Source of the DNA: Tunturiibacter empetritectus
Lineage (GTDB): Bacteria; Acidobacteriota; Terriglobia; Terriglobales; Acidobacteriaceae
DNA: 64,000 bases
NCBI RefSeq assembly: GCF_014201375.1
Contig: NZ_JACHDZ010000002.1
Coordinates: 558,001-622,000, forward strand
Direction: 5' to 3'
Part shown: positions 1-64,000 of the stretch, one piece after another
Layout of the letters: the number at the start of each line of letters is the position of its first letter
How positions within the stretch are numbered: the first letter of the stretch is position 1
Made by a program: the position numbers and the translations under genes
Notes under the pieces: model-generated
What the model was told of the DNA's origin: nothing
The model's database searches: none
What the model saw: only the letters and a program-made list of their open reading frames with translations

Positions 1-249
1 GAGGGCGGTCGCGTCCACGGCCACCATGCCGTGCGGGACTACTGGACACGCCAGTGGGCCATCCTCGACCCTCGGGTCGAACCCACGGATTTCACCTCCG
101 AACCCGACGGCCGCACCGGAGTTCATGTCCATCAGGTCGTTCGCGATCTCACCGGCAAAGTCTTCGTCGATCACATGGTGCAACACATCTATCTTGTGCA
201 AGATGGCCTTATTCGCAGCATGAAAATTAGCGAAACTCCCCTCTCCTGA
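1..249 (+). CDS. SnoaL-like/NTF2-like protein, C-terminal part
   Basis: The reading frame is open from the first base and ends with TGA at 247-249, so only the last 82 residues are seen and the start lies outside the window. The fragment contains WTRQW, then VEPTDFTSEPDGR, VHQVVRDLTGKVFVD and VQHIYLVQDGLIRSMKI, which is the pattern of the last beta strands of small SnoaL/nuclear-transport-factor-2-like alpha+beta barrels. Such proteins are often steroid isomerase-like enzymes or ligand binders, but no catalytic role can be assigned from this fragment. An internal GTG at 31 could be misread as the start; the similarity continues upstream of it. Confidence 0.6.
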   Translation, partial: EGGRVHGHHAVRDYWTRQWAILDPRVEPTDFTSEPDGRTGVHVHQVVRDLTGKVFVDHMVQHIYLVQDGLIRSMKISETPLS

Positions 250-325
250 ATTGGCCCATTCCGTGGACAGGTTGCCTCTCACACCTTCGCTCCCATAAAC
301 TTCACGGGAGCGTCGAATCCATATC

Positions 326-2131
326 GTGTCCCTTTCAGCAAAACCGTCTTCCTCTCGCCATCCCGCCTTTCTCTCCGTGTGTCTCGCGTCGTCGCTTTTC
401 TTGGCGCCTCTCGCTGTCCTAGCCCAATCAAGCTCCTCCAGCAGCAGTTCTGAGGGCAATCCCGACGCGACCATCTCGAAGGAGCCCCCCACCAAATCCG
501 CGCCTCGCATCGCTCAACCCGAAGCCGGCGGCTCGGCCATCACGCTTGAAACCAGCGAGCCCCTCTTCGATCTTGCCGTTGCGCTAAACGTCTGCGGCTA
601 CGACGCCGACCTCGCCAACTCCGCCCCGGTGCGCCTCAGAATTCGCGATGACATCAACGCGCAGGTTGCCGCCTCCCCCGAAGCTCGCGCCAGCAGGGAC
701 GCGCTCTGCGGCTATGTCCGTGAGCACACGCTCAACGACGCCAGCCTAAACCTCGCCCAGTACATCTCGCTCGCTCTCTATCTCTCCCCGCCCCCAAGCC
801 TCTCCCCCATCGTCGGCGAAACAGAGCTGCCGCCCGACTCCACCCAAGTCGTCAACATCCTCCCGCTCCTCAGAACCTTCGCCGACGACGTACACCTCCA
901 CGCCATCTGGGTCGAACATCGTCCCGAGTACGAAGACCTCCTCAAGCGCGTCCACGACCCACTCACGCGAACGATCCTCAACACCAACGTCTATCTCCAT
1001 CTCCCGGTTAGCAGCTACGATGGGCGCCGCTTCCTCGTTCTCCTCGAGCCCATGCTCTCTTCCTCCACCACCAACGCCCGCATCTATTCGAACGACTACA
1101 TCGTCGTCACTTCGCCCGCGGCCGAACCCCTCGGCGCAGTCCACATGGACGACATCCGCCACAGCTATCTTCACTATGAGATCGAGCCTCTGGTCTACTC
1201 TCGCGCCTCCGCGATGGAGCGCCTCCAGCCTCTGCTCAAAGCCGTTCAGGATGCGCCGCTCGACTACACCTTCAAGACTGAGATCGTGCCTCTCATCACC
1301 GAGTGCCTCATCAAAGCTGTCGAAGCCCGAACCATGGACGTTGGCATCTCCAAGCCAACCAAGCCCACCACGGTCAAGCAGCGCGCCGAGATCGAGCAGT
1401 ACAACGCCGACCTGAGCGCCTACGAGCGTGAAGCCGAAGCCACCCGCCGCAAGGCAGTCGATCTCGCCATGCGCCAGGGGTGGGTCCTCACCGAGTACTT
1501 CTACAACCAGGTCGGTCAGATGGAGAAAGAGTCCGTCAGCCTCAAGGAGTACATGGGCGAGATGGTCTACGGCATGGACGTTGAGCGCGAGCGCCATCGT
1601 GCCCAGCAGGTCGCCTTCCTCCCCTCCGGCAGCCGCGATGTCTTGCGCCGCGCCCCGCAGCAGCTCACCGGCCTGCAACTCGCCGAAGAGAAGATCTTCA
1701 GGGGCGACCTCGACGGCGCCTCCGACATCGCCAACAAAGTTCTCGCCGATCCCAAAGGCGACCACGCCCAGGCCCACTACGTCCTCGCCCGCGTAAACCT
1801 CATGCAGCGCCAGCCCGGAGCCGCCTTCGCCGACTTTCAGGAGGTACTCGACTCCTCCAAAGACCCCCGAACCCTCGCCTGGTCGCACATCTACCTGGGC
1901 CGCCTCTACGACGTCAAAGACGATCGCAAGAAGGCCGTTGCCGAGTACCAGGCCGCGCTCACCGTACGCGACGCCCAGCCCGACACCAAAGCAGCCGCCG
2001 AAAAGGGAATCAAGGAGCCTTTCGTCGCGCCAAAAGTCGCTCATCAACAGCAAGAAGAAGATGACGACGCCCCGCTGGACCCCAGTGGCAAAGCCGAAAA
2101 AGACGCCTACCGCCCCCCGCCTCCACACTAG
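326..2131 (+). CDS. Secreted TPR-repeat protein of unknown function
   Basis: A 601-residue protein starting at GTG 326. The N-terminus has a signal-peptide pattern: Lys/Arg-poor hydrophobic LSVCLASSLFLAPLAVLAQ followed by a run of eight serines, so it is probably exported. The middle (about residues 60-430) is unrecognised and lists a long charged helix with an AEIEQYNADLSAYEREAEATR segment. The C-terminal third (about 445-560) contains TPR-like helix pairs, such as ADIANKVL..HAQAHYVLARVNLMQ and TLAWSHIYLGRLYDVKDDRKKAVAEYQAAL, followed by a charged Pro-rich tail. It sits 240 bases upstream of rnc. Proteins with this architecture upstream of rnc-lepB are typical of acidobacteria as I know them; the function is unknown. 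Confidence 0.75.
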   Translation: MSLSAKPSSSRHPAFLSVCLASSLFLAPLAVLAQSSSSSSSSEGNPDATISKEPPTKSAPRIAQPEAGGSAITLETSEPLFDLAVALNVCGYDADLANSAPVRLRIRDDINAQVAASPEARASRDALCGYVREHTLNDASLNLAQYISLALYLSPPPSLSPIVGETELPPDSTQVVNILPLLRTFADDVHLHAIWVEHRPEYEDLLKRVHDPLTRTILNTNVYLHLPVSSYDGRRFLVLLEPMLSSSTTNARIYSNDYIVVTSPAAEPLGAVHMDDIRHSYLHYEIEPLVYSRASAMERLQPLLKAVQDAPLDYTFKTEIVPLITECLIKAVEARTMDVGISKPTKPTTVKQRAEIEQYNADLSAYEREAEATRRKAVDLAMRQGWVLTEYFYNQVGQMEKESVSLKEYMGEMVYGMDVERERHRAQQVAFLPSGSRDVLRRAPQQLTGLQLAEEKIFRGDLDGASDIANKVLADPKGDHAQAHYVLARVNLMQRQPGAAFADFQEVLDSSKDPRTLAWSHIYLGRLYDVKDDRKKAVAEYQAALTVRDAQPDTKAAAEKGIKEPFVAPKVAHQQQEEDDDAPLDPSGKAEKDAYRPPPPH

Positions 2132-2370
2132 GGCATTGCCGTTGCTCTTGCCGTTGTTTTTTTTGCTTGTCATCCCGGGATCTGCTTCTGTCTTTGTTTT
2201 GCTAGTCGCTGCCCATGGCCATGACAAACCCGTTGGCACCATAGGGATCCACCCGACCACCTGCCGCAGGAGTAAGCTTTCCCTGAAATCCGCTTCATTC
2301 CTTTACCATCGAGCGTCTACCCCTTAGCACGAGGCCGTCTCCCTCCGGTAAAGTAGAGCAGGGAAGTTCT

Positions 2371-3201
2371 ATGACGACGCGTCACAAAAAGCCCGGACGA
2401 TCGCAGTCGAACGCCGCCCCCCCGGCCCTGTTCGATCACATCTTCCAGCGTCCCGAACTCCTCACCTGGGCCCTCACCCACCGTTCCCTCGCCTACGAGA
2501 CCAACCCCGAGACCCTCCCCGACCCGGCCGCCGACAACGAGCAGCTCGAGTTCGTCGGCGACGCCGTCCTCGGTCTCGCCGTCGCCGAAGCTCTCTTCCG
2601 CCGCTTCCCAGCCTCTCGCGAGGGCGAACTAACCCGCCTCCGCGCCTCCCTCGTCAGCCGCAGCCACCTCGGCGAGGTGGCTGCCCGCATCGACCTCGGC
2701 TCGCTCCTCCGTCTCGGTCGTGGCGAAGAGCAAAGCGGCGGCCGCAAGAAACCCGCCCTCTTGGCCAACGCCCTCGAAGCCGTCATCGCGGCCCTCTATC
2801 TCGATGGAGGCCTCGACGCCGCCCGCGCCTTCATCGAAAGACACATCATCGAGCCCGCCCTCCCCGACCTCAACCTTGCGCTTCATGGCAGCAAGACCTT
2901 CAGCGGCGCCATCGGCGACCACAAATCCGCCTTGCAAGAACATCTTCAAGCCACCGGCGCAGGCCAGCCGCAGTACGTCCTCACCGACCAGAGCGGCCCC
3001 GACCACCAAAAACGCTTCCGCGTCGAGGTTCGCATCGAAGACAAATCCGGCGGCTCCCGCGCCCTCGCCGAATCTGAAGGCTCCACCAAGAAACAAGCGC
3101 AACAAGCCGCAGCCCGCCTCGCCTTCGAGCGTCTCATCGCCGAAGCCCGCATGGTCGCCGAAGCAGCCGCCCTCGACGTAACCGCGGAGGTGGTCGAATG
3201 A
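2371..3201 (+). CDS. rnc: Ribonuclease III
   Basis: Double-strand-specific endoribonuclease that processes rRNA precursors and some mRNAs. The 276-residue protein has the RNase III signature NEQLEFVGDAVLG (residues 56-68, acidic residues E60 and D64) and the second acidic helix LANALEAVIAALYLDGG near residue 130. The double-stranded RNA binding domain follows at about 185-265 with SALQEHLQATGAGQPQYVL, and the alpha-2 lysines in STKKQAQQAAARLAFERL. The protein is longer than the usual 225-235 residues owing to an N-terminal basic extension and a C-terminal tail. Its TGA overlaps the ATG of lepB (ATGA at 3198-3201), so the two are translationally coupled. Confidence 0.96.
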   Translation: MTTRHKKPGRSQSNAAPPALFDHIFQRPELLTWALTHRSLAYETNPETLPDPAADNEQLEFVGDAVLGLAVAEALFRRFPASREGELTRLRASLVSRSHLGEVAARIDLGSLLRLGRGEEQSGGRKKPALLANALEAVIAALYLDGGLDAARAFIERHIIEPALPDLNLALHGSKTFSGAIGDHKSALQEHLQATGAGQPQYVLTDQSGPDHQKRFRVEVRIEDKSGGSRALAESEGSTKKQAQQAAARLAFERLIAEARMVAEAAALDVTAEVVE

Positions 3202-4067
3202 CCCAACCCGCCGTCGTCTCCAGCCATCCCGACACACACAGCCCTTTCACTACCACCGGCGCCCCGCAATCGCGCAAGCCTGCTCCGAACCCCACTCACC
3301 GCCGCCACCCGGTCCATCACGACAGGCCCAGCGTCTTCACCGCCCTCCAATCCCTTCTGCACCTCATCGTCATCGCCATCTTCATCATCACCTTCTGCGT
3401 GCAGCCCTTCCGCATCCCCTCAGAATCCATGGAGTCCACCCTACTCGTCGGCGACTTCCTCCTCGTCGACAAGCAGGCCGCAGCCCCCGACGGCGCCGGC
3501 ACCCTCCTCCCCGCCGCCGCCATCCACCGCGGCGACATCATCGTCTTTCACGACCCAGTCGACGCCTCCCTCCACCTCGTCAAGCGCGTCATCGGCCTCC
3601 CCGGCGACCACCTCCGCCTCCGCGATGGCCGCGTCTACATCAACGGCCACGCCCTCACCGAGCCCTACGCCGTCTACCGCCCCAGCCCGCCCGATAACTT
3701 CCGCGACAACTTTCCCCGCCTCCACAGCGCCGATCCCGAGATCGACTCCCACTGGTGGATCCGCATGCGCTCCCTCATCGAAAACAACGAGCTCATCATC
3801 CCCACCGGCAACTACTTCGTCCTCGGCGACAACCGCAACGACAGCGAAGACAGCCGCTACTGGGGCTTCGTCCCCCGCGAAGCCATCGTAGGCAAACCCC
3901 TCGTCATCTACTTCTCCCTCCAGACCCACGAAGCCGACGACACAGACGGCACCGGCGCCAGCATAGCCCAATCCGCCACCGCCACTCCCACCCGCCGCCA
4001 CCCCGGCAAAATCGACTCCGTAGTCGACTTCGCCCGCTGGGGCCGCACCTTCCAAATCGTCCGCTAA
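3198..4067 (+). CDS. lepB: Signal peptidase I
   Basis: Membrane-bound type I leader peptidase that removes signal peptides from exported proteins. The 289-residue protein has a long basic N-terminal tail, one membrane segment (about residues 52-70, LLHLIVIAIFIITFCVQPF), then the catalytic serine box PSESMESTLLVGD (S77) and the lysine box HLVKRVIGLPGD (K129). The later box GNYFVLGDNRNDSEDSRYWGFVP is also intact, so all signature boxes of the family are present. The start codon overlaps the stop of rnc by four bases. A His/Ala/Thr-rich tail follows the catalytic domain and has no assigned role. Confidence 0.96.
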   Translation: MTQPAVVSSHPDTHSPFTTTGAPQSRKPAPNPTHRRHPVHHDRPSVFTALQSLLHLIVIAIFIITFCVQPFRIPSESMESTLLVGDFLLVDKQAAAPDGAGTLLPAAAIHRGDIIVFHDPVDASLHLVKRVIGLPGDHLRLRDGRVYINGHALTEPYAVYRPSPPDNFRDNFPRLHSADPEIDSHWWIRMRSLIENNELIIPTGNYFVLGDNRNDSEDSRYWGFVPREAIVGKPLVIYFSLQTHEADDTDGTGASIAQSATATPTRRHPGKIDSVVDFARWGRTFQIVR

Positions 4068-4148
4068 CCAGATCATTTATAAGAGAACTTCCGAATAATT
4101 CCAGCTTTGCTGTAATGTCGAAAGAACTCTTTCCAACTGAGGCTGTGC

Positions 4149-5561
4149 GTGGCATCGATTGCAACTGCAGCAGGACTCCATGACGGACTAAAGTTGCTCT
4201 TTGCAACCAGCGATGACGCGGCCCTCCATGATATCGGCCAGGAGCTGGCACCTGCGTTCTTCATCCGCATGGCTCCAGACTCGGTAGCCCTCTTCCAAAG
4301 CCTCGCAGAGCAAACCCCCGAGATCGTCGTCATCGATCTCGACACGATCGTTCCCACCGGCACCGACGTCTTCGCTTACATCGAATCCGTGCGTGCCGCC
4401 GCGCCGCAGATCTTATGCCTCGCCATCTCGCGCACCCCTCTGCGAAATGCACGCCAGCGCACAAAAAAAGCAGGCGGAGACGAGTTCCTCCTCGCGCCGG
4501 TAGACTTTCCCGAACTCCGAGAGTATCTGCTGGAGGCGGGCACCCGCCATCGCGAGCGGCTCGAAGCAAACCAGCTGCGCAGCGAGATTGCCCGCAAGAG
4601 CACCTTCTGCGAGATGATCGGCGGAAGCGAAGCCATGCAACGCGTCTATGAGATCCTCCGCCGCGTGGCATCGAGCAACAGCACCGTCATGTTGCGCGGA
4701 GAGAGCGGAACCGGAAAAGAACTCGCCGCCCGCGCCATCGTCTCCCTGAGCCCTCGCCGCAACCAGCCCATGATCAGCGTCAACTGCGCCGCCCTCCCCG
4801 AGACCCTGATGGAGTCCGAGCTCTTCGGCCACGAAAAAGGATCCTTCACCGGGGCTCACGCCGCCCATCCCGGACAGATCGAACTAGCCGACGGCGGAAC
4901 GTTATTCCTCGACGAGATCGGCTCGCTCAGCCTGCCGCTCCAGAGCAAGCTGCTGCGCGTGCTCCAGGAGCGGGTCGTCCAGCGAATCGGCGGCAAAAGC
5001 CCGCGAAAGATAGATTTCAGGCTGATCGCCGCGACCAACGACAATCTGGACCAGATGGTAAAGAGGGGTCAGTTTCGTGAAGACCTCTACTACCGGATCT
5101 GCGTCATCCCCGTCTTCCTTCCACCCTTGAGGGAGCGGACAGGAGATGTGCCCCTCCTGCTGGACCACTATCTCAGGATGTATTGCACGGCAGGAGATCT
5201 GCCGCAGAAGCGTTTTTCGCCCGAAGCTTTGCAGGTTCTGGAGACAAGCACCTGGCCGGGCAATGTAAGGGAGCTGGAAAATCTAGCCCAGCGCCTGGCC
5301 CTCATGGTTGACGGCGATCTGATTGAAGTTCACCATCTTCCGGATAAGGTGATCTACGAGAATACGGCGAAACAGGACGAGATCCTGGTGCCTGCGGACG
5401 GCCTCGATCTCGACGATGAGCTGGCCCGTATCGAAGTCGCCTATCTCACGGCGGCACTACGCAGGGCTGGCACCAAGAACGGAGCGGCCACCCTGTTGCA
5501 GATCTCCAAGGAAAAGATGAAGTACCTCTGCCGAAAATATCAGCTCAATCAGGAGGGTTGA
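4149..5561 (+). CDS. Sigma-54-dependent enhancer-binding activator, NtrC type
   Basis: Activates transcription by sigma-54 RNA polymerase through ATP hydrolysis. Residues 15-130 form a receiver-like domain with VVIDLD (D63, D65) but with APVDF where receivers have an invariant Lys-Pro, so it may be phosphorylation-independent. The AAA+ domain (about 155-380) has Walker A GESGTGKE (184-191), the sigma-54 contact loop GSFTGA (231-236; GAFTGA is usual), Walker [11 protein letters not shown] and [10 protein letters not shown]. The C-terminus is a Fis-like helix-turn-helix ([26 protein letters not shown]). It starts at GTG 4149. It lies directly upstream of a dyad and a perfect sigma-54 promoter that precedes the hexad-repeat gene, so that gene is its probable target. 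Confidence 0.92.
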
Positions 5562-5587
5562 AATTTAACCCCCGTAGGGTTAAATTT
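5561..5587. promoter_or_regulatory. 11-bp perfect dyad, candidate activator binding site (UAS)
   Basis: Left arm AAATTTAACCC (5561-5571), five-base loop CCGTA, right arm GGGTTAAATTT (5577-5587). It begins at the last base of the activator gene and lies about 100-125 bases upstream of the -24 element, the usual distance for an enhancer-binding protein site. There is no T-run after it (GCCCC follows), so a role as an operator fits better than a terminator, although it could still end the activator transcript. Confidence 0.55.
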
Positions 5588-5685
5588 GCCCCTAGGCGCA
5601 GGCTCCTGGAGACATAGAAGACATCGGCAGTGCAGGAGACCCCACAAATCACCTAGTTTTCGCGTGGAACGAGTTCCTTAGCGTT

Positions 5686-5701
5686 TGGCACGGGGATTGC
5701 A
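5686..5701 (+). promoter_or_regulatory. Sigma-54 (-24/-12) promoter
   Basis: TGGCACGGGGATTGCA matches the sigma-54 consensus TGGCACG-N4-TTGCA at every position, with GG at 5687-5688 and GC at 5699-5700 in exact 12-base register. Transcription should start near 5712, 43 bases before the ATG of the hexad-repeat gene at 5755. The gene just upstream encodes a sigma-54 activator. Confidence 0.9.
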
Positions 5702-5754
5702 ATCATGTATGGCAACAGCCACTAGCTGATTCAGACATTCGGAGGAAACACATC

Positions 5755-6042
5755 ATGGCTATCCAGAAGAAATCATTGATCAGCAACCTCGAGTCAACCA
5801 AGAAGTCTGCCCCAGCCACCAAGAGCGCAAAGTCCGACGTGTCGGTATCGAACGCTCCAGTGGCCAGCCGTGTCATGCTGGCGAAGAAGGCCGCTGGCGG
5901 CGTCTCCCTGTCCAAACAAGCTCACCTGTCCAAGCAGGTCTCGCTCTCCAAACAGGCCCACCTGTCCAAGCAGGTCTCGCTCTCCAAACAGGCCACCCTG
6001 TCCAAGCAGATCTCTCTCTCCAAGAGAGCGGTGGAGTTATAG
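5755..6042 (+). CDS. Basic hexad-repeat (LSKQ) protein, possible exported peptide precursor
   Basis: A 95-residue protein with no family I recognise. Residues 1-49 form a Lys/Ser/Ala-rich leader ending in KKAAGG (44-49). Residues 51-92 are seven consecutive hexads of the form [SHT]-L-S-K-Q-[AVI], and the protein ends RAVEL. It has 15 lysines and only three acidic residues. The GG before the repeat resembles a double-glycine leader junction. The hexad fits the pattern of left-handed beta-helix repeats (L at i, small/aliphatic at i+4), but 42 residues would make little more than two coils. The ribosome binding site GGAGG (5741-5745) is strong. It is expressed from a perfect sigma-54 promoter and faces an operon for an M50 protease and HlyD-type adaptors, suggesting a processed and exported product; that is inference. 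Confidence 0.8.
   Translation: MAIQKKSLISNLESTKKSAPATKSAKSDVSVSNAPVASRVMLAKKAAGGVSLSKQAHLSKQVSLSKQAHLSKQVSLSKQATLSKQISLSKRAVEL
5905..6030 (+). repeat. Tandem 18/36-base coding repeats
   Basis: Seven 18-base units encoding the LSKQ hexads of the protein at 5755. Higher-order 36-base units alternate S-type and H-type hexads three times before diverging to T and S types. The last unit has Arg instead of Gln. Confidence 0.9.
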
Positions 6043-6156
6043 AAGCAGATATCTGCCAATTGGGCCTCTCTGACCAGATTTGATTGCACGCTTTTCGGTT
6101 TAGGCCGACGATGTTTCTTTGGATGTCTGTTCGTGGTTCTCTTATCGAAGTACGGA

Positions 6157-6186
6157 AAAGAGGAAGAGTTACGGCTCTTCCTCTTT
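6157..6186. terminator. Two-way terminator between convergent genes
   Basis: A perfect 12-bp stem, AAAGAGGAAGAG (6157-6168) paired with CTCTTCCTCTTT (6175-6186), with the six-base loop TTACGG. It lies between the hexad-repeat gene and the convergent M50 gene, and has A-rich/T-rich flanks on both sides, so it can serve both transcripts. Confidence 0.75.
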
Positions 6187-6201
6187 CTCGTTAAGCTCTC
6201 C

Positions 6202-8349
6202 TTACCAGATCTTCCGATCGAAAAACTCCCTTAGCTCTTTGCCGATGAGACCCATGACGCTTCGACGTTGTACCGTGATCTTTGCCGTTCCAGTCATGCC
6301 ATCGTGCAGAGTGCCATCGTTGGGTATCAATGCGTCGGCGACATAGTACTTCAGGATGTCTTCTTTCCCGCTCTTAGGCCCCTCGAGCGCGGCCGCCAAA
6401 GCCTCCGGTGCCGCCTGCATATACTCCAGGCGAGTGGTAGCCGGTGAGAATCGCCCATCCACCAGCAGATGAACCTTGGCCCCGTTCTGCACTCGCGGCA
6501 CAGCATATTCCAGGACAAACATCCGAACCCGCATCTCTTCGGTCTCGCCTATCTCTGCAATCGTGGCACCGGCATCCAAGTACGTGCCCGCGAGATCCCG
6601 CAGATGCGACGTCATCACCGTACCCGCTATGGGCGCGCTCGGGGCAAGCTGTTCGGTCTCCTCCTGTGCGATGGTTCGCTCTACTCCCGCGCGCGTATGT
6701 TCCTGCGACACAGAGCTAAGATCAGCCTGCGTTAGCTGAGCCTGCACCCGTTTCACACCGGTAAGAGTGAACTCCTCCTGTGATCTCGTACGCCCGGCAT
6801 CTACCTGAGCGTTTTGCATTCTGACTAAGGGCTCCCCAACAATAACGCTCTGCCCCTCAGCAACCAGCACCTCTGCAACCCGGCCGGGAACGATCGTTCT
6901 CACAACCTCGCGCCGGCTTGGCTCCAGGACAAACCTGGCGCTTACTGTTTCGTGCAGGACGGGTGCGAACAAAAGAGCCAGAAGAACAGCCGCAGCCACA
7001 CTAAAGCGAGTGGCAGTGAACCACGATCGAACCCGGTCTTTTTTGTCCAGATACACAGTTTGAACGAACCTCAGAAAGATGCGAATACGCGAGCGAAAGA
7101 TGACCACTGCTAGAGCCAGAGCGGGCACGAACGCCCAGTCGGGGCTGTACTTCAGAAAGACGTTATGGCTGAAACGTATCACGGTGTACAGAAGACTGTA
7201 GCTATAAACGCCAGAGAGGACGGCATACAGAAGATAGCCGAAACGCCGGCGCCTGGGTACATACTCCACCTCGACAGGAAGCCGAAAGATGCTTCCCCTT
7301 ACAAGACTCGAAAGGTACGCCGTCGACTTCTCCTTGATATCCGAGAAGCCAATCACCTCGGAAAAAGCGTAGTAGCCGTCCAGCTTGATCAACGGATTCA
7401 TATTCACAACGATCACCGCGACACCCGTCAACAGCATGATCTTGTACGCAAGATCGTGCGCGTCGCTTCCTGCAGGCGTCCCCCACCACACGATCGTCGC
7501 AATGGCACAGAAGATCATCTCCACCCATATCCCGGCGATGATCGTAACCAGACGTTGCCAGCGGTTCGCGTAGACCCAGGCTTCACTCACATCAACGAAG
7601 AATGCTGGAGTCAGAAAGATGAGATGAAAGCCCATCGCATGGACCTCTGCTCCGTAGTGTTTGCAAGTCAGCCCATGTGCGGACTCATGAAAGAACCCCA
7701 GTATCAAAAACAGAATCCAGAACTCCGCAAGATCGGATGCGCTCTTCTCCGTGAACGTATAAAACTGAACGGTATCTCGACCAATCTGAGCCCAGTTCGC
7801 GAAGAACAAAACCGTCATGAATCCGAACAGAAGCAGCGTAAGCCCAGTAAACCATCGTGAGTAGAGCCAGCGGGAGTAAGGATAGATCCAATTGAAGTAT
7901 CGGTCAGGATCCCACGCAGAGAACTGCATGTGCGAGATGTCACCCCACTTCGACTTGCGATTGGTATGTTGATGCCTGCTGCTTTCAAGCTTCTGCTGCA
8001 GCGCAATATTTTTTTCGAGCGGTGTCTTGTACCAGAAATCCGCGTCATCCAGGCCGCCGGCGAACTCCTTCAGATCATCCGTGCTATAGACCACGCCATA
8101 AAGCTCCGCATGGGCCGCCGCTACCTCTTCGTACGAGCGTGTTCCATCGAACAACTCCACAATTCGCCACTGCTCTGGGCTAAATCGATAGATCTTGTCC
8201 GTGCCGCGAATGAGCGCAACAATAATCGGCGCCCCATCTTCCACATTTTCGCGGAACACCAGCGCAGGATCCAGCTTCGGATGTGTGCTCCGGCTTCTGC
8301 GTGAAGGGAGATCGGGCAGCGCCGCATTGAATGCTTCGGCGAGATTCAT
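6202..8349 (-). CDS. PqqD-like / M50 zinc metalloprotease / HlyD fusion membrane protein
   Basis: A 715-residue polytopic membrane protein. Residues 25-110 resemble a PqqD-like winged-helix peptide-binding domain (FRENVEDGAPIIVAL..YRFSPEQWRIVELFDGTRSYEEV). Membrane helices follow from about 165. The intramembrane protease motifs are HESAH (221-225) and NMNPLIKLDG (316-325), the site-2-protease metal ligands. After another helix (about 450-470) comes a HlyD/biotinyl-lipoyl half (VLEPSRREVVRTIVPGRVAEVLVAEGQSVIVGEPL) ending near a basic tail. Proteins of this build are known from peptide and RiPP-type export or modification loci. The start ATG overlaps the stop of the HlyD gene (ATGA at 8346-8349). 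It is the last gene of a three-gene operon. Confidence 0.88.
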   Translation of the reverse strand: MNLAEAFNAALPDLPSRRSRSTHPKLDPALVFRENVEDGAPIIVALIRGTDKIYRFSPEQWRIVELFDGTRSYEEVAAAHAELYGVVYSTDDLKEFAGGLDDADFWYKTPLEKNIALQQKLESSRHQHTNRKSKWGDISHMQFSAWDPDRYFNWIYPYSRWLYSRWFTGLTLLLFGFMTVLFFANWAQIGRDTVQFYTFTEKSASDLAEFWILFLILGFFHESAHGLTCKHYGAEVHAMGFHLIFLTPAFFVDVSEAWVYANRWQRLVTIIAGIWVEMIFCAIATIVWWGTPAGSDAHDLAYKIMLLTGVAVIVVNMNPLIKLDGYYAFSEVIGFSDIKEKSTAYLSSLVRGSIFRLPVEVEYVPRRRRFGYLLYAVLSGVYSYSLLYTVIRFSHNVFLKYSPDWAFVPALALAVVIFRSRIRIFLRFVQTVYLDKKDRVRSWFTATRFSVAAAVLLALLFAPVLHETVSARFVLEPSRREVVRTIVPGRVAEVLVAEGQSVIVGEPLVRMQNAQVDAGRTRSQEEFTLTGVKRVQAQLTQADLSSVSQEHTRAGVERTIAQEETEQLAPSAPIAGTVMTSHLRDLAGTYLDAGATIAEIGETEEMRVRMFVLEYAVPRVQNGAKVHLLVDGRFSPATTRLEYMQAAPEALAAALEGPKSGKEDILKYYVADALIPNDGTLHDGMTGTAKITVQRRSVMGLIGKELREFFDRKIW

Positions 8350-9248
8350 CTCGCAATCCGTACCGAGGCGACCGTGCCTGGGATAAGTCCCGGCAGCCGA
8401 TTCTTCAAAACGGCAGTCACTTCAATCGTGCCGCTGCCAGGGTCGACGACGGGACTCACGTGTGTCACCGTCGCATCGGTCGTCTGCTGGAACTCGGGCG
8501 TAGACGATACAGTCACCACCTCCCCCCGCTTCAGCAGAGCTGCCTCTGCCCCGGGCAAAGTGAATCGCACCTCAAGCGGCGACGCGCCCATCACGCGAAA
8601 GAGCTTATCTCCGGTCGTTACATATTGACCAAGCCGCACATAGCGTTGCGCCACCACCCCTTTGAAAGGCGCAACGAACTTTGTCTTCTCCAACTCCAGA
8701 TCAATCGATTGCAGGTTGGCCTTCGCGCTCAGCATCTCCCCGCGCTGCCGCTCCACTTCAAACTGGCTTGCGGCAACCTCGTAGCGGCTGTGGTCATAGG
8801 CCTCCTGGGTCGTGATTCCTTCCTTATGCATCGCCTCCGCCCGACGCATATCGGTCTCGCGAACCTGCAGTTCAGACTGCCAGTTCTTCAGGTCTGCTTC
8901 AAGACTCTCGACTCTAAACTTGGCCGTGTTGCGATCCGCCTCCAACTGGCGCGAATCGAGCCCCGCCATCAACTGACCTTTCTGCACCACGGTGTCCACA
9001 TCGGCCGGAAGAGTCACGATCACTCCAGCTCGAAGAGCCACAATATCGAGTTGCTGCTCGAGCGTAATAGGACCGCTAACGACCAGCTCGTGCGGCGGCG
9101 CCACGCTCTTCGCGGGCTGAGGGGCTGATGTCTGCCTGGTGCGCGTTCCCTCTCCCTGCACGGCGGGCAGTTGAGCTGTACTCGGAGCGCAACCAAGACA
9201 CATCGACAAGACAGACGCCGCAATCATCACCGCAAAGAGATGCTTCAT
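8346..9248 (-). CDS. HlyD/RND-type periplasmic adaptor lipoprotein
   Basis: A 300-residue membrane-fusion protein. I place the start at ATG 9248 because the following sequence is a lipoprotein signal (MKHLFAVMIAASVLSMCLGC, lipobox Cys at residue 20), and GGTGAGGA lies just upstream, overlapping the stop of the preceding gene. Then come the first lipoyl half (AGVIVTLPADVDTVVQKGQLM), a coiled-coil hairpin (RVESLEADLKNWQSELQVRETDMRRAEAM), the second lipoyl half (KFVAPFKGVVAQRYVRLGQYVTTGDKLF) and a beta-barrel ending GLIPGTVASVRIAR. It probably bridges the inner-membrane partners to an outer-membrane channel; no TolC gene is adjacent. Eight bases separate it from the upstream gene and it overlaps the downstream one. 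Confidence 0.9.
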   Translation of the reverse strand: MKHLFAVMIAASVLSMCLGCAPSTAQLPAVQGEGTRTRQTSAPQPAKSVAPPHELVVSGPITLEQQLDIVALRAGVIVTLPADVDTVVQKGQLMAGLDSRQLEADRNTAKFRVESLEADLKNWQSELQVRETDMRRAEAMHKEGITTQEAYDHSRYEVAASQFEVERQRGEMLSAKANLQSIDLELEKTKFVAPFKGVVAQRYVRLGQYVTTGDKLFRVMGASPLEVRFTLPGAEAALLKRGEVVTVSSTPEFQQTTDATVTHVSPVVDPGSGTIEVTAVLKNRLPGLIPGTVASVRIAR

Positions 9249-9256
9249 TTCGATCC

Positions 9257-11647
9257 TCACCAGCCAAACCAACTCCAAAGCCTCGACCATGTCCAGAGAG
9301 CCGCATCACGAAACAGCACATATCCCAACGGGCGCATCCCCACTCGAATCTTTCCGAGACCCTGCATTCCCGGCCTCAGATCACCCTTCGGATTGGGTAC
9401 GGCTACTCTCGCAAAGAAGACATGGACGTCGCCCATAGCTTTGCCCGATGGGCTGACCACACTAACCGTCCCGTTAAAGGTTGCGGTCGGGAACGACTCC
9501 AGTTTGATATTGGCCGGCGCGCCGGTCCGCAGAAGTTCGACATCCCGCTCCGGTACCGCGACATCCACGACCACGTTCTCCGTGCTCACCAACTCCACCA
9601 GCGAATCTCCGCTCGACAGTTTTTTCCCGACAAGATCTTCGACATGCGGCGTCGCAACAACGCCCGCTATCTCCGCATGGACCGTCGTTCGAGAGAGCCT
9701 GTCGCTCAACCGCGTCACTTCACCGTGCAGATAGTCCGACTCAAGTTGATGCTGCCCCGCAACCGTCGCATCGTTGTCAATCAGGGCGCGAGTCATCTGT
9801 GCCATCGCCGTGTTGTACTTCGCCTGTGCCGCAGCCAGACTCGCCCGCTGACCCCAATCCGTCATTTGAAGCAGCGGAGTTCCAGGCAGCACCGTGTCTC
9901 CCTCATGCACGAAGACCTTCTGCACCACGCTGTCTTCTTCCGCGTGAACATATTGAGTCTGGGCCGGGCTCACCTGCGCCTGTCCAACAACCCGCATCGG
10001 AAACGGCACCAGGATCAACGCAAGCAGCACGGCAGCGCACGTGGTCAAAATCAGCGCGCGCCGACGCTTCTCAATGGCCATAAAGCGGCGTCTTTTTTCG
10101 ATGAGAGGCTCGAGTATGCCAATAAACGGAACTTCCTTGTAGAGCGAAGCATTCCGCAAGGCAAGAGTCGCCTGGCTCGCCAGAATCTTGATGATCTCAA
10201 AGTGCAGCGTAGTCAGAAAATCCGGATCGGAGCTCTCAAACGACAGTATTCCTAGGGTGCCTTCGTCATCTCCGAGAGGGATGGCATAGAAGCTGCGCGA
10301 ACCAGTCGTCTCGAAGTAGCGCCGAAATTTCTCGCGGGTCTCAGGCCGCGTATCGCTGATCTCCTCCTCATGTTGCGTGACATAAACCTCCGTCTCCAAC
10401 CCCGCCACCCAACTGAGCAGGCCATTGAGCGACACGACCTCCGGGCTCGAAAGATCCAGCTTTGTCACCCCGGAGACAGCCTGAACCGTAACTCTGTTTC
10501 TCTGTTCCAGTGCAATCGCCGCGCGCTCATACGGAATCACAAGCTGCGGTTGATTCACGATAGCCTGCAGGACCCGCTGCAAATTCAGCGTGGAAGTTAT
10601 CTCCTGACTCACGCTAACCAGCGTTTGAAGAATCTCAATCTTTCGTTCTGCCTGCAAAAGAGAAGAGTTATGCAGCGCCTGCGCCGCCGATTCGGCCACC
10701 TGCGTCAACGTGAAGAGATCGTCATCGCTGAAGCGAAACTCCGGATCATAGCTGACCACCTCAAGCACGCCGGTCAAGGTCTCGTCTTTCACCAAAGGTG
10801 CAGCCATCAAGGAACTTGCCGCGGCCTCTGTTGATCGCAGATTCCGCTGTTGCAACGCATCGTCGTCTCCCTGCAACAAAACGGTTTCGCCGGTCTCGCC
10901 GACATCTCCCACGATGCCCTCACCCGCCACCTGGCGATCTCCCACTCCCGCGGCCGAATCCTCGCCAGCCTGCTGTATCAGCATCAGATCGTCTTGATCG
11001 ACCATCCACAAATTGACTACGGTAGCTCCCACGAGATCCTGCACCTTCGCGCAGATCACAGGAAGCAGCTCCTGCATCTCGAGCGTCGCATTGAACACTT
11101 TTTCAATGTCGTAAAGTTGCGTGAGCCGAAGCACCGAAGCCAGGCCGGCATTTCGTTCCGACTCATAAAGCAGAGCTGCGCCGAAGGCAACCGCCGCACT
11201 GTCGGTCAACTCTACGACGGTTTCGAGCACCCCCTCCGTAGGTGGCTCAGAAAAACTAACAATCTCAACGCAGCCCAGTAACTCTTCCTGAAGTAAGACA
11301 GGGATATAAGTAAGAGAACTAAAGCTTTGGCGAATATCAAGATGCGCAAAGTCTTCTCGACTCAAATCCTCGGCGCTGAATTGCAGAATCGTGCGCTCCG
11401 TTGCCACGGCACCAAGGCCTCCCGAATCGAATGGAATCCCACGCCGGTCGACGGACACATCGCCTACGGCGGCCTTCAACATCCAGGCCGCCCTTTTGCT
11501 GTCGAGCAGATACACAAGAATCGAAGACCCCGGCAACAGATCGGAGATGCCGAGCGACAAAATCCGCGCACGAGGGCCGCTCTCCAACTCCCCTAACAGA
11601 GAGATCGAAAATCTTTCAAGCAGAGACGCACCAGCCGGATCGTTCAA
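9257..11647 (-). CDS. Triple-GAF sensor fused to an HlyD-type adaptor
   Basis: A 796-residue protein starting at TTG 11647. Residues 1 to about 500 hold three GAF-like domains (for example VVNLWMVDQDDLMLIQQAGE and SFYAIPLGDDEGTLGILSFESSDPDFLT). A basic stretch EKRRRALILTT leads into one membrane helix (about 525-548), and the rest is an HlyD adaptor with split lipoyl motifs (VVQKVFVHEGDTVLPGTPLLQM; TVHAEIAGVVATPHVEDLVGKKLSSGD) and a barrel ending RPGMQGLGKIRV. The GAF part should be cytoplasmic and the adaptor periplasmic. It is first in an operon with a second HlyD protein and the M50-HlyD fusion. A ligand-gated adaptor is a reasonable inference, but no ligand can be named. Confidence 0.87.
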   Translation of the reverse strand: MNDPAGASLLERFSISLLGELESGPRARILSLGISDLLPGSSILVYLLDSKRAAWMLKAAVGDVSVDRRGIPFDSGGLGAVATERTILQFSAEDLSREDFAHLDIRQSFSSLTYIPVLLQEELLGCVEIVSFSEPPTEGVLETVVELTDSAAVAFGAALLYESERNAGLASVLRLTQLYDIEKVFNATLEMQELLPVICAKVQDLVGATVVNLWMVDQDDLMLIQQAGEDSAAGVGDRQVAGEGIVGDVGETGETVLLQGDDDALQQRNLRSTEAAASSLMAAPLVKDETLTGVLEVVSYDPEFRFSDDDLFTLTQVAESAAQALHNSSLLQAERKIEILQTLVSVSQEITSTLNLQRVLQAIVNQPQLVIPYERAAIALEQRNRVTVQAVSGVTKLDLSSPEVVSLNGLLSWVAGLETEVYVTQHEEEISDTRPETREKFRRYFETTGSRSFYAIPLGDDEGTLGILSFESSDPDFLTTLHFEIIKILASQATLALRNASLYKEVPFIGILEPLIEKRRRFMAIEKRRRALILTTCAAVLLALILVPFPMRVVGQAQVSPAQTQYVHAEEDSVVQKVFVHEGDTVLPGTPLLQMTDWGQRASLAAAQAKYNTAMAQMTRALIDNDATVAGQHQLESDYLHGEVTRLSDRLSRTTVHAEIAGVVATPHVEDLVGKKLSSGDSLVELVSTENVVVDVAVPERDVELLRTGAPANIKLESFPTATFNGTVSVVSPSGKAMGDVHVFFARVAVPNPKGDLRPGMQGLGKIRVGMRPLGYVLFRDAALWTWSRLWSWFGW

Positions 11648-11895
11648 CGCTAGGCCCCAGGAAAACTATGTCGAATATTTCGCTAAATATTATCCTGTCG
11701 CGCACAGTCGTGTTGCGTTTTCTTTTTGTGATGAAAGGTCATTCGAACCCTTGTGGCATAACTCTTCTCCCCGTACATGCAATGGAATGCAAGGTGGGCC
11801 AGGAACATGGGCGAGGCTATGCCAATAGGCTAAGGATCACCACCATCACCACCCGGTCAGCCGAGCTGTTTGCCAGGCGATCAGCGAAATACCTG

Positions 11896-13335
11896 CTACT
11901 CCACTTCAAAGGCCACATACTGCAAGACCGACTGGCGTTCCACCTCTAATGCTACCGAGTCTCCCGGTTTGAAGTTTGCAAGCTGCTGCCGCAACTCCTC
12001 GGTGGTATTCAGCGGCCTCCCGTTGATCGCGCGGACTACGTCCCCTACCTCAAGCGAGGCGAGCGTAGCAGGCTCTCCCGATAGAACGCCGGCCACCACA
12101 ACCCCACGCTTCGAGCGCAGTCCAGGCAAAGCCGCAGCGATAAAATCATTGAGATCGACCACAAAGATGCCGAGCGAGGGAATAAGATCCTTCTTCGGAT
12201 TTGTGAGATCCGACAAGCTATCCACCATCGGAAGCGAATCAACCGCGTTGACCGAGAGTGTCATCTGCTTCCCGACGCGTGACACCACCATACGGAGCGG
12301 CGCTCCCCGCGTGTGCACATAGAGAAATGCCGTGTACTTTGGAAACGAGTCGATTGGAACGCCATCGATCATCTCCACAATATCGCCAGGTTTCAGCCCC
12401 GCTGCTGCGGCCGGCCCACCCATATCCACATCAGAGAAGATCACGCCATGATCTTGAGTCAGCTTCAGGCCCGCGGCAAGGTCAGGAGTGATCGCCTGCG
12501 CATGCGCTCCAATTGAAACCGAAGGTACAAATCCGTGCGCTTTCAACTCGTAGTACACAAAGCGAACTACAGGCTCGGGAACCGCGAATCCCAAGCCCTC
12601 GCTTCCGCCTCCAGAGCTATAGATAAAGGTGTTGATCCCGATCAAGTTGCCGTCGCGATCGATCAGCGGTCCACCACTATTGCCGGGATTGATCGGCGCA
12701 TCGGTCTGCACGTACACCATCGGGCGATCCAACTCGGGCTGTCTGCCCACCGCACTGATGATTCCCTTGGTGATCGTATGGTCCAGCCCCTGCGGCGATC
12801 CAATCGCAATCACGGTCTGTCCCAAACGCACGTGAAACGGCTCCGGCAGCGCAATCGCAGGAAGGTCGTGAGCCTCGATCTTGATGACCGCAAGATCGGC
12901 GTATCGATTCGTGCCGATCAACTTCGCTTCGTAGACGCGCTGCGGATTCGCCAGTTGCGTGTGCCACGTTACCAACTCCACGGTCGTCGGCGCAACGATC
13001 ACGCGAATGCGAAGCGCACCCGCGACGACGTGGTTGTTGGTCACGATATAGCCGTCCGGATCGACAATAACCCCCGACCCAATCACGCGCTGTCGTTGCA
13101 AAGTCGTCGGATCCGCATCGTCGTCGCTGCTTTCCGGTTTTCCAAAGCCGGTAACTTCTATCTGCACCACCGAGTGCATGGCGTGTTCGGCAACCTCATC
13201 GATGGCCTGGTCATACTCCCGCAAAATAGCCGACCTGTCGCCGGAAGCACCCGTTGTCTCTGCACTCTGGCCAGAGGCAGGCAACCATACGGAGAGGAAT
13301 AAAAGAGCAGAGGCAACCGGGATCGCGAGTTTCAT
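11896..13335 (-). CDS. HtrA/DegP-type serine protease with two PDZ domains
   Basis: Envelope quality-control protease, 479 residues. The signal peptide is MKLAIPVASALLFLSVWLPASGQ. The trypsin-like domain carries the triad H102 (TNNHVVAG), D147 (YADLAVIKIE) and S220 (NPGNSGGPLID). Two PDZ domains follow (about 275-365, GVIFSDVDMGGPAAAAGLKPGDIVEMIDG; and about 385-475, GVVVAGVLSGEPATLASLEVGDVVRAINGRPL). This is the DegP/DegQ plan. It stands alone, 249 bases downstream of the GAF-HlyD start region and on the same strand, so it is probably transcribed separately. Functional links to the export locus are possible but not shown by the sequence. Confidence 0.93.
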   Translation of the reverse strand: MKLAIPVASALLFLSVWLPASGQSAETTGASGDRSAILREYDQAIDEVAEHAMHSVVQIEVTGFGKPESSDDDADPTTLQRQRVIGSGVIVDPDGYIVTNNHVVAGALRIRVIVAPTTVELVTWHTQLANPQRVYEAKLIGTNRYADLAVIKIEAHDLPAIALPEPFHVRLGQTVIAIGSPQGLDHTITKGIISAVGRQPELDRPMVYVQTDAPINPGNSGGPLIDRDGNLIGINTFIYSSGGGSEGLGFAVPEPVVRFVYYELKAHGFVPSVSIGAHAQAITPDLAAGLKLTQDHGVIFSDVDMGGPAAAAGLKPGDIVEMIDGVPIDSFPKYTAFLYVHTRGAPLRMVVSRVGKQMTLSVNAVDSLPMVDSLSDLTNPKKDLIPSLGIFVVDLNDFIAAALPGLRSKRGVVVAGVLSGEPATLASLEVGDVVRAINGRPLNTTEELRQQLANFKPGDSVALEVERQSVLQYVAFEVE

Positions 13336-13567
13336 TCAAGACTCCTGCATACAAACTGACACTCTACAAATCTAAGTGCTGGCCGCCTCAGTGGCTGACT
13401 TTTTTCGACGGCATCCCGCCTCAAGCTTTGAGATCAACTACAAAGATTGCATACATCCCCGGCACGTGGAGTCTTTCAGCCCCTCATCCTCGCAATCCCG
13501 AAGAGCAGAATTGAACCCGACGCCGGTTCTCGTTTAGGATTTGAAGGTAGCTAACGGAGGATATGAG

Positions 13568-13681
13568 ATGAGTTCGTCAACTGAGTCGATGTCTTGGGTG
13601 GATCGTTGGTGGCCCCTATTGGTCATTCTCTTTGGAGTGATCTTCGTCACGGTTCTGGTCGGCTTTCACCCGGTAAACTAG
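13568..13681 (+). CDS. Small single-pass membrane protein, 37 residues
   Basis: ATG 13568 to TAG 13679-13681, preceded by a strong ribosome binding site (GGAGG, 13556-13560) seven bases from the start. The product begins MSSSTESMSWVDRWWP and then has one hydrophobic segment LLVILFGVIFVTVLVGF with a short HPVN tail, so it is a single-span inner-membrane microprotein. No family is recognised. It stands alone between the HtrA gene (divergent) and the acetyltransferase gene. An ATG five bases upstream (13563) leads to an immediate stop. Confidence 0.65.
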   Translation: MSSSTESMSWVDRWWPLLVILFGVIFVTVLVGFHPVN

Positions 13682-13771
13682 AAGACGGGTACGGCGCAAG
13701 CCGTGCCTTTTCCTTTCCAATCTCGCTAGCCGCGCGCAAAACCTGCACGCCTCCACTGCTATCATGATCCC

Positions 13772-14464
13772 GTGTCTGAGCCCACTCTCAACCTGGAAGG
13801 CTGGAAGCCCGCACACCGGCCTCAACCCATCGTGTTGGACGGCCAATGGGTTCGGCTCGAACCACTCACAGCCGCACACCACGGACACGCAATCTGGTCC
13901 GCTGTAAACGGTCATAACTCCGTCTGGGCGTGGCTCGGCGACGGCCCTTATACCTGCGAAAAGGATTGCCTTCAGGCTCTCCTCGCCAAAGAGAACGATA
14001 CCGCCTCCCGCTTCTTCGCTGTCCTACCCAAACAGACCTCCAGACAGCCCCCGGGGCAAACACAAAGCGCCGCCGGCTACGCCAGCCTCATGCGGATCGA
14101 CGCGCCCAACGGTGTCATCGAAGTCGGCAACATACTGTTCTCTCCCGAGCTGCAAAGAACGCGTGCCGCAACCGAAACCATCTATCTCCTGGCGCGATAT
14201 GTCTTCGAGGAGTTGGGCTATCGACGCTACGAGTGGAAGTGCAATGCGCTCAATCTCCCTTCGCGGCGAGCAGCCGAGCGGTTCGGGTTCACCTTCGAGG
14301 GCATCTTCCGTCAGCACATGGTAATAAAGAAGCGCAGCCGCGACTCCGCCTGGTACTCCATACTCGATACGGAGTGGCCAAACCGCAAGCGCGCCTTTGA
14401 ACGCTGGCTCGATCCCGCAAACTTCGATGCAGAGGGACGACAGATCAACCGGCTAACCACATGA
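13772..14464 (+). CDS. GNAT-family N-acetyltransferase, RimJ/RimL-like
   Basis: A 230-residue protein starting at GTG 13772. The N-terminal WVRLEPLTAAHH and the core GVIEVGNILFSPELQRTRAATETIYLLARYVFEELGYRRYEWKCNALNLPSRRAAERFGFTFEGIFRQH follow the RimJ/RimL plan: beta-4, an acetyl-CoA loop that here reads SPELQRTRAATE, and the helix with NLPSRRAAERFGF. The family acetylates protein N-termini, antibiotics or small amines; the substrate here is unknown. It is a single gene with no operon partners. Confidence 0.88.
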   Translation: MSEPTLNLEGWKPAHRPQPIVLDGQWVRLEPLTAAHHGHAIWSAVNGHNSVWAWLGDGPYTCEKDCLQALLAKENDTASRFFAVLPKQTSRQPPGQTQSAAGYASLMRIDAPNGVIEVGNILFSPELQRTRAATETIYLLARYVFEELGYRRYEWKCNALNLPSRRAAERFGFTFEGIFRQHMVIKKRSRDSAWYSILDTEWPNRKRAFERWLDPANFDAEGRQINRLTT

Positions 14465-14561
14465 GGCACTCTCGCAGATAATCCAACCGAAGCTCAAAAC
14501 CGATGTTGTCCCAAAGAAAGCCCCGCAGCGGCGAGGCTCTCTCTGAGAGTTCTTACCCAGC

Positions 14562-15149
14562 CTAAGAAGCGCGTCTCTTCAAACCCGCAGCCGCCTGGTT
14601 TTCATCTTCACGGCTCTTCTGTGCCGAGTACTTTTCCTTGGCAGACTTGGGTTTCTTCTTATGCTCCGGCTCTTCGGAACTCAGCCTCAGAATCGGCTGT
14701 GCGGCCTCGGTAATCTTCGCTGCCGCTGCCAGCTCCTCATTCAGATTCTCCGTCAGCAGGTCGATGACATCTTGCATCCCCAGCGTCTTGGCCATGGCAA
14801 TCGTCGCCTGGTAGCCCGCGATCTCATAGTGCTCCGTCCGTAACGCTGCGCTAATCAAACCGCAATCAAACGACGCGCCCTCCTCGTCCTTCTCCAAAGC
14901 ATCTTTGCCCTCTTCAACGATGCCTTCCATCCCATTGCAGTGCTCTCCGGTCGGCTTCGCTTCCAGATGCCCAAAGACCTCCTTCAATCGTTCTACCTGG
15001 CCCTTGGTCTCTTCCAGATGCGCAGCAAACAACTCCTTGAGCTTCGCATTCTTCGCGCCCTTGGCGAGCTTGGGCAGCGCTTTCACCAACTGATTTTCCG
15101 CACTGTACATATCGCGCAACTCATCCAGCAAAACATCCTTAAGCGGCAT
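14562..15149 (-). CDS. Ferritin-like DUF892 (YciE/YciF-type) stress protein
   Basis: I start it at ATG 15149, which has GGAGAG upstream, giving a 195-residue protein beginning MPLKDVLLDELRDMYSAENQLVKALPKL. The helices carry the diiron-type Glu/His pattern of DUF892: ELRDMYSAENQ, HLEETKGQVERL, RTEHYEIAGYQ and NLNEELAAAAKI. These small ferritin-like proteins are linked to osmotic and general stress, and their chemistry is unproven. The Lys/Ser/Ala-rich C-terminal tail (KKKPKSAKEKYSAQK) is an acidobacterial-style extension and may bind nucleic acid. A longer start at 15197 lacks support. Confidence 0.9.
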   Translation of the reverse strand: MPLKDVLLDELRDMYSAENQLVKALPKLAKGAKNAKLKELFAAHLEETKGQVERLKEVFGHLEAKPTGEHCNGMEGIVEEGKDALEKDEEGASFDCGLISAALRTEHYEIAGYQATIAMAKTLGMQDVIDLLTENLNEELAAAAKITEAAQPILRLSSEEPEHKKKPKSAKEKYSAQKSREDENQAAAGLKRRAS

Positions 15150-15313
15150 ATCTCTCTCCTGTGTCGATCTATAGTTTGATCCCGGCCCTACTGCCACTTG
15201 AGAATCAACTAGTGAGAGATGCGTTAGTCACGGGAAGTTGGCCGCCAAAACGTTTAAATGTCAAAGGGGCCACGGATCACCGCAGCCCCTTCAAATCCGT
15301 TCTGGCTACTGAA

Positions 15314-15517
15314 CTACTTCTTGCTGGACGATGCCGCAGACTTCGAATGCGCATCCGTCGATTTGCCATGCGCCGCCGTCGATGACTCATGGGCCTTCTG
15401 CGAGTGTTCGTGCGCCTCAGCCACGTTGCCGGTATCGTGCTTATTGGCTGCGTTGATGTGGTGACCTGCTGCCTCGGTGTGATGCTTTGCAGCATCCATA
15501 TGTGCTTGTTTAGCCAT
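15314..15517 (-). CDS. Small His/Ala-rich low-complexity protein
   Basis: A 67-residue protein from ATG 15517 (a GTG at 15526 is the alternative). It is built of repeats such as HMDAAKHHTEAAGHHINAANKHD and AHEHSQKAHESSTAAHGKS, with His, Ala, Lys and Ser making up most residues, and ends SSSKK. No family is recognised; it could be a metal- or nucleic-acid-binding stress protein like other His-rich small proteins. It follows the DUF892 gene region on the same strand but is upstream of it and separated by about 165 bases. Confidence 0.55.
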   Translation of the reverse strand: MAKQAHMDAAKHHTEAAGHHINAANKHDTGNVAEAHEHSQKAHESSTAAHGKSTDAHSKSAASSSKK

Positions 15518-15691
15518 TGTGTCCACTACCTTTTCTAAGAGCTTCAGCTCTTGATCGGGTACGATGACATCGCTTCAGCCGGAGTTATCCCGCTTCCCCA
15601 GGCGCGATCAAACACTCATCCCCAATTATTCATCCGTTCAAAAAATCCGTCTCTCCCGCCGAATGCCGCCTTTCAAAGTCGCTAAATGTGG

Positions 15692-15998
15692 TGGCCGTAA
15701 CTTGCGCAACATCTTCTGGGCGAGAAGGCGAGTCAAAAATAATCCAGGAGATCTTCGCCAGATTTGGCGTATGAGTTCTATCCAATTCGCTACAATTAAA
15801 GAAGAGATCAACCCAAGGGCTGCCTCCGGCGAGAGCTGGGCAGCCCTTCGCATTTAGCTCACCACAATTCACCACCAACACACCACGAAAGGACCACAAC
15901 ACACCACGGCCACGCATATCGCCCTAACGACGCGAAAAGCCCAAATGCGCCACCGCCGTCGCCCCTAACCCGCACAAAATAAATATTTTAGGCGCAAC
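15692..15998. repeat. Direct repeat copy 1 (about 300 bp, non-coding)
   Basis: This stretch matches 17307-17601 closely over its whole length (CGTAACNTGCGC, GAGTCAAAAATA, TCTTCGCCA, TTGGCGTATGAGTT, ATCCAATTCG, and the ACCAC-rich end). It contains the hairpin AAGGGCTGCC (15815-15824) / GGCAGCCCTT (15839-15848). No credible gene lies in 15527-16114 beyond this repeat; the overlapping open frames are in the repeat itself. Confidence 0.8.
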
Positions 15999-16114
15999 TC
16001 ATCTTGATGCAATACCGCAGAGGCAAGGTGACAGGTCGTTCCCACTAAAAATGACATTTCTGATACATGCCCGAGACACTGTAACGGTGGGATCGCTCTA
16101 TAGTTCCCAAAAAG

Positions 16115-17278
16115 ATGAATCCATCCGTCCATCGGTTTCTGCTTATCTTCAGCATCTGCGCTGCCTGGGAGCTCATCTCCTGGGCTGCAATCTACAAGTA
16201 TCTGACTCATGGCAAAGCCACCGCGGCCATGTTGCTCGGTATTCTGTTCATCGCTCAGGGAATGCACTGGCTCGATCGACTCAACCAGCAACAACGTCAG
16301 ATCAGCGTCGGCTGGCTCCTGCTTCTCTTCCTCATTCTCACTGCAGCATTTTCAGTACTCTATCCCATCTCCCCGAAACACACCCTCAACGTTGGTTCTG
16401 ACCGGGAAGATGCTCTCCGCATAGAACTCAATGCCGTCCACCACCACCAGTACCCTTATGATACCCATACCTTCCTGGGCAACCCGCCTACCCCCCTGCC
16501 CGGAGCCATGTTGCTAACCGCACCCTTCTTCGTGCTCGGGCACATTGCCTGGCAAAACTTCCTTTGGCTCGCCCTCTTCTTCGTCTTCGCGATTCGCTTC
16601 TTCCGCCACCGTGCAACCGCTCTCTTCTTCCTCACAGTGTTTCTTCTGCTGGCACCTGGAAATCTCAGCGACTTCACCTCGGGCGGCGACTATCTCACCA
16701 ACTTCTTCTATCTAACAATCGCCGTCGCACTCTTCATTCGGTCGCTTGACCGCGCATTCTATGCCAGCATTGCTGCCGCGCTCTTTCTGGGAGTCACTCT
16801 CTCTTCACGCATCATCTATGCGGTTATTCTTATTCCATTGCTGGCGCTTACACTGCAACGCACTTCACGCTCTCGCACCGGAGCATTGTTTGTCATCGTT
16901 CTTATCGCCGCCGCCGCCGTCACTCTTCCAATCTTCGCTCCTCATACCTTCACGCGTCTCCTGCAGCAGCTTGACCAAAATGCAGTGAAGCTACGGTACA
17001 TCCCGAGCGCACTTCATCCTCGCTGGACCCTTCCGCTGCTCGCCGTGTTGGTGGCCTGCACCACCTTTTTTGTGCGCATGAACCTCCCGCGTCTGTTACT
17101 CACCTTCAGCATCACCAGCTTCGTGATGCTTGCGCCCTTCGTCGTTTCCTTCGCCCTCCACTCGGAAAAGCTGCGGTACAACTTTGCCTATCTAAGTGTC
17201 TGCACCCTGTCCTTCTCTCTGTGGGCACTGTCGCGATACGAGCGCATATCCATGGGCACTTCACATTGCACTGGCTAA
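16115..17278 (+). CDS. Polytopic membrane protein, GT-C glycosyltransferase-like
   Basis: A 387-residue protein with about ten hydrophobic segments (for example FLLIFSICAAWELISWAAIY, VGWLLLLFLILTAAFSVLY, ATALFFLTVFLLLAPGNL). A periplasmic loop after helix 3 holds VGSDREDALRIELNAVHHHQYPYDTHTFLGNPPTPLPGAMLL, which resembles the acidic first loop of membrane mannosyl/arabinosyltransferases using polyprenyl-phosphate sugars. The assignment to GT-C is by topology and loop pattern only. The gene is flanked on both sides by the same 300-bp non-coding repeat, which suggests it was inserted or duplicated with them. Confidence 0.7.
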   Translation: MNPSVHRFLLIFSICAAWELISWAAIYKYLTHGKATAAMLLGILFIAQGMHWLDRLNQQQRQISVGWLLLLFLILTAAFSVLYPISPKHTLNVGSDREDALRIELNAVHHHQYPYDTHTFLGNPPTPLPGAMLLTAPFFVLGHIAWQNFLWLALFFVFAIRFFRHRATALFFLTVFLLLAPGNLSDFTSGGDYLTNFFYLTIAVALFIRSLDRAFYASIAAALFLGVTLSSRIIYAVILIPLLALTLQRTSRSRTGALFVIVLIAAAAVTLPIFAPHTFTRLLQQLDQNAVKLRYIPSALHPRWTLPLLAVLVACTTFFVRMNLPRLLLTFSITSFVMLAPFVVSFALHSEKLRYNFAYLSVCTLSFSLWALSRYERISMGTSHCTG

Positions 17279-17306
17279 AGTTCATAACAGGCTCTAGCCA
17301 AAGTTG

Positions 17307-17601
17307 TGTCCGTAACCTGCGCGAGCTCCCGGGTGAGTCAAAAATAGTTCAAAGAATCTTCGCCAAAGTTGGCGTATGAGTTACATCCAATTCGTTACAA
17401 TTAAAAGTAAGAGATCCACCCAAGGGCTGCCGGCGGCGAAAGCTGTGGCAGCCCTTCGCATTTAACTCACCACAAATCACCACCAACGCACCACGAAAGG
17501 ACCACAACACACCATGGCCACGCACATCGCTCTAACGCCGCGAAAAGGCAAATACGCCCGCGGCCGCCCTAACCCACACAAAACAAGTATTTTAGCCTCA
17601 A
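17307..17601. repeat. Direct repeat copy 2 (about 295 bp, non-coding)
   Basis: Second copy of the repeat at 15692-15998, same orientation, with hairpin arms AAGGGCTGCC (17422-17431) and GGCAGCCCTT (17447-17456). The interval 17279-17758 contains nothing else that I can support. Confidence 0.8.
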
Positions 17602-17758
17602 CCACCATGGATCCAATACTTTAGCGACACCCCCTCCCGCTAATCCATTGCATCCAATCCACTTCCCCATAAAATACCCCCAGGGGGAGGGCGGTACAAG
17701 GAGACGCAGGTTGCAGATCATTGAACCCTTCGACCACGCCGCGTACACGCTTCTCTGC

Positions 17759-20331
17759 TCAACCCACAGTGACAATCCGCTCATCTTCCTGCTCTGCGGA
17801 TACGTGCAGGGTTTCGGCCTGCAACAGAGCTGCTGCGCGATTGGCCTGAACCGGACGTGAAAAGAGATACCCCTGCAGGAGATCGCATCCCTTCAAACAA
17901 AGCATCGACCTTTGCTCCTCCGTCTCCACTCCTTCCCTACGACCCCCAACTCCATATTCTTCGCCATAGAGATGATGGCCTCAAGGATTGGCAGAGTGCT
18001 GTTCGGTTCATGCAGCACCTGGATAAAAGAACGGTCGATCTTCAGCCGATCGATCGGAAGTCTATTCAGATAGTTCAGAGAAGAGTAACCCGTGCCGAAG
18101 TCATCAATCGCGATACTGACGCCCAGTCGCTTGAGCCTCTGCAACTGCCGCGTCGATTCAGCGAAGTCTTTAACCACCACGCTCTCTGTTAGTTCGAGCT
18201 CCAGAAACACGGGGGACAGCCCTGTCTCCTCGAGAACCTCTGCGACTCGATCGGCGAAGTCCTCGCGAGCGAACTGCATCGAAGAGATATTCACCGCAAC
18301 CCGTACAGGAGGATGGCCCTCAAGCTGCCATTGTCGATTCTGCCGGCACGCCTCGCGGAGCACCCAGGTGCCGAGCGGAATAATCATCTGGCTCTCCTCC
18401 GCTATCGGTATCAGGCGAGAGGGTGGCACCACACCGAGAGTTGGATGAGTAAATCGCAGCAAAGCTTCAAACGCAGCGACACGGCCCTCGCGGTCGCACT
18501 GCGGTTGGTAGTGCAACTCAAAGCCTCTATGCTCCAGCGCTGAGGCCATCTCTCCCTCTAGTTCACGACGGTCGCTCAGAGCCTGGTTCAGTATCGGGGT
18601 AAACGCACGCGTTCCGTGATTGCCGAACTTCGCCTCGTACATCGCCAGATCCGCATTTCGCTCCAGTTCGTCGGCCGAGTCGCCGTCTTCGGGAAACAAA
18701 GAGATCCCGATGCTCGCCGTTATGCTCAACTTCAGATCCTCAAATTCAACTGGCAGCTTCAGAGTTTCGAGCAAAGCCCCGGCCACCCTCTTTGCGTCGG
18801 CTCGACCCGGAATGTCTTCAAGAACGGCCATAAATTCATCTCCACCCATCCGAGCGACGGTATCGCTCTCGCGCAGCCGCTTCGAAAGACGTTCGGCAAC
18901 CTGTCGAAGAACCGAGTCTCCAGCCGCATGCCCATGCATATCATTAATCTGTTTAAATCTATTCAGGTCAATCCAAAGCACCGCAATCGATTTGCCATTT
19001 CGTTTGGCCCGGCGAATCGCAGTCGCCAGCCTCTCTTGCCCTAGCAAACGATTGGGCAGCGCGGTCAAACTGTCGTGGTAAGCATGCCGGCGCAACTCCT
19101 CCTGCAAGCGGCATCGTTCCAGCACCATCGCCGCCATCTGGCTGTGCGTCTCCAAAAGCTCAAGATCTGCCGGAAATGGTGGATATTGCAGCAGCGCATA
19201 GATGGTGAGCGTCCCCAGTGGATTCTTCTCCGGCCCAAAGAACGGAGTCGACCATAACGACTGAATCCCATTGCCGCGCAAAAGTTCGGTCCATGGTCTG
19301 CGTTCTGCAGTCAAGTCGGCGAGTATCAGCGCTTGGCTCTGGCTCAACGCTTCCAACTCGGGCACGCCTGTCATTCCGGCCGAGAGTTGCTGCAAATTCC
19401 GAATGAGCTTTTCCGGAACATCCGCAGAAGCCTTCAGATGCAGTGCTCCTCCCTCGAGAAGGTGAAGCGCGCATGCCCAGGTCGAGCGATGTCTTGCAAG
19501 CACCTCGACCAGAATACGGAAGATCTCCTCCGTGGGCTCATCACGCGCGAGCATTTCGAGCACCTGGTTTCGTCCCCTGTTCAACTGCTCCACCCGCATC
19601 CGTTCCTTGACCTCGGACTGTAGCTCTGCGGTACGGGCCTCAATACGGTTCTCCAAAGAACTTCTCTCCTGTCGAAGCTCCATCTCGATCTTCACGCAAT
19701 GCGACACCTGGAGGCGCATCTCCGGTTTCAGCCAGCCCATGCATAGGATGGTGCTCAATAGAAGCAGCGGCGTCGCTGCGTCCATCCGCTCTACCCAAAG
19801 CCGGATCCTATGATTTTTCTGGGCCTGCCTCAGAAACCCTGCCTCCGTCGCATTCGTAGCGGCTCGTTCCTGTTCGAGCAAATGAGCCGTCCCCTCCAGC
19901 CCCTGATCGTAGTCAGCAATCCACCTCGCATCGACGACAGGTGATGCCGACAAAGCCGGAATGCCTCTGCCTGACGTGAAATAATAGGCGAGGCCGTCTC
20001 AAAGCCCGTGGATGCAGCATCCCCAAGTGTGCGCAGAGAAGACGCGAGCGTAGCTGCCATGCGGCGCGGCGCATCGGTGCCGGAGACTTCACCTCGCGCT
20101 CCTCCCATCTGCGTTTTGCAGCCTGTCCAACTGAGACCGGTACAACGTCAGCTCAGCCCTCTGCACCAGAACGGTTGACTTCTCGCTCCGCATCGGGTTC
20201 GTACCCAGCAGGCCGCCGATCGAGATTCCCAGTTGTAGTAGAACTAGGGCATAAAATATCTGATTCCCAATCCGCGGGCGCGGCTTCAGTTGATACTTCA
20301 GCAAAGGCAAGGAGACTCCCCAGGGAAACAA
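17759..20331 (-). pseudogene. GGDEF-EAL cyclic-di-GMP protein with three frameshifts
   Basis: The central open frame (19953 down to 17893) encodes a membrane helix (LLLLSTILCMGWL), a coiled coil, a GAF-like region, GGDEF (RMGGDEF) and EAL (AFEALLRFTHP, IAIDDFGTGYSSLNYL), enzymes that make or break cyclic di-GMP. The EAL end is lost: after SMAKNMELGVV the frame shifts near 17936, and the expected EGVETEEQ...LLQGYLFSRPV continues in another frame to a TGA at 17759-17761. Upstream, an N-terminal membrane helix and sensor region (MFPWGVSLPLLKYQ..., start 20331) shifts near 20095, and again near 19998 at ETGLAYYF. Three shifts make a decayed gene likely; consensus errors are the alternative. Confidence 0.75.
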
Positions 20332-20441
20332 TTCTGGCTACTCTATCGGCCTCGATCGGAAACTCGTAAATAGACGCTGCGTGCAGGTCAACGGAAGGTA
20401 ACCGAAGCGTGCCAAACAGGGCGCTGCGCTCTGGGCAGAAG

Positions 20442-22145
20442 CTATGGGGTTGCGTGCAGCGCGTGCGCTTGCTCGAGACGAATTGACTCAGGCGGACCAA
20501 CCCCATGGTGTCGGCCAAGCACCTCAGCGATACCGGAGTAGAACGGTGAATCTCTCAGCAAAAACCAGCACTCGCGATCGCCCTCCCCATAGCGCCAACC
20601 TCTTCGCTGCCGATAAAACTCCGACCCGTAAGAGACCAGCCACAACTCATACCGCGATGCTTTAGCGCTAATCACCAGGTTTCGACTCAGGTTTGGCCAT
20701 GTCCGGCCTGCGTAATGTGTCTGCCATCCGGGTTGGATCAGGCAGCTCTCCGGCTGATCTGGATGCACCACAATTACATCAACGCGTAGACGTTCGACAT
20801 CCTCAGGTTGTACAAAGCGATGGGCAAACTCCGGCGTATTCAGGCCCCACGGATCATACGTCGTCCACCCCGAATAGTAGGGCAGAAAACCAGCCTCCGT
20901 CGTAATCATGGAGCCATGTTCCGGCATAGTGCTCAACTCCTGGGCAATGTCCTTCGACTCGTTGAACTGCATATCCCGAAAGGTACGAAGCTCGCGGTAG
21001 AACGGCATCGCGATCAAAACGAGCCACGCAACGAAGCCAACACCTAACACCGTCCTGCGCGACGACGGTGTTGTCTGCTCCCAATGGACCGCGAGTAAAA
21101 TAGCGGCCGCCAGCGGCAAATAGTAGAAGAAACGGCCGCCGATATTTTGATCCAGCCGCATCATCCAATAGAACGCCGTCGGAGTCGCGATCAGACTCAC
21201 AAACAGATATCTTGGTCGCAATCCGCGAAGCAAAACCCCCGGCATCAGAACCGCCGCGTCGAACAGCAGATACTTGAGACTCTGCTGCATCGAATGAGCG
21301 ACAACCAGCCGCAGCACGCGCCGCGCATCCGACTTCACGAGAAACGGAAGCGGAAAAAGTTCACCAAAGTAATGCACTCTCCACGCGAAGTACGCTATCC
21401 CCGGCATCAGAAAAAATGCCGCCACTCTCCCCAGCTCTACCCACTTCTCCTTCGAAGAGACCACCGCGTAAGCCAACAGAGGCAGCACAAAGACCACTCC
21501 ATCCGGCCTGAACAGGCAGTACACCAGCGCGGCAAGCGAGGCCCAGGCCACTCGTCGCTCGATCACCAGCAGAGTCACCGTCGCAAGTAGCAAAGCATCC
21601 GGAAGAACCGCGAACCCCGCTGCCGCCGCGAAGATCTGTGGGAACAGCGCCGCCGATCCTGCGATCGTAAGCACGCGAAGCGTTGAGATTCGAACCCGCG
21701 CCATCCGCAGCAAAACCACAGCCAGTCCCAGCAGCGATCCCACATTGACCATAGCCGAGAACCAGTACGGATCGAGGCCAACCTTCATCGCCACGGCAAC
21801 GAGTGCCATCCACGCAAAATCCGTCGCTCCCTCTGTGCGCGGTCCGCCAGCAAAAAAAGAAATGACACCATGCAGCGCAAGGTTTCTGCTGTAAGCAAAC
21901 AAGATCATTGCATCTTCTGCAGGAAGAAAATACTTGGGCACAATCGCCAGAAAACTCAGCCCAATTGCGCCATAAATCCCCAGTAGCCACACGAGTGTGC
22001 GCTCCGGCCATGCAGGCCTGGCCTCTGGTTCCTCATGCGACGAGTCATCATGAGGCAAGGAGGTCGACGACGATTCCGGTTCATGATCGTGGATTGGGTT
22101 CGACAAGTATTGGCTGTCACTTTCTTGTACTACACGATGTTTCAT
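20442..22145 (-). CDS. GT-C-type glycosyltransferase-like membrane protein
   Basis: I start it at ATG 22145, giving 567 residues: a His/Ser-rich cytoplasmic N-terminus, then membrane helices from LVWLLGIYGAIGLSFLAIV. The first outer loop reads PAEDAMILFAYSRNLALHG, the acidic motif of polyprenyl-phosphate-dependent glycosyltransferases, followed by RTEGATDFAW. About ten helices follow and a soluble C-terminal domain of about 150 residues with MPEHGSMITTEAGFLPYYSG. It probably transfers a sugar to lipid or protein outside the membrane; acceptor unknown. ATG 22238 is another possible start. A still longer open frame runs antisense through the tRNA gene and is not real. Confidence 0.82.
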   Translation of the reverse strand: MKHRVVQESDSQYLSNPIHDHEPESSSTSLPHDDSSHEEPEARPAWPERTLVWLLGIYGAIGLSFLAIVPKYFLPAEDAMILFAYSRNLALHGVISFFAGGPRTEGATDFAWMALVAVAMKVGLDPYWFSAMVNVGSLLGLAVVLLRMARVRISTLRVLTIAGSAALFPQIFAAAAGFAVLPDALLLATVTLLVIERRVAWASLAALVYCLFRPDGVVFVLPLLAYAVVSSKEKWVELGRVAAFFLMPGIAYFAWRVHYFGELFPLPFLVKSDARRVLRLVVAHSMQQSLKYLLFDAAVLMPGVLLRGLRPRYLFVSLIATPTAFYWMMRLDQNIGGRFFYYLPLAAAILLAVHWEQTTPSSRRTVLGVGFVAWLVLIAMPFYRELRTFRDMQFNESKDIAQELSTMPEHGSMITTEAGFLPYYSGWTTYDPWGLNTPEFAHRFVQPEDVERLRVDVIVVHPDQPESCLIQPGWQTHYAGRTWPNLSRNLVISAKASRYELWLVSYGSEFYRQRRGWRYGEGDRECWFLLRDSPFYSGIAEVLGRHHGVGPPESIRLEQAHALHATP

Positions 22146-22281
22146 GTGTTGTGCCGCGGCTATCAAGAGTATAGATTCCACAGATCGCCGATGAATCCGC
22201 CCGTTGCCCCATAACATTTTGGGGCGAGTGGCGGTCATCTTTTTTTGCGCAATGGCTCGCTGCGTACTAAACTTCAGACAG

Positions 22282-22371
22282 GGAAGAGTGGCCGAGTGGT
22301 TGATGGCTCCAGTCTTGAAAACTGGCGTACCTGAAAGGGTATCGGGGGTTCGAATCCCTCCTCTTCCGCCA
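22282..22371 (+). tRNA. tRNA-Ser (anticodon UGA), with encoded CCA
   Basis: Acceptor arms GGAAGAG (22282-22288) and CTCTTCC (22361-22367), discriminator G and encoded CCA to 22371. The anticodon arm CCAGTCTTGAAAACTGG has TGA in the loop. The long variable arm (CGTACCTGAAAGGGTATCG) and T arm (GGGGGTTCGAATCCCTC) are typical of class II tRNA-Ser. Its 3' end is the attachment site of the island that follows. Confidence 0.97.
22353..22371 (+). other. attL: 3' end of tRNA-Ser
   Basis: AATCCCTCCTCTTCCGCCA, from the T arm to CCA. The identical 19 bases recur at 31798-31816, on the far side of the recombinase genes. An intact tyrosine integrase gene begins 144 bases downstream, the classic arrangement of a tRNA-integrated element. 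Confidence 0.88.
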
Positions 22372-22410
22372 TTTCCCGAGTTTCGCCCAGAAATCGAGGT
22401 TTTCTGCCCT

Positions 22411-22436
22411 GTGTCACACATCGTGTGACACTTTTT
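22411..22436 (+). terminator. Hairpin and T-run after tRNA-Ser
   Basis: GTGTCACAC (22411-22419), loop ATC, GTGTGACAC (22423-22431), then five T. It lies inside the island just after attL. A related but broken sequence occurs near the right end (31636-31665). Confidence 0.7.
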
Positions 22437-22487
22437 AGCTCCGAGCAGAGAATTTGCGCCCGATACTTCGGTCCGGTCGCCCCTGAC

Positions 22488-22505
22488 GGTATTTACCTTC
22501 AGAGG
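22488..22505 (+). promoter_or_regulatory. Island leader motif, copy A
   Basis: GGTATTTACCTTCAGAGG, ten bases before the GTG start of the first integrase. It is one of five copies in the island. The AGAGG end can act as a ribosome binding site and can pair with the ACCT within the motif. Confidence 0.65.
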
Positions 22506-22515
22506 TTGATCTGCC

Positions 22516-23910
22516 GTGAAGTGTCCCAAGGTAAGTCTGTACATTCGAATCCGTGTGTTGCAGCGCCGCTATAGGTTCGTTCCTGCGGCATTCAACCGGA
22601 ACGGTTCACTGCGTGCGGGATTTGCCTTGATCAGCGGCAACCCAGTGTCTCATCCGGAGGGCATTTATTACCTCCGCTTCCTGCGTGACGGTAAGCGCAT
22701 CTGGAAGATGGTTGGCAGCGATGCCGACGCTGCGCTCGCAACCCTCCAGAACATTGAACAAGATCTCCGAGATGTCGCGCTTGGACGCACGTCGCAATCG
22801 ACGAGTGCGCCTGGCCCTTCGGGCGAACCTCCGCAGCCTTCATCTCAGGTTTTCCTGGCTCCCGCCGTTGATCTATATATCGAGAGGCTTAAGAAACTCG
22901 GTCGCTCTTTTAAAACTGTTCGGGAGGCAAATCGAATCCTGGATCTCTTCGCGAGTCAGTATTTGACCAAGGTAATCTCCGAGATCACCTCCGATGACCT
23001 CATCTCACATATGGGCTTCTTGCGTAGCCGGGGTCTCAGCGAACGGACGATATCGAATCACATCATCCGCATCACAGCCCTCCTGCGGAAGCACAAGGTC
23101 GTAGATCTCCTGGGACACGAGGAGAAACCTCAGTACGATGAGCCGGAGGTGGAGGCATACGACGCGGACCAGCTTAAGACACTCTTTGCCGCCATCGATG
23201 ACGAGGAGAAGCTCCTGTTTGAGTTCTTCCTTGGCACAGGGCTAAGGGAGCAGGAGGTCATGAACTGCTCTTGGCAAAACATCGACTTCAAAAACAAAGT
23301 CGTCAAGGTCAGGTCAAAGCCAATGGCAGGCTTCCGCATCAAAGACAAGCAGGAACGGTCCGTTCCAGTTCCCGATACCCTTATCGACTCCCTGAAGGAG
23401 AGAAAACGGACAAGTACCTCGACCTTGGTGTTCCCCGGTCCTGGCGGGAAAGCCAATGGGCACTTCCTTCGACTTCTCAAGGGACTTGCTCTGCACTCGG
23501 GGCTTAACTGTGGGGAATGCGTTGGCAAGCCGTACAAGACCAAAAAGGGGAAGTTGAAGCCCGCACGTTGCTGTGCCACACATCCGACCTGCAAAGACTG
23601 GGGTCTCCATAAGTTCCGCAAGACGTTTGCGACGCTCCACAACGAGGCCGGGGTTCCTGTGACGACGATCCAGCGCTGGCTGGGCCACTCGGATCTTGCA
23701 ACTACTCTCCGCTACATCGCAATTGCCGATCTGCGCTCTGAGCGAACCCGAAGCCAGGTGAACGCAACCTTCGCGACCTTCAGGACTGGGCTGCCTATCT
23801 CGACGGACGGAATAGAAAACGAAGTTGACGCCCACTCGTCACTTTCGGACCCATCGCAGACTTGCGTGTCGCAATCGCAAAAAGAATCTTGCCACAAATA
23901 TCGCGCCTAG
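22516..23910 (+). CDS. Tyrosine-type site-specific integrase (intact), Int1
   Basis: A 464-residue integrase that should recombine the island with the tRNA-Ser site. The core-binding domain is about residues 110-205 (AVDLYIERLKKLGRSFKTVREANRILDLF). The catalytic domain has R244 (TGLREQE), H365-x-x-R368 (HKFRKTFAT), H391 (LGHSDLATTLRY) and the nucleophile Y400. A Cys-bearing insertion (C332, C335, C352, C353, C359) between catalytic boxes looks like a zinc knuckle. The GTG start is supported by the upstream motif at 22488-22505. It lies next to attL, and all catalytic residues are present, so this is the likely functional integrase. Confidence 0.95.
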   Translation: MKCPKVSLYIRIRVLQRRYRFVPAAFNRNGSLRAGFALISGNPVSHPEGIYYLRFLRDGKRIWKMVGSDADAALATLQNIEQDLRDVALGRTSQSTSAPGPSGEPPQPSSQVFLAPAVDLYIERLKKLGRSFKTVREANRILDLFASQYLTKVISEITSDDLISHMGFLRSRGLSERTISNHIIRITALLRKHKVVDLLGHEEKPQYDEPEVEAYDADQLKTLFAAIDDEEKLLFEFFLGTGLREQEVMNCSWQNIDFKNKVVKVRSKPMAGFRIKDKQERSVPVPDTLIDSLKERKRTSTSTLVFPGPGGKANGHFLRLLKGLALHSGLNCGECVGKPYKTKKGKLKPARCCATHPTCKDWGLHKFRKTFATLHNEAGVPVTTIQRWLGHSDLATTLRYIAIADLRSERTRSQVNATFATFRTGLPISTDGIENEVDAHSSLSDPSQTCVSQSQKESCHKYRA

Positions 23911-23921
23911 CTCGCGTCCAC

Positions 23922-23938
23922 GGTATTCACCTTTAGAG
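23922..23938 (+). promoter_or_regulatory. Island leader motif, copy B
   Basis: GGTATTCACCTTTAGAG, three bases before ATG 23942 of the first HTH gene. It supports 23942 as the start, although the spacing from the GAG is short and a second ATG at 23975 has AAGGG upstream. Confidence 0.6.
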
Positions 23939-23941
23939 CCA

Positions 23942-24196
23942 ATGAAGAGCTTGGCCGAGAAGAAGGGTGAAGACATGAATTTGATTGATCAACTCCGGGA
24001 GAGGAAAACCTTTCTCTCCACGGTGGAGGTGATGGACCTCCTCCGCATAACTAGGAACACACTGTGCAATTGGGTCCGCTGTGGCCGCTTGACCGCTGTT
24101 CGGGTAGGAAATGCTTACCTGTATGACCCCCAGATGTTGGCGGACTGGCTCGAGGGGCGAACGACTTCGACAGTTAGGCACAGGAGGGGAAAGTGA
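23942..24196 (+). CDS. Excisionase-like helix-turn-helix protein
   Basis: An 84-residue protein from ATG 23942 (73 residues if it starts at ATG 23975). The core TVEVMDLLRITRNTLCNWVRCGRLTAVRVGNAYLYDPQMLADWLEGR is a MerR/excisionase-type winged helix: a VxxLLxxxxxTxxxWxxxGxLxxxRxGxxxxx motif. Such proteins direct excision by the neighbouring integrase or repress it. It follows Int1 by 31 bases. Its short Arg/Thr-rich tail has no visible role. Confidence 0.85.
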   Translation: MKSLAEKKGEDMNLIDQLRERKTFLSTVEVMDLLRITRNTLCNWVRCGRLTAVRVGNAYLYDPQMLADWLEGRTTSTVRHRRGK

Positions 24197-24248
24197 AGCA
24201 GGAACTTGATGCACGCCCCGGTTAGGGGCATCGTGCAGCTTAGAAATT

Positions 24249-24391
24249 GATGGCGGAAATGTTCCCCAGATTTGATTGGGAGAGCGAAATCTATGTAGCG
24301 GCCCTTCACCCTGGGGTATGAGGTCAAGATTCTTCATCCAGTAATTCAGGGCGGGAGGGAACCGGAAGTATTTATCTACAGGAGGCAGTAT
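24249..24391 (+). repeat. Duplicated leader, copy 1
   Basis: Starts with the dyad GGAAATGTTCCCCA (24255-24268) followed by GATTGGGAGAGCGA, and later ATTCAGGGCGGGAGGG. The same order of blocks occurs at 25567-25715 before the second recombinase gene. It ends in leader motif copy C. It fills most of the gap after the HTH gene. Confidence 0.7.
24367..24385 (+). promoter_or_regulatory. Island leader motif, copy C
   Basis: AGTATTTATCTACAGGAGG; the final AGGAGG is an ideal ribosome binding site six bases before ATG 24392. Confidence 0.65.
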
Positions 24392-25099
24392 ATGACTACG
24401 AAAGCAGCACAGTACGACAGCGAAGTTCGTGGATGTCCGCGAGAAGCAGAAAAGCGGACCCGCCGAAGTTCTGTACCAAAGAAGCCCCGCCCGATGATGT
24501 CGCTTGAAGAAGCAAGTGATACGGCAACAGAGAAGGGCAGCGGCGAGGTCATGGCCTACCTGTTGTTTGAGGCCAATCCCCGGAATGGGAAGCGCTACCC
24601 CAAGCCGACTTATGAGGATTGGCTTACGTTGCTGGGCGACCAGTGGACCAGGTGCGACCGGGGGATCGGCCTTTTCCAGCCGGAATTGCAAGAGGCCCTT
24701 CCCCATCGCGGACCGGTAAGGCTCATGATGACGGATGATGAGAATGCAGCCTACGATGCGCTTCCTGAGGTTGTGACCATCTACCGTGGATGTGATGCTA
24801 ACTCGGCGTCATTACCGGGGATCTGTTGGAGCTTAAATAAGGACGTCGCCAACCTCCACCCGTTCTTGAGTCGATTTCGGGCAAAGAAGCCAGCGGTGCT
24901 CACAGCTTGCGTGCCCAAGCACTGGATTTTGGCCGTCAAGCTCGGACGGAAGGAAGAGGAGATTATTACATTTGCCGCCGACGTGAAGATGATCAGACCA
25001 GCGGATCCCGATCGCGCGGACGTGTATCGCGCGATCGGGATCCGCGAGGCAGAAGAAAATGGAGGAGATCTGAGAAGCCAGCGGCCATCGCTGATGTGA
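24392..25099 (+). CDS. ADP-ribosyltransferase-like protein (tentative)
   Basis: A 235-residue protein with no signal peptide. Residues 1-50 are basic and look disordered. The C-terminal half has VTIYRG (R132), PGICWS (S147) and KEEEIITF (E188-E190), spaced like the R-S-E triad of mono-ADP-ribosyltransferases: an Arg on the first strand, a Ser on the next, and an E-x-E pair before the last strand. In that family the enzyme moves ADP-ribose from NAD to a protein or nucleic acid; many phage and toxin-antitoxin versions exist. The match is by motif order only. It has its own strong ribosome binding site. No antitoxin-like gene is adjacent. Confidence 0.55.
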   Translation: MTTKAAQYDSEVRGCPREAEKRTRRSSVPKKPRPMMSLEEASDTATEKGSGEVMAYLLFEANPRNGKRYPKPTYEDWLTLLGDQWTRCDRGIGLFQPELQEALPHRGPVRLMMTDDENAAYDALPEVVTIYRGCDANSASLPGICWSLNKDVANLHPFLSRFRAKKPAVLTACVPKHWILAVKLGRKEEEIITFAADVKMIRPADPDRADVYRAIGIREAEENGGDLRSQRPSLM

Positions 25100-25132
25100 T
25101 TCTCTGGTCGAATCCGAGCAAAGTTGTAAGGG

Positions 25133-25279
25133 ATGCCCGCTCAGACCTTGCAGCGATATCTAACGCACACGGATTTTTCAACCACCACCCTTGCCTATAT
25201 TGCCGATTAGCCCGACGATCAGGTGCGGGAGACGATCAATGCGACCTTCAGCGGTTTCGGTGGAGGTGCCGTATGTTGA
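25133..25279 (+). pseudogene. Remnant of a tyrosine integrase C-terminus
   Basis: One frame reads TLQRYLTHTDFSTTTLAYIAD, stop (25208-25210), then PDDQVRETINATFSGFGGG to a stop at 25277-25279. This lines up with the end of Int1 (TIQRWLGHSDLATTLRYIA...VNATFATF), including the last H/W box and the Tyr. Upstream boxes are absent. The rest of 25100-25566 has no gene I can support. Confidence 0.6.
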
Positions 25280-25566
25280 TGCCGAACAAGCATAACTCCC
25301 GACATCGTCCCTTCGCAGCGCAACCCCCAAAGTCGGCGACGCATCGTCACGGTATGGCCGAGGCATGCTGCGCGAATTCGCCGATTGAATATTCCCCGAA
25401 TCGCATTGGCCAGGAGAGATCAATTCATATCTGCCTACAGAGGATATTTGCACGATGAGAAATAGAGCGAGAGAACACGGGTTGAACGCAGGAGTCTCCG
25501 CCGTCCTCCGCACTCTGCTTACACGTAGCGCCTCCAAAGCCCGGGCGGGTGGGTGATCGTGCTACT

Positions 25567-25715
25567 GGGGAATTATGGGAAATGTTCCCCAAAATCGATT
25601 GGGCGGGCGAGTGTACAGGTGTAGTGATATCCCGAGTGTCGAAACAAACGGGAAACCTAACTCCGATATTTCGGGCGGAAGGCACAGAAGAGGTATCTAC
25701 CTTTGGAGGTCGTAA
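25567..25715 (+). repeat. Duplicated leader, copy 2
   Basis: Contains GGAAATGTTCCCCA (25578-25591), preceded by GGGGAATTATG so that GGGGAA and TTCCCC flank it as an inverted pair, then GATTGGGCGGGCGA and ATTTCGGGCGGAAGG. The layout matches 24249-24391. It ends in leader motif copy D. Confidence 0.7.
25692..25709 (+). promoter_or_regulatory. Island leader motif, copy D
   Basis: GGTATCTACCTTTGGAGG, six bases before ATG 25716. ACCT and AGGT (with the next base) can pair around TTGG and would occlude the GGAGG. Confidence 0.65.
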
Positions 25716-26393
25716 ATGATGAAGAGAAAAGGAAGCAAGGCAACGAAGAAGGCGGCGGCCATCAGCTCTCAGGCCACTGCACGCATGACAACGAAGCACC
25801 CTGCGCAACCTCGGTCGACACATCGCGCATACGCGAACAGCGGCAAGAGATACGCGCTCTCCAATGATCAACTCCGCCATATCTTCGATCTCTTGGAAAA
25901 AGATGAGAGCATGCGGGATTTGCGCGAAGTAGCGGCGATCATCTCGAACACGGGTATAAGGACGGGCGAACTGTGTCAGCTTCGCTGGGCCGATGTCGAT
26001 GTTCACCGGCGTAGGCTCATTCTCGCGAACACGATGAGTGCGTTCGAACGCTATGTACCTTTCGGACCGAAGACCCTTCAGGTTCTGGAAGTGCGTCGTG
26101 AACGCGGACCGGAAGCGGAATACATCTTGGGTAGGTCACCTCGGGCCCTCCTCCACCGCGTTTCTCATCAGCTTCGCACCGTTTGCGACAGTATTGGCGT
26201 TAGCGAAGTCACACTTCACCTCCTGCGGCGCACGTTCTTTGCACGCCTGGTCAATTCTGGAGCGAGCCTCGACTCGTGCATGATAATCGGCGGATGGAGG
26301 TCGCTTTCGACGATGACCAGGTTAATCCCGGGCACGGAGGACTGGTTCAAGTTTGCCGCTCGCAACCAGGCGCGTATTGAGGAGGAGCTGTAA
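25716..26393 (+). CDS. Short tyrosine recombinase homologue lacking the catalytic Tyr, Int2
   Basis: A 225-residue protein with a basic N-terminus (about 45 residues) and only a catalytic-type domain; the core-binding domain is missing. Present are R82 (TGIRTGELCQLRW), H168-x-x-R171 (HLLRRTFFARL) and W194 (GGWRSLSTM). Where the nucleophile Tyr should lie, nine residues after the H/W box, there is L203 (TRLIPG). Unless another Tyr substitutes, it cannot cleave DNA. It may act as a regulator or as a partner of the neighbouring recombinases, or be decaying. It has a strong ribosome binding site inside leader motif D. Confidence 0.85.
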   Translation: MMKRKGSKATKKAAAISSQATARMTTKHPAQPRSTHRAYANSGKRYALSNDQLRHIFDLLEKDESMRDLREVAAIISNTGIRTGELCQLRWADVDVHRRRLILANTMSAFERYVPFGPKTLQVLEVRRERGPEAEYILGRSPRALLHRVSHQLRTVCDSIGVSEVTLHLLRRTFFARLVNSGASLDSCMIIGGWRSLSTMTRLIPGTEDWFKFAARNQARIEEEL

Positions 26394-26465
26394 CCGACGA
26401 CCGGGCTGAACTTCGCGTCCACCCAATGAGTGCATGCCGTCGGCAACGCTCGGGACGAATATTAC

Positions 26466-26479
26466 AACTCCTAGGAGTT
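26466..26479. repeat. 14-bp perfect palindrome
   Basis: AACTCCTAGGAGTT, in the gap between Int2 and the second HTH gene. A candidate operator or recombinase site. Confidence 0.5.
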
Positions 26480-26588
26480 ACGCGACTGGGGTGGACTCGC
26501 AAGTGTGCGACGCATGGGACCGCCAGATGCACTGACCTATGCCTCGTTAGAAATATTTTGGGATAATTCAGCCTCGAACCTCTATTTC

Positions 26589-26608
26589 GGTATTTACCTC
26601 CAAGGAAG
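26589..26608 (+). promoter_or_regulatory. Island leader motif, copy E
   Basis: GGTATTTACCTCCAAGGAAG, 37 bases before ATG 26646. Unlike the other copies it is not at the ribosome binding site; a separate GAGG precedes the ATG. Confidence 0.55.
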
Positions 26609-26645
26609 AAATTCTTCCCGAAGAGTCGATACAGAAAGAGGTTTT

Positions 26646-26876
26646 ATGAGTCTCAGTGCAGAACAACCGCTCGGATTACTACGAGACGAGCGCCGACTCC
26701 TTCTTCGAAGTGACATTGAGTCGTTACTTCAGCTGCCGGAAGAGAAGGTTCAACAACTCATCAATACGCGCCAGATCACGGCATTGCGCATCGCTGGCGA
26801 AGAACGATTCGATTCCAGGGATCTCGATCAATTGATCGAGTCCTACAAAAGTACTGCCGAGAGGAGGCCCCAATGA
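26646..26876 (+). CDS. Excisionase-like DNA-binding protein
   Basis: A 76-residue protein from ATG 26646 with AAAGAGG four bases upstream. RRLLLRSDIESLLQLPEEKVQQLINTRQITALRIAGEERFDSRDLDQLIESYKS is a MerR/excisionase-like winged helix: helix-turn-helix, then a wing with RIAGEERF and DLDQLIES. Its TGA overlaps the ATG of Int3 (26873-26876), so the two are coupled and probably work together. A longer frame from 26505 has no start signal. Confidence 0.8.
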   Translation: MSLSAEQPLGLLRDERRLLLRSDIESLLQLPEEKVQQLINTRQITALRIAGEERFDSRDLDQLIESYKSTAERRPQ

Positions 26877-28309
26877 CGAAAGGCGAGATGATGCCAAAAT
26901 ACGAGGCAGGTGAACGAACCTGCCCAATCTGTACCGCACCTCTTCCCGCCCATCAAGTCTGGCCGGGGGCGAAATATCACTTCTGCGGAAAGCCTGAATG
27001 CGCGGTGGTCGTCAAGGCGATAAAAAGTGGTCGCTATGTTGGCTCCAATGAACGCAGGTGCGAGGGTGCTGACTGCAACAACTATGTTCCTGAGGGTAGG
27101 TACGGGTCTCGGTCCAGTTACCTCACCTGCTCGGCACAATGCTGGTATCACCGTCACCTAAAGGGGAACCTGGTTCTGACGTGCGGTTGTGGCTGCGGTC
27201 AGGATGTTCTGCGACCGTGTAAGCGAAAAACGGCTACCGGACTTGTATTCGTGTCGAAAAGGCATCTGAGCGACTATCTCATCAATAAATATCTGACAGA
27301 CTGCTGCGGGCCATTCCGAGAGCTTGTCGATGAGTATCTGAATGGCTTCGCCACTTTGCACTATGAAAATCTGGCGACAGTTCGGACTGGGCTCGGTCCC
27401 TTCTTCCTGTTCCTGAACGAACAGGGCATCGCTTCCCTTGAAGACGTTGCTCCCAAGACAGTAACCCAATACCTTGTGTGGGCGGAGAAGTCGGGCCGTC
27501 GCGGTGCGATTCATGACATTTCAGTTGTCTTGACATTCTTTAAGTGGATGATTGCCGAAGGTCGTCGGAAGGCCGGGAATCCGGTGGTTGGGTTGATTCA
27601 CAACCAGCGGAAGAAGCGGCGCAGCCCGCGTCCCTACGCAAACCATGAGATCGATTTCATTTGGAAGCTCCTTCGGGAACGGGGTAATTCACGCCTGCGG
27701 CTCGCAGCAGCCATTGCCGAGGAAGCCGGTCTCCGTATTAGCGAGATCTGTCGACTGCGTGTCGCCGATATTGACATGGTCCAACAGCGTATCTTTGTTG
27801 GCTTACCGACCAAGACAAAACGCGAGCGATTGGCCTTCTTTTCGCACAAAACCGCACAGTGCTGCGACGCCTGGATGCGGGAACGTGACCCCGAGTGTGG
27901 CCACGATTACCTGTTCTACAACACCCGAGGGAATATGTTGACGTGTAAAGCCCTCGCCGACGAGTTCAAGCGCGTTCTTTGCACGACATACAGGGGTAAG
28001 AAGGTCAACGACACAGGTTTGGACAGGTGGTCGACGCACCGGCTTCGCCATACTATGGCGACTAACCTCGTTTCCGGCGGTGCCGACGCGGCAACGGTGA
28101 TGGCCGCGGGCGGATGGGTTAGCTTTGACTCGATGGCCGGATACGCCCAGGTCGACCCGGCAGTCTCTCGTCGCGGTTACCAGGAGGCAATGCGCGTTGC
28201 CGATGAGCAGAAGCAATCCGTGCCACGCACCAAATCCCTTACTCCTGCGGAACTTCTGAAGTGGCGACAGGTGACAGCTGTAAAGTCGCAATTGGTCGGC
28301 GTTCGCTAA
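26873..28309 (+). CDS. Tyrosine recombinase with Cys-rich N-terminal domain, Int3
   Basis: A 478-residue protein. Residues 10-118 hold twelve cysteines in pairs (C17/C20, C38/C43, C63/C68, C86/C90, C104/C106/C108/C116), suggesting two or three zinc-binding units. Next come the core-binding domain (about 145-240, ELVDEYLNGFATLHYENLATVRTGL) and the catalytic domain with R288 (AGLRISEICRLRV), H389-x-x-R392 (HRLRHTMAT), W415 in place of the second His (AGGWVSFDSMAGY) and Y424. Trp is seen at this place in other family members, so it may be active. It overlaps the upstream HTH gene by four bases. Confidence 0.9.
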   Translation: MTKGEMMPKYEAGERTCPICTAPLPAHQVWPGAKYHFCGKPECAVVVKAIKSGRYVGSNERRCEGADCNNYVPEGRYGSRSSYLTCSAQCWYHRHLKGNLVLTCGCGCGQDVLRPCKRKTATGLVFVSKRHLSDYLINKYLTDCCGPFRELVDEYLNGFATLHYENLATVRTGLGPFFLFLNEQGIASLEDVAPKTVTQYLVWAEKSGRRGAIHDISVVLTFFKWMIAEGRRKAGNPVVGLIHNQRKKRRSPRPYANHEIDFIWKLLRERGNSRLRLAAAIAEEAGLRISEICRLRVADIDMVQQRIFVGLPTKTKRERLAFFSHKTAQCCDAWMRERDPECGHDYLFYNTRGNMLTCKALADEFKRVLCTTYRGKKVNDTGLDRWSTHRLRHTMATNLVSGGADAATVMAAGGWVSFDSMAGYAQVDPAVSRRGYQEAMRVADEQKQSVPRTKSLTPAELLKWRQVTAVKSQLVGVR

Positions 28310-28341
28310 CGTTGCGTGTAATCGAGGTTACACGCAACGTT
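28308..28341 (+). terminator. 14-bp inverted repeat at the end of Int3
   Basis: AACGTTGCGTGTAA (28308-28321), loop TCGAGG, TTACACGCAACGTT (28328-28341), overlapping the Int3 stop codon. There is no T-run after it (TATATAATG follows), so it may be a terminator or a protein-binding site. A GCACTTAAGTGC palindrome follows at 28362-28373. Confidence 0.5.
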
Positions 28342-28448
28342 TATATAATGCTGTTTATAAAGCACTTAAGTGCGACTACATGCGGTAAAGTAGTGTTTAG
28401 CCGCTTCCAGACGAACGGGATGAAATACGAGCCAGGAGAGAAGGTTCC

Positions 28449-29285
28449 ATGAATTTTGAGCCGTTTTTGAATCACCTGCACACTCTGAAACAATGTAGTC
28501 CACAAACCATTAAGGCGTATCGCAACGACCTCAAACTGTTTGGAGCCTTTCTCCAGGACCGGTCGGTGTCCCGCATCAGTCGGGTCGATCACGCGCTCGT
28601 CAGTGAGTACATCGAATACATGCGACAGCAGCCAAATCCTAGGTTCGGACGGACAGGACTCGCCGATGCTTCTATTGCACGCCGTCTGGCTGCCGTATCC
28701 AGTTACCTTGAGTTCGTCCGCGTCAGCGATCCGAAGCTCCGGAATCCTTTAAAGGACTTGTCCAGGAGGTGGCAGAAAAACAACGAGCCGAAGCCGGTCG
28801 AAGACTACACGCTGGATTTGCTGTTGGCGAGCATCCCGAATGTCCGAGATCGAGTCCTCTTCAGCCTGCTACTCGCGACCGGACTGAGAGTATCCGAGGT
28901 CCACCAACTCAACCGTGATTCAATCTGCATCGACCAGGAGACTGACCCAAAGGGAAAGGTACATGTTATTGGATCTGGACAGGTCGTGGGGAAAGGCGGC
29001 AAACGCCGGAAGTTCTACGTGGATGAAACAACTGTGTTCGCGTTTGCCGAATATGTTGAGGCTCGTCGAGACGACAACCCTGCTTTGTTTCTTTCCGAAC
29101 GCAAGCAGCGGATGTCTGTCCGAGCGATTCAATACACCTTGGACGCCTGGTGCCGGAAATTGGGCTTCTCCCACATCAACGTCCACCGGTTGCGGCATAC
29201 CTTTGCAACACGGTTAATCGTGCTAATCTTTGGCGCATGTCGATCATTGGAGAGTGGTGGAACGAACTCGGCTCCAAGATGGTGA
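28449..29285 (+). CDS. Truncated XerC/D-like tyrosine recombinase, Int4
   Basis: A 278-residue frame starting at ATG 28449 behind GGAGAGAAGG. The N-terminal core-binding domain (FLNHLHTLKQCSPQTIKAYRNDLKLFGAFL) and catalytic R147 (ATGLRVSEV) and H246-x-x-R249 (HRLRHTFATRL) are present. Directly after FATRL the homology stops (about base 29215), and the frame runs into the next gene to end LESGGTNSAPRW. The second His box and the nucleophile Tyr are missing. It is therefore a 3'-truncated, inactive recombinase, cut where the avidin-like gene joins. Confidence 0.8.
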   Translation: MNFEPFLNHLHTLKQCSPQTIKAYRNDLKLFGAFLQDRSVSRISRVDHALVSEYIEYMRQQPNPRFGRTGLADASIARRLAAVSSYLEFVRVSDPKLRNPLKDLSRRWQKNNEPKPVEDYTLDLLLASIPNVRDRVLFSLLLATGLRVSEVHQLNRDSICIDQETDPKGKVHVIGSGQVVGKGGKRRKFYVDETTVFAFAEYVEARRDDNPALFLSERKQRMSVRAIQYTLDAWCRKLGFSHINVHRLRHTFATRLIVLIFGACRSLESGGTNSAPRW

Positions 29286-29671
29286 TCTTTCCAGTGGGAA
29301 ACGACCCACGTATCATCACGGGGACTTACCACACTGCGGTAGGGTCCGCACAGCAACGTAACTATGGCCTTGCTGGTGGTTGCGACGCAGCGGGTGGAAC
29401 GAGCCAAACTGTCGGCTGGGCAGTGGCCTTTGAGCCACCCGATGCCGACAAGCCCGAACCGTCAACTTGCGCTTGGAGCGGACAGCTTCATGAAACCGCG
29501 CCTGATGGCTCGCCTCTGGAGTTCATAGCCTCTACTTGGGTACTCACCAGCGCATCAGACGCTGCTGACGATTGGGAGTCGACCCAGGTTGGTAAGAACT
29601 ATTTCTTCAGAAATCCTCCGACTCCCGATCAATTGAATCGAGCAATTTCTTTAATCCGACAACGCCGATAA
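29237..29671 (+). CDS. Avidin/streptavidin-family protein
   Basis: A 144-residue protein from ATG 29237, a beta-barrel family that binds biotin tightly. The order of motifs is that of streptavidin: GEWWNELGS (N9, S13), ITGTYHTAVG (Y31, T33), VGWAVAF, STCAWSGQ (S76, W80), ASTWVLTS (W101), DDWESTQVG (W113). Compared with streptavidin ligands, N23, S27, Y43, S88, W92, W108 and W120 are kept, while S45 is T33, W79 is F65, T90 is C78 and D128 is N121. No signal peptide is present, unlike streptavidin, so it is probably cytoplasmic. No clear ribosome binding site precedes the ATG; the start overlaps the truncated integrase frame. A 29-residue longer frame upstream reads integrase-derived DNA. Confidence 0.9.
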   Translation: MSIIGEWWNELGSKMVIFPVGNDPRIITGTYHTAVGSAQQRNYGLAGGCDAAGGTSQTVGWAVAFEPPDADKPEPSTCAWSGQLHETAPDGSPLEFIASTWVLTSASDAADDWESTQVGKNYFFRNPPTPDQLNRAISLIRQRR

Positions 29672-29879
29672 TTCTGTTGAATCGTGTACTCCAACCTCCA
29701 TTCTCTCGCGAGACAGCGATGCAGCTGAATGGAAGTAATAGGTCTAGAAGAGTCCAGATTCATGATCATCGGCCAGCCGAGTTGAAGCCGCTGGCTTTAT
29801 GAACGCGTTAGCCAATCATGTCTCGAGAATGATGGTACTTACCAAAAAATGAATCGACCGGACGCCGATCGGTTTCGCA

Positions 29880-30887
29880 TTAGGCCAGGCGATCGCTACC
29901 CACGACATCAGGGATGGACTGGAGTGCAGGGTGTCGAGCCGCCATAGGCTCTTTCGGCAGAAGCGGCTCCCTCTGCTCTGCTGTTAGTCTGCAATGCTCT
30001 CGAACTACAGAAACCCAGTTCTCATACCAATACCAACTGCCTTCCACACTGCTGCCGTATCCTTTTTTGGGATTCTTAGCGTCTTTCTCCTTCCAGAGTT
30101 CCGTATGCTGATGCATTCCAAAATTTCGATAGCCTTCTTCTTTCATCATCTTTAGGATGGTGCCCGGCTTATATTTCTTACGTTCAGTCTCCTTGAGGAT
30201 GACCTTATTCATCATGCTCTCTGCCTCAGAACCCGCTGCAATGAATTCGACCACCCGATCCGCAGTATTTTTGTTCTGAGAGGTCTTCTTTACAAAGGCG
30301 ATGCGGTAGGAGTACCGAGGATCGTCAAACTCATCTTGCCCCATCTCCGCCTCAAATTGAGCGACGAAGGAGCGGATGTGTGGCGGCAGATCGGTTTGGC
30401 TCGCCAACTCCTTCGCGGTTCGTTCATCGATGGTGGAGAATTGGATACTAAACGCCTGCTCACTCTCTAGCCCATACTTAGAATCGAACAGCCTCTTGAT
30501 GGCGGAGTTAAAATTAAGCGCAGCGGCCATAAACTTTGCACTGAGCTGACTGTCAATACGCATGGTCATCTGATGCTCAATCTCATGGCGAATCCCAATT
30601 AGGAACATCAAGTTTGACCTGACGAGATGATCGACCGGACACTGTACAGAATCGAGGCACTGTTCCAGACTCCAATGCCTCTCAGCGCCATAACGAGTCT
30701 TGAGAAACTTCGGTCTCCCATTAGGGTTGAGTTGGCGGTATTCCACGCGTATCTTCCGATAATGAGCATGGAGCAAGTATGTCCACGCTACAACAGTCGT
30801 GACGATAAATAGCTCTGACTTGAATTCAATTTGGGGGTTATTGTAGATTTGCACTGCCGTGAGCATCGCCTCACGGGCCTTCTTCAC
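29880..30887 (-). CDS. DUF3644-domain protein
   Basis: A 335-residue soluble protein, GTG start at 30887 (VKKAREAMLTAVQIYNNPQIEFKSELF is the typical beginning). RHWSLEQCLD and CPVDHLVRSNLMFLIGIRHEIEHQM mark DUF3644. R100-x4-H105 matches the R-x4-6-H motif of HEPN-type RNases; that DUF3644 is HEPN-like is inference from this motif and the helical content. The C-terminal part contains KYKPGTILKMMKEEGYRNFGMHQHTELW, resembling a winged helix. DUF3644 genes are common in mobile elements and defence regions. It is opposite in strand to all other island genes and has no close partner. Confidence 0.8.
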   Translation of the reverse strand: MKKAREAMLTAVQIYNNPQIEFKSELFIVTTVVAWTYLLHAHYRKIRVEYRQLNPNGRPKFLKTRYGAERHWSLEQCLDSVQCPVDHLVRSNLMFLIGIRHEIEHQMTMRIDSQLSAKFMAAALNFNSAIKRLFDSKYGLESEQAFSIQFSTIDERTAKELASQTDLPPHIRSFVAQFEAEMGQDEFDDPRYSYRIAFVKKTSQNKNTADRVVEFIAAGSEAESMMNKVILKETERKKYKPGTILKMMKEEGYRNFGMHQHTELWKEKDAKNPKKGYGSSVEGSWYWYENWVSVVREHCRLTAEQREPLLPKEPMAARHPALQSIPDVVGSDRLA

Positions 30888-31227
30888 TAACTCATTGGCA
30901 ACAGAGCCTACGCTTCGTTTACGCTTGGCTATAGTGCAATGAGTTTATGCGAAAGTTCGCTTTATGGTCCGATCGGTAAACAACTAGGTTCAATGTATGT
31001 TTCGAAAATCCGTTCGGATAAACACAATTTCCCGAAATAATATTTCCAGCTACTTCATCAACTCCTTGAAGGCCGCTCGCACTTAAAGAAAGCCCTTAGA
31101 CATAATTGTAGAAAGTCTCGCTTGGAAGATCCTTCTAGAGCTGGACACCTTGGCGGAGGAGATCATCGAGAACCTCGAATCCGGCCTAGCCAGCTTTCGC
31201 GCCGTTCTCATTGTCTAACGGGAGACA
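30888..31227. other. Intergenic region with a short coding-like remnant
   Basis: No complete gene. One frame ending at TAA 31216-31218 reads LELDTLAEEIIENLESGLASFRAVLIV, a charged amphipathic helix that resembles the C-terminal end of some type I restriction methylase subunits; too short to assign. Confidence 0.4.
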
Positions 31228-31620
31228 GTGTATCGGAGTATTCCCGGAGAGACTACGACGAGCGACGACGCGGAGGGACGCACATCAGTCTTGGGAATGA
31301 AACTTGAAATCCTAGACGCCGAGGCCGAGACGGTGCGGCGTATCTTCGAGATGTCAGCCAGCGGCGTGACCGTTCCCGGAATCGGAGGACATGGAATGCC
31401 GAACACGTTACTGCCCCGAAGGTTGGGAAGCTGAACGTCCGTGGAACCAGACGCGCGTTCGCCGTATCCTCCGGCAGGAACGCCACGTAGGGACCGTGGT
31501 GTGGAACCGGATGAACCGAGTCACGAACCCACGCACTGGGCGGGTTAAGTTGCATGCGAATCTTCCCGCAGATATTCTGAGAGTGTCTGGACGCACAGAG
31601 CCAAATTGGAAGAATGGTCG
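31228..31620 (+). pseudogene. Remnant of a large serine recombinase
   Basis: Two frames in succession match the region after the catalytic domain of large serine recombinases: EILDAEAETVRRIFEMSASGVTV (first frame, from 31228) and, after a frame change near 31390, PWNQTRVRRILRQERHVGTVVWNRMNRVTNPRTGRV. The N-terminal catalytic serine domain and most of the C-terminal part are absent. Confidence 0.65.
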
Positions 31621-31631
31621 ACCATTCTTCC
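31608..31631. repeat. 24-bp perfect palindrome near the right end
   Basis: Arms GGAAGAATGGTC (31608-31619) and GACCATTCTTCC (31620-31631), no spacer. It lies at the end of the serine recombinase remnant, 167 bases inside attR, and just before a degenerate copy of the tRNA-Ser terminator region (31636-31665). Confidence 0.7.
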
Positions 31632-31797
31632 CGTACTGTGTTACACATTTGCTACACTTTTTCGCGTTTCGCGTTGATATAAGGTGGTACGGAGCGGTAT
31701 GATCCACGATGTGGCGAAGGCCACAAAAACCGCACCCGGAGCGGCTGAATCGATGTATCTGCAAGATTTCAGGCGACCTTCGGAAATGACTAGAGAA

Positions 31798-31816
31798 AAT
31801 CCCTCCTCTTCCGCCA
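31798..31816 (+). other. attR: 19-base copy of the tRNA-Ser 3' end
   Basis: AATCCCTCCTCTTCCGCCA, identical to 22353-22371. It is the right boundary of the island. No tRNA gene surrounds it. 31817-32115 beyond it holds no gene I can support. Confidence 0.88.
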
Positions 31817-32115
31817 CCCTATAACTCCGGGCCGCGGACACCCGTCCGACAGGAGCGAAATCGCCGTCGAGTCCATACATTTCGTTATGACTAAACCCAT
31901 TGTGGCTGAGCCTACGCGAAAGTTTGCAAGACATAGGTGTCGGCGTAAGCGTCGCGTGAGAGTGACATTCGGTAGTTATAATCAGTCGTTTGACAATCCC
32001 GCCACAGGAAAGCTATTAAAACATTCATTGATAACCCCCAACAATACGTAGCCCGTAATCCCCCATTCACACCTCATTGATCGGAGGTTAATCGCCAGCC
32101 CTATAGCTTAGGGAT

Positions 32116-35100
32116 ATGCGAAAAAAAAGATTTTCTACTGCATCCAACCTTGTGGCGGCCATACTATTTTTCTTCCTGTGCTCCAATCTGCAAGCTCAGT
32201 ACGAGAACGGCAGCCTTGTCGGAACAATCCATGACTCCAGTGGCGCCACTCTTTCCGGCGCATCCATAACCATCACCAACAACGCCACCGGAATCACCGC
32301 CAAGGCGACCTCCAACACCTCAGGCGACTACGAAGTCCCCTCCCTCCGCGTCGGCGTCTACACCATCTCTGCAAAATCTCCCGGCTTTTCGGACGCGGTA
32401 GCAAATAACATCACCATCTCCGTTGGCGTCCGAGAGCGCATCGACCTCTCGCTCCAGGTAGGCTCCACTCAGACCACCGTCGAAGTCAGCGACGTCGCCC
32501 TCCAGATCGAAACCGAGACCAGCCAGCGGGGCCAGACCATCACCCAGTATCAAAGCGCCGCCTTCCCGCTCGTCAGCCGCAACTACTCTGACCTCCTCGG
32601 CCTTGTCACCGGCTCCCGCCAGGCTCCCACCGCCGCCACCACCAGCTCCATCAGCTCGCTCGTCCGCGCCGGAGCCTACAACATCAACGGCCAGCGCAGC
32701 ATGTTCAACAACTTCCTCCTCGACGGCATGGACAACAACGCCTACGGCGAGAGCAACCAGGGCTTCGACAACCAGATCATCGCCATCCCGCCCGATTCCG
32801 TCGCCCAGTTCCAGATCGTCACCAACAACGAGAGCGCAGAGTATGGACGCTCCTCCGGCGCCACCATCAACGTCGCCTCCGCCAGCGGAACCAACCGCTT
32901 CCACGCCACCGTCTACGAGTTCATCCGCAACACCGACCTCAACGCCGCCGGCTACTTCAAGCCCACCCTCGTCGGCACCAGCGGAAACGTCGTTCCCTTC
33001 AAGAAGCCGACCTTTAACCGCAATCAGTTCGGCGTCAACTTCGGCGGCCCCATCCTCAAAGACAAGCTCTTCTACTTCGTCGACTATGAAGGCTTCCGTC
33101 AGGTCCTCAAGCCGCTCAGCGTCAACACCGTCCCCACCACCAACGAGCTCAACGGCAAGCTCGTCGTCGACGTGCAGAATCCCATCACCGGCGTCGTCTA
33201 CCCCAAAGGCACCGTCATCCCCGCCGCTGCCATCAACCCGGTCTCTCAACAGATCATCGGCTTCTTCAAGCAGATCCCGACCCAGGGCACAGGCCTTTCG
33301 ACCAGCGGCCTCGCACAAGACAACTACGCCACCCAGGTCCCTTTCACCGACAACTCCGATAAAGGCGATCTCCGTCTCGACTACCAGCAAAACCCCAGCA
33401 GCTCCTGGTTCCTCCGCGTCTCCGATCGCAAAGAGACCGGCGTCAACCATCCCATCTTCCCGCTCCCCCTCGACGGCCAGACCAACGGCACCATCCGCGT
33501 CCTCGACCAGCAGATAGCCCTCGGCTACACCCACCTCATCGGTGCCAACAAGGTCGTCGATGCGCGCCTCGGCCTCTCGCGCACCAAAGCCGGCAAGTAC
33601 TCGCTCTCCATCGGTGACAACGCCATCTCCATCCCCGGTCTGCCCTCCGATCCCACCGTCGCCGGCGGTCTTCCCTCAACCAGCATCAACGGCGGCTTTA
33701 CCTCCTTCGGCCGACAGAGCACCAACCCCCAGTGGCAGAATCCCGCTCTGATCGATCCGAAGGTCAACTTCACCTGGATCAAAGGCCACCACTCCCTCAA
33801 GTTCGGCTACGAGTACGAGCACATTTGGATGGCCGTAAACGATAACAACCCCCTCTATGGCTCCTTCAGTTACTCCGGCGGCTTCAGCCTCTGCCCCAGC
33901 TCCACCGTCAACGGAGTCAAGGTTCCCACCAATCCGAACGGCCAATCCTGCGCGGACATCAAAGGCGCTGTCGCCGACAACTACTGGGCCGACTTCCTCT
34001 TCGGCACCACCAACAACTACTCTCTCGCCAACCTCTTCGTCGCCCACCTACGCCAGACCCTGCAAAGCGTCTACGCCCAGGACGACTGGAAGGTCGATCC
34101 CAAACTCACCCTCAACCTCGGCCTCCGCTGGGAGTACGGCTCGCCCTACTCTGAGCAGCACAACTACATCTCCAACTTCGACCCCATCACCCAGACTGTC
34201 CTCACTATCACTCCAGGCGCGGTCGCCGGTAACGGCATCACCCCCGTCTCCCCTGGCGGAACTTACGGCAAGACTCTCGTCAACCCCGACCTGAATGACT
34301 TCGCTCCCCGCCTCGGCTTTGCCTACGCTGCCACTCCGCGTACCTCCATTCGCGGCGGCTACGGCACCAGCTACGTCCACTACACTCGCGCCGGCTCCGG
34401 CGACATCCTCGCTATTAACGCCCCGCAGGCGCAGTTCGTCTCCGTCACCCAGAAGACCCCAAGCACCACCAACCACTGCCCCGTAGGCGGAGCCTCTGCA
34501 AGCTGCTACGTCACCACCGACCAGGGCTTCCCCACCGGCATCGCCACCACCTTCAACCCGGCCACCGACAACATCACCTACGTGCCAAAGAACACCCGCG
34601 ACAGCTACGTCCAGAGCTACTTCCTCAGCGTGCAGCAGGAGCTCGCCAAGAACACGCTCCTCGACATCGCCTACGTCGGCAACCACGGCAGCAAGCTTCA
34701 GGGCTTTCTCAACGCCAACCAGAAGAATCCTTCCAACGGATTCGCCCGCCCCTATGGTAACTGGCCCAGCGACATCACTGCGGCCCTCAACGAGTTCTAC
34801 TCGCACTACGACGCTCTTCAGGTTCGTTACGAACAGCGCTTCGTCGCCGGCCTCACCCTCCTCAACTCCTTCACCTGGTCGCACTCGCTCGACAACGCCA
34901 GCGCCTCCCTCGAAGGCAACAGCCCCTCTCCTCAGGACGCCAATAACATCTCGGCCGACTACGGACAGTCGGACTACAACCTGCCCATCAGCAACGTCAC
35001 CAGCCTCGTCTATGACCTGCCCTTTGGACACGGTCGCCACTTCCTCAACACCGCCAACGGCGTCACCGATACTCTCCTCGGCGGCTGGCAGATCAGCGCT

Positions 35101-35637
35101 ATCAACACCATGCAGGCCGGCACTGCCTACAACATCGGCTACTCCCCCAACTCAGCCAACGCCGTCTCCCCGCAGATCGCTGCCACCTATCGCGGCGCCA
35201 ACGAATACCGCCCCAACGTCGTAGCCGGTCAGCCAGCCATCAAAAAAACCAAGCTGAGCAACGGCTTCATTCAGTACATCAACCTCGCCGCCTACACCCT
35301 TCCCGAGACCAAGGACGGAAACGGAAATCTGGTGAGCCCCTTCGGCAACGCCTCAAGAAACCCGGGCCGTTCGCCGGCCTTCTACCAGACCGACGTAGCC
35401 CTCAACAAAACCTTCAATACCCCGCTAGAGAGCCTGCGAGTACAGTTCCGCGCAGAGTCCTACAACCTCTTCAACCACACTAACTTCTACATCCCCGGCA
35501 GCGGTCTTAGCGGCACCTTGAGCACCGCAGCCACAAGCACCGCCCCGGCAAGCCTCAACAACCCAACCAGCGGCGGCCAGATCACCAGCACCTTCGAGCC
35601 CCGCATCTTCCAGTTCGGCCTCAAGATCCTCTACTAA
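32116..35637 (+). CDS. Oar-like TonB-dependent receptor with carboxypeptidase regulatory domain
   Basis: A 1173-residue outer-membrane protein. The signal peptide is MRKKRFSTASNLVAAILFFFLCSNLQA. Residues 30-115 form a carboxypeptidase-regulatory (Ig-like) domain: GSLVGTIHDSSGATLSGASITITN...GDYEVPSLRVGVYTISAKSPGF. A plug domain follows (YNINGQRSMFNNFLLDGMDNNAYGESNQGFDNQII), then a large beta-barrel with repeated aromatic strands (TFIWKGHHSLKFGYEYEH, QSVYAQDDWKVDPKLTLNLGLRWEYGSPY) ending in FGLKILY with a final aromatic. Such receptors are abundant in acidobacteria and may take up plant or fungal carbohydrates; the ligand is unknown. A hairpin terminator follows. Confidence 0.92.
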   Translation: MRKKRFSTASNLVAAILFFFLCSNLQAQYENGSLVGTIHDSSGATLSGASITITNNATGITAKATSNTSGDYEVPSLRVGVYTISAKSPGFSDAVANNITISVGVRERIDLSLQVGSTQTTVEVSDVALQIETETSQRGQTITQYQSAAFPLVSRNYSDLLGLVTGSRQAPTAATTSSISSLVRAGAYNINGQRSMFNNFLLDGMDNNAYGESNQGFDNQIIAIPPDSVAQFQIVTNNESAEYGRSSGATINVASASGTNRFHATVYEFIRNTDLNAAGYFKPTLVGTSGNVVPFKKPTFNRNQFGVNFGGPILKDKLFYFVDYEGFRQVLKPLSVNTVPTTNELNGKLVVDVQNPITGVVYPKGTVIPAAAINPVSQQIIGFFKQIPTQGTGLSTSGLAQDNYATQVPFTDNSDKGDLRLDYQQNPSSSWFLRVSDRKETGVNHPIFPLPLDGQTNGTIRVLDQQIALGYTHLIGANKVVDARLGLSRTKAGKYSLSIGDNAISIPGLPSDPTVAGGLPSTSINGGFTSFGRQSTNPQWQNPALIDPKVNFTWIKGHHSLKFGYEYEHIWMAVNDNNPLYGSFSYSGGFSLCPSSTVNGVKVPTNPNGQSCADIKGAVADNYWADFLFGTTNNYSLANLFVAHLRQTLQSVYAQDDWKVDPKLTLNLGLRWEYGSPYSEQHNYISNFDPITQTVLTITPGAVAGNGITPVSPGGTYGKTLVNPDLNDFAPRLGFAYAATPRTSIRGGYGTSYVHYTRAGSGDILAINAPQAQFVSVTQKTPSTTNHCPVGGASASCYVTTDQGFPTGIATTFNPATDNITYVPKNTRDSYVQSYFLSVQQELAKNTLLDIAYVGNHGSKLQGFLNANQKNPSNGFARPYGNWPSDITAALNEFYSHYDALQVRYEQRFVAGLTLLNSFTWSHSLDNASASLEGNSPSPQDANNISADYGQSDYNLPISNVTSLVYDLPFGHGRHFLNTANGVTDTLLGGWQISAINTMQAGTAYNIGYSPNSANAVSPQIAATYRGANEYRPNVVAGQPAIKKTKLSNGFIQYINLAAYTLPETKDGNGNLVSPFGNASRNPGRSPAFYQTDVALNKTFNTPLESLRVQFRAESYNLFNHTNFYIPGSGLSGTLSTAATSTAPASLNNPTSGGQITSTFEPRIFQFGLKILY

Positions 35638-35659
35638 ACCCACCCCGGCACCTTCAACA

Positions 35660-35693
35660 CAAAAGCCCTGCGCCAACCAGCGCAGGGCTTTTG
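35660..35693 (+). terminator. Rho-independent terminator after the TonB receptor
   Basis: AAAAGCCCTGCGC (35661-35673), loop CAACCA, GCGCAGGGCTTTT (35680-35692), a 13-bp perfect stem ending in T residues. Confidence 0.9.
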
Positions 35694-36223
35694 CTGTCAT
35701 CTTGGTCGACCTCCGGCGTGTTGTGGAGTGGAGTCCCATAGAACGCTAGAGCTATCAGCGAACGTATCCGGCGTTGATGGAGACGAACGAAATTACGCAC
35801 TAGGGCGGCAGTAAACTCTGGGACCGTGTATCGAGCGCATCACTCGAATCGGAAGCGCCGCTCCATCCGATCAGGATCATCTGCACTCTTCACGATGAAA
35901 GTGATATATCCATCGTGGCGATGAAGCGTCCTTTATGTGGTGAAGTTGTGGTCCAGCTTCGCGAGGGTCTCGGTACCGATACTTCTTTGCGATGGCGGTC
36001 ATGTCTTTAGGCCACCTTTTCGGTGTACTTATCGGTACGCTGGCCTATCCATTCGGTAGCGGTCTGGTGAGTGATTCGAAGATTCTTCCCGAGACGGTCA
36101 GATCCGGGGCCAACTGGGCCCAGGAGATCTTCAACTCCAGATAAGTCCTGCAAAAGTTGCGACCTATTGCCTTTTGTTAGCCACGGATGTATGTCGCGAT
36201 TTCCTCGGAAGGTTACGCGGAGT
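35694..36223. other. Intergenic region; one possible short frame
   Basis: No recognisable gene. A frame from ATG 35992 (or 36001) to TAA 36142-36144 encodes about 50 residues with a hydrophobic start (MSLGHLFGVLIGTLAYPFGSG). It has no clear ribosome binding site and may be chance or a remnant. Confidence 0.35.
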
Positions 36224-36613
36224 TCAATATGTTAGTCGTTGATAGAAATAGTTAGTGGCCGACTCGACCGCTTTTCGCAAATTCGCTTCTGTGAATGGTG
36301 CGACAAGAACGTCGAATCCTCCGGCCTCAAGCACACCGGACCACATCGGGAAGTCGCTGCTCAGCGTGTACACGAGAATCGACGGCTGCGGCGCCATAGT
36401 AGAAAGCAATCCCCATAAGTTCCACCACTCGTGAGTCGGTAAGCTAGCCGGTATGAGCGCAACAGCGTAGATCTTTTGTCGTGTGTGTTGCGCGAAGTCA
36501 TCGGCGTTGCCGCAAATTGTCAGTCCTACAACGGCGTTCCCCAAATGCCGCATATTCCGCTGCATGTCGGAAGGTATGAGTGCCAGAACATCTCCAATGG
36601 AGTTCTCGGTCAT
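36224..36613 (-). CDS. Degenerate receiver-like protein
   Basis: I start it at ATG 36613 because GGAGG lies seven bases upstream, giving 129 residues. The pattern of strands and helices (IYAVALIPASLPTHEWWNLWGLL, PSILVYTLSSDFPMWSGVLEAGGFDVLVAPFTEANLRKAV) is that of a CheY-like domain, but the phospho-acceptor Asp and the conserved Lys (here APF) are missing, so it is a pseudo-receiver. Its longer frame (to 36805) would overlap the divergent regulator gene. Role unknown; a partner in the neighbouring regulation is possible. Confidence 0.6.
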   Translation of the reverse strand: MTENSIGDVLALIPSDMQRNMRHLGNAVVGLTICGNADDFAQHTRQKIYAVALIPASLPTHEWWNLWGLLSTMAPQPSILVYTLSSDFPMWSGVLEAGGFDVLVAPFTEANLRKAVESATNYFYQRLTY

Positions 36614-36757
36614 CGGCGCACCTCCGCTGGAATCGAAACATACAATATTCCTTAGGACTTCCCGACGGAAGTGAGCTAGCGGTGAGCGCGAGGGGCAAAT
36701 CAAGGTCAGGTTCGTCTCTCGCCTTAGAATGGGACTAGCCAGCAGACACGTTTTGCT

Positions 36758-38545
36758 ATGACAAATACCTCGACCCACCGACGAATGGATACAGTTCCCA
36801 CACATGCCGCATTGAACGCATTATCACTCGTGCTCGCCAGCGAGATCTTTACGCGTTCCAATCGCCTCTCCCAGTTCCTAAGATTTGTGGTGGAGCAAAC
36901 ACTGAACGGCCACGAAGGTAGCCTCAAGGAATACACCATTGGAACCGAGGCCTATGGGCGAAAGGCTGACTTCGATCCAGGCCAGGACACGATCGTAAGG
37001 ACAGAGGCGCGGCGACTCAGAAGCAAACTGAAGGAGTACTACGAGACTGAGGGCAAATCTGACGATGTAGTGATTTTTATGCGGACCGGAAGCTATGTTC
37101 CCGTCATCCGTTGGAGGGCGAGCTTGGATGGCCGGTCTCAGGTATCAGCACGAACACCGGATGAACTCTGGGTAGAGGGCGATGGGGTGCGGGTTGCTCT
37201 GACAGCCTTCCAGGCGCATGCGAACGATCCCATCGCGTCGGCATGTGCGTTTGGAATTACTGACGATTTGCTGCACAGGTTAGTTCAGGTTCCAGGCATT
37301 CGAGTCGTCTCGGAGACGGCGACCCGGTCGCGCCCGCAAGATTTGGATTCCCTTCAGGGCAACGGCGAACTGGAGGCACAGATCGTCCTCGATGGAACAG
37401 TTCGAAGCGAACACAATCGGCTGCGTGTTTCTGCGCGTGTCTCAACTGCTCAGGGTTTGTTACTGTGGTCCCAGCGGTTTGATGCTGCAACGGATGAAGA
37501 CTCTGAGCTGAAGCTGCACGATGCAGTCGCCGCAGCCCTGCTTAGCCGCATCGCTCCCAGAGCGTCTATCGTCCGTCGTTATCTCGGAACGCCAACGCAA
37601 ACGCTCTATCAGTTCTATTCGAAAGCTCTTGCGGCAGAGTCCCTTCTCGAAGAGAGTACTGTTGTCACGATTTCAGATTCTCTTAAAAAGTTCGAGGAAC
37701 TAGTCTTGGAAGCCCCGGAGTATGGGCGACTCCATTGTGGTATTGCTCAGTGTTATATGGCTTTAGCGCAGAGAGGAGCACGCTCTTCAAAAGAATTTGT
37801 CTCACGAGGAGGTGAGGCTTGCAAGCGTGCCATTGCGATAGATCCTGACGCCATTGACGCGCATTCAACGCTGGGCTGCATCCTCGCTCAGGAATGGAAG
37901 TGGAAGGCTGCTGAAGAGAGTTTTCACAAAGCTCTATCGCTCGGAGACCAGCACGCAGCGCATCGTCAGTTTGCACAATTCTTACTGATTCATTCGCGCT
38001 TCGATGAATCCTGGAAGCACTTTCAGATCGCGGAGGGGATGGACCCCTTCTCTGCTCGACAGAAGTCGTCCATAGCTCGTTTCTTTTATTACAGCCGTTG
38101 GCATCGAGAAGCGAAGGAATACTACGCCAGAGTGATGCAGTATGGTCCGTTGCCGATCGAAGCCACACTGATTCGCGCGTTCACTGAGATACAGATGGGT
38201 GAGTTGAAGGACGCGGTTTCACTGGCACAGGGAGTTCGCCGCAGAGTGGGAACCGTGCAGCTCTACTTAGCCACAATCGCGGAGATCTTTGCACTTTCGA
38301 ATGAGGTGGATCAAGCGCTGTCGCTCACCGCGAGCTCCGGCTTGCTGACGGAACAGTCATCTCTGAGTTATTTTCGTAAGGCTTGCTTGGCTTTAGCGTT
38401 GAACGAACCTGCAAAATCGTTAAAGTTTCTAAGCGAATCGTTCAATACAAAAGAGGCAGAGCTGCCCTGGATCGCTGCAGATCCGCGATTCGATAGAGTC
38501 CGCGACGAGGCGACCTACCAGTCTATTGTCCGCGCAGTTCTCTAG
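36758..38545 (+). CDS. Winged-helix/TPR regulator, acidobacterial type
   Basis: A 595-residue protein. Residues 15-125 have the marks of a family common in acidobacteria: RSNRLSQFLRFVVEQTLNGHEGSLKEYTIGTEAYGRKADFDPGQDTIVRTEARRLRSKLKEYYETEG, followed by the VPVIRW end of a DNA-binding-like module. Residues about 145-265 resemble the TolB-like/adenylate-cyclase-associated domain (VALTAFQAHANDPIASACAFGITDDLLHRLVQVPGIRVVSETATR). The rest is TPR repeats (EACKRAIAIDPDAIDAHSTLGCILAQEWKWKAAEESFHKAL). It is presumed a regulator; target genes are unknown. It is divergent from the receiver-like gene. A start at ATG 36785 is possible. Confidence 0.8.
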   Translation: MTNTSTHRRMDTVPTHAALNALSLVLASEIFTRSNRLSQFLRFVVEQTLNGHEGSLKEYTIGTEAYGRKADFDPGQDTIVRTEARRLRSKLKEYYETEGKSDDVVIFMRTGSYVPVIRWRASLDGRSQVSARTPDELWVEGDGVRVALTAFQAHANDPIASACAFGITDDLLHRLVQVPGIRVVSETATRSRPQDLDSLQGNGELEAQIVLDGTVRSEHNRLRVSARVSTAQGLLLWSQRFDAATDEDSELKLHDAVAAALLSRIAPRASIVRRYLGTPTQTLYQFYSKALAAESLLEESTVVTISDSLKKFEELVLEAPEYGRLHCGIAQCYMALAQRGARSSKEFVSRGGEACKRAIAIDPDAIDAHSTLGCILAQEWKWKAAEESFHKALSLGDQHAAHRQFAQFLLIHSRFDESWKHFQIAEGMDPFSARQKSSIARFFYYSRWHREAKEYYARVMQYGPLPIEATLIRAFTEIQMGELKDAVSLAQGVRRRVGTVQLYLATIAEIFALSNEVDQALSLTASSGLLTEQSSLSYFRKACLALALNEPAKSLKFLSESFNTKEAELPWIAADPRFDRVRDEATYQSIVRAVL

Positions 38546-38767
38546 CCACCAAACCCCCCTCTAATTAGGGATCCGCGAAGGCTTAATGCATGGTAGAGTC
38601 ATGGCCTTGCTCACGGTGATCTAACCTTCCCCTCACTTTCGAGGGGCTGTATCGCCTGCTTCACTCGAAATGGGTCTTCTCGAACAAAATTCCTATCTGA
38701 TTGATTCTTGCTTCGGAAGTTGTTCTTGCGAGTGGCCTGTTTTGAGATTCCCTGATGAGGTCCGGCT

Positions 38768-39922
38768 GTGAAGAAGTGGTCTATTGCGATTCCGATATTG
38801 GTACTGGCTGTAGCCATCTTTCTCATCTTTGCCATCCGAGGTCATTGGGACTTCTGGAAGAGCAATGCTGTCCTTCAAAAAACAAACGATGCGTACGTGA
38901 CAGGCGATCAGATTCCTCTCAGCACACGCGTTAGTGGGACCGTGCAGCGAGTGGGCGTGCAGGACTATCAGATGGTCAAAGCTGGACAGCCAATCGTTGA
39001 ATTGGACAACTCGGATTATCAGGCGAGCGTCGATGAGGCGCGGGCTGCTATTAGCGCCGCACGTGCCGAACTTATCGCAAATCAGGACGCAAAGCGCGCC
39101 GCTGACGCGAACATTGACGCCGCGAAGGCGTCCGTTGAGCAGGCCCAGGCTGCTGCAGATGCGGCGCAAGCTGCGATCGAGGCCGCACAGGCTCAGGTCA
39201 CACAGGCCGTCAGTGAATATCAGCGACAGGAGACGTTGCTCGCCAGCCGGGCCGCGACTCACCAGTTGTTCGAGCAGGTTCAGGAAGCCCGGGACGCTGC
39301 TCAAGCTTCCTTGCAGAGCCGTCGAGCCGATCTTGTGCGCGCCAAGGCGACAGTAGCAAGCAGCCGCGCCGCGCTTGCCGGGTCTCTCCAACAGAGAACA
39401 GCTCTTAACGCAAAGGACGCCGAACTACAGGCTCAGATCGCAGCGAAGACGGCAGCCGTAACCATTGCACAGGTAAGTCTTGCTTACACAAAGATTACTG
39501 CGCCTGCCGACGGTCGAGTCGGTCGACTGCAGGTTCATCCGGGGCAGCTTGTCGGAGCAGGCGTCCAGGTTATCGATTTCGTTCAAGACGGCGCCTGGGT
39601 CGAGGCCAACTTCCTCGAGACGCAGCTTGCTCATGTTCGTATTGGCGATACCGCGGACATCAAGATAGACGCCTATCCCTCTCAGGTTCTTCACGGCCAC
39701 GTGAGCGAGATAGCTCCTGCGAGTGGGTCGGCGACAGCACTCTTACCGCCCGATAATGCTACAGGCAATTTTACGAAGGTCATTCAGCGGGTTCCGGTCA
39801 AGATCCTCTTCGATGGGAAGCCCTCCGAAGACATCCTCCGTCCGGGACTGTCTGCGGAGGTCACGGTTCACACCGATTCGCAGGAAACAACACAAGCGAC
39901 TCAGCCGGGGACAGCCCACTAA
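38768..39922 (+). CDS. HlyD/EmrA-type membrane-fusion protein
   Basis: Periplasmic adaptor of a drug or compound efflux pump, 384 residues, starting at GTG 38768 with GATGAGG upstream. One N-terminal membrane helix (IAIPILVLAVAIFLIFAI), the first lipoyl half (NDAYVTGDQIPLSTRVSGTVQRVGVQDYQMVKAGQPIVEL), a long Ala-rich coiled coil (about 80-220), the second lipoyl half (ITAPADGRVGRLQVHPGQLVGAGVQVIDFV) and a beta-barrel ending in LRPGLSAEVTV. It is the first gene of a three-gene emrA-emrB-tolC arrangement, with eight bases to the transporter gene. Confidence 0.92.
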   Translation: MKKWSIAIPILVLAVAIFLIFAIRGHWDFWKSNAVLQKTNDAYVTGDQIPLSTRVSGTVQRVGVQDYQMVKAGQPIVELDNSDYQASVDEARAAISAARAELIANQDAKRAADANIDAAKASVEQAQAAADAAQAAIEAAQAQVTQAVSEYQRQETLLASRAATHQLFEQVQEARDAAQASLQSRRADLVRAKATVASSRAALAGSLQQRTALNAKDAELQAQIAAKTAAVTIAQVSLAYTKITAPADGRVGRLQVHPGQLVGAGVQVIDFVQDGAWVEANFLETQLAHVRIGDTADIKIDAYPSQVLHGHVSEIAPASGSATALLPPDNATGNFTKVIQRVPVKILFDGKPSEDILRPGLSAEVTVHTDSQETTQATQPGTAH

Positions 39923-39930
39923 CGGAAGAC

Positions 39931-41544
39931 ATGACGACAGATCCACAAACCGAATCTGTCCAACGCATCAGACCTATTCTGGGGATCCTGGGCGTGTTGT
40001 TGGGTGCCTCGCTGGCTACCTTTTTCGGAAGGCTTTTGAGCGTCGGCGCGCCTGATCTTCGCGGAGCACTGCGGCTCGACTTCGACTCAGCTTCATGGAT
40101 CGGCACTACTTACAACATGGGTCTAATGTTCATCGGCCCCTTCTCTGTCTACCTCGGCGGCCTGCTCGGGCCGAGGCGCGTCCTGCTTGTCTCCGCGACG
40201 ATCTTCACCCTGTTGTGTATCGTGATGCCATTTGCCGGACATCTCTCCGTACTGTTGTTTTTGCTGGCGGCGGCTGGGATGACAGCCGGGACATTTTATC
40301 CCCTCACACTGTCGTTCATTCTGCGTAATCTCCCCCAAAGCTATCTGCACCTGGGAATTGCCGCCTATGCGGCGGACATCGTCATTACGACCCATATGGC
40401 GCATTCCTACGAAGGGTGGCTGATGGAAGCCCTCTCGTGGCACTGGATCTTCTGGACGATTGCGCTGCTCACACCCATCATGATCGCCTTGGTTGTCTTC
40501 GGCATTCCACCGCAGCCGATGCCGAAGCCAACGCCGGGACAGCCTTCGCCAAGCTGGCGTGGCTTCCTATTCTTCAGCCTCGGAGCAGCCCTGCTCTACG
40601 GGGCGATGGACCAGGGACAGCGACTCGACTGGTGGCGTTCCGGAACCTTTGTTGCGATGGTCGTGTCTGGTTCCTTCCTCATCTTGGCAGCAGCTGTCCG
40701 GCACTTCAGCAAGCCGAATCCCCTGATCAATTTTCCCTTCCTGCGGCGGAGAAACACCGTTCTGCTTGCCTTCATCATCATGATCTTCCGCTTTGTGCTG
40801 TTATCCGGGGTGGTGCTAGTCCCCAGTTATCTCACAGCAATCCGTGGATACAGGCCCGAGCAGGTCGGTCCTGTGCTCCTCTGGCTGGCGATTCCCGAGT
40901 TTCTCGCCGGCCTTCTCGCAATCTACCTGCTCGGGCGAGTCGACTCGCGTCTCATCATGGCGGCGGGGTTCGCCACGGTTGCCATTGCCGCTCTAATGGA
41001 TTCGCATATTACTTCTGTCTGGGCCGGAAACAGCTTCGACCTCAGCCAAATTGTGCTGGCAATGGGAGAGGGCTTCGCATTCAACGGGATGGTAGGCACC
41101 ATCGTACTCGACCTTATCAACTCAGGCTCCATGAATAAAGGACCTGATGTTCTCAGCTTCAGCGGCTTCTTTCAGACCATACGACTCTTTGGCGGAGAAC
41201 TCGGCGCCACATTTATCCAGTTTTTCCTCCATAGCAGACAGGTCTTTCATGGGGATCTACTGTCAGCTGACATTCAGGGAGGTTCAACTCCTGTTATCGA
41301 ACGCGCCCACATACTGACATCTGGAATGCATGCGCAGTCGGCGACTCAGGATATCGCTTTGGGCCGGGCCGCCACTTTGTTTGGGGGAAGCATTCGCCAG
41401 CAGGCTTTCACCCTGTCGATCATGGACGCCTTCACCCTCATTGCCTGTGTCGCAACAGCCAGTCTCTTGATCATCGCGTGTCTACACGGGCTGAAGGTTG
41501 GCTTCCGCCAAATCATTGCCACTTCGGCCAAACCTGCTTCATAG
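39931..41544 (+). CDS. MFS drug transporter, DHA2/EmrB type
   Basis: A 537-residue inner-membrane exporter with about 14 hydrophobic segments (LGVLLGASLATFFGRLLSV first). The signature loop after helix 2 is YLGGLLGPRRVLLVSATIF, and PLTLSFILRNLPQSYLHLGIAAYA is in the next part. It should use the proton gradient to pass compounds to the EmrA-type adaptor before it and the TolC-type channel after it. Substrate unknown. Start ATG 39931, eight bases after the adaptor stop. Confidence 0.9.
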   Translation: MTTDPQTESVQRIRPILGILGVLLGASLATFFGRLLSVGAPDLRGALRLDFDSASWIGTTYNMGLMFIGPFSVYLGGLLGPRRVLLVSATIFTLLCIVMPFAGHLSVLLFLLAAAGMTAGTFYPLTLSFILRNLPQSYLHLGIAAYAADIVITTHMAHSYEGWLMEALSWHWIFWTIALLTPIMIALVVFGIPPQPMPKPTPGQPSPSWRGFLFFSLGAALLYGAMDQGQRLDWWRSGTFVAMVVSGSFLILAAAVRHFSKPNPLINFPFLRRRNTVLLAFIIMIFRFVLLSGVVLVPSYLTAIRGYRPEQVGPVLLWLAIPEFLAGLLAIYLLGRVDSRLIMAAGFATVAIAALMDSHITSVWAGNSFDLSQIVLAMGEGFAFNGMVGTIVLDLINSGSMNKGPDVLSFSGFFQTIRLFGGELGATFIQFFLHSRQVFHGDLLSADIQGGSTPVIERAHILTSGMHAQSATQDIALGRAATLFGGSIRQQAFTLSIMDAFTLIACVATASLLIIACLHGLKVGFRQIIATSAKPAS

Positions 41545-41570
41545 AAAGTCTGCTTCAGAGGACTATTGGA

Positions 41571-43001
41571 ATGGTGAAAAAAAAGACATCTTTGCGTGGA
41601 GCAACATGCCGCATAGGTAAGAGACTACTGGTGGCGGCCTCCGTGGTGCCGGTTGTGCTCGTCTCGCCGCTATTGCTTCTCGCTCAGCAGTCTAACGCTG
41701 CTGCCGCTGCAGTGGATTTGCCCAACGCCACCAGCGTGCACCTTACGCTCCCTGGCGCAGTCGAGATGGCGCTAGCGCACAACCGCCACATTATGCTGGC
41801 CCATCTGTCGGTGACCGATAGCGAAGCGCAGAAGAAAGTGGCCGAGTCGCACTTTTATCCAATCATCAAGAACCAGTCTGCGGTCCTACACATTACAGAA
41901 CTTGAGGGAGTAAGAATTCCTGCCGGAGCCGTCGGAGAGACACCTGCGGGCGTCTTGCCTGCAGAGACTCTCATTATTGGCCAGGGCGGTGCCACAAGCT
42001 ATACGAGTGGGACCGAACTCGCCCAACCCATAACGCAAATCTTCAAAATCCGCGCGGGCGTAAAGGCCGCTGAGGCCGATCTTAACTCGGCGCACATTCA
42101 GTCTGATGACGCCGAGAATGGCGTCGCCCTTCTTGTCCACAAGCTTTATTACGGCATTCTTATTGAGCAGTTACGTGGGACGGCCGCAAAAGACGCCGTC
42201 GACGCCGCAACATTGGTAGAGCATGAGACAAAGCGGGGTGTCGATGAGGGGAAGCTCCTGGCCGACTCCGAGCTATCGAGTCGCGCAGACTTACTCGATA
42301 AACAGCAAACTGCTCTCGTCTCGCGGCTCAACCTTGACGATCTTACGTTGCAACTCGACGACGCGCTTGGCTTGCCGCTTGGCACTCACCTTATCCTGGA
42401 CCCAGACTCACTCGGCGTTTCCTCAGTGCTTCCCACGCGTGCTGAGGCAATTGCACTTTTGCTCAACAAAAGCCCTGCGATATTGTCGGCCACGCAGACG
42501 GTAGACAAAGCGAAGGCTGGTGTCGCCGCGGCGCGAGACGAATACATCCCCGATCTAACAGGAGTAGCTCGCTACAGCTACCAGAGTGGCCTGCCTTTTC
42601 TGGTTCATAACTTTGGAACCTTTGGAGCCAGCTTCACTTACACCTTGTTCGACGGTGGCGAGCGCGAAGCCAAGCTCCAGGACGCACGTATCAAGCTCAC
42701 GATGGCGCAGACTCAATTGAAGCAGACCGAGGCAGATGTAAGCATTGAGTTGTCGTCCGCCTATGACAAAGCAGAACAGCTTGAACAACTGGTAGGAGTG
42801 ACAACTCAAGCTCTCGAGGCTCGTGAAGAGAGCTTCCGCATTCAAAGCGAGCGAGCAAAGGTTGATGCTCAACTCGCCTCTGGAGTGGCAACAGCCCATG
42901 CAACGTTGACCTCCACACGTATGAATGTGCTCAATTCTCAACTGAACTTGTCGCTCGCCCGGAACAACATCCGGCGTCTTCTGGGAGAGCGGCCGGAATG
43001 A
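41571..43001 (+). CDS. TolC-family outer-membrane efflux protein
   Basis: I start it at ATG 41571 because a signal peptide follows (KRLLVAASVVPVVLVSPLLLLAQQ); a frame from 41478 runs inside the transporter gene. The 476-residue protein has two repeats of the TolC fold: LTLPGAVEMALAHNRHIMLAHLSVTDSEAQKKVAESHFYP and RAEAIALLLNKSPAILSATQTVDKAKAGVAAARDEYIPDLTG, each with long helices and short barrel strands (FGASFTYTLFDGGEREAKL). It is the outer-membrane channel of the pump encoded by the two preceding genes. 27 bases separate it from the transporter gene. Confidence 0.92.
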   Translation: MVKKKTSLRGATCRIGKRLLVAASVVPVVLVSPLLLLAQQSNAAAAAVDLPNATSVHLTLPGAVEMALAHNRHIMLAHLSVTDSEAQKKVAESHFYPIIKNQSAVLHITELEGVRIPAGAVGETPAGVLPAETLIIGQGGATSYTSGTELAQPITQIFKIRAGVKAAEADLNSAHIQSDDAENGVALLVHKLYYGILIEQLRGTAAKDAVDAATLVEHETKRGVDEGKLLADSELSSRADLLDKQQTALVSRLNLDDLTLQLDDALGLPLGTHLILDPDSLGVSSVLPTRAEAIALLLNKSPAILSATQTVDKAKAGVAAARDEYIPDLTGVARYSYQSGLPFLVHNFGTFGASFTYTLFDGGEREAKLQDARIKLTMAQTQLKQTEADVSIELSSAYDKAEQLEQLVGVTTQALEAREESFRIQSERAKVDAQLASGVATAHATLTSTRMNVLNSQLNLSLARNNIRRLLGERPE

Positions 43002-43450
43002 CAGATACCTCATTCATGGGCCAGCCACAACGGTGCGGTTGACAGGACGAGCTTCAAGACTCTGTGCCAGGGTGTCTCCTTCGGTTCCTTTCGAAGTGAA
43101 GCGAAAGAGAGTGCGTCTTTATAGGTGCATCTCGAGAGCACTGTTTGTTGGATTGTTTTCATCATGATGTGATCTTCGCCCAAGAACGAAAAGTCGTGCC
43201 CATGACTAACGTGCTGTCGAACTCACGCCTCCTCAAACCGATGTTCCGAAAACCTTCAGGTCACCCTCACGGCTAGCTCACCTTTCCTCACTTCCGTCGT
43301 AGGTCCTGCTCGAATAAGTTGAAACATGGCTGGGATGAGAAAGAAATAATTGATCTTAACTAACAGGTCGATTATTTTTTTTTGTATCCGACTAGTCTGC
43401 AAAACACCCATAAGAAACGCTAATTCGCGACTCGCCCGACCGATAACTAG
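43002..43450. other. Intergenic region, nothing recognised
   Basis: Between the TolC gene and the sigma factor gene. A run of eight T lies at about 43375. No gene, RNA or clear terminator was found. Confidence 0.6.
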
Positions 43451-44125
43451 ATGGAAACACCGGAGAGCCAATTGTTTTTCGATAGTAATCGAGTGAGTGT
43501 TGACGCCGTTTCGGAGCAGGATCAAACTCCAAAATGCGTACTACACTCTGCAAGCGATGAAAGTCTCGTCGCTGCTGCAAAGCAAGGGGTTCACATCGCG
43601 TTCGTGGAAGTTTGTAACCGCCACTCGAGACGCGTCTTCACCACGGTCTATCGAATCACGAAGAATCATGAAGACGCAGAAGATGCGTGTCAAAACGCGA
43701 CTCTTCAGGCCTTCGTTCATCTCAAAACGTTTGATGGGAGGTCGAAATTTTCTACATGGTTGACTCGAATAGCAATTAACTCTGCGCTCATGATCCTGCG
43801 GCAGAAACGACGACGCAACGAGACATCAATAGAGGCACACCTCGACGACGACGCGCGGGTTCCTCTAAATATTCCTGATCCGGCAAAAGATGTTGAACTG
43901 CACTACCTCGAGCGCGACAGGGCGGTACGTTTGAGAGGGGCCGTCACGCGTCTCCGTCCGGCACTCCGCGAGGTGCTCGAGATTAGCCTATCGTCCGACG
44001 GGTCAATCGAGGAGATTGCGCAGAAAGTGGGAATTTCTGTGGCTGCCACAAAATCGCGCCTAATTCGCGGGAGACGGGCACTTGGAAGATATATCAACGA
44101 ACGAGATGCCAGGCCACTGTTTTGA
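43451..44125 (+). CDS. ECF-type RNA polymerase sigma factor
   Basis: A 224-residue sigma-70 family protein. Region 2 is at about 45-115 (FVEVCNRHSRRVFTTVYRITKNHEDAEDACQNATLQAFVHLKTFDGRSKFSTWLTRIAINSALM), with the DAEDACQN -10 recognition helix. Region 4 is at about 160-215 (LRPALREVLEISLSSDGSIEEIAQKVGISVAATKSRLIRGRRAL). The N-terminal 35 residues are extra. No anti-sigma gene is adjacent and no ribosome binding site is obvious before ATG 43451. Targets are unknown. Confidence 0.9.
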   Translation: METPESQLFFDSNRVSVDAVSEQDQTPKCVLHSASDESLVAAAKQGVHIAFVEVCNRHSRRVFTTVYRITKNHEDAEDACQNATLQAFVHLKTFDGRSKFSTWLTRIAINSALMILRQKRRRNETSIEAHLDDDARVPLNIPDPAKDVELHYLERDRAVRLRGAVTRLRPALREVLEISLSSDGSIEEIAQKVGISVAATKSRLIRGRRALGRYINERDARPLF

Positions 44126-44484
44126 CCAGGTTCTTTGCAAATCTTCTTTCCCTGACATCATGAATCGCAAGTCAGGTCAGTAGGGCTCGGAGCAGGGAAG
44201 GGCCCACCTCCTCCGCCGTCATTTCGCCGGGTGGGGAAAGACAGCTGGAAGAGGGAAGCTTGTTGCGGCAATTTTTTGAGCGTAGTGTTTCCTCGTTTTT
44301 GCTGGGGGTTTTGGCAAAAACGGGTGCCAAAACGTGGTGTTCTGGTGGTCATTCTGTGGTGTTTTGCGTGGTGAACGTGGTGTTTAAGCAGCCGCTTTTT
44401 CAGACTCGAAAAATGCGCCACGGATTCTGGATTATTTTTCGAGGTCTCCGGTTCCGGGAGTTCTTTGCTTTGAAGTTTGGACGT
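44126..44484. other. Intergenic GTGGTG-rich region
   Basis: Contains clustered GTGGTGTT/GTGGTCATT/GTGGTGAAC blocks (about 44334-44392). On the other strand these read ACCAC-rich, like the ends of the 300-bp repeats at 15692 and 17307, but the remainder does not align. GGGGGTTTTGGC/GCCAAAAC near 44305-44335 is a weak inverted pair. No gene supported. Confidence 0.5.
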
Positions 44485-46620
44485 CTAAGGTGCGTTCACA
44501 ATAACGGGAGTTTCATCCAGCTTGACCACAAACGCATCCTCGTTCGAGAGGCCCTTCCCACCAGTAAACCGGGTGCCTGCCGTGTAAATTGCCGGATACG
44601 TGGGGAGCGCGACAATTCGTTCTTTGGGCTTGACCACCGCCACTCCATTAATTTGTGCCCCGAGGAAGACCGTGTAGAGAGGGCCATTTCCATCTTTGTC
44701 GAGTTTCACCAGAAAGCCCGCGGTTGGGTTTGGCGTAATGGGGGGACCGCCTGGGAACGTGGTTGAGGATGTGTTGCCGACGACCCAGGTCTCTCCCCCT
44801 GCATCCGTTGCTATCGCCTGCCCGTCGGAGCTGCCATCGGTCCCTGAGAGATATTTGAGGTAGAGAAGCTTTCCTTCCGGCGAGGCCTTGGCTACGAAGG
44901 CAAAATCGGCCGACTCCGAACACGGTGAGCAAAACGTTCCGGCTACGTAGGCGTTCCCGGCAGAATCCAGGGACACGCCAGTACCGATGGTTGTCTCCAG
45001 GCTGAGGGATGTTGAGTATAGGAGCGAGTCGCCCGCCGGGCTTAGCTTGGTAAGAAATGCCGAAGGCGATCCTCCGAACATGGTCGACTGGTAACCGGCG
45101 TAGGGAAAGTCATGCGAGACGGATTCGCCAGTCACATAAGCTGAAAGCGAGCTGTCGACTACGATGGCGGATATGGAATCGACGTCCGACCCGCCCAGGT
45201 AAGTGGAGTACACGAGCGATGCGCCGTTGGGCGCGATCTTAGAGACAAAGCCGCTGACGGCGCCGCCGGGGTAGTATTCATAGCCGTTCACAACTGGAAA
45301 GTCCGTCGACGTGGTAAATCCCGCCACATAGGCCGATTGAGATGCATCAATGGCGATCGCTCCGCCGTTCTCGCCGTTGGAGCCGCCGAGGTAGGTCGAG
45401 TACACGAGCCGGTTGCCCGACGGCGATAGCTTGGTAACAAAGACGGTAGCGTCACCCTTTTTTTCAAATTGCAAGGGCTGCCTGACGGGAAAGTTATCCG
45501 AGCGGGTTTGGCCGCCAATGTAAACACCGCTGGCATCGACTGCGATTCCATTCCCTGCGTCGTTGTCGCCACCGCCGAGATAGGTCGAAAAGAGGATGTT
45601 GCCGTGTGTGCCAAGTTTTGTTACAAATGCGTCTGAGTCGCCGGACCTGCTGCCCTGGATGATGCCTCCAACGACGTTGAAATTACTCGAATAAGTCTGT
45701 CCAGTAACATAGGTGTCGCCTAGACCATCGACAGCCACTGCACTCGCGGTATCGGTGTCGGACCCTCCGAGGAATGTGACAAAGGAGATTGTCGGGTCGA
45801 TCACAAGTGGTTGCTTCGGATCATATTTTTCGATGGTGAATCCTGCAGTATCTCCCTTCAGAATTCGAAATCCCCCCTTGACGGGCACTCTCTTCCCACC
45901 GACCTCCTGATAGATCTTGGGCTGGGCATGACGAAGCTCAGTATTGTTCGCCATAGCGAGCACAAGGTCGCCGTTAGCTTTGTCCACCTCGAGAGTTGCT
46001 GCGCCTTCGAACTGGAGTTGAATCTGCCTCGGATCGGCCCCGGGCGCGAGAACAAAATCGTATTCCAGTACGCTCTCATCGCCATGGAAGATGAGATCAA
46101 CGTCTTTATAAACACTCGGAACGTTGACCTGTTCGTACTGAGGGATATCAGTGTGCCAACCTGCCGGCATCTTTCCGATGAAATAGTTGCTGATCCCGCC
46201 AGTTGGCTTTGTACCCATAGGCTTCCAGCCGCTGCTACCCGAGAGGTGCAGTTTCACAAGGGTGCTTTGTGCGCTTTTTGGTTTAGTCTGGAGCTTCCTT
46301 AGTTGAGACACACTCGGAAAGAGCGATCTTGCAGGCTTCGCGGCTGCATGCTCCCCAAACTCAAGTGTGGCGCCATCGGAAGTTATTCCGAGCCTGAATC
46401 CGGCACCACGGCCGATCCATTGGAAGTCCGAAGCCGCTTGGCCGCGATTGGGCTCGAAGACGAGAGGAGTCTTCGCAGGGGATAGCTGGACCTCGACTCC
46501 TTGCGGAGTCTGAGGCGTTGGCTGGATATTCGGTCGGGTCTGAGTCTGAACCGCAGGTGCGACAACTAAGAGTGTCGCAGTTACAGCAAGCGGGAGAAGC
46601 GAGATGTGGGCCATGGCCAT
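44485..46620 (-). CDS. Secreted SBBP-repeat beta-propeller protein
   Basis: I start it at ATG 46620, with GGAG just upstream, giving 711 residues beginning MAMAHISLLPLAVTATLLVVAPAVQTQ, a signal peptide. Residues 45-245 form the N-terminal beta-rich domain usual for this family (LVFEPNRGQAASDFQWIGRGAGFRLGITSDGATLEF). Then come about eight SBBP blade repeats of the type FVTFLGGSDTDTASAVAVDGLGDTYVTGQTYSSNF, LLYSTYLGG, GNAYVAG. Such extracellular propellers are common in acidobacteria, with no proven function; they may be adhesins or surface proteins. Confidence 0.88.
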   Translation of the reverse strand: MAMAHISLLPLAVTATLLVVAPAVQTQTRPNIQPTPQTPQGVEVQLSPAKTPLVFEPNRGQAASDFQWIGRGAGFRLGITSDGATLEFGEHAAAKPARSLFPSVSQLRKLQTKPKSAQSTLVKLHLSGSSGWKPMGTKPTGGISNYFIGKMPAGWHTDIPQYEQVNVPSVYKDVDLIFHGDESVLEYDFVLAPGADPRQIQLQFEGAATLEVDKANGDLVLAMANNTELRHAQPKIYQEVGGKRVPVKGGFRILKGDTAGFTIEKYDPKQPLVIDPTISFVTFLGGSDTDTASAVAVDGLGDTYVTGQTYSSNFNVVGGIIQGSRSGDSDAFVTKLGTHGNILFSTYLGGGDNDAGNGIAVDASGVYIGGQTRSDNFPVRQPLQFEKKGDATVFVTKLSPSGNRLVYSTYLGGSNGENGGAIAIDASQSAYVAGFTTSTDFPVVNGYEYYPGGAVSGFVSKIAPNGASLVYSTYLGGSDVDSISAIVVDSSLSAYVTGESVSHDFPYAGYQSTMFGGSPSAFLTKLSPAGDSLLYSTSLSLETTIGTGVSLDSAGNAYVAGTFCSPCSESADFAFVAKASPEGKLLYLKYLSGTDGSSDGQAIATDAGGETWVVGNTSSTTFPGGPPITPNPTAGFLVKLDKDGNGPLYTVFLGAQINGVAVVKPKERIVALPTYPAIYTAGTRFTGGKGLSNEDAFVVKLDETPVIVNAP

Positions 46621-46811
46621 TGATCTCCTGTGTGAAGAATTGGGGCCCCACTGAGACAGTCGTTTCACTGGCTCTCACTTTTTTTCGCGCGATGTTTCTG
46701 ATTCTGCTCGCTTCCCGCACCCCCGTCAATTCTGTACTCAGAATGACCGATACCTTCCACATTCCGAGGAGCCGATCTATCGACCGGCAGTGCGATCCTC
46801 TGAGCGTGAGG

Positions 46812-47801
46812 TCATTGTAAAACCTCATAGGTGACGTAGGCGAAGCGGGTGGAGTCGGGGGACCAGGAGTTGACGTTCATTGTTCCCTGGCCGCCGGTGG
46901 CCTGGATGAGTTTCTTCTGAGTGGGCGCTACTTTGCCGTGGTCGATTGCTACCAGCTTTAGTTCGATGGAGACGTTGCGCGGGTTGTGGTTGGGCGTGCC
47001 GGCGGGATAGCCGATGTACACCATCTTTTTGCCGTCGGGTGAGATGTGGGGGAACCAGTCTTCGAGTCCGTCGCTGACGACCATCTCGGCCTTCTCATCG
47101 TTGTGGCCTGCGCCTTCGGCAGGGAAGCGCCAGATGGCCTCTTTGCCGGAGCGGTCGGAGTTGATGTAGATCCACTTGCCGTCCGGTGAGTAGTCAGGGC
47201 CGTCGTCGTGGTGGGGGTTGGAGGTGAGTTGCTTCTCGGGGCCACCGGCGGCGGGCATGCCGTAGATGTCGAATTGGCCGCTGCCGTTGCGCTGGGCCAC
47301 GAAGGCGAGCGTGCTGTTGTCGGGCGACCAGCCGTGGAAGTAGCTGGGGGAGTCGGGCGTCATGAGCTTTGCGTTGTTGCCGTCGGCGTTGGCCAGGAAG
47401 ACCTGCGAGCCTTTTTGCGGCGGGACGGTGGCTGAGAAGGCGAGCTTTGTGCCGTCGGGCGAGATGGCCTTGTCGTTGTTGCACTCATAGTCGGCGGGGA
47501 TGGCCAGCTTTGCGGGCTCGGCTGTGCCGTCTTGTTTGAGGACGAGCTTGTAGATGGCACCGTCGGAGTTGGCGATGAGGTACTTGCCGTCGGGGGACCA
47601 GTTCGGCGCCTCCCAGATGGAGTCGGCCGTGTAGACCAGATGCGAGGAGCCGGTGCGCAGGTCGTAGAGGAAGAGACGGCTGCGCAGATGCTGCTCTGCT
47701 GGGTGCGACGGAGTGGGCTGCGCGTGAGCCGGCGTTAGAAGGGAGGCTGCGAATACGGCGAGATTACAGAAGAAGCGTGTTTGGATCGGGAGAATCTTCA
47801 T
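46812..47801 (-). CDS. Secreted TolB-like PD40 beta-propeller protein
   Basis: A 329-residue protein with signal peptide MKILPIQTRFFCNLAVFAASLLTPAHAQ and five or six WD40-like (PD40) blades: NWSPDGKYLIANSDGAIYKL, AISPDGTKLAFSATV, GWSPDNSTLAFVAQ, DYSPDGKWIYINSDRSG, HISPDGKKMVYIGY, SWSPDSTRFAYVTY. It resembles TolB and peptidase-associated propellers without a catalytic domain. No operon partner; its role in the periplasm is unknown. Confidence 0.88.
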   Translation of the reverse strand: MKILPIQTRFFCNLAVFAASLLTPAHAQPTPSHPAEQHLRSRLFLYDLRTGSSHLVYTADSIWEAPNWSPDGKYLIANSDGAIYKLVLKQDGTAEPAKLAIPADYECNNDKAISPDGTKLAFSATVPPQKGSQVFLANADGNNAKLMTPDSPSYFHGWSPDNSTLAFVAQRNGSGQFDIYGMPAAGGPEKQLTSNPHHDDGPDYSPDGKWIYINSDRSGKEAIWRFPAEGAGHNDEKAEMVVSDGLEDWFPHISPDGKKMVYIGYPAGTPNHNPRNVSIELKLVAIDHGKVAPTQKKLIQATGGQGTMNVNSWSPDSTRFAYVTYEVLQ

Positions 47802-47954
47802 GGGGGTGACACTCCTCTTTTGCTGGAAGTCGCGAGGGGGATCCGCTTGTGACGGCTACTCTGGACCAGCATTCGCACGCTCTCCATCGAGCTTTGGAGA
47901 GTGGCTTTCTCTCTTGCGACTCGCAGCCGCCATGATACCGTGGGAGAACGAAAT

Positions 47955-48695
47955 ATGCCCGGCGCGATGGGAAGATTGAACTTCGACTCTATTGGTCGCG
48001 GCCGCAGACCGCGGACTATGGCGACCACATTTGTGGCGTTCGGTGGATGGCTCTCGGCTGTGGCGCTTTGCTGCGTGTCGTCTGCTGCGGTTCATGCTCA
48101 ACAGGCACAGCCGAGTTCGGCTCCGGTGGTGGTGCAGCCTGGCGCGCCGGGAACTCCGAGCAGGCGGCTGCCGTCCTCTACCACCGCGACGGCTCCGCGA
48201 AGATCGCAGGCTGATGTTGAGTTCATGCAGGGCATGATCATGCATCATGGGCAGGCGGTCGTGATGACGGACCTGATTCCGTCGCACACGGAGAATAAAG
48301 AGATTCGCTCGCTGGGGGCGCGCATCGGCCTTTCGCAGGCGGATGAGATGAAGTTTATGAAGCGGTGGTTGAGGGCTCGCGGGGAGGCTATGTCGATGTC
48401 CATGCCGGGGATGCCGGATATGGATCGGAGCGGCGGTCCGATGCCGGCCATGCCGGGGATGCTGACGTCGAAGCAGATGGAGGCGTTGCGGCAGGCCAAT
48501 GGCGCTGAGTTTGACCGGCTGTTTTTGACGGGAATGATTCAGCATCACAATGGCGCGCTGGTGATGGTCAAGCAGCTGTTCGATACACCTGGTGCAGGGC
48601 AAGATGCGGACCTGTTCGACTTTGCCACGGACGCAGACAACTCGCAACGGGCCGAGATTGGAATTATGCAGGATATGTTGAAGGAGAAACGATGA
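47955..48695 (+). CDS. DUF305 family protein
   Basis: I start it at ATG 47955, which has GGGAGA upstream; 47901 and 48018 are alternatives. The 246-residue protein has an export signal (TFVAFGGWLSAVALCCVSSAAVHA) and two copies of the DUF305 four-helix His/Met motif: FMQGMIMHHGQAVVMTDLIP and FLTGMIQHHNGALVMVKQLF, separated by a Met/Pro-rich linker (MSMSMPGMPDMDRSGG). Met-x-x-His-His patterns suggest binding of copper or another metal in the periplasm. The stop overlaps the next gene's start (ATGA at 48692-48695). Confidence 0.87.
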   Translation: MPGAMGRLNFDSIGRGRRPRTMATTFVAFGGWLSAVALCCVSSAAVHAQQAQPSSAPVVVQPGAPGTPSRRLPSSTTATAPRRSQADVEFMQGMIMHHGQAVVMTDLIPSHTENKEIRSLGARIGLSQADEMKFMKRWLRARGEAMSMSMPGMPDMDRSGGPMPAMPGMLTSKQMEALRQANGAEFDRLFLTGMIQHHNGALVMVKQLFDTPGAGQDADLFDFATDADNSQRAEIGIMQDMLKEKR

Positions 48696-50701
48696 ACCGT
48701 ATGCAGTCTCTCGCATTTCGTTTGGCCGGTGTGGCCTTTGGCGCGGCTTTGGTGTGTTCCAGTTGGGGAGCTTTGCGGGCGCAGGCTCCGGCTGCTCCGG
48801 CTGCGAAGGCGGCTCCCGAGGAAGATGACAATCCGTTTACGCCGAAACCGGCTGTGCCGCTGCCGCCTGGTATGACGGGGTCGACGATGAACGATCCCCG
48901 CGTGGGGTTGAAGGCGGGACTGTATGACGCGGGTGAGACTGCGATGGGGATGGAGCACGTCGCGTTCTTGAAGAAGCCGAATGCGTTTCAACTGTCGTCG
49001 ACGAATCCGGACGATCCTGCGGTTCAGAAGAGTCTGGACCTGATAGGGGTGGGTAACAGGGATAAGATTCCGAAGCCCATGCAACTGGTGATTGCGCAGC
49101 TTGCCTTCGCAAACTCCGATTTTGCGTTTCAGGGAACGCATCTGTTCCAGGGCAACTTCTATGGCGTTAGCTTCTATGACATCTCGAACCCGGCGAAGGT
49201 GTCGCTGATTACCACGCTGGTGTGTCCGGGCGGGCAGGGCGATGTTTCGGTGTACGGGAATCTGCTGTTCATGTCGGTGGAGATGCCGAATGGACGGCTG
49301 GACTGCGGAGTGCAGGGATTTCCCCCCCTGCCTCCACCAGCGCCGGGGCATGAGAAGGACCACCGGATTCCGACGGCGAGCCCCGATCGTTTTCGCGGCG
49401 TGAGAGTCTTCGATATCTCTGACATCAAGAACCCGAAGCAGGTGGCGGCGGTGCAGACCTGCCGCGGATCGCACACGCATACGCTGGTGGTGGACCCGAA
49501 CGATAAGGACAACGTCTACATCTATGTTTCGGGAACGTCGTTTGTGCGGCAGAGTGAAGAGCTTGCGGGCTGCTCGGGGGAGGAGAAGCCGGACAAGGAT
49601 CCGAACACTTCGCTGTTTCGGATCGACGTGATCAAGGTGCCGCTTGCCGCGCCGCAGCAGGCTAAGGTGGTTTCAAGTCCGCGAGTGTTTATCGATCCGC
49701 GCACGGGCGCTCTGAATGGCTTGAACAATGGCGGAAGCCACGATCAGAAGGCTGAGAAGCCTGCGGACACCAACCAGTGCCACGACATCACGGTGTATTC
49801 GGCCGTGGGACTGGCGGCTGGGGCGTGCTCTGGCAATGGCATCCTGCTCGACATCAAGGACCCTGTGCATCCGAAGCGCGTGGATGCGGTGAATGATCCG
49901 AACTACTCGTATTGGCACTCGGCGTCGTTCTCGAACGACGGAACAAAGGTGGTCTTCACCGACGAGTGGGGTGGTGGTCTGCAGCCACGCTGCCGTCCGA
50001 CGGACCCCAACAAATGGGGAGCTGATGCGATCTTCAATCTGAAGGACGACAAGCTGTCGTTCGCGAGCTACTACAAGATGCCGGCCGCACAGACGGAGAC
50101 CGAAAACTGCGTCGCTCACAACGGCTCACTGATCCCGGTTCCCGGGCGTGATATCGAGGTTCAGGCCTGGTATCAGGGCGGTATTTCGGTGATGGACTTT
50201 ACCGACGCGGCGCATCCCTACGAGATCGCTTACTTCGATCGCGGGCCCGTCGATGCCAAGGCGCTGGTCTTGGGAGGAGACTGGTCTGCGTATTGGTACA
50301 ACGGCTACATCTATGGATCGGAGATCGCGCGGGGACTGGATGTGTTCAAGCTGGTCCCGAGCAAATTTCTGACAAAGAATGAGATCGATGCGGCCAGCCT
50401 CGTGAAGGTCAGCGAGCTGAACGTGCAGAACCAGCAGAAGGTTGCGTGGCCGGCTCAACTAACAGTGGCGCGAGCGTATCTCGATCAGCTGGGGCGTTCG
50501 CAGGCGCTGTCGTCAGCGCGGATTGCTGATTTGAACAAGGCGATTGTGCGGACGCAGAGGTCACACCTTGGCAAGAAGGATCTGGCAAAGCTGCATGGGA
50601 TGGCGTCGTCTGTTGAGACGAGCGCGTCTGACGCAAAGAACCCGGAGGATGCCAAGAGGCTGCATGCGCTGGCTCAGATACTGGAGAGTCCGACGGCCTG
50701 A
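48692..50701 (+). CDS. Secreted LVIVD-repeat protein
   Basis: A 669-residue exported protein (signal LAFRLAGVAFGAALVCSSWGALRAQA). The body is a seven-blade-type propeller with LVIVD-like blades: GVSFYDISNPAKVSLITTLVC, GVRVFDISDIKNPKQVAAVQTC, GISVMDFTDAAHPYEIAYFDRG. It contains several CxxC-less cysteines and a C-terminal helical tail after residue 590. AAGGAG precedes the ATG, which overlaps the DUF305 stop. The two genes are translationally coupled, so the proteins probably act together outside the cytoplasm; the reaction is unknown. Confidence 0.87.
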   Translation: MNRMQSLAFRLAGVAFGAALVCSSWGALRAQAPAAPAAKAAPEEDDNPFTPKPAVPLPPGMTGSTMNDPRVGLKAGLYDAGETAMGMEHVAFLKKPNAFQLSSTNPDDPAVQKSLDLIGVGNRDKIPKPMQLVIAQLAFANSDFAFQGTHLFQGNFYGVSFYDISNPAKVSLITTLVCPGGQGDVSVYGNLLFMSVEMPNGRLDCGVQGFPPLPPPAPGHEKDHRIPTASPDRFRGVRVFDISDIKNPKQVAAVQTCRGSHTHTLVVDPNDKDNVYIYVSGTSFVRQSEELAGCSGEEKPDKDPNTSLFRIDVIKVPLAAPQQAKVVSSPRVFIDPRTGALNGLNNGGSHDQKAEKPADTNQCHDITVYSAVGLAAGACSGNGILLDIKDPVHPKRVDAVNDPNYSYWHSASFSNDGTKVVFTDEWGGGLQPRCRPTDPNKWGADAIFNLKDDKLSFASYYKMPAAQTETENCVAHNGSLIPVPGRDIEVQAWYQGGISVMDFTDAAHPYEIAYFDRGPVDAKALVLGGDWSAYWYNGYIYGSEIARGLDVFKLVPSKFLTKNEIDAASLVKVSELNVQNQQKVAWPAQLTVARAYLDQLGRSQALSSARIADLNKAIVRTQRSHLGKKDLAKLHGMASSVETSASDAKNPEDAKRLHALAQILESPTA

Positions 50702-50709
50702 CGCTCCTC

Positions 50710-50746
50710 AGTGATGGGCCTGGTCTCGCTGGCCACGCCCATCACT
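50710..50746. terminator. Inverted repeat between convergent genes
   Basis: AGTGATGGGC (50710-50719) and GCCCATCACT (50737-50746), a 10-bp stem with a 17-base loop. It follows the LVIVD stop and lies downstream of the convergent bicupin gene, so it may serve both. Confidence 0.6.
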
Positions 50747-50791
50747 AGAGAACAATCATCCGTCACAATCATCCGTCATAGATGGCACCTG

Positions 50792-51670
50792 TTAGTCCGG
50801 ATACCTCTCACGCATTTTGCGCCACTCAGAATCGAACCGGAAGGCCTGGCGCGCTGGAGGTTGAGGCGTCTGTGTCTCAATGAACCGGAGTGGCTCTGAT
50901 CCTCGCGTGTAGATTGCGTGCTTCGCACCGACTCCGGTCCAGCATAACGTTCCGGGCTCTACGATGTACTCTTTGCCTTCAAATACACAATCGGCCATGC
51001 CCGAAACAAAGTAGTAAGACTCCTCGAAGGGATGGGTGTGGTGGGAGCCGCCACCGCCTTCGGCAAACTCCACGACGAACATTGTCATATGGGCCGATCC
51101 AAAGTTGCGATCGACCATCATCTTTTGGCTGATCAGACGCGCACCGTCTCCGGTGTATCCATCCATCTGCAGGTTGCCGGGCGGCGGCAGCTGAGCATCT
51201 TCAAAGTGCCCCACAAAACGTGTACGAGCGTCGCCTTTATCGAAGCGTGCGACCTTCTCGGGCCAATCGAAGTCGCCAACGAAAAAGGTATCCTGCCCTA
51301 CGGCCTTGGCCAGAGGCTGTGGAGCAATCATTTCCATCCAGCGCGCGCGTGTGCCGCTGTTTGATCTCAACGCATGTGCCGAGCCTACTAGAATCAGGGC
51401 GTAGTCGCCAGGCCCCATGCGGTAGGTCCGGCCATCCATCATCAAGTCCAACTCACCTTCCAACACGTAAAGGCTTTTCTCATAGGCGAGCACGCACTGC
51501 TCGAGATAGCCGCCGGGTTCAAGTTGGACGATTTGATGGGCCATGTGGACGGCCGCCGCAGAGGTCGAATGGTCGATGAACGGGACTCGCGAGTAGCCCC
51601 TGGCATGTCGGCGATAACCTTCGGGAATGGAGAAGTTGTCTTCTTCAAGCTTGATTACTGCGTGAGCCAT
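50792..51670 (-). CDS. Bicupin protein, ureidoglycine aminohydrolase-like
   Basis: I start it at ATG 51670 (GGAGGAACC upstream), 292 residues. Two cupin domains: the first about residues 45-135 (VQLEPGGYLEQ...LYVLEGELDLMMDGRTYRMGPGDYALILVGSAHAL), the second about 185-280 (GGGSHHTHPFEESYYFVSGMADCVFEGKEYIVEPGTLCWTGVGAKHAIY). The second has the HxH...E...H metal set. The architecture is that of (S)-ureidoglycine aminohydrolase and its relatives, but no other purine genes are nearby, so a different substrate is likely. Last gene of the minus-strand catabolic operon; 26 bases after the symporter gene. Confidence 0.82.
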   Translation of the reverse strand: MAHAVIKLEEDNFSIPEGYRRHARGYSRVPFIDHSTSAAAVHMAHQIVQLEPGGYLEQCVLAYEKSLYVLEGELDLMMDGRTYRMGPGDYALILVGSAHALRSNSGTRARWMEMIAPQPLAKAVGQDTFFVGDFDWPEKVARFDKGDARTRFVGHFEDAQLPPPGNLQMDGYTGDGARLISQKMMVDRNFGSAHMTMFVVEFAEGGGGSHHTHPFEESYYFVSGMADCVFEGKEYIVEPGTLCWTGVGAKHAIYTRGSEPLRFIETQTPQPPARQAFRFDSEWRKMRERYPD

Positions 51671-51696
51671 GGTTCCTCCAAAAAAAGAATGTTGCA

Positions 51697-52995
51697 CTAC
51701 ATGCGGCTGCCCAACGTGGCAGCGTCGACTTCGTTTTCCCAGCGCGCGATGACGAGAGTTGCCACACCGCTGCCGATCATGTTGACCACTGCGCGGAACA
51801 TCGCCATGAAACGGTCGATGCCGAGGATGAGCGCCATGCCAGCCACGGGAATCGTCGGCACGACGGACAAGGTGGCGACCAGGGCGATGAAGGATGCTCC
51901 CTGCACACCGCTTGCGCCCTTTGAGGTGAGGATGGCAACGGCAAAGATGGTGAGCTGCTGCGCGAGCGTGAGGTGGGTTCCAGTAGCCTGTGCGACGAAT
52001 AGAGCGGCGAGGGTCATGTAAAGCGCGGTGCCGTCCGTGTTGAAGATGTAACCGGTCGGCACCACGAGCCCCACGAGCGCCTTGGAGCAGCCTACCGCCT
52101 CGAGCTTCTCCATTAGCGTAGGCATGGCAGCTTCGGAGGAGACGACCGAGAGCACCAGGAGAATCTCTTCTTTGATATAGATCAAGAACCTGAAGATGTT
52201 AAAGCCCGCGACCAGCGCAATGCCGCCGAGCACAACGACGACGAAGAAGATGGAGGTGAGATAAAACGTCGCGATCAGTTTGAGCAACGGCCCGAGCGAG
52301 GCGATGCCGTACTTGCCTACCGTGAAGGCCATCGCACCAAAAGCGCCGATCGGAGCGAGGCGCACGAGGATGTTGACGACGGCGAAGACCGCCTGCGTCA
52401 CCGTGTTGAGCAGCGCCAGCAGGGGGGTCGCGCGCTGCCCCAGCGAGGACAGGGCAAAGCCGAAGAGCAGGGCGACCAGCAGCACCTGCAGAATGTCTCC
52501 CTTGGCGAAGGCGTCGACCACTGTGGTTGGGATGATATGCATCAGGAAATCGGTGACGCCCATGGCTTTGGTCTGGCCCACATAGCTCGAGACGGCCTTG
52601 GCGTCGAGAGAGGCTGGATCGACGCGGAAGTCGCCCCCTGGATGCACCACATTGCCCACTACCAGCCCGATCAACAGCGCGATTGTCGACACGACCTCGA
52701 AATAGAGCAGCGCCTTGCCGCCAACGCGGCCAACCTTCCTCAAGTCCTGCATGCCCGCTATGCCCGAGACAACGGTGCAGAAGATGATCGGCGTGATGAT
52801 CATCGTGATCAGGCGGATGAAGCCGTCCCCAAGCGGCTTCATGGCGATGGCGCGAGCAGGACTGAAGTAGCCTAGGCAAATCGCCAACGCAACTGCTACG
52901 AGAACCTGGAACCAGAAAGTAAAATAAAAAGGGGTTTTACCCTTCGATTCAGTCCCTGTACTTACAGGGAGCTGCTCTATACCGACGCTTTCCAT
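51697..52995 (-). CDS. Dicarboxylate/amino acid:cation symporter (DctA/GltP family)
   Basis: A 432-residue inner-membrane carrier of the DAACS family. Signature parts: [17 protein letters not shown] (helix 2), the hairpin [20 protein letters not shown] (serine-rich HP1), [27 protein letters not shown] (NxDG... helix 7 motif), and [16 protein letters not shown] (HP2). It should take up a C4-dicarboxylate or related acid with protons or sodium, feeding the operon's enzymes. Start ATG 52995; 71 bases from the E2 gene. Confidence 0.93.
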
Positions 52996-53066
52996 TTTTT
53001 ATGCCTCATCCTACGTCGCCCGGGAAAGTCCATGCCTGGGTTGCGCGCCTCTCAATGTCAGAGGCA

Positions 53067-54254
53067 CTACTTAAGCCAAAGGTCGGGTTCACGGATCGAC
53101 TCAGCAAGGTCGTGCAGGAAAGTAGCAGCCTTTGCCCCGTCCAACACACGATGGTCGCAGGAGATCGTCAGGCTGAAGATTGGCCGTACAACGATGACTC
53201 CATCGACGGCGACTGCTCTTTCGACGATTTGACCCACGGCCAGGATTGCAGCCTGTGGTGGAGTGATGATGGCGCAAAAGGAGTCGATGTGGAACATCCC
53301 CAGATTGCTGACCGTGAAGGTCCCGCCTGCGAAGTCTGTGGGACGGAGGCGTCCGGCTTTTGCTCGGTCCGTCAATTCGCGACGTTGTTTGGCGATCTCA
53401 CCCAGCGTCGCAGTGTTTGCGTTGTGGACCACAGGTGCAACGACACCGTCCTCGACGGCCATCGCGATGGAGACGTTCACGTCAGGGTTGAGGCGAACTC
53501 CGTTATCGATCCAACTGGCATTGACGCGCGGATGCCGGGCCAGGGCGCGAGCCACGAGCGCGACAAGAATGTCGGTATGCGTGAGCTTTACTCCAGAGGA
53601 TCGCTCGACTTCAGGTCCGAGAGCGGCACGCAGTGAGTTCAACGCGGTTGCATCTACGTCTCGCTGCAGGAAGAAGTGCGGGACTGTGGTCCAGCTCTGC
53701 ACCGTTCGCTCTGCCATCAGGCGGCCGATCGAAGAGAGTGATTCGTGTTGAACCGCAGGAGCGGGAGCGTTCTTAGGACCGCCGTCGATGAGTGCCTGTA
53801 TGTCCGAGGCAAGAATCTCCCCGCCTTCGCCTGAACCCTGCACGGAGTTGAGATCGATGTCGTTGTCTTTCGCAAGCCGGCGTGCCTTCGGAGAGACTCG
53901 TGCGGCGGAGTTGGAAGTCACCGGCTGCCGAGAAGTCTCGTCGGAGCTAACGGGGGCTCCTACAACTGGAGCGACCGCCGGCGTGTGAGGTTTTGCCTCC
54001 GCCGGCACCTCTTCTCCGGGCTTCAGAATCCATGCAATAGTCTGGCCGACTGGAATGTCGGTCCCTACTTCGCCGGTGATTCCGCCAAGTACACCGTCGG
54101 CAGTAGCCTCAACTTCCATCACGGCTTTATCGGTTTCGATTTCAAGCAACAAGTCCCCCTTCGAGACCTTGTCGCCTTCCTTCTTGAGCCAGGAGACGAG
54201 CTTTCCTGTCTCCTGCGCCATCTCGAGTGCGGGCATTACGACGCTGATAGCCAT
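53067..54254 (-). CDS. 2-oxoacid dehydrogenase E2 (dihydrolipoyl acyltransferase)
   Basis: A 395-residue acyltransferase. Lipoyl domain at 1-78 with the modified lysine K43 in IETDKAVMEVEA; an Ala/Pro/Thr linker; a peripheral-subunit-binding domain at about 117-155 (VSPKARRLAKDNDIDLNSVQGSGEGGEILASDI); a catalytic domain to the end with TISCDHRVLDGAKAATFL. It carries acyl groups from E1 to CoA. The E1 genes lie upstream, split from it by the M24 gene. No E3 (dihydrolipoamide dehydrogenase) is in the window, so one must be supplied elsewhere. Confidence 0.95.
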   Translation of the reverse strand: MAISVVMPALEMAQETGKLVSWLKKEGDKVSKGDLLLEIETDKAVMEVEATADGVLGGITGEVGTDIPVGQTIAWILKPGEEVPAEAKPHTPAVAPVVGAPVSSDETSRQPVTSNSAARVSPKARRLAKDNDIDLNSVQGSGEGGEILASDIQALIDGGPKNAPAPAVQHESLSSIGRLMAERTVQSWTTVPHFFLQRDVDATALNSLRAALGPEVERSSGVKLTHTDILVALVARALARHPRVNASWIDNGVRLNPDVNVSIAMAVEDGVVAPVVHNANTATLGEIAKQRRELTDRAKAGRLRPTDFAGGTFTVSNLGMFHIDSFCAIITPPQAAILAVGQIVERAVAVDGVIVVRPIFSLTISCDHRVLDGAKAATFLHDLAESIREPDLWLK

Positions 54255-54294
54255 AAGTTATTGTTGGGATACGCATGACCTAGAGGCCGCAGCG

Positions 54295-55635
54295 TTAGCT
54301 CCCGATCCTCTCTTTTTGTGCGCTGGATGCAACCAGGTTGCGAACATCCGAACTAGGTTCTACTTCTGTCTCTCGCACGGTGGGAAGCGGACCGCCGACG
54401 GTGTAGTAGTGCGCGCCGGCGACGAGAAGCTTCTCAGCAGGGAAGCGCGTGATCACCTCATGGCCGGTCTCGGTGACCACGATCTCTTCTTCGATTCGAG
54501 CCGCGCTCCAGCCATCCTTCGAGGGCCAGAACGTCTCAAGGGCGAAGACCATTCCAGGCTTGATCTCCTGCGGATGATCCAACGAGACGAGGCGGCTGAT
54601 GACCGGCTTCTCCCAGATGGCGAGTCCGATGCCGTGCCCGTATTGGAGTGCGAACGCCGCCTCTTCATTGGGGAAGCCAAAGTCCTGCGCCTTCGGCCAC
54701 ACCGAGGCCACGTCGCCGGTTGAGCGACCAGGACGAATCAGATCAATCGCGGCATCCAGGTAGTCGCGGCATCTCTTGTAAGCGTCGACCATCGCGTGAG
54801 ACGAATAGCCGATCGAGAAGGTGCGGTAATAACACGTGCGGTAGCCCATGTAAGAGTGAAGAATGTCGTAGTAGACAGGATCGCCGGGCCGCATAATTCT
54901 GTCGGAAAAGACGTGCGGATGAGGATTGCATCGTTCGCCGGAGATCGCATTGACCGCCTCGACGTACTCTGAGCCAAGGTCGTAGAGCACCTTGCTTACC
55001 AGGCCCACAGCTTCGTTCTCCCGCATGCCCGGCTTCATCGCCATGTAAAGCTCGTGATAGGCCGCATCGACCATGGAGGCAGAGGTATTGAGAAGGGCAA
55101 TCTCGTCCTTGGTCTTGATGACGCGGGCCTCGGACATCAACTGCTGACCGTCGATGACGGTGATGCCCTCGCGCTGCAAGGCAAACAAAACTGGCAGTTC
55201 GATGATGTCGATTCCTACCGGCTCCTTATGCAGGCCGCGCATCTCCAACTCAATGCGAATCTTTTTCGCGACGTCCTCTGCGCGGCCGTGCTCAGGAGAC
55301 ATCGTGCCGCGCAACATCGAGATGCCGGGGCGCGAGCGTTCTCCGAGCCACGGACAGTGCAGTTGATGATGTCGGGCTGCGGAGCCGAAGTCCCACAGGA
55401 TGGGCTCATCGTTCTGTGGCAGCAGGACGAACCGGTTCGCTTTGTCCTGGGCCCACGTGCCAATGTGTGTCGACGTGAGGTAACGCACATTGTTCATGTC
55501 GAAGCAGAGCAGCGCGCCCATCTCAGACTTCGCAAGCAGATTCTTTGCGCGCTGAAGTCTCTCTACGCGAAGACGATCAAAATCGATTCGCTGCTCCCAA
55601 TCAACTCCCATGGTTCCGTAAGTCGGCTGTGCCAT
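54295..55635 (-). CDS. M24-family (creatinase/aminopeptidase P-like) protein with an altered metal site
   Basis: I start it at ATG 55635 (GGGAG upstream), 446 residues. N-terminal creatinase-like domain (ALLCFDMNNVRYLTSTHIGTW...FVLLPQNDEPILWDF) and C-terminal pita-bread domain with YGHGIGL (His), ALETFWP (Glu) and RIEEEIVVTETG (Glu). In the first metal box, VYYDILHSYMGYRTCYYRTF, the second aspartate of the usual D-x10-D is Cys, so the normal dinuclear site is incomplete. Relatives include proline peptidases, creatinases and a DMSP lyase. The operon suggests hydrolysis or lysis of a small organic acid or amide; substrate unknown. Confidence 0.85.
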   Translation of the reverse strand: MAQPTYGTMGVDWEQRIDFDRLRVERLQRAKNLLAKSEMGALLCFDMNNVRYLTSTHIGTWAQDKANRFVLLPQNDEPILWDFGSAARHHQLHCPWLGERSRPGISMLRGTMSPEHGRAEDVAKKIRIELEMRGLHKEPVGIDIIELPVLFALQREGITVIDGQQLMSEARVIKTKDEIALLNTSASMVDAAYHELYMAMKPGMRENEAVGLVSKVLYDLGSEYVEAVNAISGERCNPHPHVFSDRIMRPGDPVYYDILHSYMGYRTCYYRTFSIGYSSHAMVDAYKRCRDYLDAAIDLIRPGRSTGDVASVWPKAQDFGFPNEEAAFALQYGHGIGLAIWEKPVISRLVSLDHPQEIKPGMVFALETFWPSKDGWSAARIEEEIVVTETGHEVITRFPAEKLLVAGAHYYTVGGPLPTVRETEVEPSSDVRNLVASSAQKERIGS

Positions 55636-55658
55636 TGTTGCTTCTCCCGTTTCTTGTC

Positions 55659-56657
55659 CTACGATTTGCTGCAAAGTTTCTTCGCTGCGTCAAAGAGCAT
55701 CTTCTCGGTCGGTACGGTCAGGTCCTCAAGCGGCGGCGAGAAGGGTATGGGAACATGCATAGCTCCCATGCGAAGTACTGGGCCGTCGAGATCATAAAAA
55801 GCGCCTTCCGAGATCACCGAGGCCAATTCAGACGTCACCCCGTAGCGGCCGTACCCTTCGTCGATCACAATGGCCCGCGACGTTTTTTTTGCCGAGTCAA
55901 TGAGCGTCTTTTCATCGAGCGGCCACAGGGTTCGCGGGTCGACCACCTCTGCGCTGATGCCGATCTCCGCGAGCATATCTGCCGCGCCCAGCGCCACCTG
56001 AACCATACTGCTGGTCGCTATCAGTGAGATGTCTTTGCCGACGCGCTTCACCTCCGCGACACCGAGAGGGATGGTGTATTCGCCGGTCGGCACGGGGCCT
56101 TTCAGCTTGTGGTGCATCATCTTGTCTTCGAAGAAGATGATCGGATTCTCATCGCGAATCGCGGTCTTCAAGAGACCCTTTGCGTCAGCAGGAGTAGATG
56201 GAATCACAACCTTTAGTCCCGGCACGTGGCATAACCATGCGTGGAGCGACTGTGAATGTTGAGCGGCAGAGCGCCGACTCGCGCCGAGCGTTGTGCGCAG
56301 AACCATCGGCACCTTCCACTTGCCCCCCGACATGTAGTGGATCTTCGCAGCCTGATTGACCATCTGGTCCATCGTCAGGGTGAGAAAGTCCCCGAACATG
56401 ATGTCGACCACGGGGCGAATGCCAGTCATGGCGGCTCCGACAGCTATGCCGGTAAAACCTGCCTCGGAGATCGGTGTGTCAAAGACACGATTGGTTCCGA
56501 ACTCCTCGACCAGTCCAGATAGCACCTTGAAGGGAGTACCTGCTTCGGCCACGTCTTCGCCGAGGATGCAGACTCGCGAGTCGTGACGCATCTCTTCTGC
56601 GAGCGCCTCCCTGACGGCCTGTGCAAAGGTCAATTCACGATCAGTAGTATCAGGCAT
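55659..56657 (-). CDS. 2-oxoacid dehydrogenase E1 beta subunit
   Basis: A 332-residue thiamine-diphosphate enzyme subunit. LTFAQAVREALAEEMRHDSRVCILGEDVAEAGTPFKVLSGL begins the transketolase-like domain with the TPP-activating Glu in ILGEDV; RPVVDIMFGDFLTLTMDQMVNQAAK is the second block, and SAEVVDPRTLWPLDEKTLIDSAKKTSRAIVIDEGYGRYGVTSELASVI is the C-terminal domain. With E1 alpha it decarboxylates a 2-oxoacid (pyruvate, acetoin-derived or branched-chain; not decidable here). The ATG overlaps the end of the alpha gene by eight bases. Confidence 0.94.
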   Translation of the reverse strand: MPDTTDRELTFAQAVREALAEEMRHDSRVCILGEDVAEAGTPFKVLSGLVEEFGTNRVFDTPISEAGFTGIAVGAAMTGIRPVVDIMFGDFLTLTMDQMVNQAAKIHYMSGGKWKVPMVLRTTLGASRRSAAQHSQSLHAWLCHVPGLKVVIPSTPADAKGLLKTAIRDENPIIFFEDKMMHHKLKGPVPTGEYTIPLGVAEVKRVGKDISLIATSSMVQVALGAADMLAEIGISAEVVDPRTLWPLDEKTLIDSAKKTSRAIVIDEGYGRYGVTSELASVISEGAFYDLDGPVLRMGAMHVPIPFSPPLEDLTVPTEKMLFDAAKKLCSKS

Positions 56658-57642
56658 AGACGTGCATCTCCACTTCTTCTAGTGCGGGGTAGGGAGTAGC
56701 GATCGCAAACTCCACAGCGGCTTTCATCTCTTCTCTTACTTCGCTTTCAAGTGCGTCGAGCGTTGCCTTATCCGTGAACCCTTCGTGAAGCAGCCGCTCG
56801 CCATGAAGCTGGATGGGGTCGCGGCCTGTCTTCCACTCCTGCTCTTCCTGCTTGGTGCGGTAGTACTCGCGATTGATGTCGCCCACATGATGGCCGGTGT
56901 AACGATACGTGTTGCAGAGAAGAAAAGCCGGACCGCCGCCTGCTCTCGCATCGTCAATGAGCTGCTTGGCCTTGCTGTAAACGGCCTGCACATCCTGGCC
57001 ATCTACCGTCTCGGCCTTCACGCCAAACGCGGTGGCCCGCGCGCAGATGTCTCCTGCCGTAGTCTCGCTGTAGTGCGTGTACTCGTTGTAGAGGTTGTTT
57101 TCGCAGACGTAGATCACAGGCAGCTTCCAAAGCTGAGCGATGTTCAACACCTCATAGAGCAGACCCTGACCGAGCGCTCCTTCGCCAAAGAAGCAGACAG
57201 CCACCAGGCCATTGTTCAGGTACTTCGATGAGAAGGCGGCGCCAGTCGCGATGCCCATGCTGCCGCCGACGATCGCATTCGCACCCAGATTGCCGGTGGC
57301 AGGATCGGCGATATGCATTGAGCCGCCTTTGCCATGGCAGTATCCCGCTTCCTTCCCCAGCAGCTCGGCAAACATGAGATTCGGTGTTGCGCCTTTGGCC
57401 AGGCAGTGACCATGTCCACGATGCGTGCTGGTGACGTAGTCTTCCTTTTTGAGAGCTTCGCAGATTCCAACTGCGATGGCTTCTTCGCCGCTATACAGGT
57501 GAGCGAGGCCAGGCATCAACGCACGCGTATAGAGCTCATTCACCTGCTCTTCGAACATGCGGATGCGGAGCATCTGCCGATAGGCATGGAGCGCCAGTTC
57601 TTTGCTGAACATGTTCACGGCTTCTTCGGTTTGAGGTGTCAT
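56650..57642 (-). CDS. 2-oxoacid dehydrogenase E1 alpha subunit
   Basis: A 330-residue subunit binding thiamine diphosphate. HLYSGEEAIAVGICEALKKEDYVTSTHRGHGHCLAKG is the substrate loop, KGGSMHI follows, and the TPP motif is FFGEGALGQGLLYEVLNIAQLWKLPVIYVCENNLYNEYTHY (G-E-G ... E-N-N, with GEG in place of GDG). The start ATG overlaps the dehydrogenase stop (ATGA at 57639-57642). The pairing with E1 beta and E2 gives most of a 2-oxoacid dehydrogenase complex of the acetoin/pyruvate type. Confidence 0.94.
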   Translation of the reverse strand: MTPQTEEAVNMFSKELALHAYRQMLRIRMFEEQVNELYTRALMPGLAHLYSGEEAIAVGICEALKKEDYVTSTHRGHGHCLAKGATPNLMFAELLGKEAGYCHGKGGSMHIADPATGNLGANAIVGGSMGIATGAAFSSKYLNNGLVAVCFFGEGALGQGLLYEVLNIAQLWKLPVIYVCENNLYNEYTHYSETTAGDICARATAFGVKAETVDGQDVQAVYSKAKQLIDDARAGGGPAFLLCNTYRYTGHHVGDINREYYRTKQEEQEWKTGRDPIQLHGERLLHEGFTDKATLDALESEVREEMKAAVEFAIATPYPALEEVEMHVYA

Positions 57643-58532
57643 CTTCCAACTCCTGTGTCGATGCCAGATAGTTTCGCGAGAACATCGAAGATTACGGCGA
57701 AGTCCAGCTTGGCCCAGTTCAAGGCCCGTGCAGCAGTTAGAAATTCATTGGTGACGGCAGTGGTGGGGAGCGGCACATTCAACTGCCGTCCAAGATCCAG
57801 CGCCAGCAACATATCCTTCTGCATCATGTTCACGTCGAACCAGGCCTCCTCCGGCTGTTGAAGAACGAAGGGCCCTCGGTACTTGATCATAGGAGAGGCG
57901 ATAGCGCTGTGAGTGAGTACGTCCACGGCAACTTCGCGCTTGATGCCGCTCTTCTCTGCCAGCAGCACGCCTTCCGAGAAGGCCAGCATCTGTACGGCAA
58001 GGCTCAGATTCGAAGCAATCTTCATGGACAGCGCCAGCCCATTGCCGCCAACGAGCGTCACCTTGGGACCTATATCCAACAGGATTGGCTTGACCTTCTC
58101 GAAGGTCTCAGCTCTTCCGCCGACCATCACGGAGAGATTGCCTTGCTGAAGAGTAATGACGCTTCCGGAGACAGGAGCATCGAGCATATCTGCGCCCAGA
58201 GCGCGAACCTTTTCCGCGATCTCACGGCTCAGATCCGGCCCAACGGTGCTGATGTCGACCAGGATCTTTCCTGTGCTGAGGCCAGCGAGGAAACCATTCG
58301 GCCCCTCGGCAATACCCTTCAACGCCGACCCATTGGTGACCATGCTCAGAACCACATCGGCTGCTTCGGCGACCTCGCGCGGAGACTCGGCGAACTTCAT
58401 TCCCTTTGTGATCAGTCGTTCCGCTTTGGACCGCGTACGGTTGTACCCGGTCACTGAGTGGCCCTTGGCCAGGAGCCGGTCCACCATCTCGCTTCCCATT
58501 ACTCCAAGGCCAATAAACCCGAGGTTCGCCAT
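57639..58532 (-). CDS. Beta-hydroxyacid dehydrogenase (3-hydroxyisobutyrate dehydrogenase family)
   Basis: A 297-residue NAD(P)-dependent dehydrogenase. Rossmann motif GFIGLGVMGSEMVDRLLAKGHSVTGYNRT (NRT after strand 2 suggests NADP), substrate box MLDAPVSGSVITLQQGNLSVMVGG, and the catalytic lysine in GLALSMKIASNLSLAVQML. Members oxidise 3-hydroxyisobutyrate, tartronate semialdehyde or similar acids. It is 18 bases downstream of the FadR-type gene and overlaps E1 alpha, placing it in one operon with both. Confidence 0.92.
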   Translation of the reverse strand: MANLGFIGLGVMGSEMVDRLLAKGHSVTGYNRTRSKAERLITKGMKFAESPREVAEAADVVLSMVTNGSALKGIAEGPNGFLAGLSTGKILVDISTVGPDLSREIAEKVRALGADMLDAPVSGSVITLQQGNLSVMVGGRAETFEKVKPILLDIGPKVTLVGGNGLALSMKIASNLSLAVQMLAFSEGVLLAEKSGIKREVAVDVLTHSAIASPMIKYRGPFVLQQPEEAWFDVNMMQKDMLLALDLGRQLNVPLPTTAVTNEFLTAARALNWAKLDFAVIFDVLAKLSGIDTGVGR

Positions 58533-58550
58533 TCGATTCTGCCTTTCGTT

Positions 58551-59279
58551 TTAAGAGGAGTGCCCCTTAGGTGATTTACTTTTCATGACTGCAGAAACCT
58601 TCGAATCCTGATGTACCTGCTGAAGATGAGCACGCATCGCTTTGCGTGCACTGCTGGCACTTCGCTTTTCGATCGCTTCAAGGATGAGTTTGTGGTGGAC
58701 CTGACCTCGCTCTGGGCCACCGGTAACGGCAAAGATTCCCAGCCGCTGCTCGCGCAGTACGCCTACTAGCGAATCGAGCAAGGACAGGATGAGGGGATTT
58801 CCAGCGGCCTCGGCCAGCGCCAGATGGAAGTCGAGATCGGCCTCAATATAAGCGTCAGGATTTTTCATACTGCGGTCCATCACCGCAACAGCCTCTCGCA
58901 TCATGACCAGGTGCTGTTCTTCAATGCGCGTCGCAGCCAGCGCCGTGAACTCGGGCTCCAGAATCTCGCGCATCTCTGCAACATAGTCAGAGTCTTCGAG
59001 GTCACTGCTCTTGAGAAAGGAGTTGAGGGAATGGCGTATCGCCTGGGACTTTCCCGTGCTGACGAACGTACCGCGGCCTGAGTACGCCTCAACCAGCCCC
59101 TTCTCGCTCAAGGTCTTGACAGCTTCGCGCACCGCCGTGCGGCTGACGCCAAACTCCAGAGCTAACTCCCGTTCTGCCGGAAGCTGGTCCCCGGGTTTCA
59201 GCTTTCCATCTTTGATCGACTGCTCGATCTGCTGCACGATCTGCTCGTAAAGTCTCGCGGTTCGGACTACTTTGTACAT
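58551..59279 (-). CDS. FadR-type (GntR/FCD) transcriptional regulator
   Basis: I start it at ATG 59279 (MYKVVRTARLYEQIVQQIEQSIKDGKLKPGDQLPAERELALEFGVSRTAVREAVKTLSEKGLVEAYSGRGTFV), a complete winged-helix GntR domain; GAAGGGG lies six bases upstream. The C-terminal FCD ligand domain (about 100-220) has the His/Asp metal pattern D..H (EADLDFHLALAEAAGNPLI) and HHKLILEAIEKR. It heads the catabolic operon and probably represses it and the upstream aldehyde dehydrogenase gene through TGGTTATACCA-like sites; the effector is probably an intermediate of the pathway. A longer frame to 59432 covers the operator and is unlikely. Confidence 0.9.
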   Translation of the reverse strand: MYKVVRTARLYEQIVQQIEQSIKDGKLKPGDQLPAERELALEFGVSRTAVREAVKTLSEKGLVEAYSGRGTFVSTGKSQAIRHSLNSFLKSSDLEDSDYVAEMREILEPEFTALAATRIEEQHLVMMREAVAVMDRSMKNPDAYIEADLDFHLALAEAAGNPLILSLLDSLVGVLREQRLGIFAVTGGPERGQVHHKLILEAIEKRSASSARKAMRAHLQQVHQDSKVSAVMKSKSPKGHSS

Positions 59280-59387
59280 GGGCATCCCCTTCATCTGGCC
59301 ACCCTTGAGGGTGGTTGTGGTCGAAACACTATACAGGACGCCATGGGTTGAAATTGCCATATCTGGTAAATGATTCACATCTGGTGT

Positions 59388-59400
59388 TTGGTTATACCAA
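59388..59400. promoter_or_regulatory. FadR-type operator 1
   Basis: TTGGTTATACCAA, a perfect palindrome about a TAT centre, matching the TNGTnnnACNA consensus of the FadR subfamily. It lies 108 bases before the regulator's start. Confidence 0.75.
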
Positions 59401-59443
59401 TAGTCCAAAAGCCCAATCAGGCTAGAAAACACTTAAGGTAAAG

Positions 59444-59455
59444 CGGTTATACCAA
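59444..59455. promoter_or_regulatory. FadR-type operator 2
   Basis: CGGTTATACCAA, second copy with one altered outer base, 55 bases from the first. Together they lie between the aldehyde dehydrogenase stop and the regulator start. Confidence 0.7.
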
Positions 59456-59491
59456 AAAGCCACTTTAGAACAAAATCGCTGTCGATGCAGT

Positions 59492-60859
59492 CTACTTTTC
59501 AATCCATACCGTTTTGACATTCGTGAACTCGCGAATGCCGAAGGGCCCAAGTTCGCGTCCAAATCCAGACTGCTTAACCCCGCCAAACGGCACCCGCGGG
59601 TCGGAGGCGACCATCTTGTTGACGAAGACCATTCCTGCCTCCAACTCCTGGATCAGGTGGTCTCGTTCTGCCTCGTCCTGGGTCCATACACTCGCACCCA
59701 GACCGAAGCGCGTGTCGTTGGCGATGTGGATTGCCTCGTCTACATCTTTCACACGGAAGATGGTCGCGACCGGGCCGAAGAACTCTTCGCTATAGGCGGG
59801 AGAGTCGCGTGGAATGTCGGTCAGGACCGTCGGAGGATAAAAACATCCCTTTCCTGGAATTGGCTTGCCTCCAGTCAGCAACCTTGCACCCGCATCGACT
59901 GACTTCTGCACATCGCGGTGCAGATCCTCGACGGCACTGGTCGAAGCCAGCGGTCCGAGGTCCGTCGTCCGATCCAGCGGATCCCCAACTTTCAGAGCCT
60001 CCATCCGCGCAACGAACTCCTTCTCAAACCTGTCAGCGATGGAATCCTCGACGATGAATCTCTTGGCTGCGATGCAGGACTGGCCATTATTCGCAACCCG
60101 CGCCTTGACCGCCGTTGCAACGGCCTCGTCAAAGTTGGCTGACTTCATCACGATGTAGGGATCGCTTCCGCCCAGCTCCAGCACGACTTTTTTGATGGCT
60201 TTGGCTGCAGAGATGCCGACCTGAACTCCGGCGCCTTCGCTTCCTGTGAGCGTTGCGGCGGCGATGCGCGGATCGGCCAGAATGCCCTCTACCTTCGCGG
60301 CGCCGACCAATAGAGTTTGAAAGACTCCCTCTGCGAATCCCGCGCGAAGAAAGACATCTTCCACCGCCAGCGCACTCTGCGGAACATTGGAGGCGTGCTT
60401 AAGCAGCCCGACGTTGCCGGCCATCAGCGCCGGAGCGACAAAGCGGATTACCTGCCAGAAAGGGTAGTTCCACGGCATGATGGCGAGAACTGGCCCCAAC
60501 GGTTGATAGCGTATATAGCTACGGTTTGCGCTGGTCTCGACCGTCTCGTCAGCCAGGAAACGCTCGGCGTGCTCGGCGTAGTAGCGGCAGGCCCAGGCAG
60601 ATTTGACGGTCTCGTCGATTGCGGCCTGGATGGGCTTTCCCATCTCCAAACTCATCATGCGTCCAAACTGCTCTTTCTCCGCTTCGAGAATCTCTGCCGC
60701 TTTAATCATCCGTTCCGCGCGATAGGCGAAGCTGGTGTCGCGATGAATGACAAATGCTGCGGCAGCCTTATCGAGCTTTGTGGCCAACTCCTTGTCGGTC
60801 AGTGGATCAAACGTTTTCATGACTTCGCCGGTGGCCGGATTGATGCTTGCAATACCCAT
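59492..60859 (-). CDS. Aldehyde dehydrogenase, succinate-semialdehyde dehydrogenase-like
   Basis: I start it at ATG 60859 (MGIASINPATGEVMKTF; AAAGG nine bases upstream), 455 residues. NAD(P) site VLAIMPWNYPFWQVIRFVAPALMAGN, catalytic Glu in VLELGGSDPYIVMK, catalytic Cys in ANNGQSCIAAKRFIVE. The QSCIAAKRFI segment is like E. coli Sad/YneI-type succinate semialdehyde dehydrogenases. It oxidises an aldehyde to an acid; the operon suggests a semialdehyde. It lies upstream of the regulator gene on the same strand with its own operator-like site. Confidence 0.93.
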   Translation of the reverse strand: MGIASINPATGEVMKTFDPLTDKELATKLDKAAAAFVIHRDTSFAYRAERMIKAAEILEAEKEQFGRMMSLEMGKPIQAAIDETVKSAWACRYYAEHAERFLADETVETSANRSYIRYQPLGPVLAIMPWNYPFWQVIRFVAPALMAGNVGLLKHASNVPQSALAVEDVFLRAGFAEGVFQTLLVGAAKVEGILADPRIAAATLTGSEGAGVQVGISAAKAIKKVVLELGGSDPYIVMKSANFDEAVATAVKARVANNGQSCIAAKRFIVEDSIADRFEKEFVARMEALKVGDPLDRTTDLGPLASTSAVEDLHRDVQKSVDAGARLLTGGKPIPGKGCFYPPTVLTDIPRDSPAYSEEFFGPVATIFRVKDVDEAIHIANDTRFGLGASVWTQDEAERDHLIQELEAGMVFVNKMVASDPRVPFGGVKQSGFGRELGPFGIREFTNVKTVWIEK

Positions 60860-60909
60860 CTCGAAAGACCTTTCTCGTGGTGTGCCAGGGAGAGGCACTT
60901 GTGGTCTGA

Positions 60910-60921
60910 CAGTTATACCGC
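60910..60921. promoter_or_regulatory. FadR-type operator 3
   Basis: CAGTTATACCGC, an imperfect match to the two operators before the regulator gene, 51 bases upstream of the aldehyde dehydrogenase start. It suggests shared control. Confidence 0.55.
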
Positions 60922-61038
60922 AAGTCCGAAGTGGTTTGTCAAGCGGCTTCTAGAAATAATTTATTTTCAAATATCCTTGACCGGCGTTGTGGTGCGGTGG
61001 TAAAGCTGTCGTACCAAAATTTAAGGGGCGTATACGCA

Positions 61039-64000
61039 ATGAACCTTCACAGAGCAGCCGGCCTTGTCACCAGAACCATGCAAGGGGTCGCTGTCGCCCT
61101 CGTGGTCCTATCTCTCTCCAACTCCGCGAGCGCCCAGACAAACACCGGCCGTATCCTGGGCGACGTCAGCGACTCCTCCGGAGCTCTGGTCGCCGGGGCC
61201 AAGGTCACGATTACCGATGTACAGCGTGGAACCAAGCGTTCCCTGGTGACAACGCAGGCAGGCGAGTATGTGGCCCCGGATCTTCTGCCCGGCATCTACA
61301 CGGTGCGGGTCGAAGCTCCAACCTTCAAAGCCACCGAGCGCACTAATATTCAGATCGAAGTTGCTTCTGATGCCCAGGTAGATTTTGTTCTGGAGACGGG
61401 AGCAGCTACGGAGACGGTCACGGTCACGATGCAGGTGCCGCTCATCAACACGACCTCTTCCAGTCTCGGGGGCACGCTGGGAAACAAGGAGATCAACGAT
61501 CTCCCTCTCAACGGCCGCAACTACGAGAATCTGCTCCAGCTTCGTCCCGGCATCGTGCGTTATCCCGGCGGGGGCTTCTCCACCACCAGCACCAACGGCC
61601 TGCGTGCCGAAGACAACGCCTACATCATCGACGGGCTGTTCAACAGCGAGCCGTTCTCCGGACAGAGCATCATCAATGGAGCCGGCATCGCGGGAGACTC
61701 CGCAACCATCCTCCCCGTCGACGCGATCCAGGAGTTCAACCTTATTGAAAATCCTCCGGCTGAATACGGCTGGAAGCCCGGTGCCATGGTTAACGTCGCG
61801 CTCAAATCCGGTACCAACACACTCCACGGCACCGCCTATGCCTTCGGCCGAAACACTCCGATGGATGCGCGCAACTACTTCAATCCCATCGCAGGAGGGC
61901 CGAAGAATCCCCGCAGCTTGGAACAGTTCGGCGGAACCGTCGGAGGCCCCATCCTCAAGGACAAACTCTTCTACTTCGGCGGATATGAGCGGCAAACTTA
62001 CCAGGTAGCGAGTATCAGTCAGTTGAACACTCCGGTCACCGTCTCTCTCAATGGCGACCCGAAGAACAGTGTTGTCGACGCCATCGCAGGGGTCGAAGCG
62101 GCTGGCATCATCCCCAGCACCCCCAGTCTCACCATCGGAGGATGCACCGTAGGTCCGCCCATCGTCTGCAACGGTACGGGCTTTCCCACCAACAACGGCA
62201 CCAACGCGGCCGGCCCTACGTTCATCAACTACGGCCTGCCCAACAACGTCACCAGCGACAACGCCGTAGCCAAAGTGGACTATCAGATCAGTCAACGTCA
62301 TTCGGTCAGCGGTCTCTTTTTCTTCGGCAACAACAACGGAACCGTGTCCGACGCCAACCAGCTCCAGACCGCGTGGTTGACCCAGATCCATACTCGCGCC
62401 CAGGTCGTTGGAGCGAGCTGGACCTGGATCCTGAACCCCCGCTGGCTCAACGAAGCCCGCTTTGGCTACAACACCGTCTACCAACCCACTTTCGTCAACG
62501 ACCGCAATAAACCGGCCTCTGCCTACGGCCTGAACACCGGCGTCACCAATCCGCTGTACTTCGGTCTGCCGCGCATCAACATCTCCGACTTCTTCCCCGC
62601 GCTCAACGAGTTGGGAGGATTCAACTGGCCGAAGATCCAGGGTCCCGACCGCAGATTCCAGTTCATCGATCACGTCTCCTACACCGTCGGCAAGCACGCC
62701 TACAAGTTTGGGGGCGAGATACACCGCGATAGCTTCACCGGCGGGGCCTATGCCGGTAGCCGCGGCCGCATCAAGTTCGGCTTCGGCACTGACGCATTCC
62801 CCGGCGCAACGCCGCTTGAAGACTTCTTCGCTGGGGTGCCCGCATCCGGTAGTCTGCTTAGCGGAGACCCCACCCGGCAGATTCACAATTGGGGATTCGC
62901 CAGCTTCGCACAGGACGACTGGCGGCTCACCAAGAACCTCACCCTTAACCTCGGCCTTCGCTATGAACTGAACACCGTCGTCAAGGAGGCAAACAACCTG
63001 CTCGGCAACTTCGATCCCAGCGTAGGTCTGGTTCAGGTCGGTCAGGGTATCAACGGGCCCTACAACGGCGAACACTACAACTTCGCCCCTCGCGTGGGCT
63101 TCGCCTGGGACATCACCGGAAGCGGCAGAACCGTGCTGCGCGGCGGGGCTGGGCTCATCTACGAGACCGTCAACTGGGAGTCTTTCCTTGCTTTGAACAA
63201 CTCCCTCGGTATCAGCACCATCCCCACCGGCGCGCTGGGCGTAGGTCCCAACGGCGGCAAGGGAACCGGTTCGATCTCGGTCGGCACCGTCAACTTCACT
63301 GGCTCTGCGCTCAACTGGAACGCTGGATACAACAGCGGAGCGTCTACTGTCTTCCCCACCGGCACGATCAACTGCGGCGCGAACCCCTGCAGCATCCTCG
63401 GCATGGTGCAAAACTTCCGCACCCCGCAGGTTTACAGCTGGAACATCAACGTCCAGCACTCCTTCCGGCCCGACCTAGTGCTTGAGGCCGCCTATGTAGG
63501 CAACCACGGGCAAAAGCTCGTCGGCATTCACGACATCAACCAGAACGTTCCGTCGGCGGACTTCAACCACGACGAGCAGTCCGGCCGTCCCTTCAACGCT
63601 CTCTATCCCTATCTCAGCTTCATCTATCAGATGGGCAACATCTATCGCTCCAACTACGACGGTCTGCAGATGACCATGACTGCCCGCAACTACCACCACT
63701 TCACCGCCGTCGCCGGCTACACCTACTCTCACTCGCTCGACAACGTAGGCGCAAACTGGGACTTCGGCGCCGGCTCGGGCATCCCCCAGGACAGCACCCA
63801 GCCCCAACGCGAGTACGCCAGCAGCGACTTTGATATCCGCCACCGCTTCACTCTCACCACCAGCTACGCCATCCCCGGCCGAAAGTCGTTCCTTCAATCC
63901 CTCGAAGGCTGGCAGGTCAACTCCATCGTCAGCCTCTACGGAGCGCAACCCTGGGGGCCTATCGATACTGGCAACGACCTGAGTCAGACCGGAGAAGGAG
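61039..64000 (+). CDS. Oar-like TonB-dependent receptor, 5' part
   Basis: Open from ATG 61039 to the end of the window with no stop, at least 987 residues; the 3' end is outside. Signal peptide LVTRTMQGVAVALVVLSLSNSASA. Carboxypeptidase regulatory domain at about 37-125 (GRILGDVSDSSGALVAGAKVTITD...GEYVAPDLLPGIYTVRVEAPTF), plug (EINDLPLNGRNYENLLQLRPGIV, YIIDGLFNSEPF), then barrel strands (AQDDWRLTKNLTLNLGLRYEL). It is divergent from the aldehyde dehydrogenase gene and may import the substrate of that pathway; a half-site GTCGTACCA near 61011 is suggestive only. Confidence 0.9.
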   Translation, partial: MNLHRAAGLVTRTMQGVAVALVVLSLSNSASAQTNTGRILGDVSDSSGALVAGAKVTITDVQRGTKRSLVTTQAGEYVAPDLLPGIYTVRVEAPTFKATERTNIQIEVASDAQVDFVLETGAATETVTVTMQVPLINTTSSSLGGTLGNKEINDLPLNGRNYENLLQLRPGIVRYPGGGFSTTSTNGLRAEDNAYIIDGLFNSEPFSGQSIINGAGIAGDSATILPVDAIQEFNLIENPPAEYGWKPGAMVNVALKSGTNTLHGTAYAFGRNTPMDARNYFNPIAGGPKNPRSLEQFGGTVGGPILKDKLFYFGGYERQTYQVASISQLNTPVTVSLNGDPKNSVVDAIAGVEAAGIIPSTPSLTIGGCTVGPPIVCNGTGFPTNNGTNAAGPTFINYGLPNNVTSDNAVAKVDYQISQRHSVSGLFFFGNNNGTVSDANQLQTAWLTQIHTRAQVVGASWTWILNPRWLNEARFGYNTVYQPTFVNDRNKPASAYGLNTGVTNPLYFGLPRINISDFFPALNELGGFNWPKIQGPDRRFQFIDHVSYTVGKHAYKFGGEIHRDSFTGGAYAGSRGRIKFGFGTDAFPGATPLEDFFAGVPASGSLLSGDPTRQIHNWGFASFAQDDWRLTKNLTLNLGLRYELNTVVKEANNLLGNFDPSVGLVQVGQGINGPYNGEHYNFAPRVGFAWDITGSGRTVLRGGAGLIYETVNWESFLALNNSLGISTIPTGALGVGPNGGKGTGSISVGTVNFTGSALNWNAGYNSGASTVFPTGTINCGANPCSILGMVQNFRTPQVYSWNINVQHSFRPDLVLEAAYVGNHGQKLVGIHDINQNVPSADFNHDEQSGRPFNALYPYLSFIYQMGNIYRSNYDGLQMTMTARNYHHFTAVAGYTYSHSLDNVGANWDFGAGSGIPQDSTQPQREYASSDFDIRHRFTLTTSYAIPGRKSFLQSLEGWQVNSIVSLYGAQPWGPIDTGNDLSQTGEG

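Follow-up and report, generated by a model that had tools for sequence, protein, structure and literature searches.

A candidate sigma-54-controlled system for processing and secretion of a repeat peptide in Acidobacteria

Related cassettes and peptide pathways

A cassette encoding M50+HlyD, HlyD and GAF+HlyD proteins beside a secondary SecA was reported in 2015 by Kamneva, Poudel and Ward (PMC4452313), the sole description of it found in the open-access full-text literature that we searched. In the relevant parts of that report the role of the cassette is called "completely unknown" and secretion is proposed; an outer-membrane-factor (OEP) protein is sometimes present, no ABC transporter is described, no client is named, and Acidobacteria are absent from the phyla in the title. 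The acidobacterial locus analyzed here encodes the same three protein architectures together, as judged by domain make-up, and the original statement that no described system with this set is known must be amended in view of the 2015 cassette. Compared with the cassette as presented there, the acidobacterial version adds a small precursor, a sigma-54 activator and paired upstream sites. A secondary SecA was not found, as SecA_DEAD gave a single match in every one of 18 genomes from the order, of which 12 have the system and 6 do not, and in each of four second-clade genomes. The acidobacterial version, with a dedicated small candidate client and no secondary SecA, would be a new variant of the cassette.

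Daptide MpaP, as described in the relevant part of its report (PMC10036551), joins a RiPP recognition element (RRE) to an intramembrane peptidase (PF02163). The corresponding model NF041824 aligns over residues 24-391 of M50-HlyD with 149.8 bits, which is below the NCBIfam cut-off of 300 for an equivalog. The model, at 379 positions, would by its length lack an HlyD part, and no decarboxylase, aminotransferase or methyltransferase was recognized at the acidobacterial locus. For the epipeptide YydF/EpeX, the pertinent section of another report proposes that the M50 protease EpeP/YydH cuts and exports the ribosomal peptide (PMC10885120). M50-HlyD scored 40.6 bits with NF058609, against a cut-off of 225. 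The epipeptide cluster contains a radical-SAM epimerase and an ABC pair, whereas neither was recognized here. Finally, the locus differs from type I secretion (ABC-HlyD-TolC) and MacAB-TolC in having no ABC transporter and in the fusion of a protease and a predicted leader-binding domain to the adaptor.

Locus layout and sigma-54 control

In the window, i.e., the whole 64-kb stretch of DNA that was analyzed, all elements of the original prediction were recovered at the positions given for them (Table 1): a sigma-54 activator gene, a dyad, a sigma-54 promoter and a leader-plus-LSKQ-repeat protein whose gene is faced by the M50-HlyD, HlyD and GAF-HlyD operon.

Table 1. Features of the acidobacterial locus, in window coordinates
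Feature	Position	Strand	Evidence or remark
Sigma-54 enhancer-binding activator, degenerate receiver-like N-terminus	4149..5561	+	sigma-54 interaction domain PF00158, E 1e-69
Upstream activator-type site 1 (GGTTGAAATTTAACC)	5556..5570	.	1 mismatch to GGTTAANNNTTAACC
Upstream activator-type site 2 (GGTTAAATTTGCCCC)	5578..5592	.	3 mismatches to GGTTAANNNTTAACC
Perfect dyad AAATTTAACCC-N5-GGGTTAAATTT	5561..5587	.	11-bp arms, no mismatch
Sigma-54 promoter TGGCACGGGGATTGCA	5686..5701	+	sole strict match in window
Precursor peptide, 95 aa, conserved leader and tandem-repeat core	5755..6042	+	
Conserved leader (MAIQKKSLISNLESTKKSAPATKS)	5755..5826	+	alignment of peptides
Tandem repeat core, xxLSKQ hexads in 12-residue pairs	5902..6024	+	TRF array
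RRE - M50 (site-2 type) metalloprotease - MacA-like adaptor fusion (predicted), 715 aa	6202..8349	-	
Predicted RRE (PqqD-like leader-binding) domain, residues 24-108 of M50-HlyD	8026..8280	-	
HlyD/RND-type periplasmic adaptor, probable lipoprotein	8346..9248	-	longest ORF starts 9290
GAF-HlyD: two GAF domains, probable transmembrane segment, HlyD adaptor; 796 aa	9257..11647	-	

An activator homologue lay beyond the peptide on the convergent strand in 36 of 50 loci. In an alignment of 31 activators the receiver Asp was retained in 28 and the GAFTGA Phe in 29, while the Lys site was K in 5 and Ala in 17. The promoter was the only match to strict TGGCAY-N5-TTGCW on either strand of the window, and a sigma-54 box (score at least 13.5) was present in the peptide upstreams of 27 of 36 relatives; on these two grounds a chance promoter was rejected. 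Before the operon, such a box was found in none of 33 cases. Site 1 overlaps the activator stop codon, with its centre 123 bp upstream of the -24 box, and site 2 lies 22 bp from it; the dyad covers parts of both. At one mismatch or fewer, the site sequence occurs at just one other place in the organism's own genome. Among main-clade upstreams with two sites the spacing was 22 bp in 27 of 33, and 21 or 23 bp in the remainder. An AAA+ activator, a -24/-12 promoter and upstream sites, the hallmarks of sigma-54 enhancer-dependent regulation, are thus all present, and at the level of sequence they strongly support control of the peptide gene by sigma-54.

The precursor peptide and its link to the operon

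The peptide contains LSKQ six times and LSK seven times at six-residue intervals (aa 52-88), with a repeat score that was reached by none of 300 shuffles. Among relatives the leader (KKSLIS...KKA) is conserved, mean pairwise identity in 27 peptides being 0.59 in columns 1-22 and 0.14 elsewhere. In most cases the core consists of tandem repeats, which vary from lineage to lineage. Best periods ran from 3 to 12, and accordingly neither a fixed hexad nor a single fixed solenoid period could be upheld. DNA slippage without protein selection was also rejected, given that the repeat is kept at the protein level while the codons have diverged (pS 0.54). No Pfam or NCBIfam family matched more than two of the 27 peptides at E 0.01. 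Histone-like matches aside, those of single peptides, to FliH, LpxD and others, seem to have arisen by chance from low complexity. As in RiPP precursors, a conserved leader precedes a variable core: the peptide is a precursor with a conserved leader and a lineage-specific, usually tandem-repeat core.

Because whole-peptide searches were noisy, with mainly weak matches (44 of 120 genomes, E<=1), a leader profile was used to survey 289 genomes of the order that were at least 90% complete. The leader was detected in 50 of these, the M50 protein in 56, and both in 47. All 46 same-contig leader-M50 pairs were convergent, with 257-747 bp between the leader and the M50 gene end, and the exceptions examined came down to the edge of a contig, a leader that had diverged or a locus in decay. 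The link between peptide and operon, originally put forward as an inference, withstood within the order both of the refuting tests named for it: leader peptides did not regularly occur without the operon, and this operon clade did not regularly keep other company. Outside this clade related cassettes do have other neighbours, namely other small peptides and long proteins, and were found near TolC and long proteins. That the peptide and the operon form one system is strongly supported.

Operon proteins and the proposed export route

M50-HlyD carries HESAH at residue 221 and NPLIKLDG at 318, i.e., the HExxH and NPxxxxDG-type motifs of an M50 (site-2 type) metalloprotease, and H221, E222, H225, N318, P319, D324 and G325 were invariant in all 27 M50-HlyD proteins. 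The M50 assignment draws on these motifs; the full-length fold search was filled by the adaptor domain. A profile search of solved structures returned 41 sequences at E<=0.01, by name adaptors, biotin-domain proteins and a few others, with no M50 protease among them. The PqqD-like domain of the original prediction hardly registered with Pfam, where a single one of 27 relatives matched PF05402 (E 0.094). Fold prediction for the N-terminal region (residues 24-108), however, gave matches to RRE/PqqD structures, so that at the level of predicted fold a cluster protein has the RRE domain of RRE-dependent RiPPs. We predict a protein in which an M50 metalloprotease lies between an RRE and a MacA-like adaptor.

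The HlyD protein scored 137.2 bits with TIGR01730 (cut-off 94.9). Its start is more likely the ATG at 9248 than that of the longest ORF, and its gene overlaps the M50 gene by 4 bp. By eye, the N-terminus (MKHLF...LSMCLGC) reads as a signal plus lipobox, which a lipobox regular expression missed; the protein also carries a TolC-tip-like motif (RAEAMHKEGITT). GAF-HlyD matched GAF_2 (E 8.5e-27) and HlyD_D23 (E 4.5e-24), and a probable transmembrane segment near residue 528 was seen by eye. As originally noted, the ORF list and domain search gave no ABC transporter or TolC gene at the locus, and the adaptor genes are thus not accompanied by the ABC transporter of type I secretion. Away from the locus the genome holds 27 OEP domain matches, about two per protein, with one pair inside the window (41757-42986), and OEP proteins also occur near related cassettes in other phyla. 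Across 50 loci, many on short contigs, ORF clusters (at least 90 aa) were judged by eye: besides the adaptors and the activator none occurred in more than 15 loci, and no modifying enzyme was recognized among them.

We consider it probable that the locus encodes an inducible and self-contained system that processes the peptide and secretes it. The dedicated AAA+ activator would bind two sites about 22 bp apart, 100-140 bp upstream, and drive sigma-54 transcription of the peptide gene. The leader would then be bound by the predicted RRE domain of M50-HlyD, and the M50 site, whose motifs are present, would cut the precursor at the inner membrane, within the leader or close to it. The three adaptors may build a passage through the periplasm that connects, chiefly by way of the lipoprotein, to a TolC-type channel whose gene lies elsewhere, and the repeat polypeptide would leave the cell through the adaptors and TolC. 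Neither a tailoring enzyme nor an ABC transporter nor a secondary SecA was detected alongside the system. Outside the cell, the product is perhaps a kin- or niche-specific signal, an antagonist or a surface polymer.

The three HlyD-family proteins and the plentiful TolC-type proteins elsewhere in the genome would also suit a type I-like system with scattered genes, where the adaptors work with an exporter, ABC or other, encoded at a different site and the M50 protein only clips the leader. We regard this as unlikely, since no ABC gene was recognized at the locus, in the ORF clusters of more than 15 of the 50 loci (as judged by eye) or among ten flanking proteins picked from other phyla, and the adaptor is fused to a protease instead of being coupled with a pump. 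Signalling is a frequent role of M50 enzymes, GAF domains are sensory, and the activator, peptide and operon are adjacent; the peptide might stay in the cell as a cytosolic or membrane regulator, in a case of regulated intramembrane proteolysis where its cleavage by M50 sends a signal via the activator or the GAF protein. The chances of this are lower still: conservation of the leader only, with a hypervariable yet repeat-conserved core, would be odd for a regulator, the three adaptors would be left unexplained, and the placement of related cassettes near TolC and long proteins also speaks against it.

One of the 27 peptides matched the histone H1-like NF038053 (E 7.8e-5) and one matched HC2 (PF07382, E 0.0027; NF038052, E 0.0097), as might be expected of a Lys-rich nucleic-acid-binding protein whose gene and an unrelated operon merely happen to border the same intergenic region. 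The leader and the M50 gene occur together at nearly 1:1 and in a constant convergent arrangement, which makes that reading very improbable; moreover, two related peptides have acidic cores, the leader is conserved while composition varies, and the remaining single matches have the look of chance.

A protein search for further long KKLExR clients had a low yield, three proteins among 74 candidates, two of them named Oligoflexia, and a DNA pattern of promoter plus start, aimed at the peptides of the second clade, was found in 1 of 15 genomes. LEPR-XLL was considered as an established name for the N-terminal motif, but none of five long proteins gave such an NCBIfam match. Tentatively, and with somewhat less than even confidence, we suggest an ABC-free, SecA-free secretion class, in which an RRE, an intramembrane protease and a periplasmic adaptor in one protein bind, clip and hand out a client with an N-terminal leader. 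There would usually be one dedicated client per machine: lineage-specific repeat peptides in Acidobacteria and, in Planctomycetota, Oligoflexia, Bacteriovoracaceae and Lindowbacteria, long proteins of the KKLExR type.

In its relevant parts, the 2015 report (PMC4452313) left the role of the cassette unknown; the acidobacterial machine now comes with one small candidate cargo. As this single candidate lies behind a sigma-54 promoter, what the module carries and how export proceeds without an ABC transporter become testable questions in cultivated Edaphobacter and Granulicella. The peptides themselves constitute a large natural set of repeat polypeptides sharing a fixed leader.

Pairing of the peptide gene with the operon

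The source genome of the window (15 contigs, 4.83 Mb) is acidobacterial, with Edaphobacter lichenicola and Granulicella as its closest named relatives. All features named in the original prediction were found where it had placed them. Within the 64-kb window only the sigma-54 box at 5686 is a strict match, and the peptide gene, served by a GGAGG ribosome-binding site, starts 53 bp past it. In the convergent operon, GAF-HlyD is followed by the HlyD protein gene and then by M50-HlyD, with a 4-bp overlap between the latter two. An HtrA/DegP-type protease gene, whose cluster occurs in only 2 of 50 loci, precedes GAF-HlyD in the same orientation, and an OEP (TolC-type) protein gene lies ~30 kb from the locus.

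Co-occurrence of the peptide with the operon in other genomes had been suggested as a check, and within the order it was borne out. Among 289 order-level genomes (≥90% complete; leader cut-off E ≤ 0.001), 56 had the M50 gene and 50 the leader; 47 had both, 3 the leader only, 9 the M50 gene only and 230 neither (p = 4e-41). An overlapping family-level draw of 120 genomes (M50 protein E ≤ 1e-10, leader profile E ≤ 0.05) yielded 28 with the M50 protein and 26 with the leader, i.e., 25 with both, 1 leader only, 3 M50 only and 91 neither (p = 2e-21); one of the three M50-only genomes, G041, had a partial match, 24% identical. In the order-level set the leader shared a contig with the M50 gene in 46 of 53 cases, was convergent with it in all 46, and started 257-747 bp from the M50 gene end. 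In the main clade, the peptide was present in 38 of 49 named loci (L063-L110, L112), and 10 of the 49 had a 3' flank of at most 271 bp.

Several exceptions to the pairing were inspected individually. Divergent leaders, each with a sigma-54 box, were in place in genomes G319 (AITKKSLIG), G190 (AIAKKSIV) and G313 (AVTKKSLIG), and the G015 leader was detected at E 0.0098. G292 retained a leader next to a 313-residue open frame which, by eye, resembles the C-terminal part of M50-HlyD. The flank was just 217 bp in G235, ~60 bp separated the M50 match end from the contig end in G112 and G116, and the coordinates of G271 and G272 are those of loci L094 and L075, the contigs stopping 8 and 2 bp further. 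By coordinates, G051 and G257 lay ≤600 and ≤130 bp from the contig start. In L110 the M50 stretch was broken and no peptide was seen. In G007 a frameshift or sequencing error splits the M50-HlyD gene over two frames, which match 1-164 and 178-715, and a GGALSK-repeat peptide still adjoins it.

The gene neighbourhood was surveyed in 50 loci, the window and 49 others, many on short contigs, by clustering ORFs of ≥90 aa and viewing the largest 28 clusters by eye. The adaptor-domain protein was present in 50/50 loci, the activator in 36/50 and a STAS-like protein (anti-sigma-antagonist-like, by eye) in 15/50; remaining clusters reached 8 loci or fewer, and an ATPase-like protein recurred near the system in three. 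None of these frequent clusters was recognised by eye as an ABC transporter, a TolC or a tailoring enzyme. Taken together, the system is real and conserved, its domain anatomy and the peptide-operon pairing are well supported, and we infer leader binding, cleavage, export and the role of the system.

Coordinates of features in the window and in related loci (L) and genomes (G)
Feature	Source	Coordinates	Strand
Sigma-54 activator gene	window	4149-5561	+
Sigma-54 promoter	window	5686-5701	
Candidate precursor peptide, 95 aa	window	5755-6042	+
M50-HlyD	window	6202-8349	-
HlyD protein	window	8346-9248	-
GAF-HlyD	window	9257-11647	-
HtrA/DegP-type protease	window	11896-13335	-
OEP (TolC-type) protein	window	41757-42986	
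STAS-like protein (example)	L081	14449-14787	
Two-frame M50-HlyD gene	G007, C37	5487-7596	
Sixth exact GGTTAANNNTTAACC site	G045, C4	161553-161567	
SET-domain-like protein (presumed)	L117	12199-12681	
SET-domain-like protein (presumed)	L122	12128-12715	
Peptide with other leader	L123	5739-6269	
Peptide with other leader	L125	9929-10504	
Peptide with other leader	L128	8874-9062	
Long KKLExR-type protein near related M50 cassette	L130	10957-15432	
Long KKLExR-type protein near related M50 cassette	L131	8109-11803	
Long KKLExR-type protein near related M50 cassette	L132	5192-8230	
Long KKLExR-type protein near related M50 cassette	L134	13045-16725	
Long KKLExR-type protein near related M50 cassette	L135	6245-9649	
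Long KKLExR-type protein near related M50 cassette	L141	7882-11296	

Leaders and repeat cores of the candidate precursors

A protein search with the window peptide returned nine proteins at E ≤ 0.01 (1117 candidates), the window's own included. The 18 residues MAIQKKSLISNLESTKKS were identical in all nine, and the repeats varied (LSKQAH, LSKKAT, LSKNIS, LSKVA). By profile search, 74 of 7990 scored candidates matched at E ≤ 1, the first nine among them; the named entries were all 'hypothetical protein' (one entry was unreadable), and two of the 74 carried a precomputed Pfam domain. The family leader approximates M(A/S/T)IQKKSLIS.....KKA(I/L)(I/V)A. Most cores consist of tandem repeats, with units that differ by lineage and include LSGGRGN, LSGAKG, APNKL, RVTPHA, RVQS, RGTT, NSPLS, NQPLLK, GHSPKVV, GGALSK and AADAGSM. 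A repeat was detected at P < 0.01 in 41 of 46 peptides (300 shuffles, floor 0.003; close relatives are included, hence the peptides are not independent), with best periods of 3 to 12. Neighbouring units in 32 peptides differed by 0.54 at synonymous and 0.074 at non-synonymous sites, a ratio biased low because positions were pre-selected for repeat identity; the codon divergence between units indicates that the repeats are old and retained at the protein level. Peptides contain 0-1 Cys and 0-3 aromatic residues in the core, except that of L048 with 8. On sequence grounds, they constitute a predicted precursor family.

A second acidobacterial clade (18 loci, L111 and L113-L129; M50 ~30-35% identical) has the identical three-gene layout wherever flanks allow. 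In 13/18 loci the convergent strand carries a GAFTGA-type activator sequence. Candidate small peptides, picked by eye, occupy the convergent gap in 14 loci; some have LQRAS or LQRTA repeats, others are 26-42 residues long without clear repeats. Boxes scoring ≥13.5 lie within 200 bp upstream of 8/15 candidates (L118 contributes two). L117 and L122 each encode two tiny Lys-rich peptides behind sigma-54 boxes, and between these and the M50 gene a protein that, from its motifs, we take to be SET-domain-like; possible lysine methylation of these peptides would merit attention. In L123, L125 and L128 the usual leader gives way to a different one, either MADPKSVVIKLTNEQQEAIRRATGQEI or MVEKFSVTVPLTARQKAQIKKATGRTI, and two of the three peptides have RKAPL-type repeats.

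Regulation by sigma-54

Sigma-54 regulation of the peptide gene is well supported. Boxes scoring ≥13.5 of 14.5 occurred ≤120 bp upstream of 27/36 peptide genes (background 0.074 per kb per strand, peptide boxes counted in). Within 250 bp, a box was found upstream of 0/33 operons and 2/33 activators. A general inverted-repeat test was significant in only 13/37 peptide upstreams; the inverted repeats listed in it had a common motif, GGTTAANNNTTAACC. A direct scan for this motif at ≤3 mismatches covered 39 upstreams of the main clade, those of 36 loci plus L065, L066 and the window; 38 had at least one site, the exception being L088, and 33 at least two (background 0.24 per kb, these sites counted in). 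The centres of paired sites often fell 136 and 114 bp ahead of the -24 box, and the spacing was 22 bp in 27/33 upstreams and 21 or 23 bp in the others. A site was present in 2/10 second-clade upstreams.

At ≤1 mismatch, ten genomes yielded six exact sites, five of which precede a leader by no more than ~250 bp; in three genomes nothing matched. The control, a reversed pattern, matched 0-26 times per genome, which puts one-mismatch sites elsewhere at the level of chance. The activator is thus probably dedicated to the peptide promoter. The sixth exact site, in G045, lies ~1.7 kb upstream of the leader, past the activator and ~1.5 kb beyond the peptide-promoter site towards the activator gene's start; self-regulation of the activator would fit this site. 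The activator's receiver-like domain retains its Asp in 28/31 proteins and has K at the Lys site in just 5/31; since the Lys is mostly missing, an ordinary phosphorelay appears doubtful.

Relatives in other phyla and published systems

In Planctomycetota, Oligoflexia, Bacteriovoracaceae and Lindowbacteria, we found a long protein with a Lys-rich segment at its start and KKLE(E/D)R(I/V)AP or a variant. An NCBIfam scan of five such proteins (four of the six in the table plus one in L139) gave no family above cut-off. A profile built from six of these N-termini, searched against ten such genomes at E ≤ 0.1, had exactly one match in eight and none in two. The match fell within the M50 gene's locus in seven genomes, up to ~9 kb apart (L133), six of these seven proteins being themselves in the profile; the eighth (E 0.028) was outside the fetched locus. 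A scan of ten proteins revealed OEP genes in five of the loci and GAF-HlyD proteins in two.

Kamneva et al. (2015; PMC4452313) described a trio of HlyD-domain proteins, featuring M50 and GAF, next to a secondary SecA_DEAD protein; they proposed secretion, in which SecA might act as the ATPase and M50 as the pore, and called the role 'completely unknown'. The acidobacterial genomes searched have no second SecA: a single match was returned for each of 18 order genomes, 12 carrying the system and 6 lacking it, and for each of 4 second-clade genomes. In other phyla, 7/9 searched genomes had two or more SecA matches, some weak, and in the seven relatives with a KKLExR protein these were on contigs other than that protein's. 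Term searches in the main text of two RRE-finding papers found no mention of M50 or HlyD; the M50 enzymes of daptides and epipeptides are the closest functional parallels to the M50 protein. In the literature searched, this kind of system has barely been described before, and the acidobacterial one is a new variant of it.
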